Shown here piece after piece: positions 1 through 64,000 of a stretch of DNA of 64,000 nt. The notes beneath the pieces are model-generated. The model saw only the letters and a list, made by a program, of their open reading frames with translations, was not told the DNA's origin and made no database searches. The position numbers and the translations under genes are program-made. Source of the stretch: Psychrobacter sp. JCM 18901. GTDB taxonomy: Bacteria; Pseudomonadota; Gammaproteobacteria; Pseudomonadales; Moraxellaceae. The stretch covers positions 62,001 to 126,000 of the forward strand of contig NZ_BAWH01000005.1 of assembly GCF_000586435.1 (NCBI RefSeq), read 5' to 3'. Each line of letters begins with the position of its first letter. Positions within the stretch are counted from its first letter, which is position 1.

Positions 1-634
1 TAGGGAACATATCGCTGGTGGCATCTACAGGATCGATAAACTCAATTTTGACCTCGGCGGCTGGGAAGGTGACACCGTCTAATTCAAAGTCGCCCGTTTC
101 TTGAACCTGTAATTTGTCATTTGCGTCTTTATAGACTGGTACATGGGCAATAATCGTCTTACCGATATTTTCTTGCCAAATCCGTACTTCACAAATGCCG
201 CTATCTGCATTGTCATCGATGCTGCTATTGATCTTATCAGCATCGACCAGACCCATATTAATGGCGCAAGCACCAACCGCTGCGGTTAAGTTGCCACAGT
301 TACCCGCCCAATCAATCATAGGCTTAGCGATATTAACTTGTCCGAATAGATAATTCACATCATGGTCTGGTCTGTCAGAGGCCGATAAAATTACCGTTTT
401 TGAGGTACTAGAGCTACCATTACCCAATCCATCGATTTGCTTACCATAAGGGTCTGGGCTGCCGATGACACGTAGCAGAAACTTATCACGTAATTCGCCA
501 GCGACTTGGCAGCGCTCAGGTAAATCAGATAATTTAAAGAAAGTGCCTTTTGAGGTACCACCGCGCATATAGGTAGCAGGAACGGATAGTTGTGGGGCGA
601 AAGAGGGTTTTGATTGATAGTTGGTTTGGGCCAC
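1..634 (-). CDS. prpF: PrpF, 2-methylaconitate isomerase (partial)
   Basis: Only the first 211 codons are inside the window; the 3' part runs off the left edge. PrpF isomerises 2-methylaconitate between its cis and trans forms, which lets the AcnD branch of the 2-methylcitrate cycle proceed. The N-terminal motif MRGGTSKGTFF, then GSPDPYGKQIDG and WAGNCGNLTAAVG, are typical of the family. The frame is open with no break. The start is GTG at 634, chosen because AAAGGA lies just upstream and the reading begins AQTNYQS before the conserved region. It lies downstream of acnD on the same strand but is separated from it by yefM-yoeB. Family identity is seen directly; function follows from the family. 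Confidence 0.93.
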   Translation of the reverse strand, partial: MAQTNYQSKPSFAPQLSVPATYMRGGTSKGTFFKLSDLPERCQVAGELRDKFLLRVIGSPDPYGKQIDGLGNGSSSTSKTVILSASDRPDHDVNYLFGQVNIAKPMIDWAGNCGNLTAAVGACAINMGLVDADKINSSIDDNADSGICEVRIWQENIGKTIIAHVPVYKDANDKLQVQETGDFELDGVTFPAAEVKIEFIDPVDATSDMFP

Positions 635-714
635 TGTATTAAATCCTTTTTATATTGTTATAAGACTGGGTATGCTGCCATTAGCAAGTAAACATACATG
701 ACTAAGAACGCTCG

Positions 715-975
715 TTAATAATGATAGCGACAAGAGATAATCGTCAGATAATTATCATCGACGGCATATACCAATCGATTGGCATCATCGATGCGTCTTG
801 ACCAAAATCCAGATAGGTTTTCTTTTAGGGGTTCAGGTTTGCCAATGCCTTCAAACGGATTACGCTTACAGTCGGTGATGAGTTTGTTAATACGTTTGAG
901 TGTTTTTTTGTCTTGCGTTTGCCAGTACAGGTAGTCTTTCCACGCAGCATCTGTCCATGCTAGTTGCTCACTCAT
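715..975 (-). CDS. yoeB: YoeB-type mRNA interferase toxin
   Basis: This 86-residue protein aligns along its whole length with E. coli YoeB (84 residues). YoeB is a ribosome-dependent endoribonuclease of the RelE fold. The expected catalytic residues are present, shifted by two: Glu48 in KPEPLK, Arg67 in RLVY, and the C-terminal His85-Tyr86 in CRYHY. The motif NLSGFWSRRI is also conserved. It follows the antitoxin gene after 35 bp on the same strand, the normal yefM-yoeB order, so both are presumably transcribed together and silenced by YefM binding upstream. The frame is intact. The odd point is its position between acnD and prpF, two genes that usually adjoin. Confidence 0.95.
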   Translation of the reverse strand: MSEQLAWTDAAWKDYLYWQTQDKKTLKRINKLITDCKRNPFEGIGKPEPLKENLSGFWSRRIDDANRLVYAVDDNYLTIISCRYHY

Positions 976-1010
976 TATTAGACCCTTTGGATTGATTGAA
1001 GCCTTTGAGT

Positions 1011-1337
1011 TTAAGCACTTTCAATATCGCCATCCGTATGCTCATTATTATCGCTGCTACCATTTCTTTTATCACTATCTTCTGCTGTATCTATTAGCTC
1101 ACGTGTAACCGTCTTGCCAGCCTTATATTGAGCAATAGAGTCCGCTAAGTGCGCCGCATTGGCAGGAGATTTTAATAGATAAACGGTTTCCATCAGGCTA
1201 TTGTAATAATCAAGCGACATCACAACCGCATCATCGGCGTCACGGCGGGTCACGATAGTGGCGTTGGCATCATCATTTACCGTATCTAGGACAGATTTTA
1301 GGTGCTTTCTTGCTTCTGAAAAACTAACGACTCTCAT
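1011..1337 (-). CDS. yefM: YefM/Phd-family antitoxin
   Basis: A 108-residue antitoxin of the Phd/YefM family. The N-terminal DNA-binding and dimerisation part (MRVVSFSEARKHLKSVLD, then TIVTRRDADDAVVMSLDYY) matches YefM, which neutralises YoeB and represses its own operon. E. coli YefM is 83-92 residues; this one has an extra hydrophilic, Asp/Ser/Asn-rich tail after the toxin-binding region (from about residue 80), of no known function. It is upstream of yoeB on the same strand. A TGTAC..GTACA inverted repeat 33-51 bases upstream of the start is a plausible autoregulatory operator. Intact frame. Confidence 0.93.
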   Translation of the reverse strand: MRVVSFSEARKHLKSVLDTVNDDANATIVTRRDADDAVVMSLDYYNSLMETVYLLKSPANAAHLADSIAQYKAGKTVTRELIDTAEDSDKRNGSSDNNEHTDGDIESA

Positions 1338-1369
1338 GGCTTACTCCTTTCATGATATTCTGTATAACT

Positions 1370-1388
1370 TGTACAATATATAGTACAT
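1370..1388 (-). promoter_or_regulatory. Candidate YefM operator
   Basis: An inverted repeat of TGTACA (1370-1375) and GTACAT (1383-1388) lies just upstream of yefM. The E. coli YefM-YoeB complex binds palindromes with a TGTACA core in its own promoter, so this is a likely autorepression site. The site is seen; the binding is inferred from the E. coli system. Confidence 0.5.
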
Positions 1389-1564
1389 ATTACGCCATTG
1401 GTTAAGTAAACTCAATATTTAGCTACTATCTAGTATTTAGGAGTAAGTAACAAAACTCAGTGTATAGAACGCAAAAGCAAATAAAAGCCGACGTCATATA
1501 AGGTTATACAACATCAGCAACTTTTATACTTTGCTGCTTATCACACTAAAACCTAAGGATAGCC

Positions 1565-4217
1565 TTAGACAATATCAAGCGTACCTTCGATAAACTCTTT
1601 AGCAAAGCGTTGTAGCATACCACCTGCGTTGTACATTTTGACTTCATCGGCCGTATCTAGGCGGCAGATAATAGCGTCTCAGTAGTACTACCATCGGCAC
1701 GATGGATCACTAAAGTCATCAACCCGCCAGCCGAGACTTCACCTGTGACATCAAAGGTTTCCGTACCATTGATATTTAGCGTATGGCGAGTCGTACCTTC
1801 TTCGAACTGTAAAGGTAGCGCGCCCATGCCAACTAAGTTTTGACGATGAATACGCTCAAAATCTTCAGCAACGACGGCTTCTACGCCGGCGAGACGCACG
1901 CCTTTGGCAGCCCAGTCACGGCTCGAGCCTTGACCATAGCCATCACCTGCGATGATGATAAGCGGCTGCTCACGGTTCATGTAGGTTTCAATCGCTTCCC
2001 ACATGCGCATGACTTGACCTTCTGGTTCGACGCGCGCCAGTGAGCCTTGGACAACTTCGCCATCTTCATCGCGTACCATTTCGTTTAATAGCTTAGGGTT
2101 GGCAAAGGTGGCACGTTGCGCGGTTAAATGGTCGCCGCGATGGGTCGCGTATGAGTTATAGTCCTCAGCAGGCAAGCCCATGGTATCGAGGTACTCGCCA
2201 GCTGCTGATGAGCCAAGAATGGCGTTTGATGGTGACATATGGTCGGTTGTGATGTTATCACCAAGGACTGCAAGTGGACGTAGACCTGTCAGTTTATTTT
2301 TCTTGGCCATTTTGCTTCCCAATACGGCGGACGGCGGATATAAGTGGTCATTTCACGCCAGTCATACAATGGCTTAGTGCCTTACCTGTGTCTTTTTTGG
2401 CTTCATCAAACATTGGAATATAAACCGCATTGAACTGCTCAGGCTTAACAGCAGCAGCGACGATGGCATCAACCTCGTCATCATCAAACCAAATGTCTTT
2501 TAGATAAATATCATTGCCTTGTTGATCTTTACCCAATGAGTCTTTTTCGATATCAAAGCGGATGTTACCAGCGATAGCATAAGCGATAACCAGTGGCGGC
2601 GATGCCAAAAATGCTTGCTTGGCATACGGATGGATACGACCGTCAAAATTACGATTACCAGATAGTACTGCCGTGGTAAATAAGTCGTTATCGATGATTT
2701 CTTTTTCGATATCAGGGTCTAGCGCACCGCTCATACCGTTACACGTGGTACAGGCAAAGCCGACTACATCAAAGCCAATCTCTTGCAATTCTGGCATCAG
2801 CCTGCTTCTTCTAGATACATTTTAACGGTCTTTGAGCCTGGTGCTAATGATGACTTCACCCAAGGTTTACGTAATAAGCCTTTGGCATTGGCGTTACGAG
2901 CGACAAGACCTGCTGCCACCATGTTGCGTGGGTTTGAAGTATTGGTACAGCTGGTAATAGCAGCGATAATCACCGCGCATCTGGCATCAGGCCATCTTTT
3001 GGTTCAGGCAGTTTTTCGTCAGCGCCATGAGCGATACCTTTGGCAACCAAGTCGGTAGTCGATACACGGGCATGGGGACGCGACGGGCCTGCCATATTAC
3101 GTACGACTGATGACAAATCAAACTCAAGGACGCGTGCGTATTCGGCTTTTTCCATGCCGTCAGCCCATAGGCCCGTTTGCTTGGCGTATTGCTCAACCAG
3201 TTTAATCTGTTCCTCAGAGCGCCCCGTCAGACGTAGATAGTCAGTCGTTTGCTCATCGATATAGAACATCGCGGCAGTGGCACCATATTCAGGCGTCATG
3301 TTGGAGATAGAAGCGCGGTCACCGACACTTAGCTGGCGTGCACCGTCACCAAAGAATTCGATATAGGTAGAGACCACACCTGCGTCGCGTAAGAACTCAG
3401 TCATTGCCAGTACAAGATCCGTACCAGTGATGCCTTTTTGCAATTTGCCCGTTAATTTAACACCCACGTAATCAGGCAAGCGCATATATGATGGGTTACC
3501 TAGCATGACGCTTTCGGCTTCTAGACCGCCCACACCGATTGAGATCACACCTAGTGCATCAACCATCGGCGTGTGGCTATCAGTACCGACCAATGTATCG
3601 GCAAACGCGACTTCTTCACCGGCTTTATTGTGCACGACCTGTACGACAGGTGACATTTTCTCTAGGTTGATCTGATGCATGATGCCGTTACCAGGCGGTA
3701 CGACATTCACATTGTCAAAGGCATACTGACACCAGTTGATGAAGTGAAAACGGTCATCGTTGCGGCGCTCTTCAATCGCGCGGTTCTTCTCAAAAGCGTT
3801 TTCTTCAAAGCCTGCGTGCTCAACGGCCAATGAATGGTCAACGATAAGCTGAGTTGGCACGATAGGGTTTACCTTAGACGGATCACCGCCTTGCTCAGCG
3901 ATGGCATCACGCAAACCTGCCAAATCAACAAAGGCCGTCTGACCCAAGATATCATGACAAACGACGCGGGCAGGGTACCAAGGAAAGTCTAGATCTTGCT
4001 TGCCTTCAATATGCTGCTTTAGCGCATCGGTTAACTCTTCTGGTGGGCAACGGCGTACTAGGTTTTCACACAATACTTTTGAGCAAAATGGTAGCTTGTC
4101 ATACGCGCCAGCTTCGATACTCTCGACAGCCTCGCGGGTGTCAAAGTAATAAAGATCAGTACCGGGAAGTGGCTTTTTGAATTGTTCGTTCATTGGTTGT
4201 ACTAGGGCGTTGTCCAT
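1565..4217 (-). CDS. acnD: AcnD, 2-methylcitrate dehydratase (frame interrupted)
   Basis: An aconitase-family Fe-S enzyme that dehydrates 2-methylcitrate to 2-methylaconitate for PrpF. Total span gives about 884 codons, the family size. It is read in pieces: 4217-2970, about 2970-2800, 2797-2348, 2322-1657, and a tail to 1565, with frame changes near 2985, 2800, 2375, 2330 and 1678. Fe-S cysteines are visible in [10 protein letters not shown] and CTTCNGMSG, and the C-terminal swivel domain has [15 protein letters not shown] and [15 protein letters not shown]. Each piece resumes the same protein, so sequencing error is more likely than decay, although five breaks is the highest count among well-conserved genes here. 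It lies downstream of prpC. Confidence 0.9.
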
Positions 4218-4289
4218 AAGTCACCTTTGGCTGTTGGCTGGAATGTATATAATGATAGTTTTAGCTTGTATCTCTACTCGTCCATATAC

Positions 4290-4649
4290 TCAATTACGTA
4301 CCCAAATTAATTCAAGTTCTGTTCCAAACAGTTGCTCAAGCTTTTGCTGTGCTTTGTCATTCAGTTGAGTACCGTACATAATTTCATAATATTCTTCGCC
4401 TTCTTCATATTCTTCATCATCTAATTTCCAATGCTCCTCACTACCAGATATCCAACCTGCGGTTAGAGCAGTGTTTGCTACTATGACCTGATTATCATCG
4501 TTAGAAAAAGAGGCATTTTCCCAAACGCAAGGTTCATGCTCAGCTTCAATAATCATTTCTTCAAAATAAGAAAAAGCATTTTCTACGTGCTCTGCTGTTG
4601 CTTGATAGTCTCTATCAATTGGAACGATATACAAGATATTTTCACTCAT
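4290..4649 (-). CDS. Small acidic hypothetical protein between prpC and acnD
   Basis: A 119-residue protein that I do not recognise. It is strongly acidic, with a Glu/Asp-rich stretch (residues about 75-92, DDEEYEEGEEYYE) and many Trp, Tyr and Phe residues, and has no signal peptide or membrane segment. It reads in the same direction as the prp genes, 98 bp after prpC and 72 bp before acnD, so it is probably cotranscribed, but it is not a known methylcitrate-cycle component. The overall look is that of immunity or SMI1-like cargo proteins, which is only an impression. Intact frame supports a real gene. Confidence 0.65.
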   Translation of the reverse strand: MSENILYIVPIDRDYQATAEHVENAFSYFEEMIIEAEHEPCVWENASFSNDDNQVIVANTALTAGWISGSEEHWKLDDEEYEEGEEYYEIMYGTQLNDKAQQKLEQLFGTELELIWVRN

Positions 4650-4701
4650 AATTATTTTTTTCTTTTATAAAGGAAATAAATTTTTTTAATTTTCAGGTGA
4701 T

Positions 4702-4726
4702 AGGGCTTGCTTATTAAGCAAACCCT
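4702..4726 (-). terminator. Hairpin downstream of prpC
   Basis: A near-perfect inverted repeat (AGGG.TTGCTT / AAGCAA.CCCT with a 3-base loop) lies just after the prpC stop. Read on the minus strand it is followed by an A-rich rather than U-rich stretch, so it may be a processing or partial termination element inside the operon rather than a full terminator. Confidence 0.35.
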
Positions 4727-4747
4727 GCAAGGTTAAGATTTAAAAAA

Positions 4748-5875
4748 TTAACGCGCGCTCATATCTGGTACTGGACGCAGATCTTCACCAGTGTATTCTG
4801 CGCTTGGGCGAATGATACGGTTATTAGCACGTTGCTCAAACACGTGAGCAGCCCAACCAGTCAAACGTGAGCAGACAAAGATTGGTGTGAATAGCTTGGT
4901 CGGGATACCCATGAAGTGATAGGCAGATGCATGGAAAAAGTCAGCATTACAAAACAGTTTCTTCTCACGCCACATCACTTCTTCACAGCGTACCGAGACG
5001 GGGTATAACACTTCATCACCAACATCAGCAGCCAGCTTCTCAGCCCAGCCTTTAATCACCACGTTACGCGGATCTGATTCGCTATAGATTGCGTGACCAA
5101 AGCCCATAATTTTGTCTTTACGAGCCAGCATGCCCATCATCTCTTCTTCAGCGTCATCAGGTGAGCTAAAGCCTTCAATCATATCCATCGCCGCTTCATT
5201 CGCGCCGCCATGCAATGGACCGCGTAGTGAACCGATTGCACCAGTGATACAAGAATGGATATCAGACAAGGTAGATGCACACACACGAGCGGTAAAGGTC
5301 GACGCGTTAAACTCATGCTCTGCATAAAGAATAAGCGAGACGTTCATTACTTTTTCGTGCAGCTCGTTTGGTTTTTCGCCTTTGAGCAAATGTAAGAAAT
5401 GACCACCAATAGTGGCATCATTTGTATCGGTCTCGATACGTACATTGTCGTGGGTAAAACGATACCAATAGTTGATAATCGATGGGAAGGCCGCTAGCAT
5501 ACGGTCAGTTTGATCGTTTTGCTGGGCAAAATCAGTTTCGGTCTCAAGGTTGCCAAGCATAGAGCAGCCAGTACGTAGCACATCCATTGGATGCGCATCA
5601 GCTGGGATACGTTCAAGTACGTCTTTTAATGCTTGTGGTAGGCCGCGAAGGCTTTTGAGCTTAGCTTGATAAGCATCAAGCTCGCTTTGAGTAGGCAAGT
5701 TGCCATATAGCAGTAAATACGCCACTTCTTCAAAAATACACTTATCTGCCAGCTCTGATACATCATAACCGCGATAGGTCAGACCAGAGCCTGATTTGCC
5801 AACGGTAGATAGAGAGGTTTTACCAGCGACTTGTCCACGTAGACCTGCGCCTGAAAGTTCTTTTTGTGCTGCCAT
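4748..5875 (-). CDS. prpC: PrpC, 2-methylcitrate synthase
   Basis: Condenses propionyl-CoA with oxaloacetate to 2-methylcitrate, the first committed step of the cycle. The 375-residue length and citrate-synthase fold are those of short PrpC enzymes rather than the longer GltA. Catalytic histidines lie in GPLHGGANEAAM and MGFGHAIYSESDPR, with the late acid in NADFFHASAYH. The sequence ends RPVPDMSAR and begins after GLRGQVAGKTSLSTVG, typical of PrpC. It is the third gene of the minus-strand prp run, following the lipoprotein gene by 97 bp. Intact frame. Confidence 0.95.
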   Translation of the reverse strand: MAAQKELSGAGLRGQVAGKTSLSTVGKSGSGLTYRGYDVSELADKCIFEEVAYLLLYGNLPTQSELDAYQAKLKSLRGLPQALKDVLERIPADAHPMDVLRTGCSMLGNLETETDFAQQNDQTDRMLAAFPSIINYWYRFTHDNVRIETDTNDATIGGHFLHLLKGEKPNELHEKVMNVSLILYAEHEFNASTFTARVCASTLSDIHSCITGAIGSLRGPLHGGANEAAMDMIEGFSSPDDAEEEMMGMLARKDKIMGFGHAIYSESDPRNVVIKGWAEKLAADVGDEVLYPVSVRCEEVMWREKKLFCNADFFHASAYHFMGIPTKLFTPIFVCSRLTGWAAHVFEQRANNRIIRPSAEYTGEDLRPVPDMSAR

Positions 5876-5971
5876 GTTTACATTCCTTTTGTTGGTAGCT
5901 TTTTTGAGTGAAAACGGTGTTTCTGATAATAAATTTATTGGTTAATGACTGACTATAGCGCCAGTTTAGCG

Positions 5972-6629
5972 TTATGCAGGCTGTTCAGGCTGTGGACCGT
6001 CTAAATCGACGTTACAGCGCTCAAACTCAGCTTCAATAGGGCCATTTAAGACTTCCATTGCGCTGCCTTCGCCTTCTGCATTATTGATCTTCATATACTT
6101 GGCACCTAGTGGTGACTCCATAAATGTCTGAATTTCAGTCATTTCTTCTGGGGTAGGGTCAGCCATTGGCGTTTCCACCTCTTCGCCATTCATAACGCGC
6201 AATTGCTCATTGCCAAAAGCAAGTAATTTTTTTACCCACATCCGACGTATAAAAGTCATCTAGTTCTTTTAACTCTGCATCAGTAAACTGACTCTTATAA
6301 AAACGATCGACTTCCGCTTTACCCAAGTCTTTGTCACGTGACTCGAGGCAGCTGACTTGCTCTTCACTGAGCGCGCCGCTATTGATAATTGGTGCAAACA
6401 ATAGGCTGTTGACGGTATCTAATGTAATCGTCGTCATGATCAAGTCATTTTGAGCATCAGTCTCTGAAGGTGCAGCTTCGCTTTCGCTAACCACAGTCTC
6501 GCTCGTATCACTGGTAGTATCGTCGACGTTTTCTGGTGTTTTATCACAGCCTGTCATGAATAACAGCGCCGCAAGCGTGCTACTAAGTAGTGAGGATTTG
6601 ACAACCGTATGAGCAGTAGAAAATGGCAT
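5972..6629 (-). CDS. Lipoprotein with DUF2059-like C-terminus (frame interrupted)
   Basis: The N-terminus has a lipoprotein signal (hydrophobic stretch then LLFMTGC, about residues 20-28) followed by an acidic Thr/Ser/Glu linker. The second half has the FYTSDVGKK and FMESPLGAKY repeats characteristic of DUF2059-like proteins, read partly in each of two frames joined near 6235 at a run of seven T on the plus strand. Span is about 219 codons. It sits between prpB and prpC on the same strand with 100 bp on each side, so it is probably in the operon, but its role is unknown. The frame change looks like a homopolymer error. Confidence 0.65.
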
Positions 6630-6729
6630 AAATAACCTAAAGGTAAATGAAGACGGGTTTTGAAACGATAAAGCACACAGAGGTGGTTTATCGTTTCGGC
6701 GTTGCTATTTGGCAATTATTAGTTATTAA

Positions 6730-7623
6730 CTACTTATTATCAGCAAATAGCTTGTCTAGTGTCTGCTCAAACTCATGATAGTTCAAGAAATCATAGAGCT
6801 CCATACGAGTCTGCATGGTATCAACGACTTTGTCTTGTGTACCATCATCTAACAAATGCTGATAAACGTTCAATGCTGCTTTGTTCATAGCGCGGAAAGC
6901 GGATAGTGGATATAGCACCATCTCGACACCCACACCATACAACTGATCAGTGGTATATAGATCTGTCTGACCAAACTCTGTCATGTTTGCTAGTACTGGA
7001 ATATCGAGTACATCAGTGAACTTACGATACATCTCGATATCGGTCAGCGCTTCTGCAAAGATCATATCTGCGCCCGCTTCTTGAAATGCGACGGCACGTT
7101 CAACAGCAGCGTCCAAACCTTCTACTGATAGGGCATCTGTACGAGCCATCACTACAAAGTCAGGGTCAGTCTTTGCGTCCAACGCCGCTTTTAGACGATC
7201 AACCATCTCTGAGATACTAACGATTTCTTTATTAGGGCGATGACCACAACGTTTTTGTGCCACTTGGTCTTCGATATGTACCGCCGCGACGCCTGCTTTT
7301 TCCATCTTTCTGATGGTTTGAGCGATGTTAAATGCGCCACCAAAGCCCGTATCGATATCGACAAGCAGTGGGGTATCGACTGCATCAGTGATACGGCGAG
7401 CATCTTCTAGTACGTTATCAAGGCTGGTCATACCAAGATCAGGCAAACCAAACGAGGCATTGGCCACGCCAGCACCAGAGAGATACAACGCTTGATGACC
7501 AACTTGGGTCGCCATCATTGCTGTATAGGCATTGATAGCGCCTGTAATCTGTAATGGTTGGTTGTTATCATTTTTTTGAGTGAGGGCACTGCGAAAGCGC
7601 GCGCCTGCTGAAGATGAAGTCAT
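6730..7623 (-). CDS. prpB: PrpB, 2-methylisocitrate lyase
   Basis: Cleaves 2-methylisocitrate to pyruvate and succinate, the last step of the methylcitrate cycle. The 297-residue protein carries the isocitrate-lyase-family catalytic motif KRCGHRPNK, the Mg-binding VDIDTGFGG segment and the substrate-loop region [11 protein letters not shown]. It is the first gene of the minus-strand prp cluster and has a 370 bp upstream region. No prpR or GntR-type regulator is adjacent, which differs from many gammaproteobacterial prp loci. Intact frame. Confidence 0.95.
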
Positions 7624-7995
7624 ATGATTGTCCTTACATGGAGGAAAAATATTCTAATTGTTGTAGCTGATTATACTCAATTATTCGTGCCTGAAAAGTT
7701 TGAGTTCTCAATTAATATTTAATTTAAATAATAATTGTATGTAGTATTTTTAATAGTATTCATAATTCAAATAGCATTATGCATTTATTGGTAATTTCTT
7801 ATGATAAGTATTCATATTGCTTAAAATCACAGCTTTTAAAACCTTCTATTTTTACTACATTTAGTTACAATTACTAAAGCTACCTTGCCTTATTGATATA
7901 ATTACACTCATTAAAAAGCCCCAACAGCTAGGCTATTAGCTTATGTTTCGCTTAAATAAAATTGTTAAGCGATGAGTCTTATATTAATCAAAAGC
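7624..7995. other. Gene-free AT-rich region upstream of prpB
   Basis: No coding frame with a plausible start was seen. The stretch is AT-rich and must hold the prpB promoter (minus strand) and the 3' end of the transporter transcript. No clear operator or terminator could be named. Confidence 0.5.
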
Positions 7996-9280
7996 TTAAG
8001 AAAATAGACCTGCAAGATTGGCCAAGAACAATAACGCGAAGCCTGCTAAGAATATCAAGCCCGCGATAGACAGAGCATTCATACCTGCTGACAGTTTCTT
8101 ATGCTTTTTAACCAATGAGTAGTTTAACCAACCAAAAATAGGCGCAGAGACGAACGCCGATATCATGGCAAACTTAAGCATAGCGCCTAGTTGTCCTGTG
8201 AAGAAAGTGATAATTACTAGACCACCACCGATGGCATAGGTCGTCCAAAAAGCGATTTGCTTTTTATTGATCTCGCTTTCACCTTTTAGCAGGCGCCAGC
8301 ATTCAGCATTAGCGCGTCCATAGCCATCAGCACAGGTAATGGTCGTGCCGAACATACACATAAAGGCGACGAAAGCGACCAGCAATCTCGACCATTCACC
8401 AATGGTTGCGGTATACATATTGATCAACTGGTTGATATAAGCACCGCCGACCAACTCAATCTCTTGTCCTGATCCGTACTGGACAAACACGCCTAACGAT
8501 AAGAAGAACAACGCCAATATCGCTGAGACTGCCAAGCCAACATTAAAATCTAACAAGCCTTGGCTATGCGTGGTGTGATCCGCTTTGACTTTGGCAGAGG
8601 TCCACATAGAGGTAATTGCAGCAAACTCAAGCGGTGCTGGCATCCAGCCCATGAGTGCTACGATGAATCCCAACGTGGCCAGGTTCCAAGGAGAAGCCGC
8701 CACAAAATCTACTGCCATAACGGTTGGCTTGCCAGCTGCAATGATAACTGCAGCAACGGTAGCGTGGTAAGCGCAATCATAATCCACTTAGTCACGCCAT
8801 CGAGCAACTTGTAATGCCCTGCAATCAAAAAGAACCAAGAGACCGCGACGATAATGAGAGATAACGCCATTGTCGACAGACCAAGTGAGGCTGGCAACAT
8901 AAAGCCCAAAATTACGGCCGCAATAAGTGAAACCGCACCCGTACTAATAACCGCTGACAAGATAGAAAGAATAAAATATACCCAAAGATATACCTTTGAG
9001 CGTTTGGCATAGCCTGCAATCAAACTCTCGCCAGTATCGTAGACGTAGTCAGTTGCAAAGCGAAAAAACGGATACTTAAACACGTTAGCCAATACAATCA
9101 TAATAGCCAATTGCCAGCCATAGATAGCACCCGCCTGTGTTGATGAAATCAAATGCGAACCACCAATGGCAGCAGTCGCCATCAAAATACCTGGGCCAAA
9201 GATGCGCCAGCTAAAGCCTCTTGTTGCGAGGCAACGCTATCGTCAGGGGTACTTGGGTTGTTGAGTTGTTGTGTGGACAT
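7996..9280 (-). CDS. NRAMP-like divalent metal transporter (frame interrupted)
   Basis: About 428 codons of a polytopic membrane protein. It begins MSTQQLNNPSTPDD at 9278-9280, then changes frame near 9220 to WRIFGPGILMATAAIGGSHL, and again near 8765. The FGPGILMATAAIGGSH, TQAGAIYGWQ and MFGTTITCADGYGRANAE segments resemble the distant branch of the NRAMP superfamily found in Moraxellaceae; about ten or eleven hydrophobic segments can be counted. The canonical DPGN metal-binding motif of classic MntH is not evident, so the substrate is uncertain. LysR gene 284 bp upstream on the same strand may control it. Confidence 0.7.
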
Positions 9281-9564
9281 GAATACCTCGAAATGGTTAA
9301 AACAGCAAATTATCACTTACCTGTGTCAGCTTGCCAATGATCATGAAAGAACGTCCTATAAACCGTCTAAATATAAAACGATTTACATCGTATCGACTTT
9401 ATCACACCAACACTGTCTAGGAGAATGATTATTCTAGTTATTATTACTATTTGTTTGCATTGCTATTCTTGTTAGTTAGCATACTTATAAAATAATATCA
9501 ATATTTAAAATGAATTATTTTTGGCGGTTCTTTATAACACAATATTCAACGGATATCTGCCCAT

Positions 9565-10589
9565 TTAGGCCTGTGACACAAAATTTTGCTGCCGATAAGT
9601 AATGCCGCGCTGTTCGTAGACGTGATAAATGGCTGTGAGCAAGTCAGGTATTTTTGGGTGTACAAAGTCTTCGAGGGTGTGTAAATAAATAGGGGAGGTG
9701 ACATTTTCATGAACCAAACGTTGGTAGCTGATCTGTTCTGTACGTACGGTTTGCAAGCTGGCAGGCACTAATGTAATGCCTTCGCCTGCTGCAACCAGCC
9801 CCAATGCGACCTGCAAATCGCTGACTGTCGTGGTCATAAAAGGCGAGATACCATACTGAGCAAAAAGATGTAGTAAAGGCTCAGTGATAGGCTCGCTAGA
9901 TGCTGCTTCGTGAGTAGCAGCACGGTTGACTCTACTTGTAGACAGCTTGTCGTTTGCTTGGGTCGCTGTTTCTATCGTCACCGTGGACGATACTGGCAAA
10001 TGTGTTTGATGGTATAAAATTAAGCGATTGTTCGCTAGATCTATCAAGCGCTGCTTACGTACATTGGCAAGCGGGTGTGATTTTGGTAATGCCACCACAT
10101 AGCGTTCATGACGTAGCAGAATCTGCTGAATCCATGGATCTTGATGCGCAAATCGGCCAAAGCCAATATCAATCTCACCAGACTTGAGTGCATCTATTTG
10201 TTGATATGAGCTAATGTCTTTTAAATTAACGTCGATATCAGGGCTGAACTGTTTAAGCGTGGCAATGATTTCAGGCAGCAGGCCGTATAGCACTGAGGCA
10301 CAAAACCTATATTTAAAACGCTGCTGGGTGCTGATAGACGCTGAGTCATACTAGTCACAGTGTCAATCTCGGTCAGTATGGTGCTTATTTTATCGTAAAA
10401 AAAACTGCCCGCTTCAGTCAAATGTAGTGGCCTGTGGTAGCGATCAATAAGCACCACGCCCATGTCAGTCTCTAACTGTTTTAGCAAGCGACTCAGGCTC
10501 GGCTGTGACAGTCCTGTTTTGGTGGCGGCAGCGCTAAAGCTGCGCAAATCGGCAACCGCGATAAATGCATTGAGCTGTTTTAAATCCAT
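9565..10589 (-). CDS. LysR-family regulator, CatM/BenM-like (frame interrupted)
   Basis: Two frames joined near 10297 form a LysR-type transcriptional regulator of about 341 residues. The N-terminal winged helix is clear (LKQLNAFIAVADLRSFSAAA, then SQPSLSRLLKQLE). The effector domain contains LYGLLPEIIATLKQFSPDI and GEIDIGFGRFAHQDPW, which closely resemble the corresponding parts of CatM and BenM of Acinetobacter, and LGLVAAGEGITLVPAS near the end. An extra loop with Ser/Thr/Ala-rich composition is present near residues 205-225. No aromatic degradation genes are adjacent, so its target is unknown; the metal transporter downstream is one candidate. Confidence 0.85.
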
Positions 10590-10741
10590 ACTATTGAGCC
10601 TGTCATAGTCTATGCTATCTCTACATAGAACAGTTCTTAAGATTGGTTTATCATATTATTTAGAATAGTTCTTATCAATATTAGCGCTATCCCATAAATT
10701 GTGCTTGAAGATAATAGGTCGAGCAACTATATTGTTGGCTA

Positions 10742-10754
10742 ATAACACTGTTAC
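10742..10754. promoter_or_regulatory. Sequence matching the 23.1 kb TetR operator
   Basis: ATAACACTGTTAC here differs by one base from the palindrome ATAACACTGTTAT found twice between the TetR gene and its divergent target at 23.1 kb. It lies 70-82 bases upstream of the membrane protein gene at 10824. It may be a second site for that regulator, or chance. Confidence 0.3.
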
Positions 10755-10823
10755 ACTATAGTAAGAAAATTCATTCTAGCAATCATTTAACACCAGTAGA
10801 GAAAACTGGTTTGGTATTATTCT

Positions 10824-11843
10824 ATGAGCGACGAAAAAGAAGACGCTGGCACCGATTTTGAAGGAAAATTGGCTAGAATTATTGACCAAAAGTCGCGTAA
10901 GCGTAATAACAATGATATCTATGAACGCTTTATTAATCGAGTTCATGGTTCTGAAGAGAACGATCAGGCTGCGTTTGAAACACTAGAAAGTGCAAAGAAC
11001 CTTGCCGCTTTCGAACCCTTGAGCACAGAAGAGTTGCAGCTGTTTGAAGATCAAAGCAGTGAACAAGAATTATTACTAGAAACAGAAGATGCTACAGCAG
11101 AAAACACCACCTCTAAAGCCTCAAATACAAGTACATTATTTGAAAATGTATCTGAAAATCATGTGCTGAATATCGCTAATGATAGCGACAGTATTAGTAT
11201 TGATGTCAATGATGTCAGTTCAGATACAGAGGCCCCAGAATATATAGATCGCAACAATATAGATAGTAGTAATCAAACAGAGTCACCCTCTACGATTGAC
11301 CATAGTGAATCTGTCATAACTGAGATATCAGATGATGATTCTTTAAACATCCCTTTAAAAATTGAGGATGTGTCTGAATCAGCTATCGAAGAGCCAGTCA
11401 TAGACAATAAAGTGATCAAAAGCAAGAAATCTCTCATGATGGCTATGGCGATTGGTTTAATCGTATTGGTTGCTATTGCATTAATGCTTGTATTTTCAGG
11501 AGTCTTATCTACTTCTGCGGTTGATAGTATAGACAACAGCACTGATGGTAATGTAGAGATAGACAGTACACCAGCTGTTAGTGCTGATCCAGTACTGTCT
11601 ACTGACAGTCAAACAACTACGGATGGCGTTGACCCTGTAAGTACGCAACCAGCCACTACTCAGCAAGATACTTTGGACAACAATAGACAGGACCTGCCAG
11701 CTGTTAGTGAATCAGTGTCAACTTCTGAAGCTCCTACATCAGAGAATGATGCCGCAGTTATAGCTACTGAAGAAGCTGCCATAACTTATGAAGATTTTAG
11801 ACAAGAGTCGCAGACTACCTTGTACCGCGAAACCAATGATTAA
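10824..11843 (+). CDS. Single-pass membrane protein with C-terminal DF(R/K)QE motif
   Basis: A 339-residue protein I do not recognise. Residues 1-200 are acidic and hydrophilic; a single transmembrane segment lies at about 204-224 (SLMMAMAIGLIVLVAIALML), preceded by KSKK, which predicts a cytoplasmic N-terminus and periplasmic C-terminus. Residues 225-315 are Thr/Ser/Asp-rich and look disordered. The last residues (about 322-336) read YEDFRQESQTTLYRE, a motif repeated twice in the next gene. It is upstream of that gene on the same strand, 162 bp apart. The N-terminal 40 residues (DFEGKLARIIDQKSRKRNN) could form a helix. Intact frame. Confidence 0.7.
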   Translation: MSDEKEDAGTDFEGKLARIIDQKSRKRNNNDIYERFINRVHGSEENDQAAFETLESAKNLAAFEPLSTEELQLFEDQSSEQELLLETEDATAENTTSKASNTSTLFENVSENHVLNIANDSDSISIDVNDVSSDTEAPEYIDRNNIDSSNQTESPSTIDHSESVITEISDDDSLNIPLKIEDVSESAIEEPVIDNKVIKSKKSLMMAMAIGLIVLVAIALMLVFSGVLSTSAVDSIDNSTDGNVEIDSTPAVSADPVLSTDSQTTTDGVDPVSTQPATTQQDTLDNNRQDLPAVSESVSTSEAPTSENDAAVIATEEAAITYEDFRQESQTTLYRETND

Positions 11844-12005
11844 ATGGTTTACGTTTTATACCATTTCAGACAGTTAGATAACCGTCTATCAATTTATTCG
11901 AGGCGTTCGTACTAGAAATTGTTGCAACACAATATAAAATTCGTATCATTATGTAAAAGGCACGGTTATGTGCCATTGGTGATATGAATTAGACGGTACG
12001 TAACT

Positions 12006-12455
12006 ATGAATGAATCAGAAAACGTGAATAATGATATCGAGCCAAAAAGCATCAGACCACGTAGTCTTGTTTTTGCTATTATCAGTGTCATCTGTATTGT
12101 TCTAATATCCGCCTTCTATATGTCTAACCGTATTTCTTCCACGCTATCTCAAGCATCGACTAATAACGGTTTAGCAGTCAGCAACATTACTAAAGAGGCT
12201 AATGCTAATCAGACTGTACAACAGCATTCGAATAGCCAAAACCAACCTAGAAAATCTATAGTTATTGACGGTCGTGAAGATGACACTGCCCTTAGCTATC
12301 ATGACTTCAAGCAAGAAGCGCAAAACGTGCTATTTCGTGAGGAAGAAAAGATCATACAAGCTAAGTACAGTACACATGGTCTTACGCCTGCTGTCAGCGC
12401 TGCAGATTTTAAGATAGAAGCACATAAAACCTTATATCGTGAATCCAGTTATTAG
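12006..12455 (+). CDS. Small membrane-anchored protein with two DF(R/K)QE motifs
   Basis: A 149-residue protein of unknown function. It has a short cytoplasmic N-terminus, one transmembrane segment (about residues 21-41, SLVFAIISVICIVLISAFYM) and a periplasmic tail. The tail carries two copies of a motif, YHDFKQEAQNVLFRE (about 98-112) and AADFKIEAHKTLYRE (about 133-147), the second ending the protein. The preceding gene ends with the same motif, so the two proteins are probably paralogues or partners. A strong terminator follows at 12517. Intact frame. Confidence 0.7.
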   Translation: MNESENVNNDIEPKSIRPRSLVFAIISVICIVLISAFYMSNRISSTLSQASTNNGLAVSNITKEANANQTVQQHSNSQNQPRKSIVIDGREDDTALSYHDFKQEAQNVLFREEEKIIQAKYSTHGLTPAVSAADFKIEAHKTLYRESSY

Positions 12456-12516
12456 AGCTGCTATTAGCGCTATAAAATTATATTAACAGCTATAAATCAG
12501 TAAGTGACTAACATTA

Positions 12517-12567
12517 AGCCCCATTACTCTTCTCTCATGTTTAGAGAAGAGTAATGGGGCTTTTTTT
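12517..12567. terminator. Strong bidirectional terminator
   Basis: A perfect 19-bp stem (12517-12535 with 12543-12561), 7-base loop, starting AGCCCCATTAC and followed by a run of seven T. It ends the plus-strand membrane protein pair; on the minus strand an A/T flank lets it also end the dioxygenase transcript. Confidence 0.9.
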
Positions 12568-12609
12568 GTGGGCTTAATGCTCCATGCTTTAGCTAGCTTG
12601 CAGGTCGTG

Positions 12610-13777
12610 TTAAGCCAGTTGCTTTTTAAGCGTTCGTAAACGGCTTTTAAATTCTGAGCGGTCAACATAACAGCCTTTGAGACGACGTTCACCGACGTTT
12701 TCATCAAATGCGTTACGCCCATGCAGGACTCGGCGGTTATCAAAAACGACCATTTGACCCGCTGCTAATTTTAATTCAATCTTATAGCGACTGTCTTTTA
12801 GTCGGGCCATTAGCTCTCGATAAGCAAGGTAGTAGTCGTACATAACGTCACTTGGTAAATCGAAAACATCTGCAAGATGGGCGTTGTATTTGATTTCTAC
12901 AATATTGCCAAAGTTGTCTAGATTAATGACAGGGTGGTGCTCACGGATATCATGGGCAGTGTCATGAAAACGAAAGGGGATGGCATATTCGGCCAGCAAG
13001 CGAAAATACTCAGGCTGTTCTTCTCGTAACCCTTCTAACACCTTTAATCCGTCTACGAAAGTAGATTCGCCGCCTATGCTTTCATTACTCAAAAAAATGC
13101 AAAAATTGATAGCCTGGAGGTAACTCCTGATTTGGCAAGTCGGTATGCAAAGGTAATGAGAGCGAGGTATAAGCTAAATTGATCGGCGACTTCTCTGATA
13201 TCACATCAAAGGTCATGCCAAAATTAGTCTGCCGCAGGTAATTAACTCGCATGGCGGTCTGTACGCCAGCATCAGAGTCATCTGGCATATTATCAATAAT
13301 AGTAAGCCCATATTTATCTAGCGCACTCATCCACTCATATAAAGCGCTGTCACTGGTCATGATGCTGTGTTGGTCATACATCGGAATGTGGTCAATAAAC
13401 GTGCCATCCCAACTTTCATAAGGACTGCTATGGTCCTTGGCCAATGCACTAGAATAACCAAACTCACGTAACCAGCTTTGTTCAAAGTGGCTAATATGCG
13501 CTTGTTCTGACCATTCAATCGTCAGCGTTGTCTTATCAAAAGAGACGGATAGTGGATGGATATCTTTTGAGATACTCAGTAAATCAAAGCTACGCTCGCC
13601 AGTTTGCGGATGGAAAGCCGATGGGCAGTTATCACGCAGCCAGATATAGTGATAGGTGCTGTCGATACCATCATTCCAGCGTATTTGAATGGCGCGATCA
13701 ATGAGCGCAACGGATTCTATTTGATAGTCAGTTGCTACGGCGATGTCTAGAGCTGGCGTTGCTTGAGGCGTTTCCAT
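12610..13777 (-). CDS. Gamma-butyrobetaine dioxygenase-like Fe(II)/2-oxoglutarate enzyme (frame interrupted)
   Basis: About 389 codons in two frames joined near 13090 at a run of A/T. The N-terminal domain (residues about 20-110) has the IWLRDNCPSAFHPQTGER segment typical of gamma-butyrobetaine hydroxylase and trimethyllysine dioxygenase. The TauD-like catalytic domain shows the iron-binding HTD in LPLHTDLPNQ and the distal His in RRVLHGRNAF, with the 2-oxoglutarate-binding Arg later (RRLKGCYVDR). The likely reaction is hydroxylation of gamma-butyrobetaine to carnitine; trimethyllysine is an alternative substrate. It stands alone, ending at a strong terminator. No other carnitine genes are nearby. 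Confidence 0.82.
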
Positions 13778-13944
13778 TGGAGCAGACCCTACATATACAT
13801 GAAGTAAAAATATATTTTACGGTATCTTGTTCGGATCGGTTATTCAAACAATGAATTACGAATCACCTAATAGGCAATATCAATCAACGCAGCACTAAAC
13901 TGCGATTGATATCTGGCGAGATATTTTTTTGAAGGGTTTTGAAT

Positions 13945-13978
13945 AATATTAAGGCTTCGCGAACGAAGCCTTAATATT
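13945..13978. terminator. Hairpin downstream of ppc
   Basis: A perfect 15-bp inverted repeat (13945-13959 with 13964-13978) with a CGAA tetraloop, core AAGGCTTCG/CGAAGCCTT. It lies 58 bp past the ppc stop and probably stabilises or ends that minus-strand transcript. There is no strong U tract. Confidence 0.6.
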
Positions 13979-14035
13979 TGCGACAATTGGTATAAGCTTT
14001 TTATTTATCCGAAAGCTACTTATCGAAAAGCTACC

Positions 14036-16835
14036 CTAACCAGTATTTCGTAACCCTGCAGCTAGCGCATTGATACTACGGATTAATGGGTCTTCTACAT
14101 TAAGGTCGTCATGTGCCGCATCGTTCGGGGTATCCTGTTGTCTAGCACGCTTCAACAGCTCAATCTGGATATAGTTAATAGGATCTAGATAAGCGTCTCG
14201 CCACTGCAGGGATGAAGCAAGGTTTTGCTGATTGGACAATAAAGAGTCTTGCTCAAGCAGAGAGTTTAATCCTGAATTGGTCAGCGTGTATTCATCGGTG
14301 ACCGATGTCATGATTTTTTCGCGTAACGGCTCATCATCACACAGTTGGCTATAAGCCTCGGCAATATTCATATTGGCTTTGGTAAAGGCCATTTCGATAT
14401 TACTGATAAACACGCTAAAAAACGGCCAGTGCTTATTCATCTCTTTCATTAATGCCTCGTCAGCTTTGACACTATGCAGCGCACTACCGACGCATACCAA
14501 GCAGGTAGGGTAAAGCGTGCCAATGACCAACCAAACACCCAAGGAATCGCTCGCAAGGTGGTTTTACTTGGTAGGCCTTTTTTTTGCGATGGGCTGGACG
14601 TGAGCCGATGTTTAATAAAGAGATTTCTTGAACAGGGGTGACCTCGGAGTAGAATTTATAAAACCCTTCGGTATGATCGGTCAGCTCTCGATAACGTTGT
14701 TCACCTGCATCCGCTAAGCGTGCAAACAGCGCTTCATACTCTGGCAACTCAGTCGGTTGTACCACAAACCTTGTTGAGCAGGCTTTGAGTGTACCCGTAA
14801 TCGCCATGGTCAGCTCAAACACAGCGGTGTCCGTATTGGCATACTTAGCATATAGCACTTCGCCTTGTTCAGTCACTTTAATCTGACCATGTAGCGTGCC
14901 AGCGGGCTGTGCGGCGATGGCATTATGCGTTGACCCACCACCACGGCTCACAGATCCGCCGCGACCATGGAACAGTCGTGTTTTTATACCATATTGCTCA
15001 GCGATATGGTTGATGGTTTGCTGTGCACTATAAAGCTGCCACGCCGAGGTGATAATGCCGCCATCTTTCGATGAGTCTGAATAACCTAGCATGATCTCTT
15101 GCGTGTTGTCCGTGTTCCGTAGTAGTCCACGATACAGTGGATTGTCTAACACGGCAGGTAAAATCTGATCGATATTTTTGAGATCTTCGATGGTTTCGAA
15201 CAACGGCGCAACTGGCAAATCAGCAGACAACTGACCTTCGTCATCAATTCTGCATAAGCCTGCAAACCGCATCAATAGCAATACTTCTAGTAACTGGCTA
15301 GCATTATTGGTCATGGAGATGACGTAACTGCCAAAGGTGTCTTGACCAACCAATTTGCGTAGAGTAGCGACCGAATTCATCAGTGACAATTGCTCACGCG
15401 TTTTGTCTGTCAGGTTATCAGTATAGATAAGCGGCGTGCCTGGTTTTTCTAGCAATCGTGTGAGCCATTCCTGACGTTCGGTTTCGCTTAGCGTTTGATA
15501 ATCAGGCAGGTTGGAGGCACTAGCAAAGATATCGGCAATCACCTCACTATGATATGAGGACTCTTGACGGATATCGAGCGCCGCCAAATGAAAGCCGCAG
15601 GTTTTGACCAGACGAATCACATCGAGTAATAACCCATCGCTATGTGCCGTATCGTGTGTATTGACACTTTGACGGATAATGCGCAGGTCTTCTAGTAACT
15701 CTTCTGGATTGCGATAAGCATCTTTTTCGGCCTCGATATCCGTACCTTTGCTTTGAATGCGGCGATTGGTGGCTTTGACTTTAGTGAGAATGATAGAGAG
15801 CAGGCGACGATAAGGCTCATTGCCATAGTCATCGAGATTGTAATCAAACACACGTTGATCGAGCTCATCGTAACTTTTGATTTTGGCATATACGTCAGGT
15901 TCGACCGTCACAATCGTATCGCTATGAATGAGCTGGCGTCGCAGTTTTTTTAGCAGAACTTGATAGTGACGTAACACGGTATCCGCATGCATCAATACGG
16001 CAAGCTCTGTGGTCTCAAAAGTCACAAAAGGATTGCCATCTCTGTCGCCGCCGATCCAAGAGCCAAAACTCATGAACGCTGGTAATGGGTAATCCGTCAG
16101 CTCTGGATAGATATCAACGATGGCTTTTTTGATATTACGATATACTTTAGGAATGGCATTGAACAAACTGGCATTAAAGTAATGCAAGCCATTGTTAATC
16201 TCATCATATACCAACGGCTTACGGGTGCGCACTTCGTCAGACGACCATAATAGATCAATCGTTTGCGCCGTTTGTTCTTTAGCTTGCTCGTAGGCGAAGC
16301 TGTTTTCAGACACGTTATTTAAAGCGTCGCTATGCGTGAATAGACTTTGTAAGATATTCATCGTAGTACGGCGACGCGCTTCGGTAGGATGCGCCGTAAA
16401 TACAGGTGTAAACTTCAGCTGATCAATCAGCTCTTGCATTTGAGCAGGCTCAATATTGCGTTCACGACACTCAAGTAAGGTACGACGAAATGATCCTTCC
16501 CAGCTTTGCTCGGACTGCATACGCTGCGCATGACGCTGCTCACGCAAGTAATTCTCTTCGCTTAGATTGGCTAGGAAAAAATAGATAGAAAAGCCGCGTA
16601 TGACGTTTTTTAAGGTTTGATTGTCCAAAGAAGCAATAAAATCGATAAGCTGCTGTTTATGTGCCTCATTCGGCTCACGACGCTGCTGAATAAAGCCTTT
16701 ACGCAGTGTCTCAATCGTATCTAGCGTGTGCTCACCAGATTGGCGAGAAATAGCATCACCTAATAATGAACCCAACAAGCTGGTGCGTTTACGTAGTACG
16801 TTGTTATCTAGTGTCATCTTCAACCTTCCTATCAA
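14036..16835 (-). CDS. ppc: Phosphoenolpyruvate carboxylase (frame interrupted)
   Basis: Carboxylates phosphoenolpyruvate to oxaloacetate, replenishing the TCA cycle and supplying the PrpC co-substrate. Span is about 933 codons, close to the usual 880-950. The catalytic His is in TPVFTAHPTEARRRT (about residue 150); the mobile active-site loop is RLFHGRGGSVSRGGG; SFGSWIGGDRDGNPFV is also present. The frame changes near 14580, at a run of eight T on the plus strand, after ISLLNIGSRPAHRKK, and resumes as LRAIPWVFGWS. The start at 16835 gives MTLDNNVLRKRTSLLG a few residues in. This break is almost surely an artefact because ppc is usually important. Confidence 0.93.
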
Positions 16836-17030
16836 ATGAGTGGATACAATACTATGGTTATCTTATACGTAATATCCTTATGGTTTTTTGCAATTTAACA
16901 TAAATAGGTGAGGCCTGCTTGATGTTGATAGCAAATTTTTTTGCTAATTAACCTTTATGACACTATTACTAATATATGGCGAAGTCTGTTCTTCAGCTGT
17001 TATTAGACAAAACTTATTTAGATTATTTCT

Positions 17031-18295
17031 CTAACGACTCCGAAGATTATCTATATAATCTGCCCAATCTTGCATCATCTGTACCCTAGTATCGATTTCA
17101 TCAAGTCTGTTGTAAGCCCCGCCATGTGTGTCTTTTATCCTGTGACCTAGCTGTAACTCTGTGACGATGTCAGAATAGCGTAGCTCAGGCTGTTCCATAA
17201 GCAAGGTTTTAGCGGATGCTCGAAATCCATGCGCACACTGCACATCTTTGTATCCAAGCCGGTGGAATATCTGTACCAACGTCGCTTTACTAATATAAGC
17301 ATTGCTTGAACCGCGCATCGACGCAAATACATATTCCTTATGCCCAGTAATTGATTGGATGTTTCGTAATCGCGTAATCACTTGCGTGGCCAAGGGAACA
17401 ACTAAGTGCGAGACCATATCGTCACGACCTTCGCCTTTAGTCGGGGAGAATGCCCATGTATTGTTGTCCCAATCGATGTCACCCCAACGCATTGAGCGCA
17501 GATCGATGCTACGTACAAACACGTAAGGTAATAAGTTCATCGCCTCTAATGTAATCTTACTTGCACCTCTAAAATTCGACATATCCTTTAAGAGAGTCGC
17601 AAATTGGTCTGGCTTGGTGATGGCAGGCAAGTGATTGCCTGAATTGGCAGGTGCAAGCTCACCACGGGTATCAATTGCCACATTTCTATCGCACAACCCT
17701 CGAGCAACAGCGAATGAAAATACCTTTTCAGTATACAGACGAGTGCTTGCACCAACGAAAGTCGCTTGGTTTTCATTGTTTTGAATCGACTCACACACAC
17801 TTAGTATCATCTCGCTGGTGATATCGTCCATTCTTAAATCACCAATTTCTTGGCACATATATCCTAGGCATAAATCCCAGAACTTAAGGGTTGACTCACT
17901 GTATGACGGTTTTTTTAGATTTACTTTGATTGCGACCTGCTGTTTTGTGTTCTCGCCATGCTTGAGCAATGTCATAAATGGTGCGTTTTTAGGTGAGTAT
18001 ATTTATTGGTTTGCTCTTTTTGCTGAATAGCTTTAGGGTCAGAGCCTTTTGCGACCATATCAAGAATGGTGTCTGCTTTATACTTAACCTCATGGAGACT
18101 GACATCCTCAATCTTACCCAACATCATCCTAGGACGTTTGCCCTCGATATGCGGATGGGAGTAACGTAAGTAGTATTCCTTTTTGCCATTTGGATAAATA
18201 CGAAGACTTAAGCCAGCTACACCTGAGACACTGACAGAATAATCTTTGTCTCGGCATTCGAGCTTGTTGATATCGTTTGCTGTGTCGATAGCCAT
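17031..18295 (-). CDS. P4-type tyrosine recombinase/integrase (frame interrupted)
   Basis: Two frames joined near 17975 give an integrase of about 421 residues. The N-terminal DUF4102-like arm-binding domain is seen in GLSLRIYPNGKKEYYLRYSH, and the catalytic core shows the tyrosine recombinase residues: Arg in FVRSIDLRSMRWGDID, HGFRASA (H-x-x-R), and LGHRIKDTHGGAYNR with the nucleophilic Tyr. Such enzymes insert genomic islands, often at tRNA genes. No tRNA and no cargo genes were seen next to it, so the island appears to have been lost. It lies 1.2 kb from a dif-like site. The frame change is at a run of T/A and may be artefactual. Confidence 0.85.
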
Positions 18296-19560
18296 AATGT
18301 ATATCCGTCATATGATAATTAAGGTTGATGATAGGTTTATGATTGATGACTTATAAAAAGTCTCTTCTGTAGAAAAATATAGAAGTATTGGACACTATCA
18401 TGGACACTGGTATTCGTTAGTGTTGTTAGTAAAGCCTTTTAGATAATAGTTTTTAAGACGTAATTATCCCCAAGGTTCACTTGGGGGTAATTATAGTATA
18501 GTGGAGAAAGAAGGAGTAAGCTATTTTTTTGTTGATATATATGGCGTTTGAAGGAATAAACTTCATATAGATTAAAAGTAAGAGTGCTGTTTGCTGTTGG
18601 CAATAGAGTCCTTCGACATATTTGCACGAAAAACCGTGCTCCTGTACTCGCACAGAATACCTTAATCAAGGTGATAGTACTGTTCTGTGCAAATTTGGAA
18701 AGTATCAACTCAATGCTTTAGATTAAGACATCTCAGGAAGAACGAGAGATGTTAGAAAAGACCAATGAATGTTTCACTAATCAGGAAGACCCTTTTGGTG
18801 GCTCTAAATAAAAGCGTATTACAATGTAGTTAGCTATGAGGTGTATCTAGACTTGGACTTACTGAGATGCCAAGGAGGAGTATTGTCAGAGCTTGTATAC
18901 GTTCTTATCAATGATATAGAGTAATAGGCATTCAGAAGGGTTATTGCTTTTACTTTAATCTGATTGTCACTTGGTGGCGAATAATTCTGTACCTAACATA
19001 GTTCAAGCACATTCGCATCAATGAGGAAGTTGGCTAAGCTATCAACAATCGATTGATGAGTGATTTGATTATTAGGTGATGATTAGGAATGACAAATTAT
19101 GCAAAGGGGTTATGTACATTATTAAGGTAGTAAGCTTAGCAATGATGAGTAGAACAAGTTCATTGAACAGACTAACTTTAAATGAGTATTAAAATTACTG
19201 TACCTACAACGTGTCTATAAGAGGTCATTGATAGATTGATTTAATAAGTTAATCGTAGACTACGAGCGAACTAGGACTAATTAAGACTCTGGACATTAAG
19301 TCTTCAAGACATATCAGTTAGTAACTATGCTAATGACGATCATAATGATTATTTAAGTAGATAATATATTATGATTGAGTAATCAGGAGCTAGACTAATT
19401 AATGACTTACTGTTTAGTTATGGGTTTATGAAGTTAATACCAGGTAGCTCTAGTTTAACATAATATACATTATGCGAAAACAAACCAACGGTTTTAGTAG
19501 TTAGGCGAAAAACCATTTATACCATGTCATTCTGATACCTTAACTCGGATTTGATATTAG
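18296..19560. other. Gene-free region upstream of the integrase containing a dif-like site
   Basis: No convincing gene was found over 1.26 kb. It is AT-rich and full of stop codons on both strands. Visible structure: an inverted repeat GCACAGAA (18650-18657) / TTCTGTGC (18683-18690) enclosing ACCTT/AAGGT, possibly an integrase-related site; a roughly 20-codon remnant reading MLEKTNECFTNQEDPFGGSK at about 18749-18811; and the dif-like site at 19453-19480. It looks like the scar of a lost island in the terminus region. Confidence 0.55.
19453..19480 (-). other. dif-like XerCD recombination site
   Basis: Read on the plus strand, 23 consecutive bases (19454-19476) are identical to the reverse complement of the E. 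coli dif site, and 24 of 28 overall. The XerD arm TTTAACATAA and the central TATACA are perfect; the XerC arm keeps TTATGCG and differs in the last bases. Such a site resolves chromosome dimers at the terminus. It may be the chromosomal dif or a dif used by a Xer-exploiting element. The match is seen; the role follows from established XerCD biology. Confidence 0.85.
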
Positions 19561-20064
19561 TTATAGACTTTTACTAACGACAAGTTCAAGCAAATGCTGA
19601 CGTAACGTTTTATCATCCTGATCTAAAACCACATCTGCAACTTGGCAATTTTTATCATTATCGTCACATGACAGCTCATAATAAATATCGCTACCTTGTG
19701 CCAAGCTAACTTGAACCAATCCTTGATCAGTTATTGAAAAATTTTTGTCTTGCATATAGTCAGGATCTTGCGAGTTCCAAAGTACATCGTAATCTATATT
19801 GCAGGACGTCTGAGTTTTCTCAAAATATTCTTGCTCAAGTTGCATGGCTGCTTGCAAGTCAGCATCAGCGTATTGCTGCAGCACTACAGGATTACTCATA
19901 CCTTGATCATCAATATCTTGTTGGTACATTTTCGTGATGGTCGCAATCTTCATATTAGCCATGGCATTTTGTTTCTGATCTACTTTTGATACATCCGCTA
20001 TAGCGTGACCGACAGGCATCAGTCCTATGGTTAATAGTAATGTCAGCGATTTATATGTTGGCAT
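19561..20064 (-). CDS. Secreted hypothetical protein, DUF3828-like
   Basis: A 167-residue protein with a signal peptide (SLTLLLTIGLMPVGHAIA, about residues 6-23, cleavage after AIA). The mature part has a Tyr- and Gln-rich helix region (KMYQQDIDDQ, QLEQEYFEK) followed by a beta-rich half and four cysteines, at least two close together (YELSCDDNDKNCQV). Length and pattern resemble small periplasmic DUF3828-type proteins, which is a weak assignment. It stands alone between the dif-like site and the divergent lipoprotein gene. Intact frame. Confidence 0.6.
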   Translation of the reverse strand: MPTYKSLTLLLTIGLMPVGHAIADVSKVDQKQNAMANMKIATITKMYQQDIDDQGMSNPVVLQQYADADLQAAMQLEQEYFEKTQTSCNIDYDVLWNSQDPDYMQDKNFSITDQGLVQVSLAQGSDIYYELSCDDNDKNCQVADVVLDQDDKTLRQHLLELVVSKSL

Positions 20065-20266
20065 TTTATTCTCTGCGAGCTTTTGTCCTATAAGTGTTAC
20101 CGACTATTACATCATACCTATATTCGGACTCTGCTGTATTATCGTATCATTCAGGTTTACTTACTAAAATATCGATTACATAGCGCTTTTATGGTATTTT
20201 TTACCAGTTCCCATGACAATTTATAGTGATGTTTCTTTCGCTAATAACTGTGCTAAGGATAATTTT

Positions 20267-20935
20267 ATGATGACATTACCTGCTTTTTTTAAGGAAAAAT
20301 CTGCAACATTAGTCTCTAGCAGCCTTCTGTTATTCACGCTAGCTGCTACGGGTTGTCAGTCTGCTTCTGAGTCCAGTGAAGCCATTGTATCTCAGCCAAC
20401 CAGTAGCTCATCAACACCTAGTAATGCTGATATCAGCCAGAAAACCCTTAGGCAGCAAGCGTTACGTATACAGCGCGCACTGGCAAATAAGGACTTTTCT
20501 AGAATCACTAATGATATCCATCCAACACGTGGCGTTCGTTTTTCGATGTACGCTTATGTACGGCCTGAGTCAGATAAAGTCTTTAGCCGCGGGCAATTTG
20601 CACAGTATTTACAGCAGTCCAACATCCAATTCACTTGGGGCGAAAAAGACGGTACTGGCGATCTTTTGGTCACACCGTTGCCTACTTATTTGGATACTTG
20701 GGTGGATGGCAAAAAGTTCAATAATGCTAGTATCAATGTCAATGAATTCAAAAATAATGGTAATTCTATCAATAATTTAAAAGAAATATACCAAACATCA
20801 GATGTTGTAGAATTTTATTATAAAGGCACGGATGAGTATGATGGTATGGACTGGCGGGTACTACGCTTGGTATTTGATGAGTATCAAGGCAAGCGTTACC
20901 TAGTGGCTATCATTAATGACCAATGGACGGTTTAA
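20267..20935 (+). CDS. Hypothetical lipoprotein
   Basis: A lipoprotein of about 222 residues with signal LLLFTLAATGCQS (Cys at about 31). I chose ATG 20267 over the ATG at 20213 because AAGGA lies 8 bases upstream and the protein then starts directly with a signal peptide. The mature protein has a Ser/Thr linker then a folded domain containing HPTRGVRFSMYAYV, FTWGEKDGTGD and YDGMDWRVLRLVF; this pattern is found in many Psychrobacter and Acinetobacter lipoproteins of unknown function. Divergent from the preceding secreted protein. Intact frame. Confidence 0.7.
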   Translation: MMTLPAFFKEKSATLVSSSLLLFTLAATGCQSASESSEAIVSQPTSSSSTPSNADISQKTLRQQALRIQRALANKDFSRITNDIHPTRGVRFSMYAYVRPESDKVFSRGQFAQYLQQSNIQFTWGEKDGTGDLLVTPLPTYLDTWVDGKKFNNASINVNEFKNNGNSINNLKEIYQTSDVVEFYYKGTDEYDGMDWRVLRLVFDEYQGKRYLVAIINDQWTV

Positions 20936-21089
20936 GGTGTAGAGAAAGATTGCCCGACAACTTTTATAAGGCTTGTTTAAAGTGACAGCTTACTCTATCT
21001 GGATATAAATGCCATATATATTCAATTAAAGATATATAGCGGATTGTGCTACATGGTTTTTGGTATAGTTTTTAATGACAAGCTTTGTA

Positions 21090-21604
21090 CTAGCCCTCTA
21101 ACGACAACATATTCATAATCAATTTGATCAAAGTTTCTTTTTGGTTGGGGTCAGACTCAGCGACCAATAAGGTCAATGCTGCAAGCCCAGTATTATTGAT
21201 GACCATGTCGCCTTTATTATTCAGCAGTCGGTGGTTACGGCGTAAAAAATCCACGAACAAAAAAAGCGCCGCTGCAGTGCTCAACGTCTAAATTGCACGC
21301 CTTGAGGAGATTTGATGCGATAACCGACTGATATAACCACGTCTAAGTCATAAAAAGTCACCGGGCGATCAGAATTTGCAATATGCATTTTTTGTATATT
21401 GCTTTTTTCAGCGATTTCTTCATCTTTTATGGCTTTGGCGATATGACGAGAAATGACTGATTGAGCACGACCAAACAACTCAGGCATTTGTGCTTGTGAC
21501 AGTCAGATAGTCTCTTGCTCAAAACGTACATCTACTTGCGCCTTTCCATCAGCACTTTCATAGATTTCTACTGTTGCCACATTATCACTTATAGTGTTAG
21601 TCAC
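21090..21604 (-). pseudogene. RhuM-family virulence/phage-associated protein, internally deleted
   Basis: Remnant of a RhuM (virulence RhuM/Fic-DOC associated) gene. From a GTG at 21604, preceded by GGGGAGG, it reads VATVEIYESADGKAQVDV, then a TGA where a Trp codon is expected in the EETVWL segment, then LSQAQMPELFGRAQSVISRH and ISVGYRIKSPQGVQFR. After 21290 it jumps to the C-terminal LFLFVDFLRRNHRLL and GLAALTLLVAESDPNQKE. The family is about 330 residues; roughly 150-180 residues are missing in between. A nonsense change plus a large internal deletion make this a true pseudogene, unlike the homopolymer breaks elsewhere. Confidence 0.75.
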
Positions 21605-21678
21605 CTCAGCCTCCCCAATTCCACTAGGCTTATGCTGTCGTGGTTGCAGCTTACTATCACCATTCCTATAAATATCAC

Positions 21679-22422
21679 TTATAACGGCGTCTGACGAAAG
21701 AATTTCACCATAATATGATAAATATCAGGATAAGCATCAACCAGCTTTTGCGGCGTTTCAAAAAAATACTTCACTCAGAACCGCAAAAAACTCAGCAGGA
21801 TTCGTCGCTCCATAACGATCTAGACCTGACTTACGATGTGTCTGAAAGTCCTCAAAATCGCGGCTCATAATCTGTGTCCAGTTTGCAGGATCCATATTAG
21901 GTTGCATGGGCGGAAAGCCATTGGCACGGCCATTCATCATATCGAGCTTATGAACAAACTCATGAATGACAACGTTATGCCCGTCACGTTCGCCTGAGTG
22001 CTTGGCATCTCTCCATGAAAGAATAACAGGCCCTCTCAGCCATGCTTCTCCGCTACGGTGTTGACTGCTTCGTGGACGATACCAAACTCATCTACCGTGG
22101 TACTGTTACTTTTGTACGAGCCAGGATAAATGATGATGGATGACCAACCAGCATACCAATCAAGGCCTAAGTTTAAGATCGGCAAACATGCTTGCAGTGC
22201 AATCGACTGTCTGACAGCATTCGTAATTTCAAAGCCTTGTGCACCAGTGATGGATTTATCAGCTAAAAATAATGTTGCTAACTCAAATAAATGTTTCATC
22301 TCGTCAACATTTAATCTATCAAGTATCACGATACGCTCAGCCGCTTGTATCCAGTCAGCCTGAGTAAATTCACTGTTGTCTAGTATGCGCTGTTCACGCC
22401 AGTCTTTTATGATGCCAAACAT
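21679..22422 (-). CDS. mtfA: MtfA-like zinc peptidase (frame interrupted)
   Basis: An M90-family protein of about 247 residues. E. coli MtfA binds the glucose repressor Mlc and is a zinc-dependent peptidase in the cytoplasm. The start MFGIIKDWREQRIL and the zinc motif HEFVH in NVVIHEFVHKLDMMNG are clear, with the downstream acid in PAEFFAVLSEVFF. Frame changes near 22050 and 21770 (a run of T/A) join three pieces, ending in FFRQTPL. The nearby Psychrobacter genes do not show Mlc, so the physiological partner is unknown. The breaks look like indel errors. Confidence 0.82.
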
Positions 22423-22505
22423 AATTTGCTATCCTTAAACCTTACGATATTGAAATAACTCAGCCTAGCATGCACTCACTTGCCACAAATATGCCAATAT
22501 CGTTA

Positions 22506-23101
22506 CTAAGAAGACTTTATGGCATCCAACTGTACTCCAACCACACGAAGTGCCATCGTCTTCCAATCTAGCTCCAGTTCATCGGCGAACACTACATGGT
22601 GACTAATACTGACGTACCCATGTACGATTGCCCAAATATCCAACGCTATTTGCCGACGTTCCGTCACGCTAGCCTCTTCTGATAAATAAGAACCCGCCAC
22701 CCGTACCAATTTTGAGAAAGCACTATCTCTTGCAGCAATAGCTTCGATTGAGGCTGATATCCTGCATCAGATTCCCCAAAAATCAGCCGATAGTGCGCCT
22801 CATATTTCTCGCCTACATTGAGATACCCTAGGCACGCCTCTAGCACTTGCTCTTTATTTGCTCTACCCTCTGGAATGACATCCATGGCTTCACGGACTAG
22901 GTTAAATCCTTCTATGTACAGCGCATCTAGTATGCCTTGCTTACCTTGGAAGTGACTGTATATACCGATGGTGGACAACCCTGCACGTTTAGAGATAGCT
23001 CGCACGCTTAGGGCATCCCCACCCCCTTCTAAAAAAAGCTCAGATGCGGCGTTTAGTATTTTGGTTCTGGCATCCATTAGATTCTCACTATGTCTTGACA
23101 A
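22506..23101 (-). CDS. TetR-family regulator (frame interrupted)
   Basis: About 198 residues read in two frames joined near 22745. The N-terminal helix-turn-helix is standard (ILNAASELFLEGGGDALSV, AGLSTIGIYSHFQGKQGIL). The C-terminal ligand domain follows the TetR_C pattern with LDIWAIVHGYVSISHH. It is divergent from the flavoprotein/DUF2855 operon, and the 95 bp between them hold a tandem palindromic operator, so it very probably represses that operon and itself. Confidence 0.87.
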
Positions 23102-23102
23102 T

Positions 23103-23138
23103 TATAACAGTGTTATTCTAGTATATAACACTGTTATA
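23103..23138. promoter_or_regulatory. Tandem palindromic TetR operator
   Basis: Two 13-bp palindromes, ATAACAGTGTTAT (23104-23116) and ATAACACTGTTAT (23125-23137), have centres 21 bp apart, two helical turns. Together they also form one larger inverted repeat. They lie 2 bp beyond the TetR start and 60-90 bp before the flavoprotein start, as expected for cooperative binding of two TetR dimers. Confidence 0.85.
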
Positions 23139-23196
23139 CACAAACAATTATGAATTGATTGTATTGATAGAAACTCAACTTAAGAGTAAGGACGCT

Positions 23197-24636
23197 ATGA
23201 GTATTCAACAGCTAGAAACGGATTATCTAATCATTGGTAGTGGCGCGGTGGGCATGGCTTTTGCCGATGTGCTGCTCACAGAAACAGATGCTAATATTAT
23301 TATCGTCGATAAACATCATAAGCCAGGTGGTCATTGGAACGATGCCTATTCGTTTGTCACATTGCATCAGCCATCGTCTTTTTATGGTGTTAGCTCACGT
23401 GAGCTTTGCGGCGGTATGATTGATAAAATTGGTTTAAATAAAGGCTTGTCCGAGCTGGCGTCAGGTGCAGAAGTCATGGCGTACTTTGATAAAGTCATGA
23501 AGCACACGTTTTTACCAAGTGGCCGCGTGAAGTACTTCCCGATGTGTGAGTACAAAGGCGATGGCAAGTTTTCATCATTACTGTCTGATACCAGCTATGA
23601 GGTTAAGGTCAATAAGAAAATCATTGATGGCACTTATTTTAAAACTTCAGTACCAGCAACCCATACCCCAAACTTTGAGATTGCTGAAGGTGTTAAGTTT
23701 GGCCCGTTAAATGACTTGCCGAGTCTAACCAAACCCCGTGATGGTTACGTGATTATCGGCGGCGGAAAAACAGGTATAGATGCGGTTTTATGGCTATTAG
23801 AGAATCAAATTCACCCAGACCATATCACATGGATTATGCCAAGAGATGCTTGGCTGATCGATCGTAAAAACACCCAACCCTCTCGTGATTTTTTTCACCC
23901 ATACTATAGGGGCGCAGGCTACTCAAGCAGAAGCGATTGCGGAAGCTGAAAACATCGAAGACCTGTTTAATCGTTTAGAAAGAGGCGGGGTATTAATGCG
24001 CATTGATCCAAATGTACGCCCGCAAATGTTCCATGGTGCCACCATTAGTGGTGAAGAGCTTAAGCAGTTACGCCGTGTTAAAAATATTGTGCGTAAAGGT
24101 CGCGTAACTCGCTTAGATACTGACAAGATTTATTTTGGTGAGGACAGCATTTCTACCACCCCCAACACCATGCATATCGACTGCTCTGCACGGGCAGTAC
24201 CAGTGACAGAGACATACGATGTGTTCAAAGGTGATACTGTGGTGGTACAAACCGTACGTACCTATCAGCTGTATTTAGTGCCGCATTTATCGCCCACATC
24301 GAGGCCAGTTATGATGATGAAACCGTCAAAAATGAATTATGCCAAGTGGTGCCAATCCCAAATCATGATACAGACTTTTTGGTTGGCCTTGTTAAACAGA
24401 TGCAGAATCAGATGCGTTGGTCAAAAGAGCCTGCGCTACGTGAATGGATGATCAACAATCGCTTAGATGGCTTTACCAAATTGGTACGAGCCAGCGAAGA
24501 CACGCCACCTGAAGAGCTTGCTATTCTTAAGCGTTTAAAAGAAGCAGGACCAAAAGCCGCTGCAAACATGCCCAAACTCATGGGTGAAATTATGCAAATT
24601 ACGGCAGCGCGTCAAGCCAACACCGCTAATACCTAA
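23197..24636 (+). CDS. FAD/NAD(P)-binding flavoprotein (frame interrupted)
   Basis: About 480 residues of a two-dinucleotide-binding-domain flavoprotein. The FAD Rossmann motif is YLIIGSGAVGMAFAD (residues about 9-23), followed by KPGGHWNDAYSF typical of monooxygenase-like proteins; a second Rossmann motif is YVIIGGGKTGIDAVLW (about 185-200). Start at ATG 23197 was chosen over 23155 because AAGGA precedes it and the Rossmann motif starts at once. Frames change near 23915 and 24330. It is first in an operon with the DUF2855 gene 50 bp downstream and is opposite the TetR gene. The substrate is unknown; a role in detoxifying a lipophilic inducer is a guess. Confidence 0.8.
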
Positions 24637-24687
24637 AAAGTAATTATTTAGTAATAACTATCAAGAACAACTGTCAAGGAAGCGACT

Positions 24688-25787
24688 ATGCAAGAATTTC
24701 AGACCAATAAAGCAAACTTAACCCAAGCTCGCCTGCAAGAGACGCGTATACATACTCTCGGCGATGGTGAAGTACGTGTCAAAGTTGATCGCTTTGCTTT
24801 TACTGCGAATAATATTACTTATGCAGTCATGGGTGACCAATTACGCTATTGGCAGTTTTTCCCGCCAAACGGCAACGAGCCCGAAAAATGGGGCATTATT
24901 CCAGTATGGGGTTTTGGCGATGTTGTTGAGTCCAATAGCGATGCACTACCTGTCGGTGATCGCTTATTCGGTTACTTCCCGCCCGCCAATGAATTAATCA
25001 TAACACCCAAGCGAGTCACCCAAACCAGTTTACTTGATGGTAGTGTCCATCGTGCCGAGCTACCACCCGGTTATAATTTATACCAGCGCGTCAATCATGA
25101 ACGAGGCTATGACCGCGCTCATGACGATCAGCGTATGCTGTTGTTCGTATTGCACCTGACCTCATTTTGCTTACATGATCTATTGAAGGGTAATGATTGG
25201 TTTGGTGCAGAGCAAGTGTTGATTATCAGTGCCTCTAGTAAAACCAGTATCGGCCTAGCCTATGGCCTCGCTGATGATAAAGACGCGCCGCACGTTATCG
25301 GCCTCACATCAAACCGTCATGTAGATTTTGTTCAGTCAATTGACGCTTATGACAGTGTGCTTAGCTATGACACCCTTGAGCAGATTGATGCAACTAAGCC
25401 GACAGTTATTGTAGATATGTCGGCCAACACTGACGTGCTCAGCCGTTTACATAGACACTTAGGCGATAACATGCGCTATACCAGCAATGTCGGTCTTACG
25501 CACTGGGACGAGCCACGTCATACCGAAGGTATCATTCAAGCGCGTAGCCAGCAGTTTTTGCGCCCAGTCATGTACAGCAACGTATGAAAGAATGGGGCCC
25601 TGAAGAGTTCAATAAACGCTCTATGCACTGCATCATGAATTGCTCGGCAAAAACTAGTGTGTGGTTAAAGATTCAGGAGCTTGATGGAGTCAGTGGCTTA
25701 CTAGAGGTTTATAAAGATATCTGCGAAGGTAAGATAGCCGCTGATGAAGGCTTGGTAGTCGTCATGGGTGATAATGAAAAAGACTAG
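24688..25787 (+). CDS. DUF2855 family protein (frame interrupted)
   Basis: About 366 residues of a DUF2855 protein, distantly like quinone oxidoreductases of the MDR superfamily. Visible features are WGIIPVWGFGDVVESN (cofactor-domain entry), DRLFGYFPPANELI and VLIISASSKTSIGLAYGL, the last resembling a degenerate nucleotide-binding loop. One base is missing in the T run near 25560; restoring it gives QQFFAPSHVQQRMKEWGPE. It is 51 bp after the flavoprotein gene and preceded by AAGGAAG, so the two are cotranscribed. The function is unknown. Confidence 0.8.
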
Positions 25788-25931
25788 GCTATAAAACTGG
25801 CTATAAAATTTATCGACTATTTGTCATTAGCAAAATAAAAATTAATTGGCATGAATTTTATCAGACTTTAGAGCCTCATCTGACAGTACAGTGGACCAGC
25901 CATCAGAATACAGAGGTACAGCTTAAAAGCA

Positions 25932-26330
25932 ATGGCTAATGCCCTCATCATGAAAATGCCTTTTGTGAAAGATGTGACTCATGTAGGTACAACTGCTGCT
26001 GAGTCTTTTGCAACGAGCGCTGGCGTGTGCCAAGATCACACTCATGTATTTTTAGGCTGTTTACGTGATCAGCATATCCCAGCACGCTATGTGTCAGGCT
26101 ATCTTTATGACGATACCGAGAACCACATGGCCAGTTATGCGTGGGCAGAAGTATGGTTAGATGGTTACTGGTATACCTTTGATATATCAAATCAGTTGTT
26201 TCAACCAAGCTCTCACGTCTACGTCGCCATTGGTCGAGACTATTTAGATACTGCACCTGTGCGCGGTGTACGTATGGGCGGCGGTTACGAAAATCTTTAC
26301 AGTCAAGTGTTGGTTTCAAGACTATCATAA
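25932..26330 (+). pseudogene. Anbu-associated transglutaminase, N-terminally truncated
   Basis: A transglutaminase-like cysteine protease/transferase domain of the type found in Anbu operons. The catalytic triad is present: Cys in SAGVCQDHTHVF, His in ENHMASYAWAEVWL, Asp in YTFDISNQ. The N-terminal beta-rich half (about 130 residues in the family) is absent; upstream to 25845 only a short coding-like stretch in another frame (WHEFYQTLEPHL) remains. The Anbu operon normally also has circularly permuted ATP-grasp and alpha-E genes before this one; neither is present, and DUF2855 lies directly upstream. A deletion from the alpha-E side into this gene is the simplest explanation. Confidence 0.75.
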
Positions 26331-26365
26331 GCTATTTTTATGCTTGTCTTCAACAAGGATCTGTT

Positions 26366-27106
26366 ATGACTTATTGTGCCGCTATTCGTCTTAAAGAAGG
26401 AATGGTTTTCGCTAGTGACACTCGCACCAATGCTGGCGTTGACCATATTTCGACCTTTAGAAAGCTCTATCAATATGGCGTCGAGGGTGAACGCTTTATG
26501 ATATTGCAGACAGCTGGTAGTCTGGCAACATCGCAGGCGGTATTTAACAAACTGCAAAACGATATTGACCAGCGTCTTGAGAGTAACCTTAATACGGTAG
26601 CGACTTTATTTGATGCCGCCCAAATGGTTGGTGAATGTATGCGTAATATTATGAATCATGCAAAAGCAGTCGCTAATGCTGATGTCGACGGCGCATTTAC
26701 TAGCTCTTTTATGCTGGGTGGTCAAATTAAAGGACAGCCACCTGAGTTATACCTGATTTATCCTGAAGGCAATTGTATCAAAGCCACTGAAGATACTCCG
26801 TTTTTTTCAATTGGGTGAAAGCAAGTATGGCAAACCTATTCTAGATCGTTCTGTCAGCTACAATACGGATGTGAGACACGCAGCACGTGCGTTGATGCTG
26901 TCATTTGATTCAACCATTCAATCCAACTTATCAGTAGCATGCCAATAGATTTTGTACTTTATAACAATGACAGCCTAATCCTGCCTAACGGCCGACGTAT
27001 TGATGAAAGTGATGAATATTTCAATAGCATTCGTCGTCAATGGTCAAAAGAGCTACGTCGTATTTTGGTTGAATTGCCTAAATGTCCTGATGGTTATTGG
27101 GGATAA
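26366..27106 (+). CDS. Anbu, ancestral beta-subunit-like proteasome peptidase (frame interrupted)
   Basis: A proteasome-type Ntn-hydrolase of about 247 residues, the size of Anbu. The N-terminal Thr nucleophile position is MTYCAAIRLKEGMVFASDTR, with the Asp/Lys positions around KLYQY, and SSFMLGGQIKG later. The frame changes near 26812 at a run of seven T and near 26938, then ends PKCPDGYWG. It follows the transglutaminase remnant by 35 bp. Anbu is usually found with an alpha-E, an ATP-grasp and this transglutaminase and is thought to process or degrade a peptide made by them; here the partners are lost, so its present role is unclear. Confidence 0.85.
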
Positions 27107-27137
27107 ATAGTTCCGTATAAAATCATATTTTTGTAAT

Positions 27138-27170
27138 AAAAAGCCCTTTGTCTATCATAAAGGGCTTTTT
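27138..27170 (+). terminator. Terminator of the Anbu transcript
   Basis: Stem of 12 bp (27138-27149 with 27159-27170), GCCCTTT/AAAGGGC core, flanked by A and T runs, 9-base loop, 32 bp past the Anbu stop. It also marks the left edge of the retron cassette. Confidence 0.88.
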
Positions 27171-27196
27171 ATTATCAACTAATAATCAGGCAATAA

Positions 27197-27238
27197 AAAA
27201 CCGGAATAGCGCTGAATAAACAGCCCTATTCCGGTTTT
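27197..27238 (-). terminator. Terminator of the minus-strand retron RNA
   Basis: Stem of 13 bp (27197-27209 with 27226-27238), core CCGGAATAG/CTATTCCGG. On the minus strand it is followed by a run of T (TTTTTTATTG), the classic intrinsic form; on the plus strand the tail is TTTTGC and weaker. It therefore ends a transcript coming from the right, which supports minus-strand transcription of the msr-msd RNA. Confidence 0.75.
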
Positions 27239-27276
27239 GCTTTAAAGGCCTTGAATGCCATCATAATGATGTCACA

Positions 27277-27535
27277 CTCAATTGTTGTGTAATCTACCTC
27301 ATGACCTGGTACATGGAAGACTCACTGGACTGCACCTAGATAAAGGCCCTAGTGCATTAGCTCAATCACGATTGCGTGATTGCGCCAGCGAGCTAATGAC
27401 ACTAGGGCCTTTATCTAGGTATTAGCAGGACTGAAACAGTCTTCCTTGGGTAAAATGTAATGGCTTGACTCGTGGACGACGCAACGTCGCCCCTCACCGT
27501 AAACGGTGAAACGCTAAATCTCACAACTCGTTAAG
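27277..27535 (-). ncRNA. Retron msr-msd RNA
   Basis: Minus-strand RNA of about 259 nt with all the parts of a retron RNA in order. a1 (27535-27515) pairs with a2 (27296-27277) with about 17 pairs including three G-U. Right after a1 comes TTTAGC with the putative branching G at 27514. The msr has hairpins TCACCG-TTTA-CGGTGA (27509-27494) and an 8-bp stem with TTG loop (27492-27474). The msd is a very long hairpin: 27445-27438 pairs 27322-27315, then about 30 bp (27420-27390 with 27363-27334) with one bulge and an inner AATCACG/CGTGATT hairpin. A terminator follows. Unusual: divergent from the operon and 13.5 kb from the RT. Confidence 0.78.
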
Positions 27536-27578
27536 TTTGCCTCATAATAGTTATTATTGTCAATATATAATTGCAAAT

Positions 27579-27681
27579 AAAATTATGCGCGACGCTATAT
27601 GTCGCAGCTCATATATTTCCTTACAAAAGTCCTTGATATTTTCTGTGAAACGCGCTTTTATGGTGCTACAAAATTATGCGC
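27579..27681 (+). promoter_or_regulatory. Operon leader with two 12-bp direct repeats
   Basis: AAAATTATGCGC occurs at 27579-27590 and again at 27670-27681, 91 bp apart, between the retron RNA start and the first gene. A GCGAC/GTCGC short hairpin lies next to the first copy. This stretch must hold both divergent promoters; the minus side has TATTAT about 10 bases before a1. The repeats may bind a regulator of both transcripts; this is inference. Confidence 0.4.
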
Positions 27682-27712
27682 ACTGACAAAATAAAAATTA
27701 AGGCAAATTTCT

Positions 27713-30700
27713 ATGAGTCTGTCATTTTCACAAATTCAGCAAGCTTGGCAAGCCCAAGATCCAAGTTTGGTCGATAAATTATGTACATTGGCAACTCAAG
27801 CTGATGCGATTCCCGAGACGCCCATCCCTGAGCATGAGCTTACTTTTGATCGGTTTTTAGATAAGATATTTAGTCATCAATTTCGGGAGCAATACCCCGA
27901 AGTACAGTTTGCAGAGCGCGTGGCAATGATTGCCAAATTGGAAGCAAACGAAGGCGTCTACCCCCTCCCAGATCGCTATAAGATTCATATAATACTGACC
28001 GCACTGTGGGAAGATGGCAGCGCGTATTCTAGAACTATTTTAAAACAAGCCATTACGGCTTTGCCAGTCAGCTACGGTGTGTGGAAAGGTTTAAAGCGCA
28101 TTTATAAGCAAGCAGAATTTTCTCAAGATTATGAGATATTTGGGCAAATAGCCGCCAAGATTGATTTACAGCGTTTCAATCAAACCGCCAACTCTGCGGT
28201 CAGCCTAGCGACCAAAACCTATATGAGCCTTAGAGCATGGCGTTATTTGCGCCAGCTAGGACAGCAAATGCCAATTGGCTACATTGATGCCGCCGTTTCT
28301 GTACTCGCCAGCTATGACGAAACCATGATGGCAGGCAGCCTCGAACAAACGAACAGCTGGGTGCTCAATCATATCTGTTTCCATAACAGTCTTGATTATG
28401 GTGTCAATCGATTCAGCAGTCGCTCACCTCGCAAGCTCTTTGATGCCAAAGGTCGCGCCTTCGCTGAGGCGTGGCAACGAGACCCTGAACCACTTATCCA
28501 GCTATTGCTATCGCCAAAATGAGGCTATCAGACAATTCGCAACCGATAGCCTAAAACACGACTTTAAGACCCAATTACGTGATGTGAGTGGTGAAACGCT
28601 ACAATATTTATCTGCCGGACAAGCACATAGCAAAGCGCGTGATGAGATGATTGTTTGGCTATTAGAAAACTCACCGCATTTTGAAAAGTCTAAATTTAAA
28701 ACATTGGGCTTGCATCAAGTGGTGCTACAGCTACTCCATTCACACTATCCTGCCGCCTATCAATATGCGATTGGCTATGCCAAAAGCTACGCTCAAGACT
28801 TATCGCTCACTGAGCTGATGCTACTAGCCATGTCAGATTATGAGCCTGTTAGAGCATTTGCCATCAACAATATCTTAAGTCGTGACCTTGTTGCTGATAT
28901 TGGTGTCAACGGTTGGGGGCAGTTATTAGATACCGAACATCACTATCAAACCGCGAGCAAACAACTTAGCAAACACTTTACAAGGCGCGATTTAACCCCT
29001 GAGTGGTTTTTTGAACGATTGACCAGCGGTAGAACACACAGCGTAAAATTTGCCATAAAAAAAACTACCTGAGCTCTATAGTGCCAAAGAACTAGGGACT
29101 GAATACTTTATTCGCATTGCCCAGCAGCTAGACATACCAGAGCAACAGGACTTCTCTGCTTATAACGACAGCGACTGCATGAACTTTGCGTTGGACCAGC
29201 TCAGACGTTTGGATTTGAGCCAAGTAAACGCTGACGTGTGGCAAATACTGCTATTACATCCACTATCGCAAGCGACTATTACCGATTGGTTTGATGAAGA
29301 TGTACTGTCAGCCGCGACGCTTGATATGAGCTATTGGCATGCGCTTGCCTATGAGCCTGATTGGCAAGTGAGTGAATATATTGAACGATTAAAATCTGCT
29401 GATACTTCTATTAAAAACTGGCAAAAGCACTTAGCTTTTGATGAGTACTTAGCAGAAAACGTGAGAGATTGGCTGTCTGATGTGCGTCGGTTTGCGCCGA
29501 TAGATTTAGGTTTCGACTGGCTTATGAACCTTGCGCATAGCGAACAAGCACTCTATCGTGAATTTGCGATTGAACGCATTAACAAAGGGTTCTTGCCTGC
29601 CGACTTTATCGCATATCTCGACAGCAATGAAGGCGACTCTACTGATAACGCTTCCAGTAATAGCACTGACAATAAAGACTCAAATAGCGATGCTGCTACT
29701 GAAGTAGATTTAACCGGCCAACGCTATTTATTCACAGGCAAGATGCAAAGCATGACTCGTGGCGAGGCCGAAAAAGTTGTGAAAGCGGCTAATGGTGCTA
29801 TTAGCAGCGCCGTCAACGGCAAGTTAGATTACTTGGTCATCGGTGATGATGGTTCACCATTATATGGCAATGGCCGTAAAGGTAGCAAGCAAGTTAAGGC
29901 CGAAAGCTTAATCGCCGATGGTGCGCCGCTAAAGATTATCTCCGAAACCGCATTTTTGCAGATGTTAAGTGGTCAATCTAGAGAGGTATCTGAAGACGAT
30001 ACTTTTGCAGGTGCCAATGCACTGTGGCATATGGCAACAGATGATGCTACTGCACCTATCAGTGAGCTTGCGATCAGCTACCTCAGTCATCATCATGAAC
30101 AGATCTGTATGGCACTGACAGACAGACCAGTCGATCCCGATGCGATTATCCCTTCTTCGTTCTTTGATGCGGAGCGCGTCATTCCTTTATTGCAACACCG
30201 TAACAGCCAGCTGCGAGCATTTGGCTTATTACTGAGTGAGTATGAAATGGCGACGTGGCAACCGACGCCGGCCCTATGGCTGATGATGGCAGAATCTCCC
30301 TATACTGAGGTCACGCAACTGCTGAAGCGTGCGCTATTGGATAAGCCATCCGTTGCCAATCGACGTTACCACGTTCAGCCAGCACAATTGAATGCTGGCA
30401 TGTTGAATGCTTTGATTGAAAGCAAAGCGCGAGTCGCTCGCCAAATCGGTATCACCTTACTGCAGCGTCATGCCAATTTCCAAGATGTGCAGTCTTTATA
30501 TCGATTGACCCAAAGCACAGACCGTGAAGTACGTTATGCCGCCGTGACCATGCTATGGAAACACTACAAGGCGCGTCACGTATCCCCAAACTGGCAACCA
30601 ACCAGTAGCGATAGTAAAGATAAAGATACTGCACCAGATAAAGACAACAGCGCTCAACCAGTCATAACAGAACAGTCAGATAGACGTTTGGCAAGCTTGC

Positions 30701-31110
30701 CTGCAGAAGTCGACCAATTATTGATGCTGCTACGCCGTGGTCTCTTTGAGCTACCACCTGGACGTCTAGGCGGTTCGCAAGAGCCAAGTGCTAGTGACAG
30801 CAATAAGCATAAGCAACAAGGCTATTCAGATAAGCGCTCATCATCACAGTCATACGAAGCAGCTGAGTCAGATAACAATATCACGCTAAAACCCATATCT
30901 GCGAGTCGTGCCAAATTGGCGTTGATTGAAACGTTCCGTGATGTGGCATTGGCTGACAGCACCTTTGCGGCGCTCATTATGCCCACACTGTTCACCTTTA
31001 CACACTCGGCAGGCAAGATGGAGCGTCATGCGTGTTTGGTTGCAGTCACACGGTTATTGCATCGCTATCCTGAGCTATCTAAAAACCTGCAGCCAGTTGC
31101 ATCTGCTTAA
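27713..31110 (+). CDS. HEAT/ARM-repeat protein with internal BRCT domain (retron operon gene 1; frame interrupted)
   Basis: About 1132 residues in three frame pieces joined near 28518 (AAAA) and 29060 (run of eight A, where IKK resumes LPELYSAKELGTEYF). Most of it is all-alpha and repeat-like, with segments such as QAITALPVSYGVWKGLKRIY, EALIRLLAHNHPP-type helices and REVRYAAVTMLWKHYKAR. A BRCT domain lies at about residues 663-750 (GQRYLFTGKMQSMTRGEAEK to SETAFLQML), of the DNA-ligase type. ATG 27713 is preceded by AAGG. It is first in the operon, so it may be the ARM-type partner of a retron. BRCT domains bind phosphopeptides or DNA ends; no catalytic motif was seen. Confidence 0.8.
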
Positions 31111-31202
31111 CGACTGTGGCGAACAGACAGATATAGATAAATAGCTACTAGCAAGCTTAAATACTCAAAAAAATATGACGTCACCTCAACTGAGATAACA
31201 CC

Positions 31203-34200
31203 ATGAAAACAATAACCCTCCCCTATTGGGGTCAAATTATTGGCCTAGTCAGTAAGGCCAACAGCACCCAAGCGGCAACTCAAAAGACAAGCAAGCAAGA
31301 TGGGCGCAGTCTTTTTATTACTCGCCAGCAGCGAGCATCTGCTACGGTCTTATACGTCCTTGATCAACAAGGTGAGCAATTCAGCTTATCGACAACTGCA
31401 CTGCCTTGTGCGATGCAAGCCATCATCAAAATAGATGACAGTACGGTGGTAATGATTGGTGACGATGGTCATCTTTACCAAACGGATTGGCAAGCCAAGA
31501 AAGTTAAGAAGACCAGTGCTACATCCTTGCTTGATGCACCTGAAGATAACAACAGTGCTATAGGCCGTGCCGTAGCCATGGCGCCGCTACAAGATGCGTT
31601 GGCTATTCTATACCCCAAACACCTCGTGGTATGGCCTTATCAAAATAGTCAAGCCAGCAGTACTGTCATCATTGAGCCTTATTCGTCTTCTATAGCAGCA
31701 TCAAGTAAAGAATCCGCATTAACAGCGCTAGCAACGTCAAGTGATGGCTCGTGGTTAGTCGTAGCAGATAAAACGGGAGAGGTTAGTAGCTATCAATGGA
31801 CCTCAGATGGCGTTCAGCTCAATCTAAGTAGTCGCAAACAGCTCCACCAAGGTAAAGTAAACGCGCTTTGTTTTGAGCCAGTCGGCCAGTACTTCTTCTC
31901 AGCAGGCGCAGATAAGTGCTTGTACCGTACTCATGTCCAAGGCGATCTGCATCCTGTTGATAGAACTAAGTCTAGCCAACACAGCGAAATGATCACGGCG
32001 CTTTGTGTCTCAGACACACGGCTCTTCACTGCCGCCGATGACAAGAGCGTCAAATCATGGGCATTTGATAAAGGTCAGCCAAACAGCTGTAAAGAGGATC
32101 TAACCAAGGCTCGACAGATCGTTTTATCTTCTTACGCTGAACAACCAGCGCTCATCGTAGTCAGTGCCGATCAGAGCCTACGTTTCATACCTATTGACCA
32201 TACTAAAAGTACGTCACAGAATAGTACGGCACAAAACAGTAAGTTGCTCCCAGTCACTTATATCATCAAAGACGGCTATCAGAGAATCAGCCAGTTACTG
32301 ACAGATACGTCAAATAATAATGATGTGTCGTTTAAAGAAGGATTGGCGCTGCTACAGGCGCAAGCAGATAACCAAACGTTAGAGCTGGTTAAAAAAATTA
32401 CTTGCTGATAGCGACACGCTCACGGCCAATCAAGCATTGCAATTGGTACAGTGGGTTGCGACTACTAATCTTGATAAAACTGCACAGATTTTAGAGCAGC
32501 AACTAAGCTCGGCGCACAGTGCAAAAGTACGCCTTGCTGCTTTTCATGCCTTGGCCGATCGCGCAAATACGGCGAAGCGCCCGCTGCATTATCTAGAAGA
32601 AGCCTTTAAAAACCGTTACTACGAAGAGGTGGTGGCTTCTGCGTTACAAGGTTACCTAAAGGTCGCGATGAAGGATGCCACAAGCCAGCGCCGCATCTTG
32701 CCTATTTTAAGAGACGCGTTGTCACACAGTTTTGCAAATATTCGTAAGCAAGCATTGGCCTCGCTTGAGACACTATTGCCTGACAACAGCCCTCAAGCAG
32801 ATTTGATGGCATTAGACTGCAATCAGTCAGACATTGTCCAATCAGGACTGATTCGTCTGTATCAGCGCGGTATGCTAAACCATCTTGAAGTCTCGCGTCA
32901 GTTGATGCTGCTACAGAATCATCGTAATACAGAGATTAGGCAAACAGCGTTTTACGTCTCATTGTTGTCTCAGCCTAAGTTGATAGAGGCATTGAAACAG
33001 CAAGGTGACACGCAAACATTACGTACCCTGACTGATTTTGATGACTTTCGCTTACTGCGCGGCACGCTACTAGATAACGCTAGTAGTACAGCGGCGAATA
33101 ATAATAATGTTAAACAATCCGATGAGGCGATCCGTTTAACCTTATCTACGCAAGATTTTATCTCGCAAGCAGATAGTACTCAAGCATCTAAGAGTAAGGC
33201 TAAAACGGCAAAATCCAAGAAGCCAGCTACTGAATCTATAAAGCTAAGCAATGACACGTTAGAACCCTTATTACAAAGCTTAAGCAATAGTCACGAAGAT
33301 ATCAGTTTCCGAGCGGCGTATGCGCTGGCTTGCCTACAAGACAAACGAGCGTTTGGCACCCTGATTAGCCTAATGAGCCATGAAGACAGTGCCATCATCC
33401 GTGCTGGTGTCGCCACAGCGCTTGGTCATTTAAATATAGAAGACGCCAAAGCAGTCCTACCGACATTACTAGATGATAAGGACGCTGGCGTGCGCCAAGT
33501 CGCCATGCAAGCCTATGGCAAGTTAGCAGACAATGCATTGTCTTGGGCAGCGACAGGTTTTGCTTCTAAACATCAAGACATTCACGAGCAGTCTTTAGCA
33601 CTGTTTTTAAAGCATGTCGCACCGGATAGCGCAAATAGTGGTGATAGCAGTGATAAAAGTATTCAGATGTCATTAGAGATGACAGACATACTGCTACAGG
33701 CATTGAATAACCCTTTTACCAGTATTCGGTTAGAAGTGGTTAAAGTTCTATTAAACCGCCAATTTAAGCAGTCATCTGACAGCGCCATCGTTGACATCAT
33801 TGAGCTATTGCAGCAAAGCCTCTTTGAAGATGTGCATCAAGTGGCGATAGAAGAATGGCAACGACTGCTGCTAGCGATGAACTCGAAGCATAAAACAAAT
33901 AAAGCCAATAACACTGAAGAAACGAATCACCAAAAGACCAATCAAGCTGTCCTGACCCTGTTCTTTGCGGATACGTTTGCCGCTATCCGTAAGCAAGCCT
34001 TTGACATCGCATTGAAACAGAGCAAACACTTAGGGTTTGCTGACGTCATGTTAAATGCACTTGCCAGCTTATGCGGACACTAAGCAACTGGCCCTTACGA
34101 CAGTGCAAGCCAGAGCCAATACGACTCAGCTGACACAACTGACGCCAGCTCTAGTGGCCATGTTCGCTGATGACAGTATTGAGCTACGTAAACAAGCTTT

Positions 34201-37200
34201 GACGGTCGCTTTGGCGCTGACAGACTTACAGCCTACTATTTTAGCGGATTACAGTAGCCTAGATGATAGTAGCACCGATGATCAACCTAATCATCACGAA
34301 GCATTGATTACCGCGGCCTCAACAGTCCTTATCCTGATATTCAGCTAACAGTCGCTCAACTGCTGGCCAGCCAATCACGCTTATACACTGACGAAGAACA
34401 GGCAAAGCGAAGTGATGAGCAAGCGTACCAAGTCTTTAAGCATTACTTAGATCTACCAATACCCTCTCAGGACAAAAAAAGTGAAACATATACTCAGTGG
34501 TACAGTCATGTAGGCCAAGCATTATTTGGTTTATCAAAGCTAGCTTATCCCTCAACATACAACGCGCTTAACTGGTACGATAAATATTTACACCACCCTG
34601 ACGCCGATTTTAAATCACTTGCTCCAACACTCACGCTCATGGTGACTGTAAACGATATTGATCTGCTGCTCAAATGGCAAAAAGATGAGAGCCCCATTAT
34701 TTGCCATTGTGCCAATTTTGGTTTGGCTATCCTAGGTGATACGCGTGGGCAGGCTTTGTTGACTCATGATATTTATGGCAATATCGACAATAGCAATCTG
34801 GTAGCATCAAAAATGCCTGTTTATTGGCTTCAAGCGCAGCACGGTTTAGGTATTACACATGCACGACAATTACAGCCTTTGTTTGAGTCAGAGTCCTATG
34901 CAGTAGCAGCCAGACTGTTATTGATATTTAATGATTTACAGAATGGCTTGCAAGGTGGCAGGCAAGCTCCTGAAAAGACCGCTACCAGCACTGTCAGGCC
35001 CAATCGACTGATAGAAACATTAAGCTTTGCTGATAATGACACGGCAGTAGTCTACGCCAATATACTCGCTCGTTACCCGAATGACGTACAACAACGCAAT
35101 AACCAGCAAGCACTATCGTCAACGTGGCAGTACCTAAGTGATTATTTGTCACGTCAATTAGGCAGTATTTTATCTTCTCACTCTGAAGTCATTACGATGA
35201 TGATAGATGCCATGCCAAACACGGTATATAAAGGTGGTGTTAAAGGACAGTCGCATAATACGGCCTCTATCCGAACAAGTATTCTGACAACCGTCAGTAC
35301 CGAAAACTTACAACAGCTCGCCAACCTCAGTCGCCATCAGCAACCATTGGTACGCGCCCAAACCATTAGTGTCATTTGCCACTTATCTGAATTACTCGCT
35401 CATGATTATTATGACGATGAGGACGATGTTTTTGAGACATTACAAAAATGGCAACGCAGTTTACAGGCATTGTTAAGTACTCACCCCGCTACGGCCACCG
35501 TTAATATGGCAGGCAATGCGCAAACAGTCGGTAGCTCTCCTACTGAACAACAAGATAGTCAGGAAGTGCATTATCCATACCAGTCTCTTGCCTTTGGCGC
35601 TTGGATTGGTGTCATACGTGCAGGCGACGATTATTATGCTAATAGCAGCACCACAGACCAAGCCATTCGAGGGCTAATGTGGCTTGCTACTCAACCATCG
35701 CAGCTGAACACTAATAACGATGAGGACTGGCGAGACAGTACCAGTCGCGTGTTGTTACCATTACTCAACCACAGTAGTTTTGACACTCGTGAGTTGGCTT
35801 GGGCATGCTTGTATAAGCTGGACATGCCTGCCAAAAAGCTGGCTGACTATGCAATGAGTACGCCCTACCGTGATATGGTCAAACGCGGCTTGGATCTATT
35901 GCTAAATACCGCAAATAACAATGCCGTACAGCAGCAAAGCAAACCATCGGATACAGCTACTGTCAGTAGTAGCGCTGATCAACAACTCATTGATTTGTTA
36001 AAAACCAATAATCACACCTTAGCAGAAGAGACCTATCAGCTGTTAAAAGGCCGACTAGGCCATCTGCCAGCCAGCTTGCTTGGGCTACAGACTTATTGTC
36101 AGTCGTTACTGCCTCAGATCGTTGCTGAATGGAAACAAGTTATCGTCACGCCCTTTGCAAACAGTCAATCGCCGTCAGTGCAGTGCCAAGAAAAGCTGAC
36201 GTTTTTGCTGCATGCTGTGAAGAGTGATGATTGGAATGCAAAATATCAAGCACTGAGTCAACTGATCGAGTTTCATGACGTACTCTTTGCGGACAGCACG
36301 CTATTTGATAGCTTGTTTGATTTTGCTGAAGACGCTCAGTCCAGTAATGAGAGATATCGTAGCTGGAAATTACTTACTGAGGCACTCACGTCGTACCAAT
36401 TCATCAATAAGAACACTTTAGAAGGTCAGTTAAAGAGTAGCTTTGATATTGCGACTGCTGAACAAGTTGCTAATGAAGCGCACTTACGATTATTAGCCTT
36501 ACTTGACGATCCCCATATCAACAAACCCAAACAAGTTATCTACTCAGATATCGCTGACCTACGTAACACGAATCTCGTGGCGCCATTACTACAGCGTTTA
36601 GAAAGTCTGTTTGAGCACACGCCGCAAAAAAATAAAGAAGAGCGTAAATATTTATTTGATACCTTAGTAAAAATCAGTGGTTACGATCAAAAAAATTGAG
36701 GATTATTTGGACGAGCGTGAAGACACGCGCTGGTTACAACGTCAGCATCCTAGAGACTCGCAAGTCTTGTTATCACTGTTTACTACGCTTATGAATCATA
36801 GTGATTATGCGCTTGCCGCACAGCTATTACCGTCACTAACATGGGTACAATCGGGCGACAGCGATTTATCCTCGCGCATTGATACCGCTTTAGCGCTAGC
36901 CTACGAGCAGATGCCAGCTAACTATACCTTTAAATTGGTAGAGGCACTGGCATATCGAGCCAAAAGACGACATAGCAGCATTACCTCATTACAAAACGCC
37001 CTGCGTAATAAAGACGCTGATGTGCAATTTGCCGCGGCTGAAGGACTCGCTAAATGCGGTCATGCTGATGGGGTCAATATCTTGATGGCCACGATCGATT
37101 ATAACCCTGATGCGGAGTTCCGCAGCTGCAGTGTGTTAGCCATTGGCGAGCTACTAGGCAGCAATAACAATCAAAATGCTGACTCGCCTAATGCTAGCTC

Positions 37201-38866
37201 GCCTGTGGACAACGCTGATAAAAACTTACAGGTTCATACCTTATACAAAGCCTATGATAAGTTAATCAAACTGGCTGAAGGTGACGAGCATTACCTGCAA
37301 GACGTGGCCAGTGAAGCCTTAGGCCGCCTTGCACAAGGTGGTGACTTTGAGCATAGTCCGCATATTTTTGAGCTATTAAAATCGCACTTGTCAGACCCCG
37401 CAGTCCATTTCACCAATCCCGGCATTGTCCATTGGTTAAATGGACTGCGCTGGCTCAACACAACGCCTGCTTGGGAAGCAATACGCCACTATATACGCAT
37501 TCATCTTGATAAAGCCATATTTTTCCGTCCACAAAGGCATGCGGTATGGCTACTACAGATGAATGATAGCGATGCCAATCAAGCATTAATGTTAGATATC
37601 TTAAAGACAAGCAACCTAGATCGTGATGTGCTTATGGTGGCTTACAATGCAGCGCAAAAAACTTGGGGCAGTCTTGCAGCGCAGATTTATCCTTATGATT
37701 GGGCAACCATACAAAGCCATAACAATGACTTTGTAGAAGCGACTGAGCGTTTGAGTCTAAAACGTATCATCGGTCATAGCAGCATCGATGAGCTAGCCAC
37801 ATTCATCACACAGCATGGCGCGCACTTACCAGCCGATACTTTGACGGCTCTACAAAATGCCATTATGGCCAAGCAAGACATGCCAGCATCACAGCTTACC
37901 GCGTTGATTACCAGTAGTAACACACTGACTCAGCATATTGGACTGTCTTATCTGACCCAGTATCCAACTAACTATCTAGACAAAGAAATGGTTGCGACGT
38001 TGCAGCAGCGTTTTGACAGCGCAAGCGAGCAATGGTATACGCTTATCGACACCATCAACCGCAGTCCGACTACTATCAGCAACAACCAGTGGATCGAGAT
38101 GGTTGAACAAGTGGGTAGCACCATCAAACAGCTGGTTTGGCTAATCATGCGTCATGTGTCCATTACCATTGCCAAAGGTGCTGTCGATAAAGCGGCTACT
38201 AAGCAGATCGTGGCAATGCTTGATTGGCTCAATGATGCTCGTCAACCATTGACCATCACCTCCATTCCACTGCTCTCTACGACCGTCAGTGATTGGTGGC
38301 AGCAAGCGCTGTTGGCACTACTGGCTAGACCTGTCGCTGACGATAAAGTGCTATCAAGTATCTTGCCAACGTTGAATGTTGTCTCGACAGCAACTCAATC
38401 GCAGCTCACTTACGACAACCAAGCCTTGCTAGGAACTGTGATTGCTCGTATTGAACAAAGCGGTACATCTACCCAAAAATCCATAATAACTGTAGTCAGA
38501 AATGCGCTGAAAAACAATGCGCTAAAACATACGGGCTCGTCTACCGAGATACCAATCAATCAGCAGCTACTACAGTGGATCAAAGCAAAAGACGCTGACG
38601 CACTTTATTATTGTGCAAGTAATGACAACATGGAGATGACGGTTCGTATCCGTGCTATCGAAGCGCTTGGGCAGCTATATAACCCAAATATTGAACAATG
38701 GCTGACGACGCTCATGACACATGAAAACTCAGACATTCAGAAGCTTGCTTATAAAGTACTACGCCGCTGGCAACGTGCCATGATACGAGCACAGCAAAAG
38801 CGTCCGTTGGCATATAGTCAGGACAGCAGTCAAAAAAGCAATCAGGGTGAAGGAGACAGTCAATGA
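31203..38866 (+). CDS. Giant WD40 plus HEAT-repeat protein (retron operon gene 2; frame interrupted)
   Basis: About 2554 codons, the largest gene here. Residues about 170-325 are a WD40-like beta-propeller (ALTALATSSDGSWLVVADK, VNALCFEPVGQYFFSAGADK, MITALCVSDTRLFTAADDK). From about 400 to the end are HEAT repeats, for example AAYALACLQDKRAFGTLIS with ALGHLNIEDAKAVLPTLL, and AAEGLAKCGHADGVNILM. Frames join near 32393 (run of seven A), 34080, 34330 and 36690, each resuming the same protein. The stop overlaps the next start (ATGA). No enzymatic motif seen, so it is likely a scaffold or sensor. The ORF ends in a Lys/Gln/Ser-rich tail. Sizes this large are rare among bacterial defence proteins. 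Confidence 0.8.
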
Positions 38867-41093
38867 CTATAGACAATCAATTAGACCAAGCATCAGAAAC
38901 AGAGTCAGAAATAGTAGCAAACACTGATGGCCTGATGATGCAGTTAGACTACGCCGCACCTAGCCAAATCAGTCAAGTTAACGAATCGTCAGACTCACTG
39001 TCGGAGGCGCAAACAAGCGAACACACTCAGCATGTGGCACTATTTGCTCAGCTGAATCGATCGGAGGTTAACTTCCACGGTAAGGTCAAGTCTCCCCTTG
39101 TCTTTCGTGACAGTTTGCTAGCCTTATTTGATGTGGTCAGTAGTGATTATCGCTATGTGCCAAAAGACCGCTCAGCGTACATGGTATTTATGCAGATGCG
39201 CCGTGCCAGCAGCAATAAAAACCTGTTTACTGCGCAGCGTGATTATTTCACGTGGCTATTCAATAACGACCCACTGGCTTTTTGTATTTTGGACCCGATT
39301 ATTCAGGTGCATGAGCAAGGTGTCAGCTTTGAGGTGTTTAGCCGTGATGAAGCTGCTATGCCCAACTGACATTGACCAATGAAATTTTTGAGCAAAGTGC
39401 CGAAGCTACCCTTGGTACCACCAGTATTGATTACAGTACGGCTTTGTTTAACGGTATTGAGAAAATACGAGATCATAAACAAACGATATTAGACATTGGT
39501 CATGAAGCGGTCGGCTTACAGTTACTCGAAGCCAAACCAGAAACAGCTGAAGCAGATACTGATAGTACAGTAACCAAGCCCACCGTAAAAAAACAGATCA
39601 TAGAAAAGCGCATCAACGTGCCAAAAAGCTGGATCAGAGCGCTGCTACAAGTACAGTCTGCAGGTCAATTACCACAAGACACCATCCATCTCGATCCAAT
39701 CGCATTGTATAACGTGCTATTTGAGCTGCGTATGCATGCTGATATCAAAGGCAAACGCCGTGGATTATTAATTGAGCTTAGACCCCAGCAGCTGCCAGTG
39801 ATTATATTAGAGCCATTTGATATTACTGTCACAAGCCAAATCAGCCAACAGCAAAAACCCTATCCAGGTCAACAAGCAAAGCTCATTCGCTTATGGGGTC
39901 GCCGTCGTCTCAGCCTATTAAAACGTCTGTTGCCGCATACTGACAGCGTTTCGGTATCGATACTGGGGCAAGGCATGCCAAGCTATTGGACACTAAAAGG
40001 CAAAGGCTTTCATTTTACCTTTGCTATGACAGGCTTTAGCCAAGCCAACTGGTCACAGTCGTTGAATTTTGATTTATTGCTACCCAAACGCCCATTGCAT
40101 AATACATTGACTGCTAGTGAAGAAAACCTTTCAGACAGCCATAACGATAGCAACGATGACGCTAATGGCTTGTCTGTATTAATCAAAACACTGGCGAGCA
40201 CCCCTAGCACTTTAGACGATTTGGTAAAGTCGCTATCAGCAGATGCTTCATTAACGTCTGTGCCTGTTTCTCACTCACAAGTACAGCAGTGGTTACTGTC
40301 AGGTACTCAGCAAGGCTTAATTCGCTATGAGATGGCGACGCAGCTGTATCACTACAGACCTTTGAGCCAAGTGCCGCTTGATATGGCACAGTTCGCTTAT
40401 CACAATGAAGCAGAAAAGCAGGCTTTTGATTTGATTGGCCGTACAGATGCTGTGCAGAAATTCACAGTTGAGACTGTCGCTGTCAAAGGTATTACTATTC
40501 GTGCAGATATTCATGTCGAAGAAGACAGACGTACTTATCACAGCCAGCTGCAATTAGGCGATGAAGGGCTAGTTACCAAGGCGGAATGTAGCTGTCCGCA
40601 GTACTTGCAACATCGTCTCACTCATGGCGTGTGCGCGCATCTTATTGTGCTACGACTTAGATATAATCAATACGACCCAAATAACACGGGCAATGACAGT
40701 TGGCATGACACTCGTGTCTTGAGTAAACGCGTACCGAGTAAGCGCTTACATCAACCTAAGAACAAACAAGAAAGCGTACAAGTAGCATCCAATAGCTCGT
40801 TGATGACATTACCTTCTGCACCAACGCTTGATTTAACGGCCTTATCCCAACCAGCTGCTCAGATACACGCGACTACAAGCGATAAGACACAAGCGTTAAC
40901 CGCACAAGAGACCGCTATTGCTTATGTTTACATCACCATCGCCCATAAGAAGATTACCATTGAACAAACAATAGGTGACAAGGATACGCGCCAGCAGCTG
41001 GTGTTCAATCAGCCTGCCCAAGCCAAAGCCGCTTTTTTACAACATATTGCCAGATTTGAAGCCAAAGGCTTTATCGAAAACCAAGGGATGTAA
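38863..41093 (+). CDS. Winged-helix and SWIM zinc-finger protein (retron operon gene 3; frame interrupted)
   Basis: About 743 residues if 38863-39369 and the following frame (first listed start TTG at 39372) are one gene; joining them gives a continuous DEAAM-QLTLTNEIFE at the CCC run near 39362. A winged-helix segment is at about residues 450-505 (LDDLVKSLSADASL to LLSGTQQGLIRYEM). A SWIM zinc finger (C-x-C-x(n)-C-x-H) is at about 574-595: ECSCPQYLQHRLTHGVCAH. From memory, WH-SWIM proteins accompany ARM-repeat proteins in one published retron type (XIII); I could not check this. SWIM fingers bind DNA or protein, so this may be the nucleic-acid-contacting effector. It ends 3 bp before the RT gene. 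Confidence 0.8.
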
Positions 41094-41096
41094 GGT

Positions 41097-42534
41097 ATGA
41101 CCACACACACAGCCAACAATAACGATTACATCAGCCCTGAGCCAGTATCCACTCCTTTTGAGCGTCAGTGGCAGCAACTATGGCAAGATATTGAGCTGGC
41201 AGGCGGACGTTACCAATATGTTCAGCAGCAGCTGGTCAGTCAAGGCTTTATGGTCGAGCGTCAACCTGTCGATAACATGAGCAAAAGAACGGGATCGCTA
41301 TAAAAAGACTTGAAAAAAGAGGCGGCTGAAGAAAAAAAGTCTCAAAAAAAGCTGCTTGGCAAGCATACAAAGCGCATCACATGGTTTATCTTGGTCGTCA
41401 TATATATTGGACGGACGATACCAGTATCGATAAGTGGGACGTAAAAGACGCGGCCAATCGGCTGATTGAAAACAAACTGCCATTGCTGCATAAACATAAT
41501 GAGTTAGCAGAAGCGGTTAACCTTTCCATTCCGCAGTTAAAAGGATTGTGCTATCAAAGAGAAGTTGCCACCAATCTGTCTTATTCGCATTTTACTATTG
41601 CCAAACGCAATGGGACAGCACGTCAAATATGGTCGCCGATACCACGTTTGAAGTTTGTACAACGCTGGATTTTGCATAATATTTTGAATAACTTAACGAC
41701 GCATGGTGCCGCCCATGGCTTTGTACGCGGCAAATCTATCGTGACCAACGCGGCAGTACATAGCAATAGTGAGCTCCTTATTAAGCTTGATGTCAAAGAT
41801 TTCTTCCCTAGCGTGAGCTGGCGCCGTGTCAAAGGCGTATTCCGTCATGCCGGCTACCCAGAGCAAATTGCCACATTACTGGCATTACTCTGTACGGAGT
41901 CGCCTAGGCAAGTGGTACAGCAAGATGGCATCACCTATTATGTGGCATTGGGTGATAGAGCCTTGCCACAAGGCGCACCCACCAGTCCAGCATTAACGAA
42001 CATCGTTTGCTTAAATCTGGATCGCCGCTTGACAGGATTGGCAGAACAATTGGGCCTACGTTATAGCCGTTATGCCGATGACTTGACCTTTAGTGTGCCC
42101 GCTATTGAAGTCACTACACCCAAATCGAAGGCTAAAACAACGATTAAATCCACGACCAGCACTGCAAAAAAACAAGCCGATACGCAGCACAATAAGCTAA
42201 TCGGACAACTGCTCGGCTCAGTCCATAAGATATTACGCGAAGAAGGTTTTGCGTTAAATAACGACAAGACACGTGTGATTCGTAAAGGCAATCAGCAACA
42301 AGTGACAGGCATGGTGGTCAATGGACAAGGCGTACCTAGGGTATCTCGTCAGATCAAAAAATGTTACGAGCAGCCGTTCATAACTTAGAGGCAGGCGGCA
42401 AATTACGCGCGGATGAGACTTTAAATACGTTGTCAGGATATGCCGCTTGGATAGCCTCGGCAGAGCCGGAGCTAGGACATGCTTATCTAGATAGAATTGA
42501 GCGTTTGCAGGTGCAGCAAGAGACATCTGTATAG
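41097..42534 (+). CDS. Retron reverse transcriptase (frame interrupted)
   Basis: About 479 residues. Retron-specific motifs are visible: NAAVH (NAxxH, about residue 217), motif A LIKLDVKDFFPSV (about 227), LPQGAPTSPALTNI (about 291), catalytic YADD in YSRYADDLTF (about 326), and VTGMVVN (about 402). AHGFVRGKSI precedes motif A. Frames join near 41285 (run of A) and 42360. It makes msDNA from the retron RNA. Two oddities: an N-terminal extension of about 150 residues with a Lys/Glu-rich coil, and a Lys/Thr-rich insert after YADD (about residues 340-365). It is the last gene, 3 bp after the SWIM gene. Confidence 0.92.
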
Positions 42535-42556
42535 ATATTTATTTATATTTATAAAA

Positions 42557-42590
42557 ATGAGTATTAGAAAACCCCATTTCTAATACTCAT
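42557..42590. terminator. Bidirectional terminator between RT and UvrA-like gene
   Basis: A perfect 14-bp stem (42557-42570 with 42577-42590), core GTATTAGAAA/TTTCTAATAC, 6-base loop, flanked by A and T runs. It ends the retron operon and, from the other side, the UvrA-like gene, so it is the right edge of the cassette. Confidence 0.8.
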
Positions 42591-42630
42591 ACTTATTTTA
42601 ATGACGCGTACTAATATAAATATATTTCTA

Positions 42631-45150
42631 TTACATCAATAAAAACGGTGCAGTACGGCTGTCTTTCGATTGGGCAACGTCATATGGCGTACCTTGAGCA
42701 ACAATCATTCCGCCCGCATCCCCTGCTCCTGGCCCAATATCAATAATCCAATCACTATTGCTTGCCACTTGCATGTCATGTTCAACCATGATGACGGTAT
42801 TGCCTGCGTCGACAAGACCATTTAACTGCATCATGAGCATAGACACGTCAGCAGGGTGTAGGCCAGTGGTTGGTTCATCCAATATGTATAGTGTGTCGCC
42901 TCGCTGCGTGCGTTGCAGCTCGGTGGCAAGCTTAATACGCTGCGCTTCGCCACCTGATAATTCAGTGGCAGGCTGACCCAAACGTAAGTAACCAAGTCCA
43001 ACTTGTAGTAACGCCTCTAATGCACGCAAGATAGGCGCTTCATCAACAAAAAAATTCGTGAGCCTTTTCAACTGTTAAGTTTAATACTTCAGCGATGTTT
43101 TTGTCTCGATAAGTGATTGCTAGCGTTTCCTCGTCATAGCGTTGGCCATGACAAACCTGACAAGGTGCATAGACACTGGGCAGAAACAACAGCTCAACAC
43201 TGACAAACCCTAAGCCTTCGCAATTTGGGCAGCGGCCTTTGGTCGTGTTAAATGAGAACCTGCCAGCATCATAGCCATGAGATTTTGCTTGCTTAGTCGC
43301 CGCAAAAATCTTACGCACATCATCAAACAAGCCAGTATAGGTTGCCAAATTAGAGCGCGGTGTACGTCCAATTGCTTTTTGATTGATATTAATAAGGCGA
43401 CGGACGTGCTCCATACCAGCGACAATTTCACCGCCAGTTACTGACTCAAGCTCTTGCTCAAGTAATTCCGCCTCACCGACAGGCGCTTCTGTGACTGTCT
43501 TTTGCCCCAACGCTTCATTGATAAGCTCTACCAACGCTTGACTGACGAGACTTGATTTGCCTGATCCTGATACCCCTGTGACGCTGGTCATGACCCCAAG
43601 CGGAAACTCAACATCTAATCCTGTAATATTATTTCGCTCAATGTTGGCAAGTTTGAGCCAGGCTGCCGGCTGCCTTGTATTAGATTTTGACTGTGCGTTA
43701 GACGTCGCATTGGCAAATAGGTATTGACCAGTATGCGACTGTTCAACTTTACGAAGTCCATCTACAGGGCCACTATAGATAATCTCGCCACCATGCTACC
43801 TGCCTTTGGTCCGACATCGACTATCCAATCAGCATGTCTAATGACACTCACATCATGCTCAACAACAAACACAGAATTACCAGCTGCAATCAGCTCATCC
43901 AACGCCCCTAGCAATGCTTGAGTATCAGCAGGATGTAAACCAGCTGATGGCTCATCAAGGACATACACCACGCCAAACAGCTGCGAGCGAATTTGAGTGG
44001 CCAAACGCAGTCGCTGTAGCTCGCCAGGAGAGAGAGTCGGTGTGGTACGCTCAAGCGAGAGATAGCCTAACCCTAATCTTGTCAACGCTTCAACACGAGA
44101 GAGAATATCACTGGCGATACGCTGGGCGACGATGGCTTTTTCGCGGTTTGGTGTGTTATCGGCTACCTTGGTACAAGCGGTTACTTCTAATTTTTCCGCC
44201 ATTTCTGTTAGCGTTAGCTGTGATAGCTCGCCTATATCCAATCCTGCAAACTTAACCGATAGCGATTCTTTCTTTAGTTTTTTTACCATGACATTCTGGA
44301 CACTCAGATATCTGCATAAACTGCGAGACACGCTTTTTAGTACGCGGGCTCTGAGTGGTAGCAAAAGAGTGCAAAATGAAGTTTTTGGCACTGGTAAAAG
44401 TACCCATATAGTTTGCTTTTCGCCTTTTTCTATCGCATCGCGCGTTTGCTCAATGTTGTATTCAGGATAGACAGGCACTGTCGGCGTATCATCTGTAAAC
44501 AAAATCCAGTCGCGTGTTTTTTTAGGTAGTGTGTGCCATGGTTTATCAATATCATAGCCCAATGTGGTCAATATACGACTAAGGTTTTGACCTTGCCACG
44601 CTGGTGGCCATGCTGCAATCGCACGCTCACGGATGGTCTTGGTATTGTCTGGCACCAGCAACTCTTCAGTGACCTCAAATACGCGGCCAATACCTGAACA
44701 AGTTGGGCAAGCACCATCTGGCGTATTGGGAGAGAATGCATCGGCATATAGTATTCCTTGATCTGCCGGATATTCTCCTGCTCGTGAGTACAGCATGCGC
44801 AGGCCATTGGATATCGTCGTAACGCTACCCACAGACGAGCGCACTGAAGGCGTACCTCGCTTCTGCTGTAAAGCGACTGCTGGTGGTAACCCTTCTATAG
44901 AATCAACGTCTGGCTCATCGACCTGATCAATGAGTCGTCTGGCATAAGGCGATACAGAATCAAGATAACGGCGTTGTGACTCGGCAAATAGTGTACCGAA
45001 TGCTAATGACGACTTGCCTGAGCCTGAGATACCAGTAAAGACCACCAATGCATTACGAGGTAAGTCAACATCAACGTTCTTCAAATTGTGTACGCGCGCA
45101 CCTCTGACCTGAATATTATCTTGGTCAGGGTTATAAAGGGTATTTCTCAC
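42631..45150 (-). CDS. UvrA-like ABC ATPase, UvrA2 type (frame interrupted)
   Basis: About 840 codons, near the size of UvrA2 or DrrC-like proteins and shorter than canonical UvrA (about 940). Two ABC modules: first Walker [17 protein letters not shown], signature [14 protein letters not shown]; second Walker [11 protein letters not shown], signature [15 protein letters not shown]. Zinc-binding cysteines occur in [24 protein letters not shown] (read in an alternative frame near 44300) and CPNCEGLGF. Several frame changes (near 44400-44290, 43780, 43590 and 43050). UvrA2 proteins act in damage tolerance or drug resistance. It sits convergent with the retron RT. A damage or drug role is inference. 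Confidence 0.85.
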
Positions 45151-45456
45151 TGTGCTTGTTTTACTTGTTTTTTTCTTCTAATTTTTCTGAATTTGCCATA
45201 GCGTTATTGTTCCTATCGAATCGTTGTTTATTCCTAACGTGCTTAGTTTTCTTTACTTGATTAGTTGTCTTTATTTAATTAGCAGAAAGGTTAACACGTA
45301 CTCATGTGTGGCCATGGCTAGGCTTACATATCAATAGCATAGATAGACAAAACGATAACTCAAGTCACCCAATCATTAATAATAAAAAACCCGCATCAAG
45401 GCGGGTTTTGTTTAGCAAGAACTGAAAATTTAGACATTAAGACACAACCAAGCGCA
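45151..45456. other. Intergenic region with a terminator
   Basis: No gene seen. It contains a hairpin AAAACCCGC/GCGGGTTTT (45386-45394 with 45401-45409) that ends the minus-strand DUF819 gene, and presumably the UvrA-like promoter just upstream of 45150. The rest is AT-rich. Confidence 0.7.
45386..45409 (-). terminator. Terminator of the DUF819 gene
   Basis: A 9-bp stem with a 6-base ATCAAG loop; on the minus strand it is followed by a T run. It lies 47 bp past the stop. Confidence 0.85.
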
Positions 45457-46679
45457 TCAATTGGTGCTGATATAACCACCAAATGTCCCTACTGCGTAAC
45501 CTAAAATACCCAAGAACACGCCAACAGGCGCTAGCGATGGATGAAAAGCTGTGGCGACAATCGGTGCAGAAGAAGCACCGCCCGTATTGGCATTAGAGCC
45601 AACTGCCAAAAAGAAGAACGGTGCTCGAATGATTCTAGCAACGGCAAATATGATAACGACATGGATGCTCATCCATAGTAAACCGATAAGCAATAGTCGC
45701 CACTGCGAGACGATTCCAGCCAGATTGATTTGCATACCAATCGCGGCGATTAATACAAAGATAAATACCGTGCCGATTTTTGATGCGCCAACATGATCTA
45801 ACCTACGTATCTTAGTAAACGAAAATATAACACCTATTACCGTAATAATTACCACCATCCAAAAGAACGAGCTGGCAAAGCTATATTGAACGGCCCAACT
45901 ATAAGGGGCAAAGAAATCTGCAATCTGGCCACCGACAAAGTGCGCCACTCCGACCATGGCAAAGCATAAACCAAACATCACCATCAAATCATTAATGGTT
46001 GCTGGGCGGGCATGATCACGCTCATAGCTTTCAACTGCTTTGACTACTTTATCAATGCTACTGGTATCCGCGCGTAAAAACGGTCTATCTTGTCGCTATG
46101 TTTCGCCATTAACAAAATAGCCAGCAGCCACAATGAGGCATTGGTAGTATCAACCAAAATCATCATACCAAACAAATCATCACTGACCCCAAACAGCTCC
46201 TTCATTGCCGCTTGGTTGGCCGCGCCGCCTATCCAGCTGCCTGCTACGGCCGAGAACCCACGCCATAACGTATCATCGGTAAACATCGCAGGCGATATCC
46301 ACTTAGCGACTCCCAAACTGATCGGGCCACTGATGACGATAGCAATACTGGCAGCAAAAAACATCGCGATTGCTTTCCAGCCTAAGCCAGTATTTTAGGC
46401 ACATCCATGGACAAGGTCATCAACAGCAAACTTGCTGGCAGTAAGTAAGTGGCAGTAAAACCATAAATCTGCGAACCAATACCATCGGCAAACACGCCTA
46501 AGCTATTTAGAGTAGCTGGTATAAAGCAGCAAAGCACAATACCAGGCAATATGGCATAAAATCGACGCCAAAATTTACCCGGTAAGCCTTGGGTATAAAA
46601 AAACCAGACCAATAATGGCCATGATGATGCCAAAGGCTAATGGCAAATTATCAATTGCTAAGTTTGAGGTGGCAGGCAT
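45457..46679 (-). CDS. DUF819 integral membrane protein (frame interrupted)
   Basis: About 407 residues, YjcL-like. Many hydrophobic segments are visible (for example AFGIIMAIIGLVF, LLPASLLLMTL, FIFVLIAAIGMQI). Conserved parts are AVAGSWIGGAANQAAM and SNANTGGASSAPIVATAF. The start is ATG 46679, chosen because GGAG lies 8 bases upstream and the protein then reads MPATSNLAIDNLPLAFG. Frame changes occur near 46598 (seven T), 46375 and 46010. DUF819 members are putative transporters of unknown substrate. It stands alone between terminators. Confidence 0.85.
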
Positions 46680-46874
46680 CAAGGCGCTCCAAGAGTTACA
46701 ACGGGCAAAAGTAAATCAGTATAGACAAGGCAAAAAAACTCCTGCAAGCAGCCATCGACTATTAGCTAGGATTTGCCGAGTAGTATTTGACGGAATAAAT
46801 AGCAAGGTGACGGCTAGACACGTAACGTCATACGCCCGTTATTGAGCAATATAAAACAGGTAAACGCAAAAAAA

Positions 46875-46893
46875 CCAGATAACAAGTATCTGG
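46875..46893. terminator. Terminator of the DEAD-box helicase gene
   Basis: CCAGATA/TATCTGG stem (46875-46881 with 46887-46893) flanked by A and T runs on both sides, so it can act in both directions. It follows the helicase on the minus strand. Confidence 0.85.
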
Positions 46894-46957
46894 CTTTTTT
46901 AGTGCTATCTTTAGACGATTAATGAATCAACGATTTTAATCGTCAAATATAGCTGTA

Positions 46958-48618
46958 TTACGAGTTGTTACCACGGTTGCCGCCGTTTGGACGACCTTGG
47001 CCACGGCTGTCAGAACGACCAGCTGGACGACCTTGGCTGCCGCTTGGACGACCGCGACCAGTTGCAGCACGCTCACCACGTGGAACGCCATTGCTATCAC
47101 CGCGGCTTGGGCACCAGTGCGCTTGCCTTGATACGGCTTGCCACCTGAACGCTCATTTGGTTTGCCTGACGTGTCACGTGGCTTACCTTGATAACCGCTG
47201 TCATTGCTAGCGCGTTGACCAGTGTTGCTGTCGCTTGAACGACCACGACCTTGACCACCACCGCTAGATTTACCAGCATAGCCACCGCCTGAACGACCAC
47301 GGCCTTGACCGCCACCGCCGTTAGAACGACCACGGCCACGGCCATTACCTTTGTTTTCGCTAGGTACGTAAGTTTTCTTAGGCTCCATACCTTCGATGAT
47401 ACATACTTCCATTTTGCGATCTAAATAACGGTTGATAGCGTTAAGCTGTGGACGATCATCCATGCTACATAGGCTGATAGCAACACCAGTACGACCAGCA
47501 CGACCACAACGACCGATACGATGGACGTAATCTTCAGTCTGACGCGGCAAGTCATAGTTGATAACGTGCGAGATAGCTGGGATATCTAGACCACGTGCAG
47601 CAACGTCAGTCGCTACTAGGATTTTTACTTTACCATTACGCAAGTCTTGAACGATACGGTTACGCTTGCTCTGTGGCAAGTCACCATGTAGGAAGCTTGC
47701 TTTATGGCCCGCTTCTTGTAGCTGTTTAGCCAGTTTTTCAGTGCTACGTTTGGTAGCAGCAAAGATAATGATCTGTTCCATATCTTGCTGGCAAACGATT
47801 TTGTCAAGTAAACGGTTTTTGTGATCAAAATCATCACAGTAGTACACTTTTTCTTCAATGTGTGCAGATTCTACTTTGATTGATACGCGCTCAGGGTTCT
47901 TAGTGAAGCTAGCAGCGATTTTACCTACTGGGCCATCCCAAGTTGCTGAACACATGATCGTTTGACGATCGATTGGTGCTGCACGAAGGATATCACTGAT
48001 ATCATCAGCAAAACCCATGTCTAGCATACGGTCAGCTTCGTCAAGTACCAATACTTCTAGGTTTGACAAATCAACGCGACCTGCATTGATATGGTCAAGT
48101 AGACGACCAGGAGTTGCAACGATTACTTGAACGCCCTTTTTCAAAGCAGTGATCTGACCGTTGTATGGTGCGCCGCCAACTAGTGGTACACAAAATAGAC
48201 CGCGCATATCTTTAGAATAAGTGCGAACGCTGTCATGTACTTGCTGAGCAAGTTCACGCGTTGGCGTTAGGATAAGTGCTTTGGTTAGTTTGTCAAAGCT
48301 AGTAGCACGGCTCAAACGGTCAAGTACAGGGATAACGAAAGCCGCTGTTTTACCACTACCCGTTTGCGCTGACAATAAAAGGTCACGACCAGCTAGAGCA
48401 AAAGGAATGGCTTGTTCTTGAATAGGGGTTGGATTGGTATAGCCACTGCGATCAAGGGCAGTAAGAATTGGCTTAGCAATGCCAAGATCAGTAAAAGTTA
48501 TTTTGTTTTCTTCAGTGGCGTCAGTAGCAGCCGCTTGAGTATTGTTATCAGTATTTGGAGTGTCAGTGCTTTCGATGATGCCGTTTTCAGCGGCGATTGC
48601 AGATAAGATGTCAGTCAT
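46958..48618 (-). CDS. DEAD-box RNA helicase with RGG tail, RhlE-like (frame interrupted near C-terminus)
   Basis: About 553 residues. All helicase motifs are present: NPTPIQEQAIP (Q motif), AQTGSGKT, PTRELAQQ, DEAD, SAT, ARGLDIP, HRIGRCGRAGR. The C-terminal part is a Gly/Arg/Ser-rich RNA-binding tail (RGRGRSNGGGGQGRGRS). Near 47105 a CCC run shifts the frame; the alternative frame continues PRGDSNGVPRGERAATGRG and ends NRGNNS at 46958, which I take as the true end. RNA unwinding in cold adaptation or ribosome assembly is the family role. It has a long 600 nt gene-free leader upstream. Confidence 0.88.
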
Positions 48619-49222
48619 AAGAATCCTTGGTAAGTATAAGTTGCTGTAAATTCAGCAAACTTGATGCATACCACTGATAACCGTTCACCACGCTGCTCTT
48701 ATTAGCATTACCGAGCAATATAAAATTGTCGATAATCAGAAACCAAGCCAATAGAGCTTAGCGTCTTTATAATAAATGCGTTCGTGCTGTCTGACGTATT
48801 TTGGTGGTAGTGCCGAGTGTCTTATCCTTGCTTGATATACGCTCATTATCAATGCTTTGTCCAAAGCAGATAAAGGCAAACAGCAACCAATCTAGACCCT
48901 AGTTATAGGCCAGTAGATAAGATATGAGTCAAAAATAACTGATATTTTAAAAGGTTATTTAAGTACACAAAATCATCGGCAACAATTACTTATGGTCATC
49001 CTAGACCCAAAATCGCAGGCGATGTTATCAATCTCATAATTCACGAAAGCCTAAGCTAACGTGGCGACGCAGTATAGCACAATAAAAAAATATATGTACC
49101 TATTTCTTCAATTACTGAGTAAATAAGCACTAACAGTGTTGATAATAAACAAGTTTAGTTGTTTTATTTAATAACTACAGCAGAATTGAATAACTAAAGC
49201 AAATGAGCTACTCACTGTTTAT
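48619..49222. other. Long gene-free leader region of the helicase
   Basis: About 600 bp with no gene on either strand. RNA-helicase and cold-shock genes often have long structured 5' leaders; this may be such a leader, but no conserved motif was identified. AAGGA precedes the helicase start. Confidence 0.5.
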
Positions 49223-50307
49223 CTATCGTACTACTTTGACTTCTGTTACATAAGTAGGTAGCTGCCATGCCCCGCCCGCCTCGATTAAGCGGCAAAGTCC
49301 AGTGGTGCTTTCATGGCTTTTTTTCAAATGCACGGCCCGTCCATAGCCAATCGGTTTTGCTCATGCAATCACCGATGCCGCGACCTTTTTGTACAGAGGT
49401 AAGCTTGCCTTTATCGTAGCCAGTAGCATTGGTCGTAACCAACGTTGGCTTATAAGGTTTACTATCATTGAGCACCCAAACCCCTGCTCCAGCGTTATAA
49501 GCGCCTGTCCAGCACTCATGCTGTGCCAACAGCTGAGAGCCATTTAGACGACTGATACGCCAAGGTGATTTGTCTGAAAGATTGGGACAAACGCTGTCTG
49601 CATCTTTCATTGTGCCTTTTACCAACGCTGCCAACTGAGAGGACCTCATCACAAACTTTTTGTCATTACCATCGTCCGCTTTGGCGCTTGGAACGATGAA
49701 CTGCAGTACTGGCGCGGCTTTGGGAGGTAATATACCGCCACTAGATTTAGCAGCATCGTCATTTTTGATAAAAGCACTGGATGTACCAACGCGACCTTGG
49801 AACTCATCGGCTTTTAGCATAGCAGCACTGGCACCTTTGTCAGAGAGCTGCCAACGTGAATTGCGCAAGGCCAACGTAATCTTGCTAGATTTGGTCAAAG
49901 CTTCTAACAATGCAGTTACCTGCGCTTGAGTAAGCTCAGCGTTACCTGCAGCGGCTGAATATGGCTTCGTCTCACCATAATCCTTGTCATTAATAAACAA
50001 CGAGATGCGATGACGATTACCGAGCTGCATTAAGGCTTTAGAAGAGCTGTCCTTTGCTCCGCCAAGCTTTACTTTACCATCCACGCCAGCATTTGCACCT
50101 GCACGGCGTACGAGCAATATAGAAACCGGAAACTCACTGTTATTCTCTGCTTGATACCCTGCCAGCCGGCACGTACGCGTATTATCACAAGCGACTTGCC
50201 AGTCTTGACTGGTAAACTCAGTCGATGTATTGGCCATACTGGTGGTACTAAATAAAGCGGTACTAAGCGCTGCAAGTACAGGCAGTAATATTTTATTTTT
50301 TTATCAT
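49223..50307 (-). CDS. DUF1176 periplasmic protein (frame interrupted at both ends)
   Basis: About 361 residues. Removing one A from the run at 50295-50302 gives the start MIKNKILLPVLAALSTALF, a signal peptide ending before NTSTEFTSQDW. The mature part has WQVACDNTRTCRLAGYQ and WRISRLNGSQLLAQHECWTG, typical of DUF1176. At 49315-49321 a run of seven T shifts the frame; the other frame continues ESTTGLCRLIEAGGAWQLP and ends at 49223, which matches the expected C-terminus (GAWQLPTYVT). Function unknown; it is envelope-located. Confidence 0.82.
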
Positions 50308-50680
50308 ATAGGTGGGTTGTTCTTTTATTTTTTTTAGGTATGTTTTCTGAATAATACTCTACAGTGATGTTTTTGGGATTTTTATTAGACTGGGCACTGT
50401 TTTTATAGCTATTGTCATCATACTTATTATCGTCATAGATAATGCCTGACCTACTAACACCAGTTAAATCAGCGCCTCTTGATAGCGACATATCGTTTAT
50501 ATAATTATTGTCTTTCATAATCATCACCTTTCAGTAGAAGAAGTATAAACACCTGTCTATTGTAATGGTGCTCGGCTATCTTAACGCACTAGTGTTTCTA
50601 TCTGTTGTACTAATGTATCATTGTGTAAATAAAAAAGGAAGACCTAGCATACGTTATATTCATTTTTATGAATATATAAA
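50308..50680. other. Intergenic region with a possible short ORF
   Basis: A possible minus-strand ORF begins near 50518-50527 (ATGATTATG after GAAAGGTG; reads KDNNYINDMSLSRGADLT) and runs toward the DUF1176 start, but it has biased Asn/Lys/Tyr composition and no recognisable domain. It could be a small peptide, or just leader sequence. Otherwise nothing seen. Confidence 0.3.
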
Positions 50681-50711
50681 AAGGCTGATAAGCTATTTGC
50701 TTATCAGCCTT
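50681..50711 (-). terminator. Terminator of the YghU gene
   Basis: A perfect 13-bp stem (50681-50693 with 50699-50711), core GGCTGATAAGC, followed by T residues on the minus strand, 70 bp past the gene. Confidence 0.85.
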
Positions 50712-50780
50712 GCTGCTCTGTTTAAGGTTTATTTATGCTTAAACTGTACTGTTAGATCTAAACTGTATTGAGTACTTAGT

Positions 50781-51602
50781 TTAGTCGATTGGTTTTAGCT
50801 CTAGCGCTACTGCACGTTTAACCGCAGGACGTTCAGCGATTTTCTTAGCCCAACGCTGCAAGTGTTTATAGTCTTCTACTTGTAAAAATTCTGCCGCGTC
50901 ATAGAGCTTACCTAGTGCCAACTGACCATACCAAGACCAGACAATCATATCCGCAATGTTGTAATCAGATTCATCATTGCCGCACAGGTACTCATTATCT
51001 TTTAAATGCGTATCTAATACATCGAGCTGACGCTTGGTTTCCATCGTATAGCGGTTGATTGGGTACTCTAGAGGTTCAGGCGCATACGCATAAAAGTGTC
51101 CAAAGCCGCCACCTAAGAAAGGCGCGCTACCCATTTGCCACATAATCCAAGACAAACAATCTGCTCGCGCTTTGCCAGTAGCCAGTGGTAGGAAATTATC
51201 AAACTTTTCTGCTAGATACATTAAGATAGCACCCGACTCAAAGAGTGCTATCGGCTCCCCCGCTGTATCAGTAGAATGATCGACCAAGGCTGGAATCTTT
51301 GAATTGGGGTTTATCTCTACGAACCCTGAGCCAAACTGCTCACCTTTAGAAATATCGATTTTATAGGCATCATATGCTGCCCCATCAATACCAAGTTCGG
51401 CCAGCTCTTCTAATAGTATGTTTACCTTAACACCATTTGGTGTATTTAACGAGTACAGCTGTAACGGAGCATCACCAACGGGCAGCTCTTTATCATAGCG
51501 AGCTCCAGACGTTGGACTATTAATACTAGCAAACTTGCCGCCATTATCTTTATCTTGTGTCCAAACTTTTGGTGGTACGTATTTATTATTATCTTGACTC
51601 AT
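50781..51602 (-). CDS. yghU: YghU-type glutathione S-transferase / disulfide-bond oxidoreductase
   Basis: A 273-residue GST, close to E. coli YghU (288). The N-terminal extension (YVPPKVWTQDKDNGGKFA) and the thioredoxin-like domain with the GSH-binding LYSLNTPNGVKVNILLEEL are typical; SKIPALVDH (cis-Pro) and LFESGAILMYLAEKF follow. The C-terminal helical domain contains DYNIADMIVWSWYG. YghU proteins have disulfide reductase activity with two bound glutathiones. Intact frame, own terminator. Confidence 0.92.
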   Translation of the reverse strand: MSQDNNKYVPPKVWTQDKDNGGKFASINSPTSGARYDKELPVGDAPLQLYSLNTPNGVKVNILLEELAELGIDGAAYDAYKIDISKGEQFGSGFVEINPNSKIPALVDHSTDTAGEPIALFESGAILMYLAEKFDNFLPLATGKARADCLSWIMWQMGSAPFLGGGFGHFYAYAPEPLEYPINRYTMETKRQLDVLDTHLKDNEYLCGNDESDYNIADMIVWSWYGQLALGKLYDAAEFLQVEDYKHLQRWAKKIAERPAVKRAVALELKPID

Positions 51603-51943
51603 AATTTATCCTCGGTTTGTATTTATGACTGCCGCGAAGGTTTACTATAACGAGAACTCGTAACGATATTAAAGTCCTCTCTTGTAATCAATGTTGTGTT
51701 TCTACTGCTAAAGTAAAGAGAGATACACTATTAGCACTGAGCAACTTCTTTGTCCTGTTTCGCCTCTTTGCCTTTTTTTAGCAATCCTTTGCATCGTTGC
51801 TCTTATATAAGTTATTTTATATCAGTTACTTTGAGTCACTTTTATTATGAGCTAGGCTTTCTTATACTACTCAGCTTGCATAGTGATCTGCTCGCAAATC
51901 CGCTATTTTCTTATTCCATAACGAGACGTTCAATGGGACTCAC
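51603..51943. other. Divergent promoter region yghU / DHA2 exporter
   Basis: No gene seen. A small ACGAG/CTCGT palindrome lies at 51650-51661, about 50 bp before yghU. The upstream of the exporter is AT-rich. Confidence 0.4.
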
Positions 51944-53320
51944 ATGGTAACGCTCACCCCGACTCAAGATAAATACCTACCTTACGTACTAGCGGTAGCG
52001 CTATTTATGCAAATTTTAGACGCTACTATTTTGAACACCTCATTGCCACAAATGGCACAGGCGTTGGGTGAGTCGCCACTAAAGATGCAGTGGCTGTCAT
52101 CAGCTATGCATTAACCTTGGCGATTTTTATCCCTATCAGTGGTTTTTTTAGCGGATAAATATGGCACACGCCGCGTATTTTTATCAGCGGTCATCATTTT
52201 TTTGTATTGGCTCATTACTGTGCGCGGCGTCGCAAACGCTAGATTTTTTGGTTGCCTCACGTGTGGTACAGGGTATCGGCGGTGCATGATGACGCCTGTC
52301 GCTCGTTTGATATTGGTTAAGTCTTATCCGCGCAATAAGCTGCTCACTGTGATGAATTTCGCTGTGATACCAGCGTTGGTTGCACCGCTAGTCGGTCCAG
52401 TATTAGGCGGCTATATCGTGCAATATGCTAGCTGGCATTGGATATTTTTGATCAATATACCGATGGGCGTGGCAGGTTTTATTATGGGCAAAAAACTGGT
52501 GCCAGCGCTATATGAAGATACTAAGCGTCTTGATTGGACAGGGTTTGTATTGTTTGCTGCCGCTGCTTGCGGGTTCACACTGGCTGTCGAGTTTGGTTCA
52601 CAGACAGGTCGCGGAGTTTATGGGTTGTTGCTTGGGTTGGGCGCAAGTCTATTGATAGGCGCGTATGTCTGGCATGCCAAACGGCGAGCAGCTCCCCTGT
52701 TTCCACTCAGCTTGTTTGATATTCGCACCTTTCGAATTGGTATTACAGGCAATTTGTTTACGCGGCTTGGTATCAGTGCCGTGCCATTTTTGCTGCCCTT
52801 GTTACTCCAAGTGGTGTTTGAGTACTCACCTTCGCAGGCAGGTTGGTTGCTTGCCCCGATTGCGGTGGGTGCTATAGGTATCAAACCTTGGGTTAGCAAG
52901 ATTATTCAGCGGTTTAGCTACCGTAAAGTACTGGTCTATAATACCTTGTTTATGGGTTCGCTTATCATTGTGCTAGCGCAGTTTAATGATGCCTCGCAGT
53001 GGCTATGGTTTATACCCATCCTGACCATCATGGGTGCCTGTAACTCCATGCAGTTCAGTGCGATGAATACGATTACTATTGGCGATTTACAGGGCACACA
53101 AACCAGTAGTGGTAACAGCTTAATGGCAGTTAATCAGCAGCTAGCGATTAGCTTTGGTATTGCGTTCGGTGCTGCTGTATTGAATCTATTACGTGAGCGT
53201 CTACAGATGGATACACTAGTAGCGTTCCAAACCACTTATTGGATATTGGGCATTTTGACCATTCTCTCGGGGCTGTATTTTTTACGTTTAAAACCTGAGG
53301 ATGGCCGCGGTTTATACTAG
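51944..53320 (+). CDS. DHA2-family MFS drug exporter (frame interrupted)
   Basis: About 458 residues of an EmrB/QacA-type exporter with about 14 hydrophobic segments. It starts [20 protein letters not shown] at ATG 51944. Conserved segments: [29 protein letters not shown], and the [16 protein letters not shown] region. Frames change near 52095, 52142 (seven T), 52205 and 52285; the intervening pieces still encode [18 protein letters not shown] and VVQGIGG in other frames. The substrate is unknown. No regulator or membrane-fusion partner is adjacent. Confidence 0.85.
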
Positions 53321-53427
53321 GGCGTGTCTTCAATCGAGAAAAGCTTTCTATTAAGTGAGACTTTACGTACGACACATCTCTATTCTATATAGCCGAAACG
53401 TTAAAAATAGCTTATCTATAGACAGAA

Positions 53428-53473
53428 AAAAAGCCAGTAAGCGATTGGATTATCAATCTCATACTGGCTTTTT
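53428..53473. terminator. Bidirectional terminator, exporter / bacterioferritin
   Basis: Stem AAAAAGCCAGTA (53428-53439) with TACTGGCTTTTT (53462-53473). The 22-base loop holds a small GATTG/CAATC hairpin. It serves the two convergent genes. Confidence 0.82.
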
Positions 53474-53502
53474 ATTACGACTTACATCAATAGTTAATAC
53501 TA

Positions 53503-53982
53503 TTATGCGTCATCATCACTCATTTGCGATTGGATGTAGCGCTCTACACCAATACTCTTGATTAAGTCCTGCTGCGTCTCTAACCAGTCTTCATACTCTT
53601 CATTGCCATCTTTTAACGTGACTAATAGCTGGCGAGAGACATAGTCAGACTTTGTCTCACATAAGGTGACGGCATCAGTAATAATATCGAACTTTTGTCT
53701 CTCAAGACGTAGATTGCACTCAATGATTTCTGGTACATCTTCGCCAACCAATACTTTGCCCAGTTCCTGCAAGTTTGGCAAGCCGCCCAACAGTAAAATA
53801 CGAGCGATCAGGTCGTCTGACCATTTCATCTCAGCAATAGATTGCTTATATAATGAGTCATTAAGCGCTTCTAGCCCCCAATGACGTGCAATACGTGCAT
53901 GCAAAAAAATACTGGTTGATGGCAATCAGTGACTGCCCAAGTACTTTATTTAACGCGCGAATAACTTCTTTATCCCCTGTCA
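53503..53982 (-). CDS. bfr: Bacterioferritin, heme-binding subunit (frame interrupted)
   Basis: About 159 residues. Removing one base from the T/A run near 53910 joins MTGDKEVIRALNKVLGQSL with INQYFLHARIARHWG. The heme-binding Met (position 52 of E. coli Bfr) is present in AEMKWSDDLIARIL, but ferroxidase residues are changed: the Glu at 18 is Ser (GQSLIA) and the His at 54 is Trp (MKWSD). It lies just downstream of the other bfr gene. The two subunits most likely form a mixed iron-storage shell, this one providing the heme. Confidence 0.87.
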
Positions 53983-54051
53983 TTACCTTTCTCCCTTAAT
54001 CTCTGTTATTTATGCTAAATACTGTGAATGCTATTCATACGTAGGATGATA

Positions 54052-54540
54052 TCAGACAATATTAGGAGTGACTTCAGCCATTTGGCTTTGTAGGTAATTC
54101 GGTAGACCAATCATGTCGATGAGACGGAGCTGCTGCTCAAGCCAATGCGCATGATCTTCTTCGGTGTCTTTCAGTTGCTCGACCAACATCTCGCGCGTGA
54201 CATAGTCATGCTCTGCTTCGCAAAGTGCGATGCCTTCTTTTAGATGCTTTTGTACTTGGTACTCTAAATCTAGGTCAAACTGCAACATCTCAGGGACAGT
54301 CGCACCAATATGGATAGCGTCGACCGACATCTTTGGCGTGCCACTCAACATCAAGATACGGCGAATGATATTCTGTGCGTGTAGCGTTTCGTCTTCCATT
54401 TCATGATGGATACGGTCGTATAACTTGCCATAGTGCCACTCAGCGTACATCTCTGAATGAATAAAATATTGGTCACGAGCGGCAAGCTCACCACCTAGTA
54501 AGAAATTCAAATAATCAATGACTTTCTGGCTACCTATCAT
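54052..54540 (-). CDS. bfr: Bacterioferritin, ferroxidase subunit
   Basis: A 162-residue four-helix bundle. Ferroxidase ligands are complete: Glu in [10 protein letters not shown], Glu and His in [11 protein letters not shown], Glu in LDLEYQ, Glu and His in [11 protein letters not shown]. The heme Met is replaced by Thr (EDETLH), so this subunit oxidises iron but would not bind heme. It is 69 bp upstream of the heme-type subunit on the same strand, so the two are cotranscribed. Intact frame. Confidence 0.92.
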
Positions 54541-54899
54541 AACGCGTACTCCCCTATTTATTTTTACCGATCACCATACATCCACAATTTATCATATAAG
54601 GATAGCATAATTGGCAAACTGATCAGTAAAATCAAAATCAATAAAATGGCTTCTAATCTTAGGTAAATATAGTAGCATACAGGCGCAGTATAGGGTGTAA
54701 CGTTATGAACTAAGAATAAGATGCTAATTGAGAATCATAATTAGCTACAACTAGTATTGATATGTGTTATGTAACATGTTGGCGTTTGAGTGAGATTATA
54801 TGGACGCTTGCACCCGACCCTTTAGGTATAATAAAGTTAGATGCAGAATATTGAATATATTTTATCGTATTATATTACAAGGTATATAATTGATAATAT
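54541..54899. other. Gene-free region between bfd and bacterioferritin genes
   Basis: AT-rich, no gene seen. It should hold the promoter of the two bacterioferritin genes and the end of bfd. No Fur-box-like site was noticed here. Confidence 0.45.
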
Positions 54900-55091
54900 T
54901 TAAACAGCGTATGCTAGATTGTCGAGTTTTGCATGGTGTTCGTCTAGGTAGTCATTGACCATCGGCTCACAACAGCCACAGCACGTTGCTACATCGAGCG
55001 TATCTTTTAGACCATCGAGCGTATCAACACCTGCAGCAATAGCTGCTTTGATTTGCTTTTCTTTTACGTTGTTGCAGATACATACGTACAT
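54900..55091 (-). CDS. bfd: Bacterioferritin-associated ferredoxin
   Basis: About 63 residues. The start is ATG 55091, chosen over an upstream ATG at 55133 because AGGAG lies 7 bases before it and Bfd starts MYVCIC. The [2Fe-2S] ligands are CxC near the N-terminus (VCICNN) and the CCGCC cluster (ATCCGCCEP). Bfd reduces bacterioferritin to release iron and is made under iron starvation. A Fur-box-like site at 55251 fits this. Intact frame. Confidence 0.93.
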   Translation of the reverse strand: MYVCICNNVKEKQIKAAIAAGVDTLDGLKDTLDVATCCGCCEPMVNDYLDEHHAKLDNLAYAV

Positions 55092-55250
55092 GGATTGGCT
55101 CCTCGGAATACCACTATTCGATAATGACAGCATACGACACTTATATAAAAACCTTTGTGATAAGTGTCATTGATAAACGGATAATTTACTGTTTTTTAGC
55201 AATGAAAACTTAGTCGTTGAAATCACGTTTATCGCTTGCAGTATAATAAC

Positions 55251-55269
55251 GATAATTATTATCATTTTC
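55251..55269. promoter_or_regulatory. Fur-box-like site upstream of bfd
   Basis: GATAATTATTATCATTTTC matches the 19-bp Fur consensus (GATAATGATAATCATTATC) at 16 positions. It is 160 bp upstream of bfd and 212 bp upstream of the divergent ArsR gene. Fur repression of bfd in iron-replete cells is known in other bacteria. Confidence 0.6.
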
Positions 55270-55480
55270 AATCACATTCGATATATTTATTTTTCGAGAC
55301 AGCATCCTTATATTACAGGCAGTTCATTTATGTAAGTGGATATAAGTGTGCGTGTAACCGAATATTGTCAAAGGTAGTGAATTGACGATGAACTGTAAAT
55401 TTGCTTATTTTTTTAATCGATTTTGTAGATAACTGCTGTTATACTGAACCCCTATTAACGAAGCCCATTGGAATTATCCT

Positions 55481-55813
55481 ATGTCTGATAATAATTTTAC
55501 GATACGACCTATCGATTTATTCAAAGTCCTATCTGATCCGACACGTCTAAAAATATTTCAAATTCTTTTTAAAAAAAAGAAGCACGTTGCGTGGGTGATT
55601 TGGTAGATATGCTTGACCAGCCACAACCAACGATATCACGCCACCTAAACCATTTGAAAAAAATTGGGTATTTTGAGCTGTGTACGTGATGGTACTTGGA
55701 TGTGGTATGAGGTCGCTGATGATTTACCAGATTGGTGTCAAGATATCTTAGACATCACCTACGAGCAAATCACTCCTAGAGGCACTAGTAGAGATGTATC
55801 GGATCTTGCTTAG
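55481..55813 (+). CDS. ArsR/SmtB-family regulator (frame interrupted)
   Basis: About 111 residues, split by two homopolymer breaks (runs of A near 55572 and T near 55672). It reads FKVLSDPTRLKIFQILF, then ARCVGDLVDML with QPQPTISRHLNHLKK (winged helix), then VRDGTWMWYEVADDLPDW. ArsR arsenic sensors have CVC in this helix; here a single Cys is left (RCVGDL), so metal sensing is uncertain. It is divergent from bfd and precedes the sulfate operon convergently. Target unknown. Confidence 0.82.
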
Positions 55814-55912
55814 ATACGATTGTCCGCTTGTGTCCGCTTAGATTTTTGGTTCTTTAACTGTGCTTTATAAAAAGCGTTTAAGACCATAAATCTGCGGCAA
55901 TGCTCCAGACCA

Positions 55913-55940
55913 AAAAAGACCTACTTTCGTAGGTCTTTTT
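55913..55940. terminator. Bidirectional terminator, ArsR gene / cysA
   Basis: A 12-bp stem (55913-55924 with 55929-55940), core GACCTAC/GTAGGTC, TTTC loop, with A and T runs on both sides. Confidence 0.88.
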
Positions 55941-55981
55941 TTGCTCAACTATTGATATCTAAAACTCTCTAGGTCAAATAC

Positions 55982-56706
55982 TTATACAAGATCTAAGAAA
56001 TCGCTGATAAAGGCGTTGGCTGGCTGGTGTATCAGCTCCTCTGACGTGCCTACCTGCTCTACTCGGCCCTGATTCATCACAACGATCTCATCTGATACCG
56101 CACGTGCCTCTTCTTGATCGTGCGTTACCATGATACTGGTGATACCAAGCTCGTGGTGGATGTTTTTTTAGCCATGTGCGCAGCTCTTTACGGACTTTGG
56201 CATCTAGTGCACCAAACGGCTCATCTAGCAGCAACAGCTTTGGTTTGACAGCTAGTGCACGTGCTAATGCAATGCGCTGACGCTGGCCACCTGATAGCTG
56301 ATGCGGATAAGCATTGGCAACTTGTGGTAGCTGTACGAGGTCTAAGAGCTCTGCCACACGCTTATTGATATCAGCTTTACTCGGGCGTTCGTTTTTTGGC
56401 AACAAGGTCAATCCAAAGGCTACATTGTCCGCGATGTTCTTATGGCGAAACAGCGCATAATGCTGAAACATAAAGCCAATATGGCGCTTTTGGACTGGAG
56501 TATTGGTCACATCCAGCTCATCAAACAATACCTGTCCAGAGTCAGCATACTCCAGACCCGCGATAATACGTAGCAAGGTGGTCTTACCGCAGCCTGATGG
56601 ACCTAGTAACGTCGTCAATTTGCCAGTTGGCACGGTGATATTGATATTATCCAAAGCGGTAAAATTGCCGAATTTTTTTATTAACGTTGCGAATCTCAAT
56701 GCTCAT
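55982..56706 (-). CDS. cysA: CysA, sulfate ABC transporter ATPase (frame interrupted)
   Basis: ATP-binding subunit of the sulfate/thiosulfate importer. Walker [16 protein letters not shown], signature [16 protein letters not shown] and Walker [16 protein letters not shown] are clear; the alternative frame gives [17 protein letters not shown]. Frame changes occur near 56678 (a run of seven T) and 56168. At about 241 codons it is much shorter than E. coli CysA (365): the C-terminal TOBE/regulatory domain is absent and the stop comes right after FISDFLDLV. It is the last gene of the operon. Confidence 0.88.
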
Positions 56707-56802
56707 AATCGTGTCTCTTATTATATCTTTTGTCGTATCGTGGCAAGTAGCTGAGTAGCGACTGCATCCGTAGTATTAACATCATTTATTAGCTAATGGC
56801 AG

Positions 56803-57753
56803 TTATACCTTTCCAGTACTGTCCGCACTCGTCGATTCAGTAGTGACCGTTGCGTTAGCACTTACTGGCAGCTCAGGTGCACTGGCAAGCCGCTCAGACT
56901 TGGCAAATTTACGCTCTTGTATCTTGGTCATGACTTGCTGAATCAGTAGCGTCACCAAGGCCAATGCAGCCAATATGCTCGATAAGGCAAACGCAGCGGT
57001 AAAGTTATAATCGTTATAGGCAATCTCAACCAATAGCGGCATGGTGTTGGTCTCGCCGCGAATGTGACCAGATACCACGCTGACCGCACCAAACTCACCC
57101 ATCGCGCGCGCATTGGTCAAAATCAAACCATATAGCAGTGCCCATTTGATATTAGGCAATGTCACATGCCAGAAGGTCTGCCAACCAGTCGCACCTAGCG
57201 TGAGCGCTGCTTGCTCTTCAGAGTCGCCTTGAGTCTGCATCAATGGGATCAGCTCACGCGCAACAAAAGGAAAGGTCACAAATAGCGTCGCCAAAATGAT
57301 ACCAGGCACTGCATATATCACTTGGAAACCCATACTCTCAAGCCAGCCGCCGATAGTAGAGTTCAGTCCAAACAGCAGCACAAACATCAAACCTGCAACC
57401 ACTGGTGATACCGAAAATGGCAAATCTAGTAAAGTGGTGACCAGCTGCTTACCTTTAAACTGATAGCGCGTGACCAACCATGCAATTGCAATGCCCATTA
57501 CCATATTAATTGGCAAGACAATACCTGCCGTGATAAGCGTAAGCTTGATGGCTTGTAAGGCTTCAGGATCGACCAACGAGGCGATATATAACTGCCAGCC
57601 ATTTTTAAAGGCTTCGTAAAACACAGCCAGTAATGGAATGACCAACATGACAATCATGAATAGCACTGCAATGGCAATAAAGGTGCGACGTATCCATGGC
57701 GTATCTTTGGTCGCGGCGTTGCTTTGGTAGTCGTAGCTATTAGATATTTGCAT
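56803..57753 (-). CDS. cysW: CysW, sulfate permease subunit
   Basis: A 316-residue membrane subunit of the sulfate ABC importer with six hydrophobic segments. The ABC-interacting EAA motif is in EEQAALTLGATGWQTFWHV, and GEFGAVSVVSGHIRGETNT is characteristic of CysW. A 30-residue Thr/Ser-rich C-terminal tail extends beyond the usual end. It starts 1 bp after cysT ends and is followed by cysA after 96 bp. Intact frame. Confidence 0.92.
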   Translation of the reverse strand: MQISNSYDYQSNAATKDTPWIRRTFIAIAVLFMIVMLVIPLLAVFYEAFKNGWQLYIASLVDPEALQAIKLTLITAGIVLPINMVMGIAIAWLVTRYQFKGKQLVTTLLDLPFSVSPVVAGLMFVLLFGLNSTIGGWLESMGFQVIYAVPGIILATLFVTFPFVARELIPLMQTQGDSEEQAALTLGATGWQTFWHVTLPNIKWALLYGLILTNARAMGEFGAVSVVSGHIRGETNTMPLLVEIAYNDYNFTAAFALSSILAALALVTLLIQQVMTKIQERKFAKSERLASAPELPVSANATVTTESTSADSTGKV

Positions 57754-57754
57754 A

Positions 57755-58641
57755 TTAGCGAGCTCCTACACGGCGCGACAGTTTCCACTGCATGATATTA
57801 ATGGTCAGCAAGATGACAAATGATATGAGTAGCATAAATAGTGCAACCGCAGAAGCACCTTGAATATCAAACTGCTCAAGCTTACTGATAATGATGAGTG
57901 GCAAAATCTCAGACTGCATCGGAATATTACCCGCGATAAAGATAACTGAGCCATACTCACCAGTGGCACGAGCAAACATCATACCTGCACCCATTAGCAA
58001 AGCAGGTAACAACTCTGGCAAAATCACTTTACGAAAAGTCGTCAAACGATTAGCGCCCAATACTGCAGCCGCTTCTTCAAACTCAACAGACAGCTCAGCA
58101 AGTACGGGCTGCACCGCACGGACAATAAAGGGGAAGCTCACCACAACCAGTGCTAGCCAAATACCTATCGGCGTAAAGGCAACCTGAATATCGAACTTGG
58201 CAAACCATTGACCAATCAAACCATTAGGTGCATATAAAGTGGCAAGCGAGATACCTGTAACGGCCGTTGGTAGTGCAAATGGTAAATCAACCAAGGCATT
58301 AATCAGTGACTTACCCCAAAACTCATAGCGGACAAGTACCCATGCGACCAATGTGCCAAATACCATATTGGTCAGCATCGCCAAAAACGACATCCATAAG
58401 CTTAGCTTGATAGCGGCAGTGACTTGCGGCTGGGTAATGGTTTCCCAAAAGCCCGTCCAACCCATCTGCGTCGTGGTATAGGCCATCATGGCAAACGGTA
58501 GCACCACCAATAACGACAAGCTAAAGACAGTAATACCCATGCTCAGACCGAACCCGGGTAGCACATTGCGCTGACGCAAACGGGTCAGCCAACCTTTTTT
58601 TTGTTGCCGGGCTTACTGGCAGAAGAAGATGTTGCACTCAT
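57755..58641 (-). CDS. cysT: CysT, sulfate permease subunit (frame interrupted at N-terminus)
   Basis: About 295 residues. The start MSATSSSASKPGNKK at 58641 is joined to GWLTRLRQRNVLPGFGL by removing one base from a run of eight A near 58605. EAA motif: EFEEAAAVLGANRLTTFRKV; GEYGSVIFIAGNIPMQ is also typical. It forms the channel with CysW. It follows the binding-protein gene by 223 bp and touches cysW. Confidence 0.9.
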
Positions 58642-58864
58642 AGTGATGTCCTATTGCCTAACTGATGGTACTTAGCGAGGGTGCTCACTGTAAGACCATT
58701 GTTACCATTGTTATCAAAATTATTATTGGTCGGCTTATGATATAAAGGACATAGTGCGTACGACCATGTCCTTTACGGGGTGCTTCATGACTGACTGTAC
58801 GATTAACTGAGTTAATCCGTTTCAGTGGTTAGCGCAGTAGCTGCTCTAAGTACTTAGCAAGTGA

Positions 58865-59960
58865 TTACTGAGGCGCGTTAATTGCCAATTGGTCAAATAC
58901 ACCGCCATCGCTGAAGTAAGTGCTCATGATCTCATCCCACGTACCAAAGGCATCGTTCGGGCGGAAAGTCTCAACTGGCGGTAGTTTGTCACCGTTTTTG
59001 TCAAGCACGCTCTTAACGCTAGGACGTAGATATAGATTGGCCGCTAGTTGCTGAGCAGGTTCACTCCATAAGTAATCAAGATACGCTTTGGCAGCGTCTG
59101 TAGTGCCTTTTTTTATCTGTTACCGTCTTCACAATTGCCACAGGGCTTTCTGATTTGATTGAGTATTTTGGATAAACGATGTCTACTTGACCCGCGCCAA
59201 AATCAGTTGCTGCAAGGTTGGCTTCGTTTTCAAACGTGACCAACACATCACCAATACCGCGCTGTACGAAAGTCGTTGTCGCGGCACGTCCGCCGTTTTC
59301 ATAGACTTTGACATTTTTTTAGCATGTCTTTTACGTAGCCTTTAGCTTTTGTTTCATCTTTATTAAAAGCATGTAGACCATAACCATAAGCACCCAAGAA
59401 CGCATAACGACCGTTACCTGTCACTTTTGGATTGGCCATGACAATCTCAACACCGTCTTTGGTCAAATCTTCCCAGTCTTTGATGTTTTTTTGGATTGTC
59501 TTTACGTACCAAAAATACGATCGTACTGGTAAACGGCACTGCGTTGTCTGGGAATTTGCTTTCCCAATCTGACTCAACCAAGCCTTTTTTTCTCAAGCAG
59601 CTCAATATCAGAGCCTTGGTTCATGGTAGCAACATCGGCTTGTAGACCGTTGGCAACAGACAATGCTTGCTTACTTGAGCCGCCATGTGATTGTTTGATT
59701 AAGATATTGCTGTTTGGGTTCTCAGCTTTGTAGTGCTCCACAAACAGAGGGTTGTAGTCTTTATAAAAGTCACGTGCCACATCGTATGAGACATTCAGTA
59801 GCTCGATATTTTGCCCTTCTGTCGTCGCTGAACCATCAGCTGCGGCCTCAGTAGTCTCACTGTTGCTACAGCCAGCTAGACCAAGAGTCAAAGCAACGCC
59901 AGCAATACTCAAGGCACTAAGAGTTTTACTTTTCTGTTGATAACGAGCTATGTCTGTCAT
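58865..59960 (-). CDS. Sulfate-binding protein Sbp/CysP (frame interrupted)
   Basis: About 365 residues. A lipoprotein signal ([13 protein letters not shown]) starts the protein. Family segments: [36 protein letters not shown], and [12 protein letters not shown]. Frames change near 59578, 59503, 59315 and 59110, all at runs of T; each resumes the same protein, ending [11 protein letters not shown]. It delivers sulfate or thiosulfate to CysTWA. A paralogue, intact, lies upstream. Confidence 0.88.
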
Positions 59961-60228
59961 AAATACCTCAAAGATGTCTGTTGTGTAATGCAAGTATGCT
60001 AACAGCGCCATCTTATTATGTTTAATGATGAATATGCGTATGTTATTGCCAAAAGGGAATAACCAGTAAACAAAGCTAGATATATCAATAAGTTGTTAAA
60101 AGAATCTGTATGTATAACTGACTGTTTGTTTATTGATGGTTTTAATACTGGCATGCGCCCTATCTATCTTGTCCGCGTTTCATTGAAAGCGGCTAAGATA
60201 GATAGTTCTATAAACTGAGAATTAACGA

Positions 60229-61356
60229 CTAATTCGTGGTTGCCAGCTGATCAAAGCGGCCGCCATCTACAAAGAAAGCATCCATAATCTCTGCCCATGA
60301 GCCAAACACAGCCACAGGTTCAAACGTTTCAATATCAGGCAAAGTATCTTTGTGAGCAGCTAGGATTTTCTCATCACTTGGACGCATATACATTTTTGCC
60401 ATGAGCTCTTGGGCAGGCTTATCCCATAAGCCTTTTAGATAAGTACCAGCCGCTTCCGTCTTACCGGATTTCTCAGTCACTGCCGTTACGACCGCTACTG
60501 GGTTGGCAATCGTAATCGAATAGCTCGGGTATACAATATCAACGTTACCCTTTGCAAATTGCTGGGCAGTCAAATGTGCTTCGTTTTCGGTCGTGATCAA
60601 CACATCACCTAGACCACGCTGAGTAAAACTTGTCGTCGCAGCGCGTGCGCCATTGTCATAAGTAACCACGTTTGCCAGCAGCTTTTTGATAAAATCATTG
60701 GTTTTTACAGGGTTTTCATTACTGCTTTCTTTGAATTGGTGCAAGCCATAACCATAAGCACCCAAGAAGGCATAACGCGCCGTGCCACTGGTTTTCGGGT
60801 TCGGGATGACCACATCGATATCATTACGTGCCAAATCTGACCAGTCTTTGATATTTTTTGGATTACCGGCGCGAACCAGTAGCACCATGGTGCTGGTGTA
60901 CGGCACGGCATTATTTGGTAGTGCTTGTTGCCAGTCAGCAGCGACCAAGCCTTTCTCCACCAACAGATTCATATCGCTCTCTTGGTTAAAGGTCACTACA
61001 TCGGCTTGTAGACCATTGGCGACAGAGAGCGCCTGCTTACTAGAGCCGCCATGTGATTGATTGATATTTACTTTGCTATTTGGGTGAGTCTTCTGATAGT
61101 CGGTACTGAATAAAGTGTTGTAGTCTTTATAAAAGTCGCGAGACACATCATAGGAGACGTTGAGTAGATTGACATCCTGTGTCCCGCCACTTGCATTATT
61201 CGTCGCGTCATTTTGCGTCGCTTCTGTTGGACTGCAGCCTGTCATTATCATCGCTGCTGCGAGCATGCCGCTGGTGGCAAGTACACGCGCTTTTACAGGC
61301 TTATTATTAGTTGATTGAATGCTAGCAATGCTGATTTGTTGGAATTTTTTTTGCAT
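60229..61356 (-). CDS. Second sulfate-binding protein, lipoprotein
   Basis: A 375-residue paralogue of the next gene, with a longer N-terminal (MQKKFQQISIASIQS) and lipobox MTGCSPTEA. It has the same [35 protein letters not shown] and FVDGGRFDQLA segments. The two binding proteins share most of the core and probably arose by duplication. They may prefer sulfate and thiosulfate (or taurine-like sulfonates) respectively, which cannot be told from sequence. It is first in the operon. Intact frame. Confidence 0.92.
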   Translation of the reverse strand: MQKKFQQISIASIQSTNNKPVKARVLATSGMLAAAMIMTGCSPTEATQNDATNNASGGTQDVNLLNVSYDVSRDFYKDYNTLFSTDYQKTHPNSKVNINQSHGGSSKQALSVANGLQADVVTFNQESDMNLLVEKGLVAADWQQALPNNAVPYTSTMVLLVRAGNPKNIKDWSDLARNDIDVVIPNPKTSGTARYAFLGAYGYGLHQFKESSNENPVKTNDFIKKLLANVVTYDNGARAATTSFTQRGLGDVLITTENEAHLTAQQFAKGNVDIVYPSYSITIANPVAVVTAVTEKSGKTEAAGTYLKGLWDKPAQELMAKMYMRPSDEKILAAHKDTLPDIETFEPVAVFGSWAEIMDAFFVDGGRFDQLATTN

Positions 61357-61716
61357 GATGCTCTCGATAAAGGTATTAGAAGCGTTTTGTCAAAATCTTG
61401 ACCATCATCACAGAGCCTACAATCTTTTGAGTTCGGTTGTCGGGATGATGCAAGCTATGCTAGCAGCATAAATAGCAAACGCTTAGTGACGAATTAGCTT
61501 ATCGACTAGTGAAGTTGGCATAAGTGGGGCTAGCAATCGTTTTACAGCATCAAGCATAAAACGAGGTAAATAACTGCTGGCAGGTTTATTAAGTAGACTA
61601 TGATTTGGGTAGGCTGTACCATTATTTGTACGTTATGAAGTTTGCTGTATCAATGATACTTTCATCATCTCGCTACTATGCAAACCTTACCCTCCTACTT
61701 GACCAAAGGCCCTTAT
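61357..61716. other. Divergent promoter region, sulfate operon / lipoprotein
   Basis: No gene seen. It must hold the sulfate-operon promoter. No clear CysB site could be named by eye. Confidence 0.4.
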
Positions 61717-62259
61717 ATGAATACTTCATACCGTCAATTTCGTTCTATTGTAGGGCTAATAATGATGACCTCTACCCTAGCTGCTTTAACAGGCTGTAAT
61801 AGTATGTCGCCTACGGTGAATAGTGATAGTCACAGCGCTGTTAAAATAGTCACTAGTGGAACACTAGCCATGCCAGTGAGTAACAACAATATTCTTGGAG
61901 ACAAGGTTTCAGCGGATTACGCTACTGCCGACTACGACAAACGAGCACAAGGCTATGATTGGTTGGCGTGATGGTACGAGCAGATGGTGATCGACAGATT
62001 GACATTAAAGTTCGCTCACGCAGCGATATCAAAAAACCTACTTGTCATTTCGATGGTAAGGCAACACTCATGGGACAAGATACTGCTCACGGTACGATTT
62101 TTCAGGCAAAGGTAAATGACAGTACGGCTTTTTTTCCAATTTAAGGGTGACACTCTCGTCATCGACAGCTCAGATAAATATGCACTGAACTATTTTTGCT
62201 CAGGTGGTGGCTCTCTTGCTGGAGAATATAAAAAGCTGGCAGCAGGTTTAGATATTTAA
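61717..62259 (+). CDS. Hypothetical lipoprotein (frame interrupted)
   Basis: About 181 residues. Start ATG 61717 (MNTSYRQFRSIVGLIMM) is chosen over an upstream ATG at 61678 because it gives a clean lipoprotein signal ending LAALTGCNS. The mature protein continues MVRADGDRQIDIKVRSRSDI and CHFDGKATLMG in a second frame from about 61965, then FKGDTLVIDSSDKYALNYF in a third, ending LAAGLDI. Two breaks (near 61968 and a run of seven T near 62134) compensate in length. Function unknown. Confidence 0.68.
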
Positions 62260-62315
62260 GAGACAGCGCTAGTATGCGTTAAGTTGTTTTCCATTTTAAA
62301 AATAGTGATAAAAAC

Positions 62316-62350
62316 AAAAAGGTGCCAGACCATAAGTCTGACACCTTTTT
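62316..62350. terminator. Bidirectional terminator, lipoprotein / sat
   Basis: A 15-bp stem with one mismatch (62316-62330 with 62336-62350), core AAAAAGGTG/CACCTTTTT, loop CATAA. Confidence 0.85.
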
Positions 62351-62393
62351 TACGACTGGCTTAATACAAGTTTTTTATACTGATGATGAGTCT

Positions 62394-63656
62394 TTATACA
62401 GCAGATGCACCCGTTAGTTTCACCTCAGCACGCTCTTCTTTTGCAATGCCGGCATAGTAGTCACGCAAAATCTGTAATACTTCTGGACGGCTAAAGTTAT
62501 CTGGTACATCTTCGTCTTCTGATAGTGCTTTACGCAGCTTAGTACCTGACACTTTAACGTGCTCAGAGGCGTCATGCGGGCAAGTCTTATCAGAGGCCAT
62601 CGCATTACAAGCATTACACCAGAACGTCCAGCCAATTTTGAGCGGCTGAGTGATAAGGTCGTCTTTACCAACATGTTCAAAAATCGTTTGCGCATCAAAC
62701 GCACCATAGTAATCGCCAACACCAGCATGATCACGACCGACAATCAGATGGCTACAGCCATAGTTTTGACGGAATAGTGCATGTAGTAACGCTTCACGTG
62801 GGCCAGCATAGCGCATATCCAACGGATAGCCTGCTTGGATAACAGTATCTTGTCTAAAGTAGTTATCAATTAACGTTTTAATAGCTTCTTGACGGACTTC
62901 TGCTGGGATATCGCCAGGTTTCAATGCGCCTAATAATGAATGAATCAATACACCATCACAGATTTCAATCGCAATCTTGGCCAGATATTCATGTGAGCGG
63001 TGCATTGGATTACGCGTTTGGAATGCCGCCACTGTTTTCCAGCCTTTAGCATCCAAAATTGCGCGCGTTTCTGCTGGCGTTTTGTAGATTTCTGGATATA
63101 ACGTTGGGAACTCACCTTCGCTAAGTACTTCAACACTACCGGCAATATTGACGGCTTCTTGGTTTAATACTTGCTGAACACCTGGATGCTCTGAATCCGT
63201 GGTCGTAAATACTTGCTGACACTCGTGCTCTTTATCGATGGTATAAGTCTCTTCTACCGTCAAGATACCCATGACTTCACCATCTTGAGCGACCAATGCT
63301 ACTTTGTCACCTTGACTCAAACTATCCGCAGTTTCTTTTGGCGCAGACAAAGTGATAGGAATTGGCCAAAACAAGCCAGCGTTTTCACCGCTTTGCAGAC
63401 GCATGTTGTCTACCACGCCCTGCCAGTCCGCTTGATTCATAAAACCATTTAACGGAGTAAAACCACCAATACCGAACATGATTAAATCACCACGCTCACG
63501 TGAGCTTAGAGTGATGGTCGGCAATGTGCTGGCAAGCTCTAATGCTTGATCACGTGCTGCACCGTTTAATAATAGTGGCTTAAGCTCTGCACTACCATGT
63601 GGTGGAACCAGCTTTGATTTGAATTGTGATTGGGTTTGGCTTTGAGTTTGAGACAT
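62394..63656 (-). CDS. sat: Sulfate adenylyltransferase (ATP sulfurylase)
   Basis: A 420-residue ATP sulfurylase of the Sat (dissimilatory-like, single-chain) type rather than CysDN. The start is ATG 63656 ([15 protein letters not shown]); an upstream in-frame ATG at 63713 is less likely. Family motifs: [13 protein letters not shown] (HxxH), [26 protein letters not shown] zinc-binding cluster [15 protein letters not shown] (about residues 345-360) is present. It forms APS from sulfate, the next step after the transporter. Intact frame. Confidence 0.93.
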
Positions 63657-64000
63657 ATAGTTATTAAAACCTCTTATAAAAAGAATGGTTGGAAGAGATG
63701 AGCAAAAATGCAAAAGCGATTAAATGTACAAAACTGAGAAGAAAGCCGTCGCTAGATAATAAGTAGCGTACTAGCGACTGGGCATTAAATTTGATACGCA
63801 TAGGCTACCTAACTTTCGTTATGAAAATTTATGCTGTGTTTGGATATGGATATGTCTGAAAGGAATTTATGTTTCTGGCTACAAGCTTATATGATGTATA
63901 GCTGAATTATTTACATTGCGAACGGCAATAAAACCTATTACACACGCAAATCATTTTCGTCGCTGATTTTAAGATTAAAAACAAAACTGAGATTACGTCA
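63657..64000. other. Gene-free region upstream of sat
   Basis: About 340 bp with no gene on either strand. It is AT-rich and should contain the sat promoter. No structure was noticed. Confidence 0.5.

Follow-up and report, generated by a model that had tools for sequence, protein, structure and literature searches.

Introduction

In the accessible portions of PMC6376114 and PMC5666114, the Anbu operon is described as a set of genes for an ATP-grasp protein, an alpha-E protein, a transglutaminase and Anbu. According to the same portion of PMC6376114 (2017), the function of the operon was still unconfirmed, Thr1, Asp17 and Lys32 are candidate catalytic residues of Anbu, and no peptidase activity was found for the Anbu proteins tested there. 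The gene set and order so described are the same in the Psychrobacter relatives compared here. In contrast, the window, by which we mean the whole stretch of 64,000 nucleotides from Psychrobacter sp. JCM 18901 that was analysed, is without the ATP-grasp and alpha-E parts and without half of the transglutaminase, whose catalytic His is also gone. Among the literature matches listed for Psychrobacter together with Anbu, no title concerned Anbu proteases. Since Anbu and the transglutaminase occur almost strictly together in an 80-genome sample of this genus, the rare exceptions are where one may ask whether Anbu acts alone.

Results

The window holds the tail of an Anbu operon

What is left of the operon (ATP-grasp/alpha-E, transglutaminase, Anbu) in the window is its tail, at 25918-27105. 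On its left lie a TetR regulator gene on the minus strand and a plus-strand NAD-binding flavoprotein-like gene, which we label FMO (22519-24640, each broken by 1-base indels), followed by a DUF2855 gene (24688-25787, plus strand) broken by one T-run indel. The junction of a first deletion, D1, comes next (25844-25845), then the 74-bp leftover end of a divergent GDSL-hydrolase gene (25845-25918, minus strand), the junction of a second deletion, D2 (25918), the transglutaminase remnant (25918-26330, plus strand, with an ORF of 132 aa from 25932) and the Anbu gene (26366-27105, plus strand), which is whole apart from two 1-base indels. The DUF2855 gene, the transglutaminase fragment and Anbu share one orientation. 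Between the Anbu and UvrA-like stops sits a type XIII retron cassette, of an anti-phage kind (27106-42622, plus strand), a neighbour outside the remnant, and the UvrA-like gene itself, presumably UvrA2 (42631-45150, minus strand), forms the right-hand border of the variable region.

Family searches agree with this layout. The ORF at 25932-26330 matched Transglut_core (PF01841, E 1.5e-15) with no Bact_transglu_N, and that at 26366-26818 matched the Proteasome family (PF00227, E 1.6e-05). The nearest complete operon was found in genome G024, taken to be Psychrobacter proteolyticus HAMBI 2948, where 1177 of 1189 positions are identical to the window over 25918-27105 and the order is DUF2855, a divergent GDSL hydrolase, a 793-aa ATP-grasp protein, a 261-aa transglutaminase and a 246-aa Anbu. 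The 793-aa ORF matched CP_ATPgrasp_2 (Pfam, E 4.1e-152); we take its approximately 285 further residues for alpha-E, a family to which Pfam gave no match in this ORF. With both family matches and this complete counterpart, the remnant Anbu operon that a first-pass annotation had placed at 25932-27106 is borne out. Its start moves to 25918, after a GDSL piece that the annotation left unmentioned.

Two closely spaced deletions removed the upstream part of the operon

The two halves of the junction at 25918 lie 3,649 bp apart in G024, and their join has 1 bp common to both sides. D2 took most of the GDSL gene, the GDSL/ATP-grasp intergenic region, where the operon promoters presumably lie, the ATP-grasp/alpha-E gene and the first 124 of the 261 transglutaminase codons. 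The left half of the junction derives from the terminal part of the GDSL gene, which makes 25845-25918 a leftover of this hydrolase gene. A 131-bp query spanning the left-hand edge of the remnant was searched against 105 Psychrobacter genomes, the window's own among them. Only the window's own genome (1 of 105) was matched across the junction; 45 other genomes gave partial matches, and in 21 of these 45 the two halves appeared as separate matches.

D1 lies only 74 bp away and measures 178 bp relative to G024, 183 bp relative to G003 and 185 bp relative to G040 and G009. It carried off a terminator-like stem of 16 pairs between the DUF2855 and GDSL genes, which can be seen in nine aligned relatives. 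In G024 a terminator scan scored this stem only on the minus strand, the strand of the GDSL gene; a T run seen by eye after the stem on the plus strand suggests that it may work both ways. A regular-expression count of terminators (10 of 15, window included) overlooks visible variants, and the claim of a stem rests on the alignment and the G024 scan.

We then looked for the missing genes in the rest of the window's own assembly. PF08379 (Bact_transglu_N) had no match anywhere in it, the G024 ATP-grasp protein had none in a protein search run without a positive control, and a DNA search with the missing D2 segment (3,640 bp) matched nothing but a dispersed repeat of roughly 105 bp, present at nine places in this assembly (G000). 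Relocation was accordingly rejected, and the loss of the ATP-grasp, the alpha-E and half the transglutaminase, as first annotated, is upheld. Nor is read correction likely to restore a complete transglutaminase, the alternative raised with that annotation, since the gap is 3.65 kb and not a run-length error. No repeat or mobile element was found at the joins. The dispersed repeat was considered as a cause of the deletion and dismissed, because it lies inside the deleted segment and at neither junction. In the G024 locus (L041) a copy stands between the ATP-grasp and transglutaminase genes, at about 11012-11122.

The transglutaminase fragment is probably dead whereas Anbu is whole

Against G024 the transglutaminase fragment differs in three codons, two of them silently, and the third replaces the catalytic His198 by Tyr; Cys162 and Asp213 are retained. 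All 28 other transglutaminase orthologues of the fetched set carry Cys-His-Asp. The window thus contains no transglutaminase with this triad, its His being Tyr and the N-terminal half gone, and the fragment should not work. The His-to-Tyr change is evidence for a dead gene separate from the deletion.

Anbu is different in this respect. Its profile matched over positions 1-245 (1.8e-112) with two stops read through, a Shine-Dalgarno-like AAGGA precedes its start, and Thr1, Asp17 and Lys32 are retained, the same residues as those named in the accessible portion of PMC6376114. The stop at 26818 comes after a 1-base insertion in a T run (about 26804-26810, +1 T); the gene runs on in a second frame, returns to the first after the loss of one G from a GG pair near 26937 and ends near 27105. 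Five silent and two replacement changes separate it from G024 in 246 codons, and one of the replacements, Asp at 242, is the commonest residue among the relatives (28 of 32, window included). Such absence of damage is easier to reconcile with a deletion of recent date, or with retention of Anbu, than with prolonged decay. As the changes relative to G024 are too few to measure selection, Anbu may have been retained alone.

Split frames in the window carry the signature of run-length errors

The assembly is 84.7% complete and in 58 contigs. Compared with the P. proteolyticus ORFs, the window showed 34 indels that change the frame over 22.5 kb, made up of 20 in a first set of ORFs (12.6 kb) and 14 in a second (9.9 kb); 30 of the 34 are 1-2 nt in base runs. 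In five control genomes, compared over the first ORF set (L041) only and over 8 to 16 kb each, we counted 1 to 8 such indels per genome, with 0 to 2 of run type. With the Anbu-to-retron ORFs of G061 as reference, the window had 27 indels in 16.6 kb, 16 of run type, versus 10 (1 of run type) and 11 (3 of run type) in two controls. We counted only ORFs of which at least half aligned; the window comparisons used 12 of 15, 11 of 11 and 7 of 8 ORFs. Run indels in the assembly add A or T and lose G or C. At about 1.5 frame-changing indels per kb, mostly of 1-2 nt in base runs, many split ORFs of the window are probably errors, and the case shows that an error-rich assembly can mimic pseudogenes. Both Anbu indels fit this assembly-wide signature, and a frameshift pseudogene was therefore rejected.

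Larger differences were few. Over 42623-64000, two blocks aligned with G024 contain just four gaps of 10-20 bp, and between the blocks the window has about 95 bp more than G024. A Fic gene on the left is about 470 bp shorter than in G024, and the same shortened Fic occurs in G040 and G066.

The M90-peptidase/UvrA-like site is a hotspot shared with a retron

From 52 of 79 relatives we fetched the flank of the UvrA-like gene that faces Anbu, giving 53 loci with the window. In forty of these the fetched sequence includes the M90-peptidase gene as well, and we call them anchored; the other 13 were not counted. The complete operon looked for at the same site was present in 27 of the 40 anchored loci (a set that includes the window), six had a partial operon and seven none, in line with the rearranged hotspot proposed at first. 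We took an operon as complete when each of its three genes was matched and the Anbu match covered codons 1-245 or more; in some of these 27 operons the ATP-grasp match begins at residue 25 to 62. Besides the window, the partial loci are G045, G046 and G039 (Anbu codons 32-246), G070 (201-246) and G019 (102-245, beside its partners); they lie at the same site, but the break points of the window differ from theirs. About 60 bp separate the border genes of G020 and G071. By comparison of gene content, then, the site is a genuine hotspot, at which Anbu remnants of several kinds occur.

The modules around the remnant have different closest relatives among those fetched: G024 for the remnant block (99%), G063 and G003 for the DUF2855 gene (95%), G003 for the M90 stretch (96%) and G010 for the retron reverse transcriptase (99%). 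Such mosaic ancestry seems to reflect modules moved independently by recombination. The TetR-FMO-DUF2855-GDSL series also stands ahead of complete operons, for example in G024, G029 and G061. The DUF2855 gene does adjoin the remnant, as the first-pass annotation had it, but the adjacency is not a product of the loss.

Fifteen of the 40 anchored loci contain the retron. It follows a complete operon in nine (G048, G009, G017, G079, G063, G064, G027, G015 and G061), stands alone in G026, where the operon is gone, and lies behind the remnant in the window; in the other four (G074, G053, G013 and G033) a related retron is on the operon's other side, in front of it. The retron site is empty in G024, G029, G003 and others. 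In all, 18 genomes have the reverse transcriptase at 67% identity or more, 15 of them within the hotspot; in G010 it adjoins the UvrA-like gene on a contig whose sequence stops there, and G032 and G060 are unplaced. Since the retron accompanies complete operons in the same order in nine relatives, the loss did not place it there, contrary to the earlier statement that the loss left Anbu next to the retron. Moreover, retron and deletion are on opposite sides of Anbu, so they are best seen as separate events, and the case illustrates how two neighbouring variable modules can seem causally linked when they are not.

Anbu with and without a transglutaminase

In an 80-genome Psychrobacter sample, own genome included, all 44 genomes with a transglutaminase N domain have Anbu. 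Anbu occurs in 48 of the 80, and the four of these without the N domain are the window's genome and three whose Anbu is cut at codon 32. The window is thus the only case in this sample of a full-length Anbu without the N domain. Two genomes (contig C28 of G013 and contig C2 of G036) carry, besides the standard Anbu, a second one of 76% identity that is accompanied by a transglutaminase N-domain gene of its own.

At the level of the class, 69 of 274 genomes contained Anbu and 61 of 274 had a PF08379 match, the own genome being counted in both. Among the 30 Anbu loci listed from that search, which include the window's and two that are truncated, a neighbour check found a transglutaminase-like frame at nine, one being the window's fragment. 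At 21 of the 29 other loci, no transglutaminase was detected within about 1.5 kb by a narrow home-made model, which was built from seven sequences and therefore likely misses some. We searched 10 upstream frames from 10 of these 21 loci against Pfam, and no transglutaminase family was matched: DUF2126 was found twice, MutS, a molybdopterin-dehydrogenase FAD domain and an ammonium transporter once each, and five frames had no family. With these counts (21 of 29 by the narrow model), the idea that a stand-alone Anbu is rare was weakened. At L220 and L234, loci of other members of the class, Anbu stands directly behind a DUF2126 putative amidoligase gene, a different partner set.

Origin of the remnant

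We consider it probable (roughly 0.8) that the locus is a decaying Anbu operon, with two deletions, a dead transglutaminase fragment, a whole Anbu and a separate retron. The finding is most likely real, well explained and ordinary in kind, plain decay being its most economical reading. The ancestor would have had the order of the relatives, DUF2855, divergent GDSL, ATP-grasp/alpha-E, transglutaminase, Anbu. Comparison shows that the 3,649-bp deletion ran from the GDSL interior to transglutaminase codon 124, taking the upstream region, the ligase and half the transglutaminase, and that the deletion of about 180 bp took the terminator-like stem separating DUF2855 from GDSL. Joins with about 1 shared base, visible in the sequence, may have arisen by end-joining or replication slippage. 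The presumed pathway of peptide ligation and hydrolysis would now be dead: with the ATP-grasp absent and the transglutaminase without its catalytic His, the ligation steps should not occur here. As the stem and the region ahead of the operon are lost, any Anbu made would most likely come from read-through out of DUF2855. The retron would have entered the spacer behind Anbu separately, before or after the deletion. That arrival of the retron, or a rearrangement, both caused the loss and moved Anbu next to the retron is very improbable. The two do share one hotspot, and G045, G046 and G039 have retron leftovers ahead of their truncated Anbu, but the window's deletion is on the side of Anbu away from the retron, and nine relatives combine retron and complete operon in the same order.

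An assembly artefact, in which the operon is complete in the real chromosome and wrong ends were joined by the assembler or during gap closing, is suggested by the error-rich assembly with its completeness of 84.7%, its 58 contigs and its excess of 1-base run indels, and by two deletions just 74 bp apart. We regard it as improbable, given that the two sides of the junction share 1 bp and no repeat, that a search found the missing 3.6 kb on no other contig, that the G024-aligned blocks over 42623-64000 contain just four gaps of 10-20 bp, that the Fic shortening recurs in G040 and G066, and that the His-to-Tyr change is a separate sign of a dead gene. In promoter capture, which we hold to be unlikely, loss of the stem and of the region ahead of the operon would have fused Anbu to the TetR-FMO-DUF2855 unit, and Anbu would have been retained as an Ntn hydrolase working alone, with neither ligase nor transglutaminase. 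The co-orientation of DUF2855, fragment and Anbu would suit it, as would the loss of the stem present in nine aligned relatives, the kept Anbu catalytic residues and Shine-Dalgarno-like site, and the class-level loci at which the narrow model detected no nearby transglutaminase (21 of 29 others). A scan of 25600-26400 also agrees with it, since promoter-like and terminator-like sites were not above chance (2 versus a mean of 2.0; 1 versus 0.5). Against it, the G024 stem was scored as a terminator for the minus strand (GDSL) only, its plus-strand stop being a reading by eye; the DUF2855 and Anbu frames are both broken in the assembly, probably by errors; the changes between Anbu and G024 are too few to show selection; and other strains at this site simply lost Anbu. 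That two small deletions converted the Anbu pathway of four parts into an Anbu standing alone and expressed from the TetR-regulated oxidoreductase/DUF2855 unit is about as unlikely; if true, it would be a natural experiment in which the active site is kept while ligase and transglutaminase are separated off.

The neighbouring type XIII retron

The cassette next to Anbu consists of an ncRNA region, two HEAT-ARM genes, a SWIM gene and a reverse transcriptase at 41381-42388. By the protein models of PADLOC it is a type XIII retron, with RT_XIII (5.8e-129), SWIM_XIII and HEAT-ARM_XIII all matching, but the window's frames are broken, mostly by run-length indels. Among the retron literature matches listed, no title named type XIII. 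Within the ncRNA region, a 21-bp perfect inverted repeat lies at 27334-27420, and Rfam gave no match in the window at the gathering threshold. By eye, changes in the hairpin stem are paired on both sides between retron groups (27240-27560 and relatives). The hairpin is absent from G039, G045 and G046, and in G064 the hairpin portion of the region is inverted, with 100% identity on the opposite strand. We also noticed that the first HEAT-ARM protein (29179-31110) contains a stretch, which we take to be a BRCT domain, like the ends of the DNA ligase LigA and of a PolIII epsilon model, and that the second (31203-32408) begins with a WD40-like propeller.
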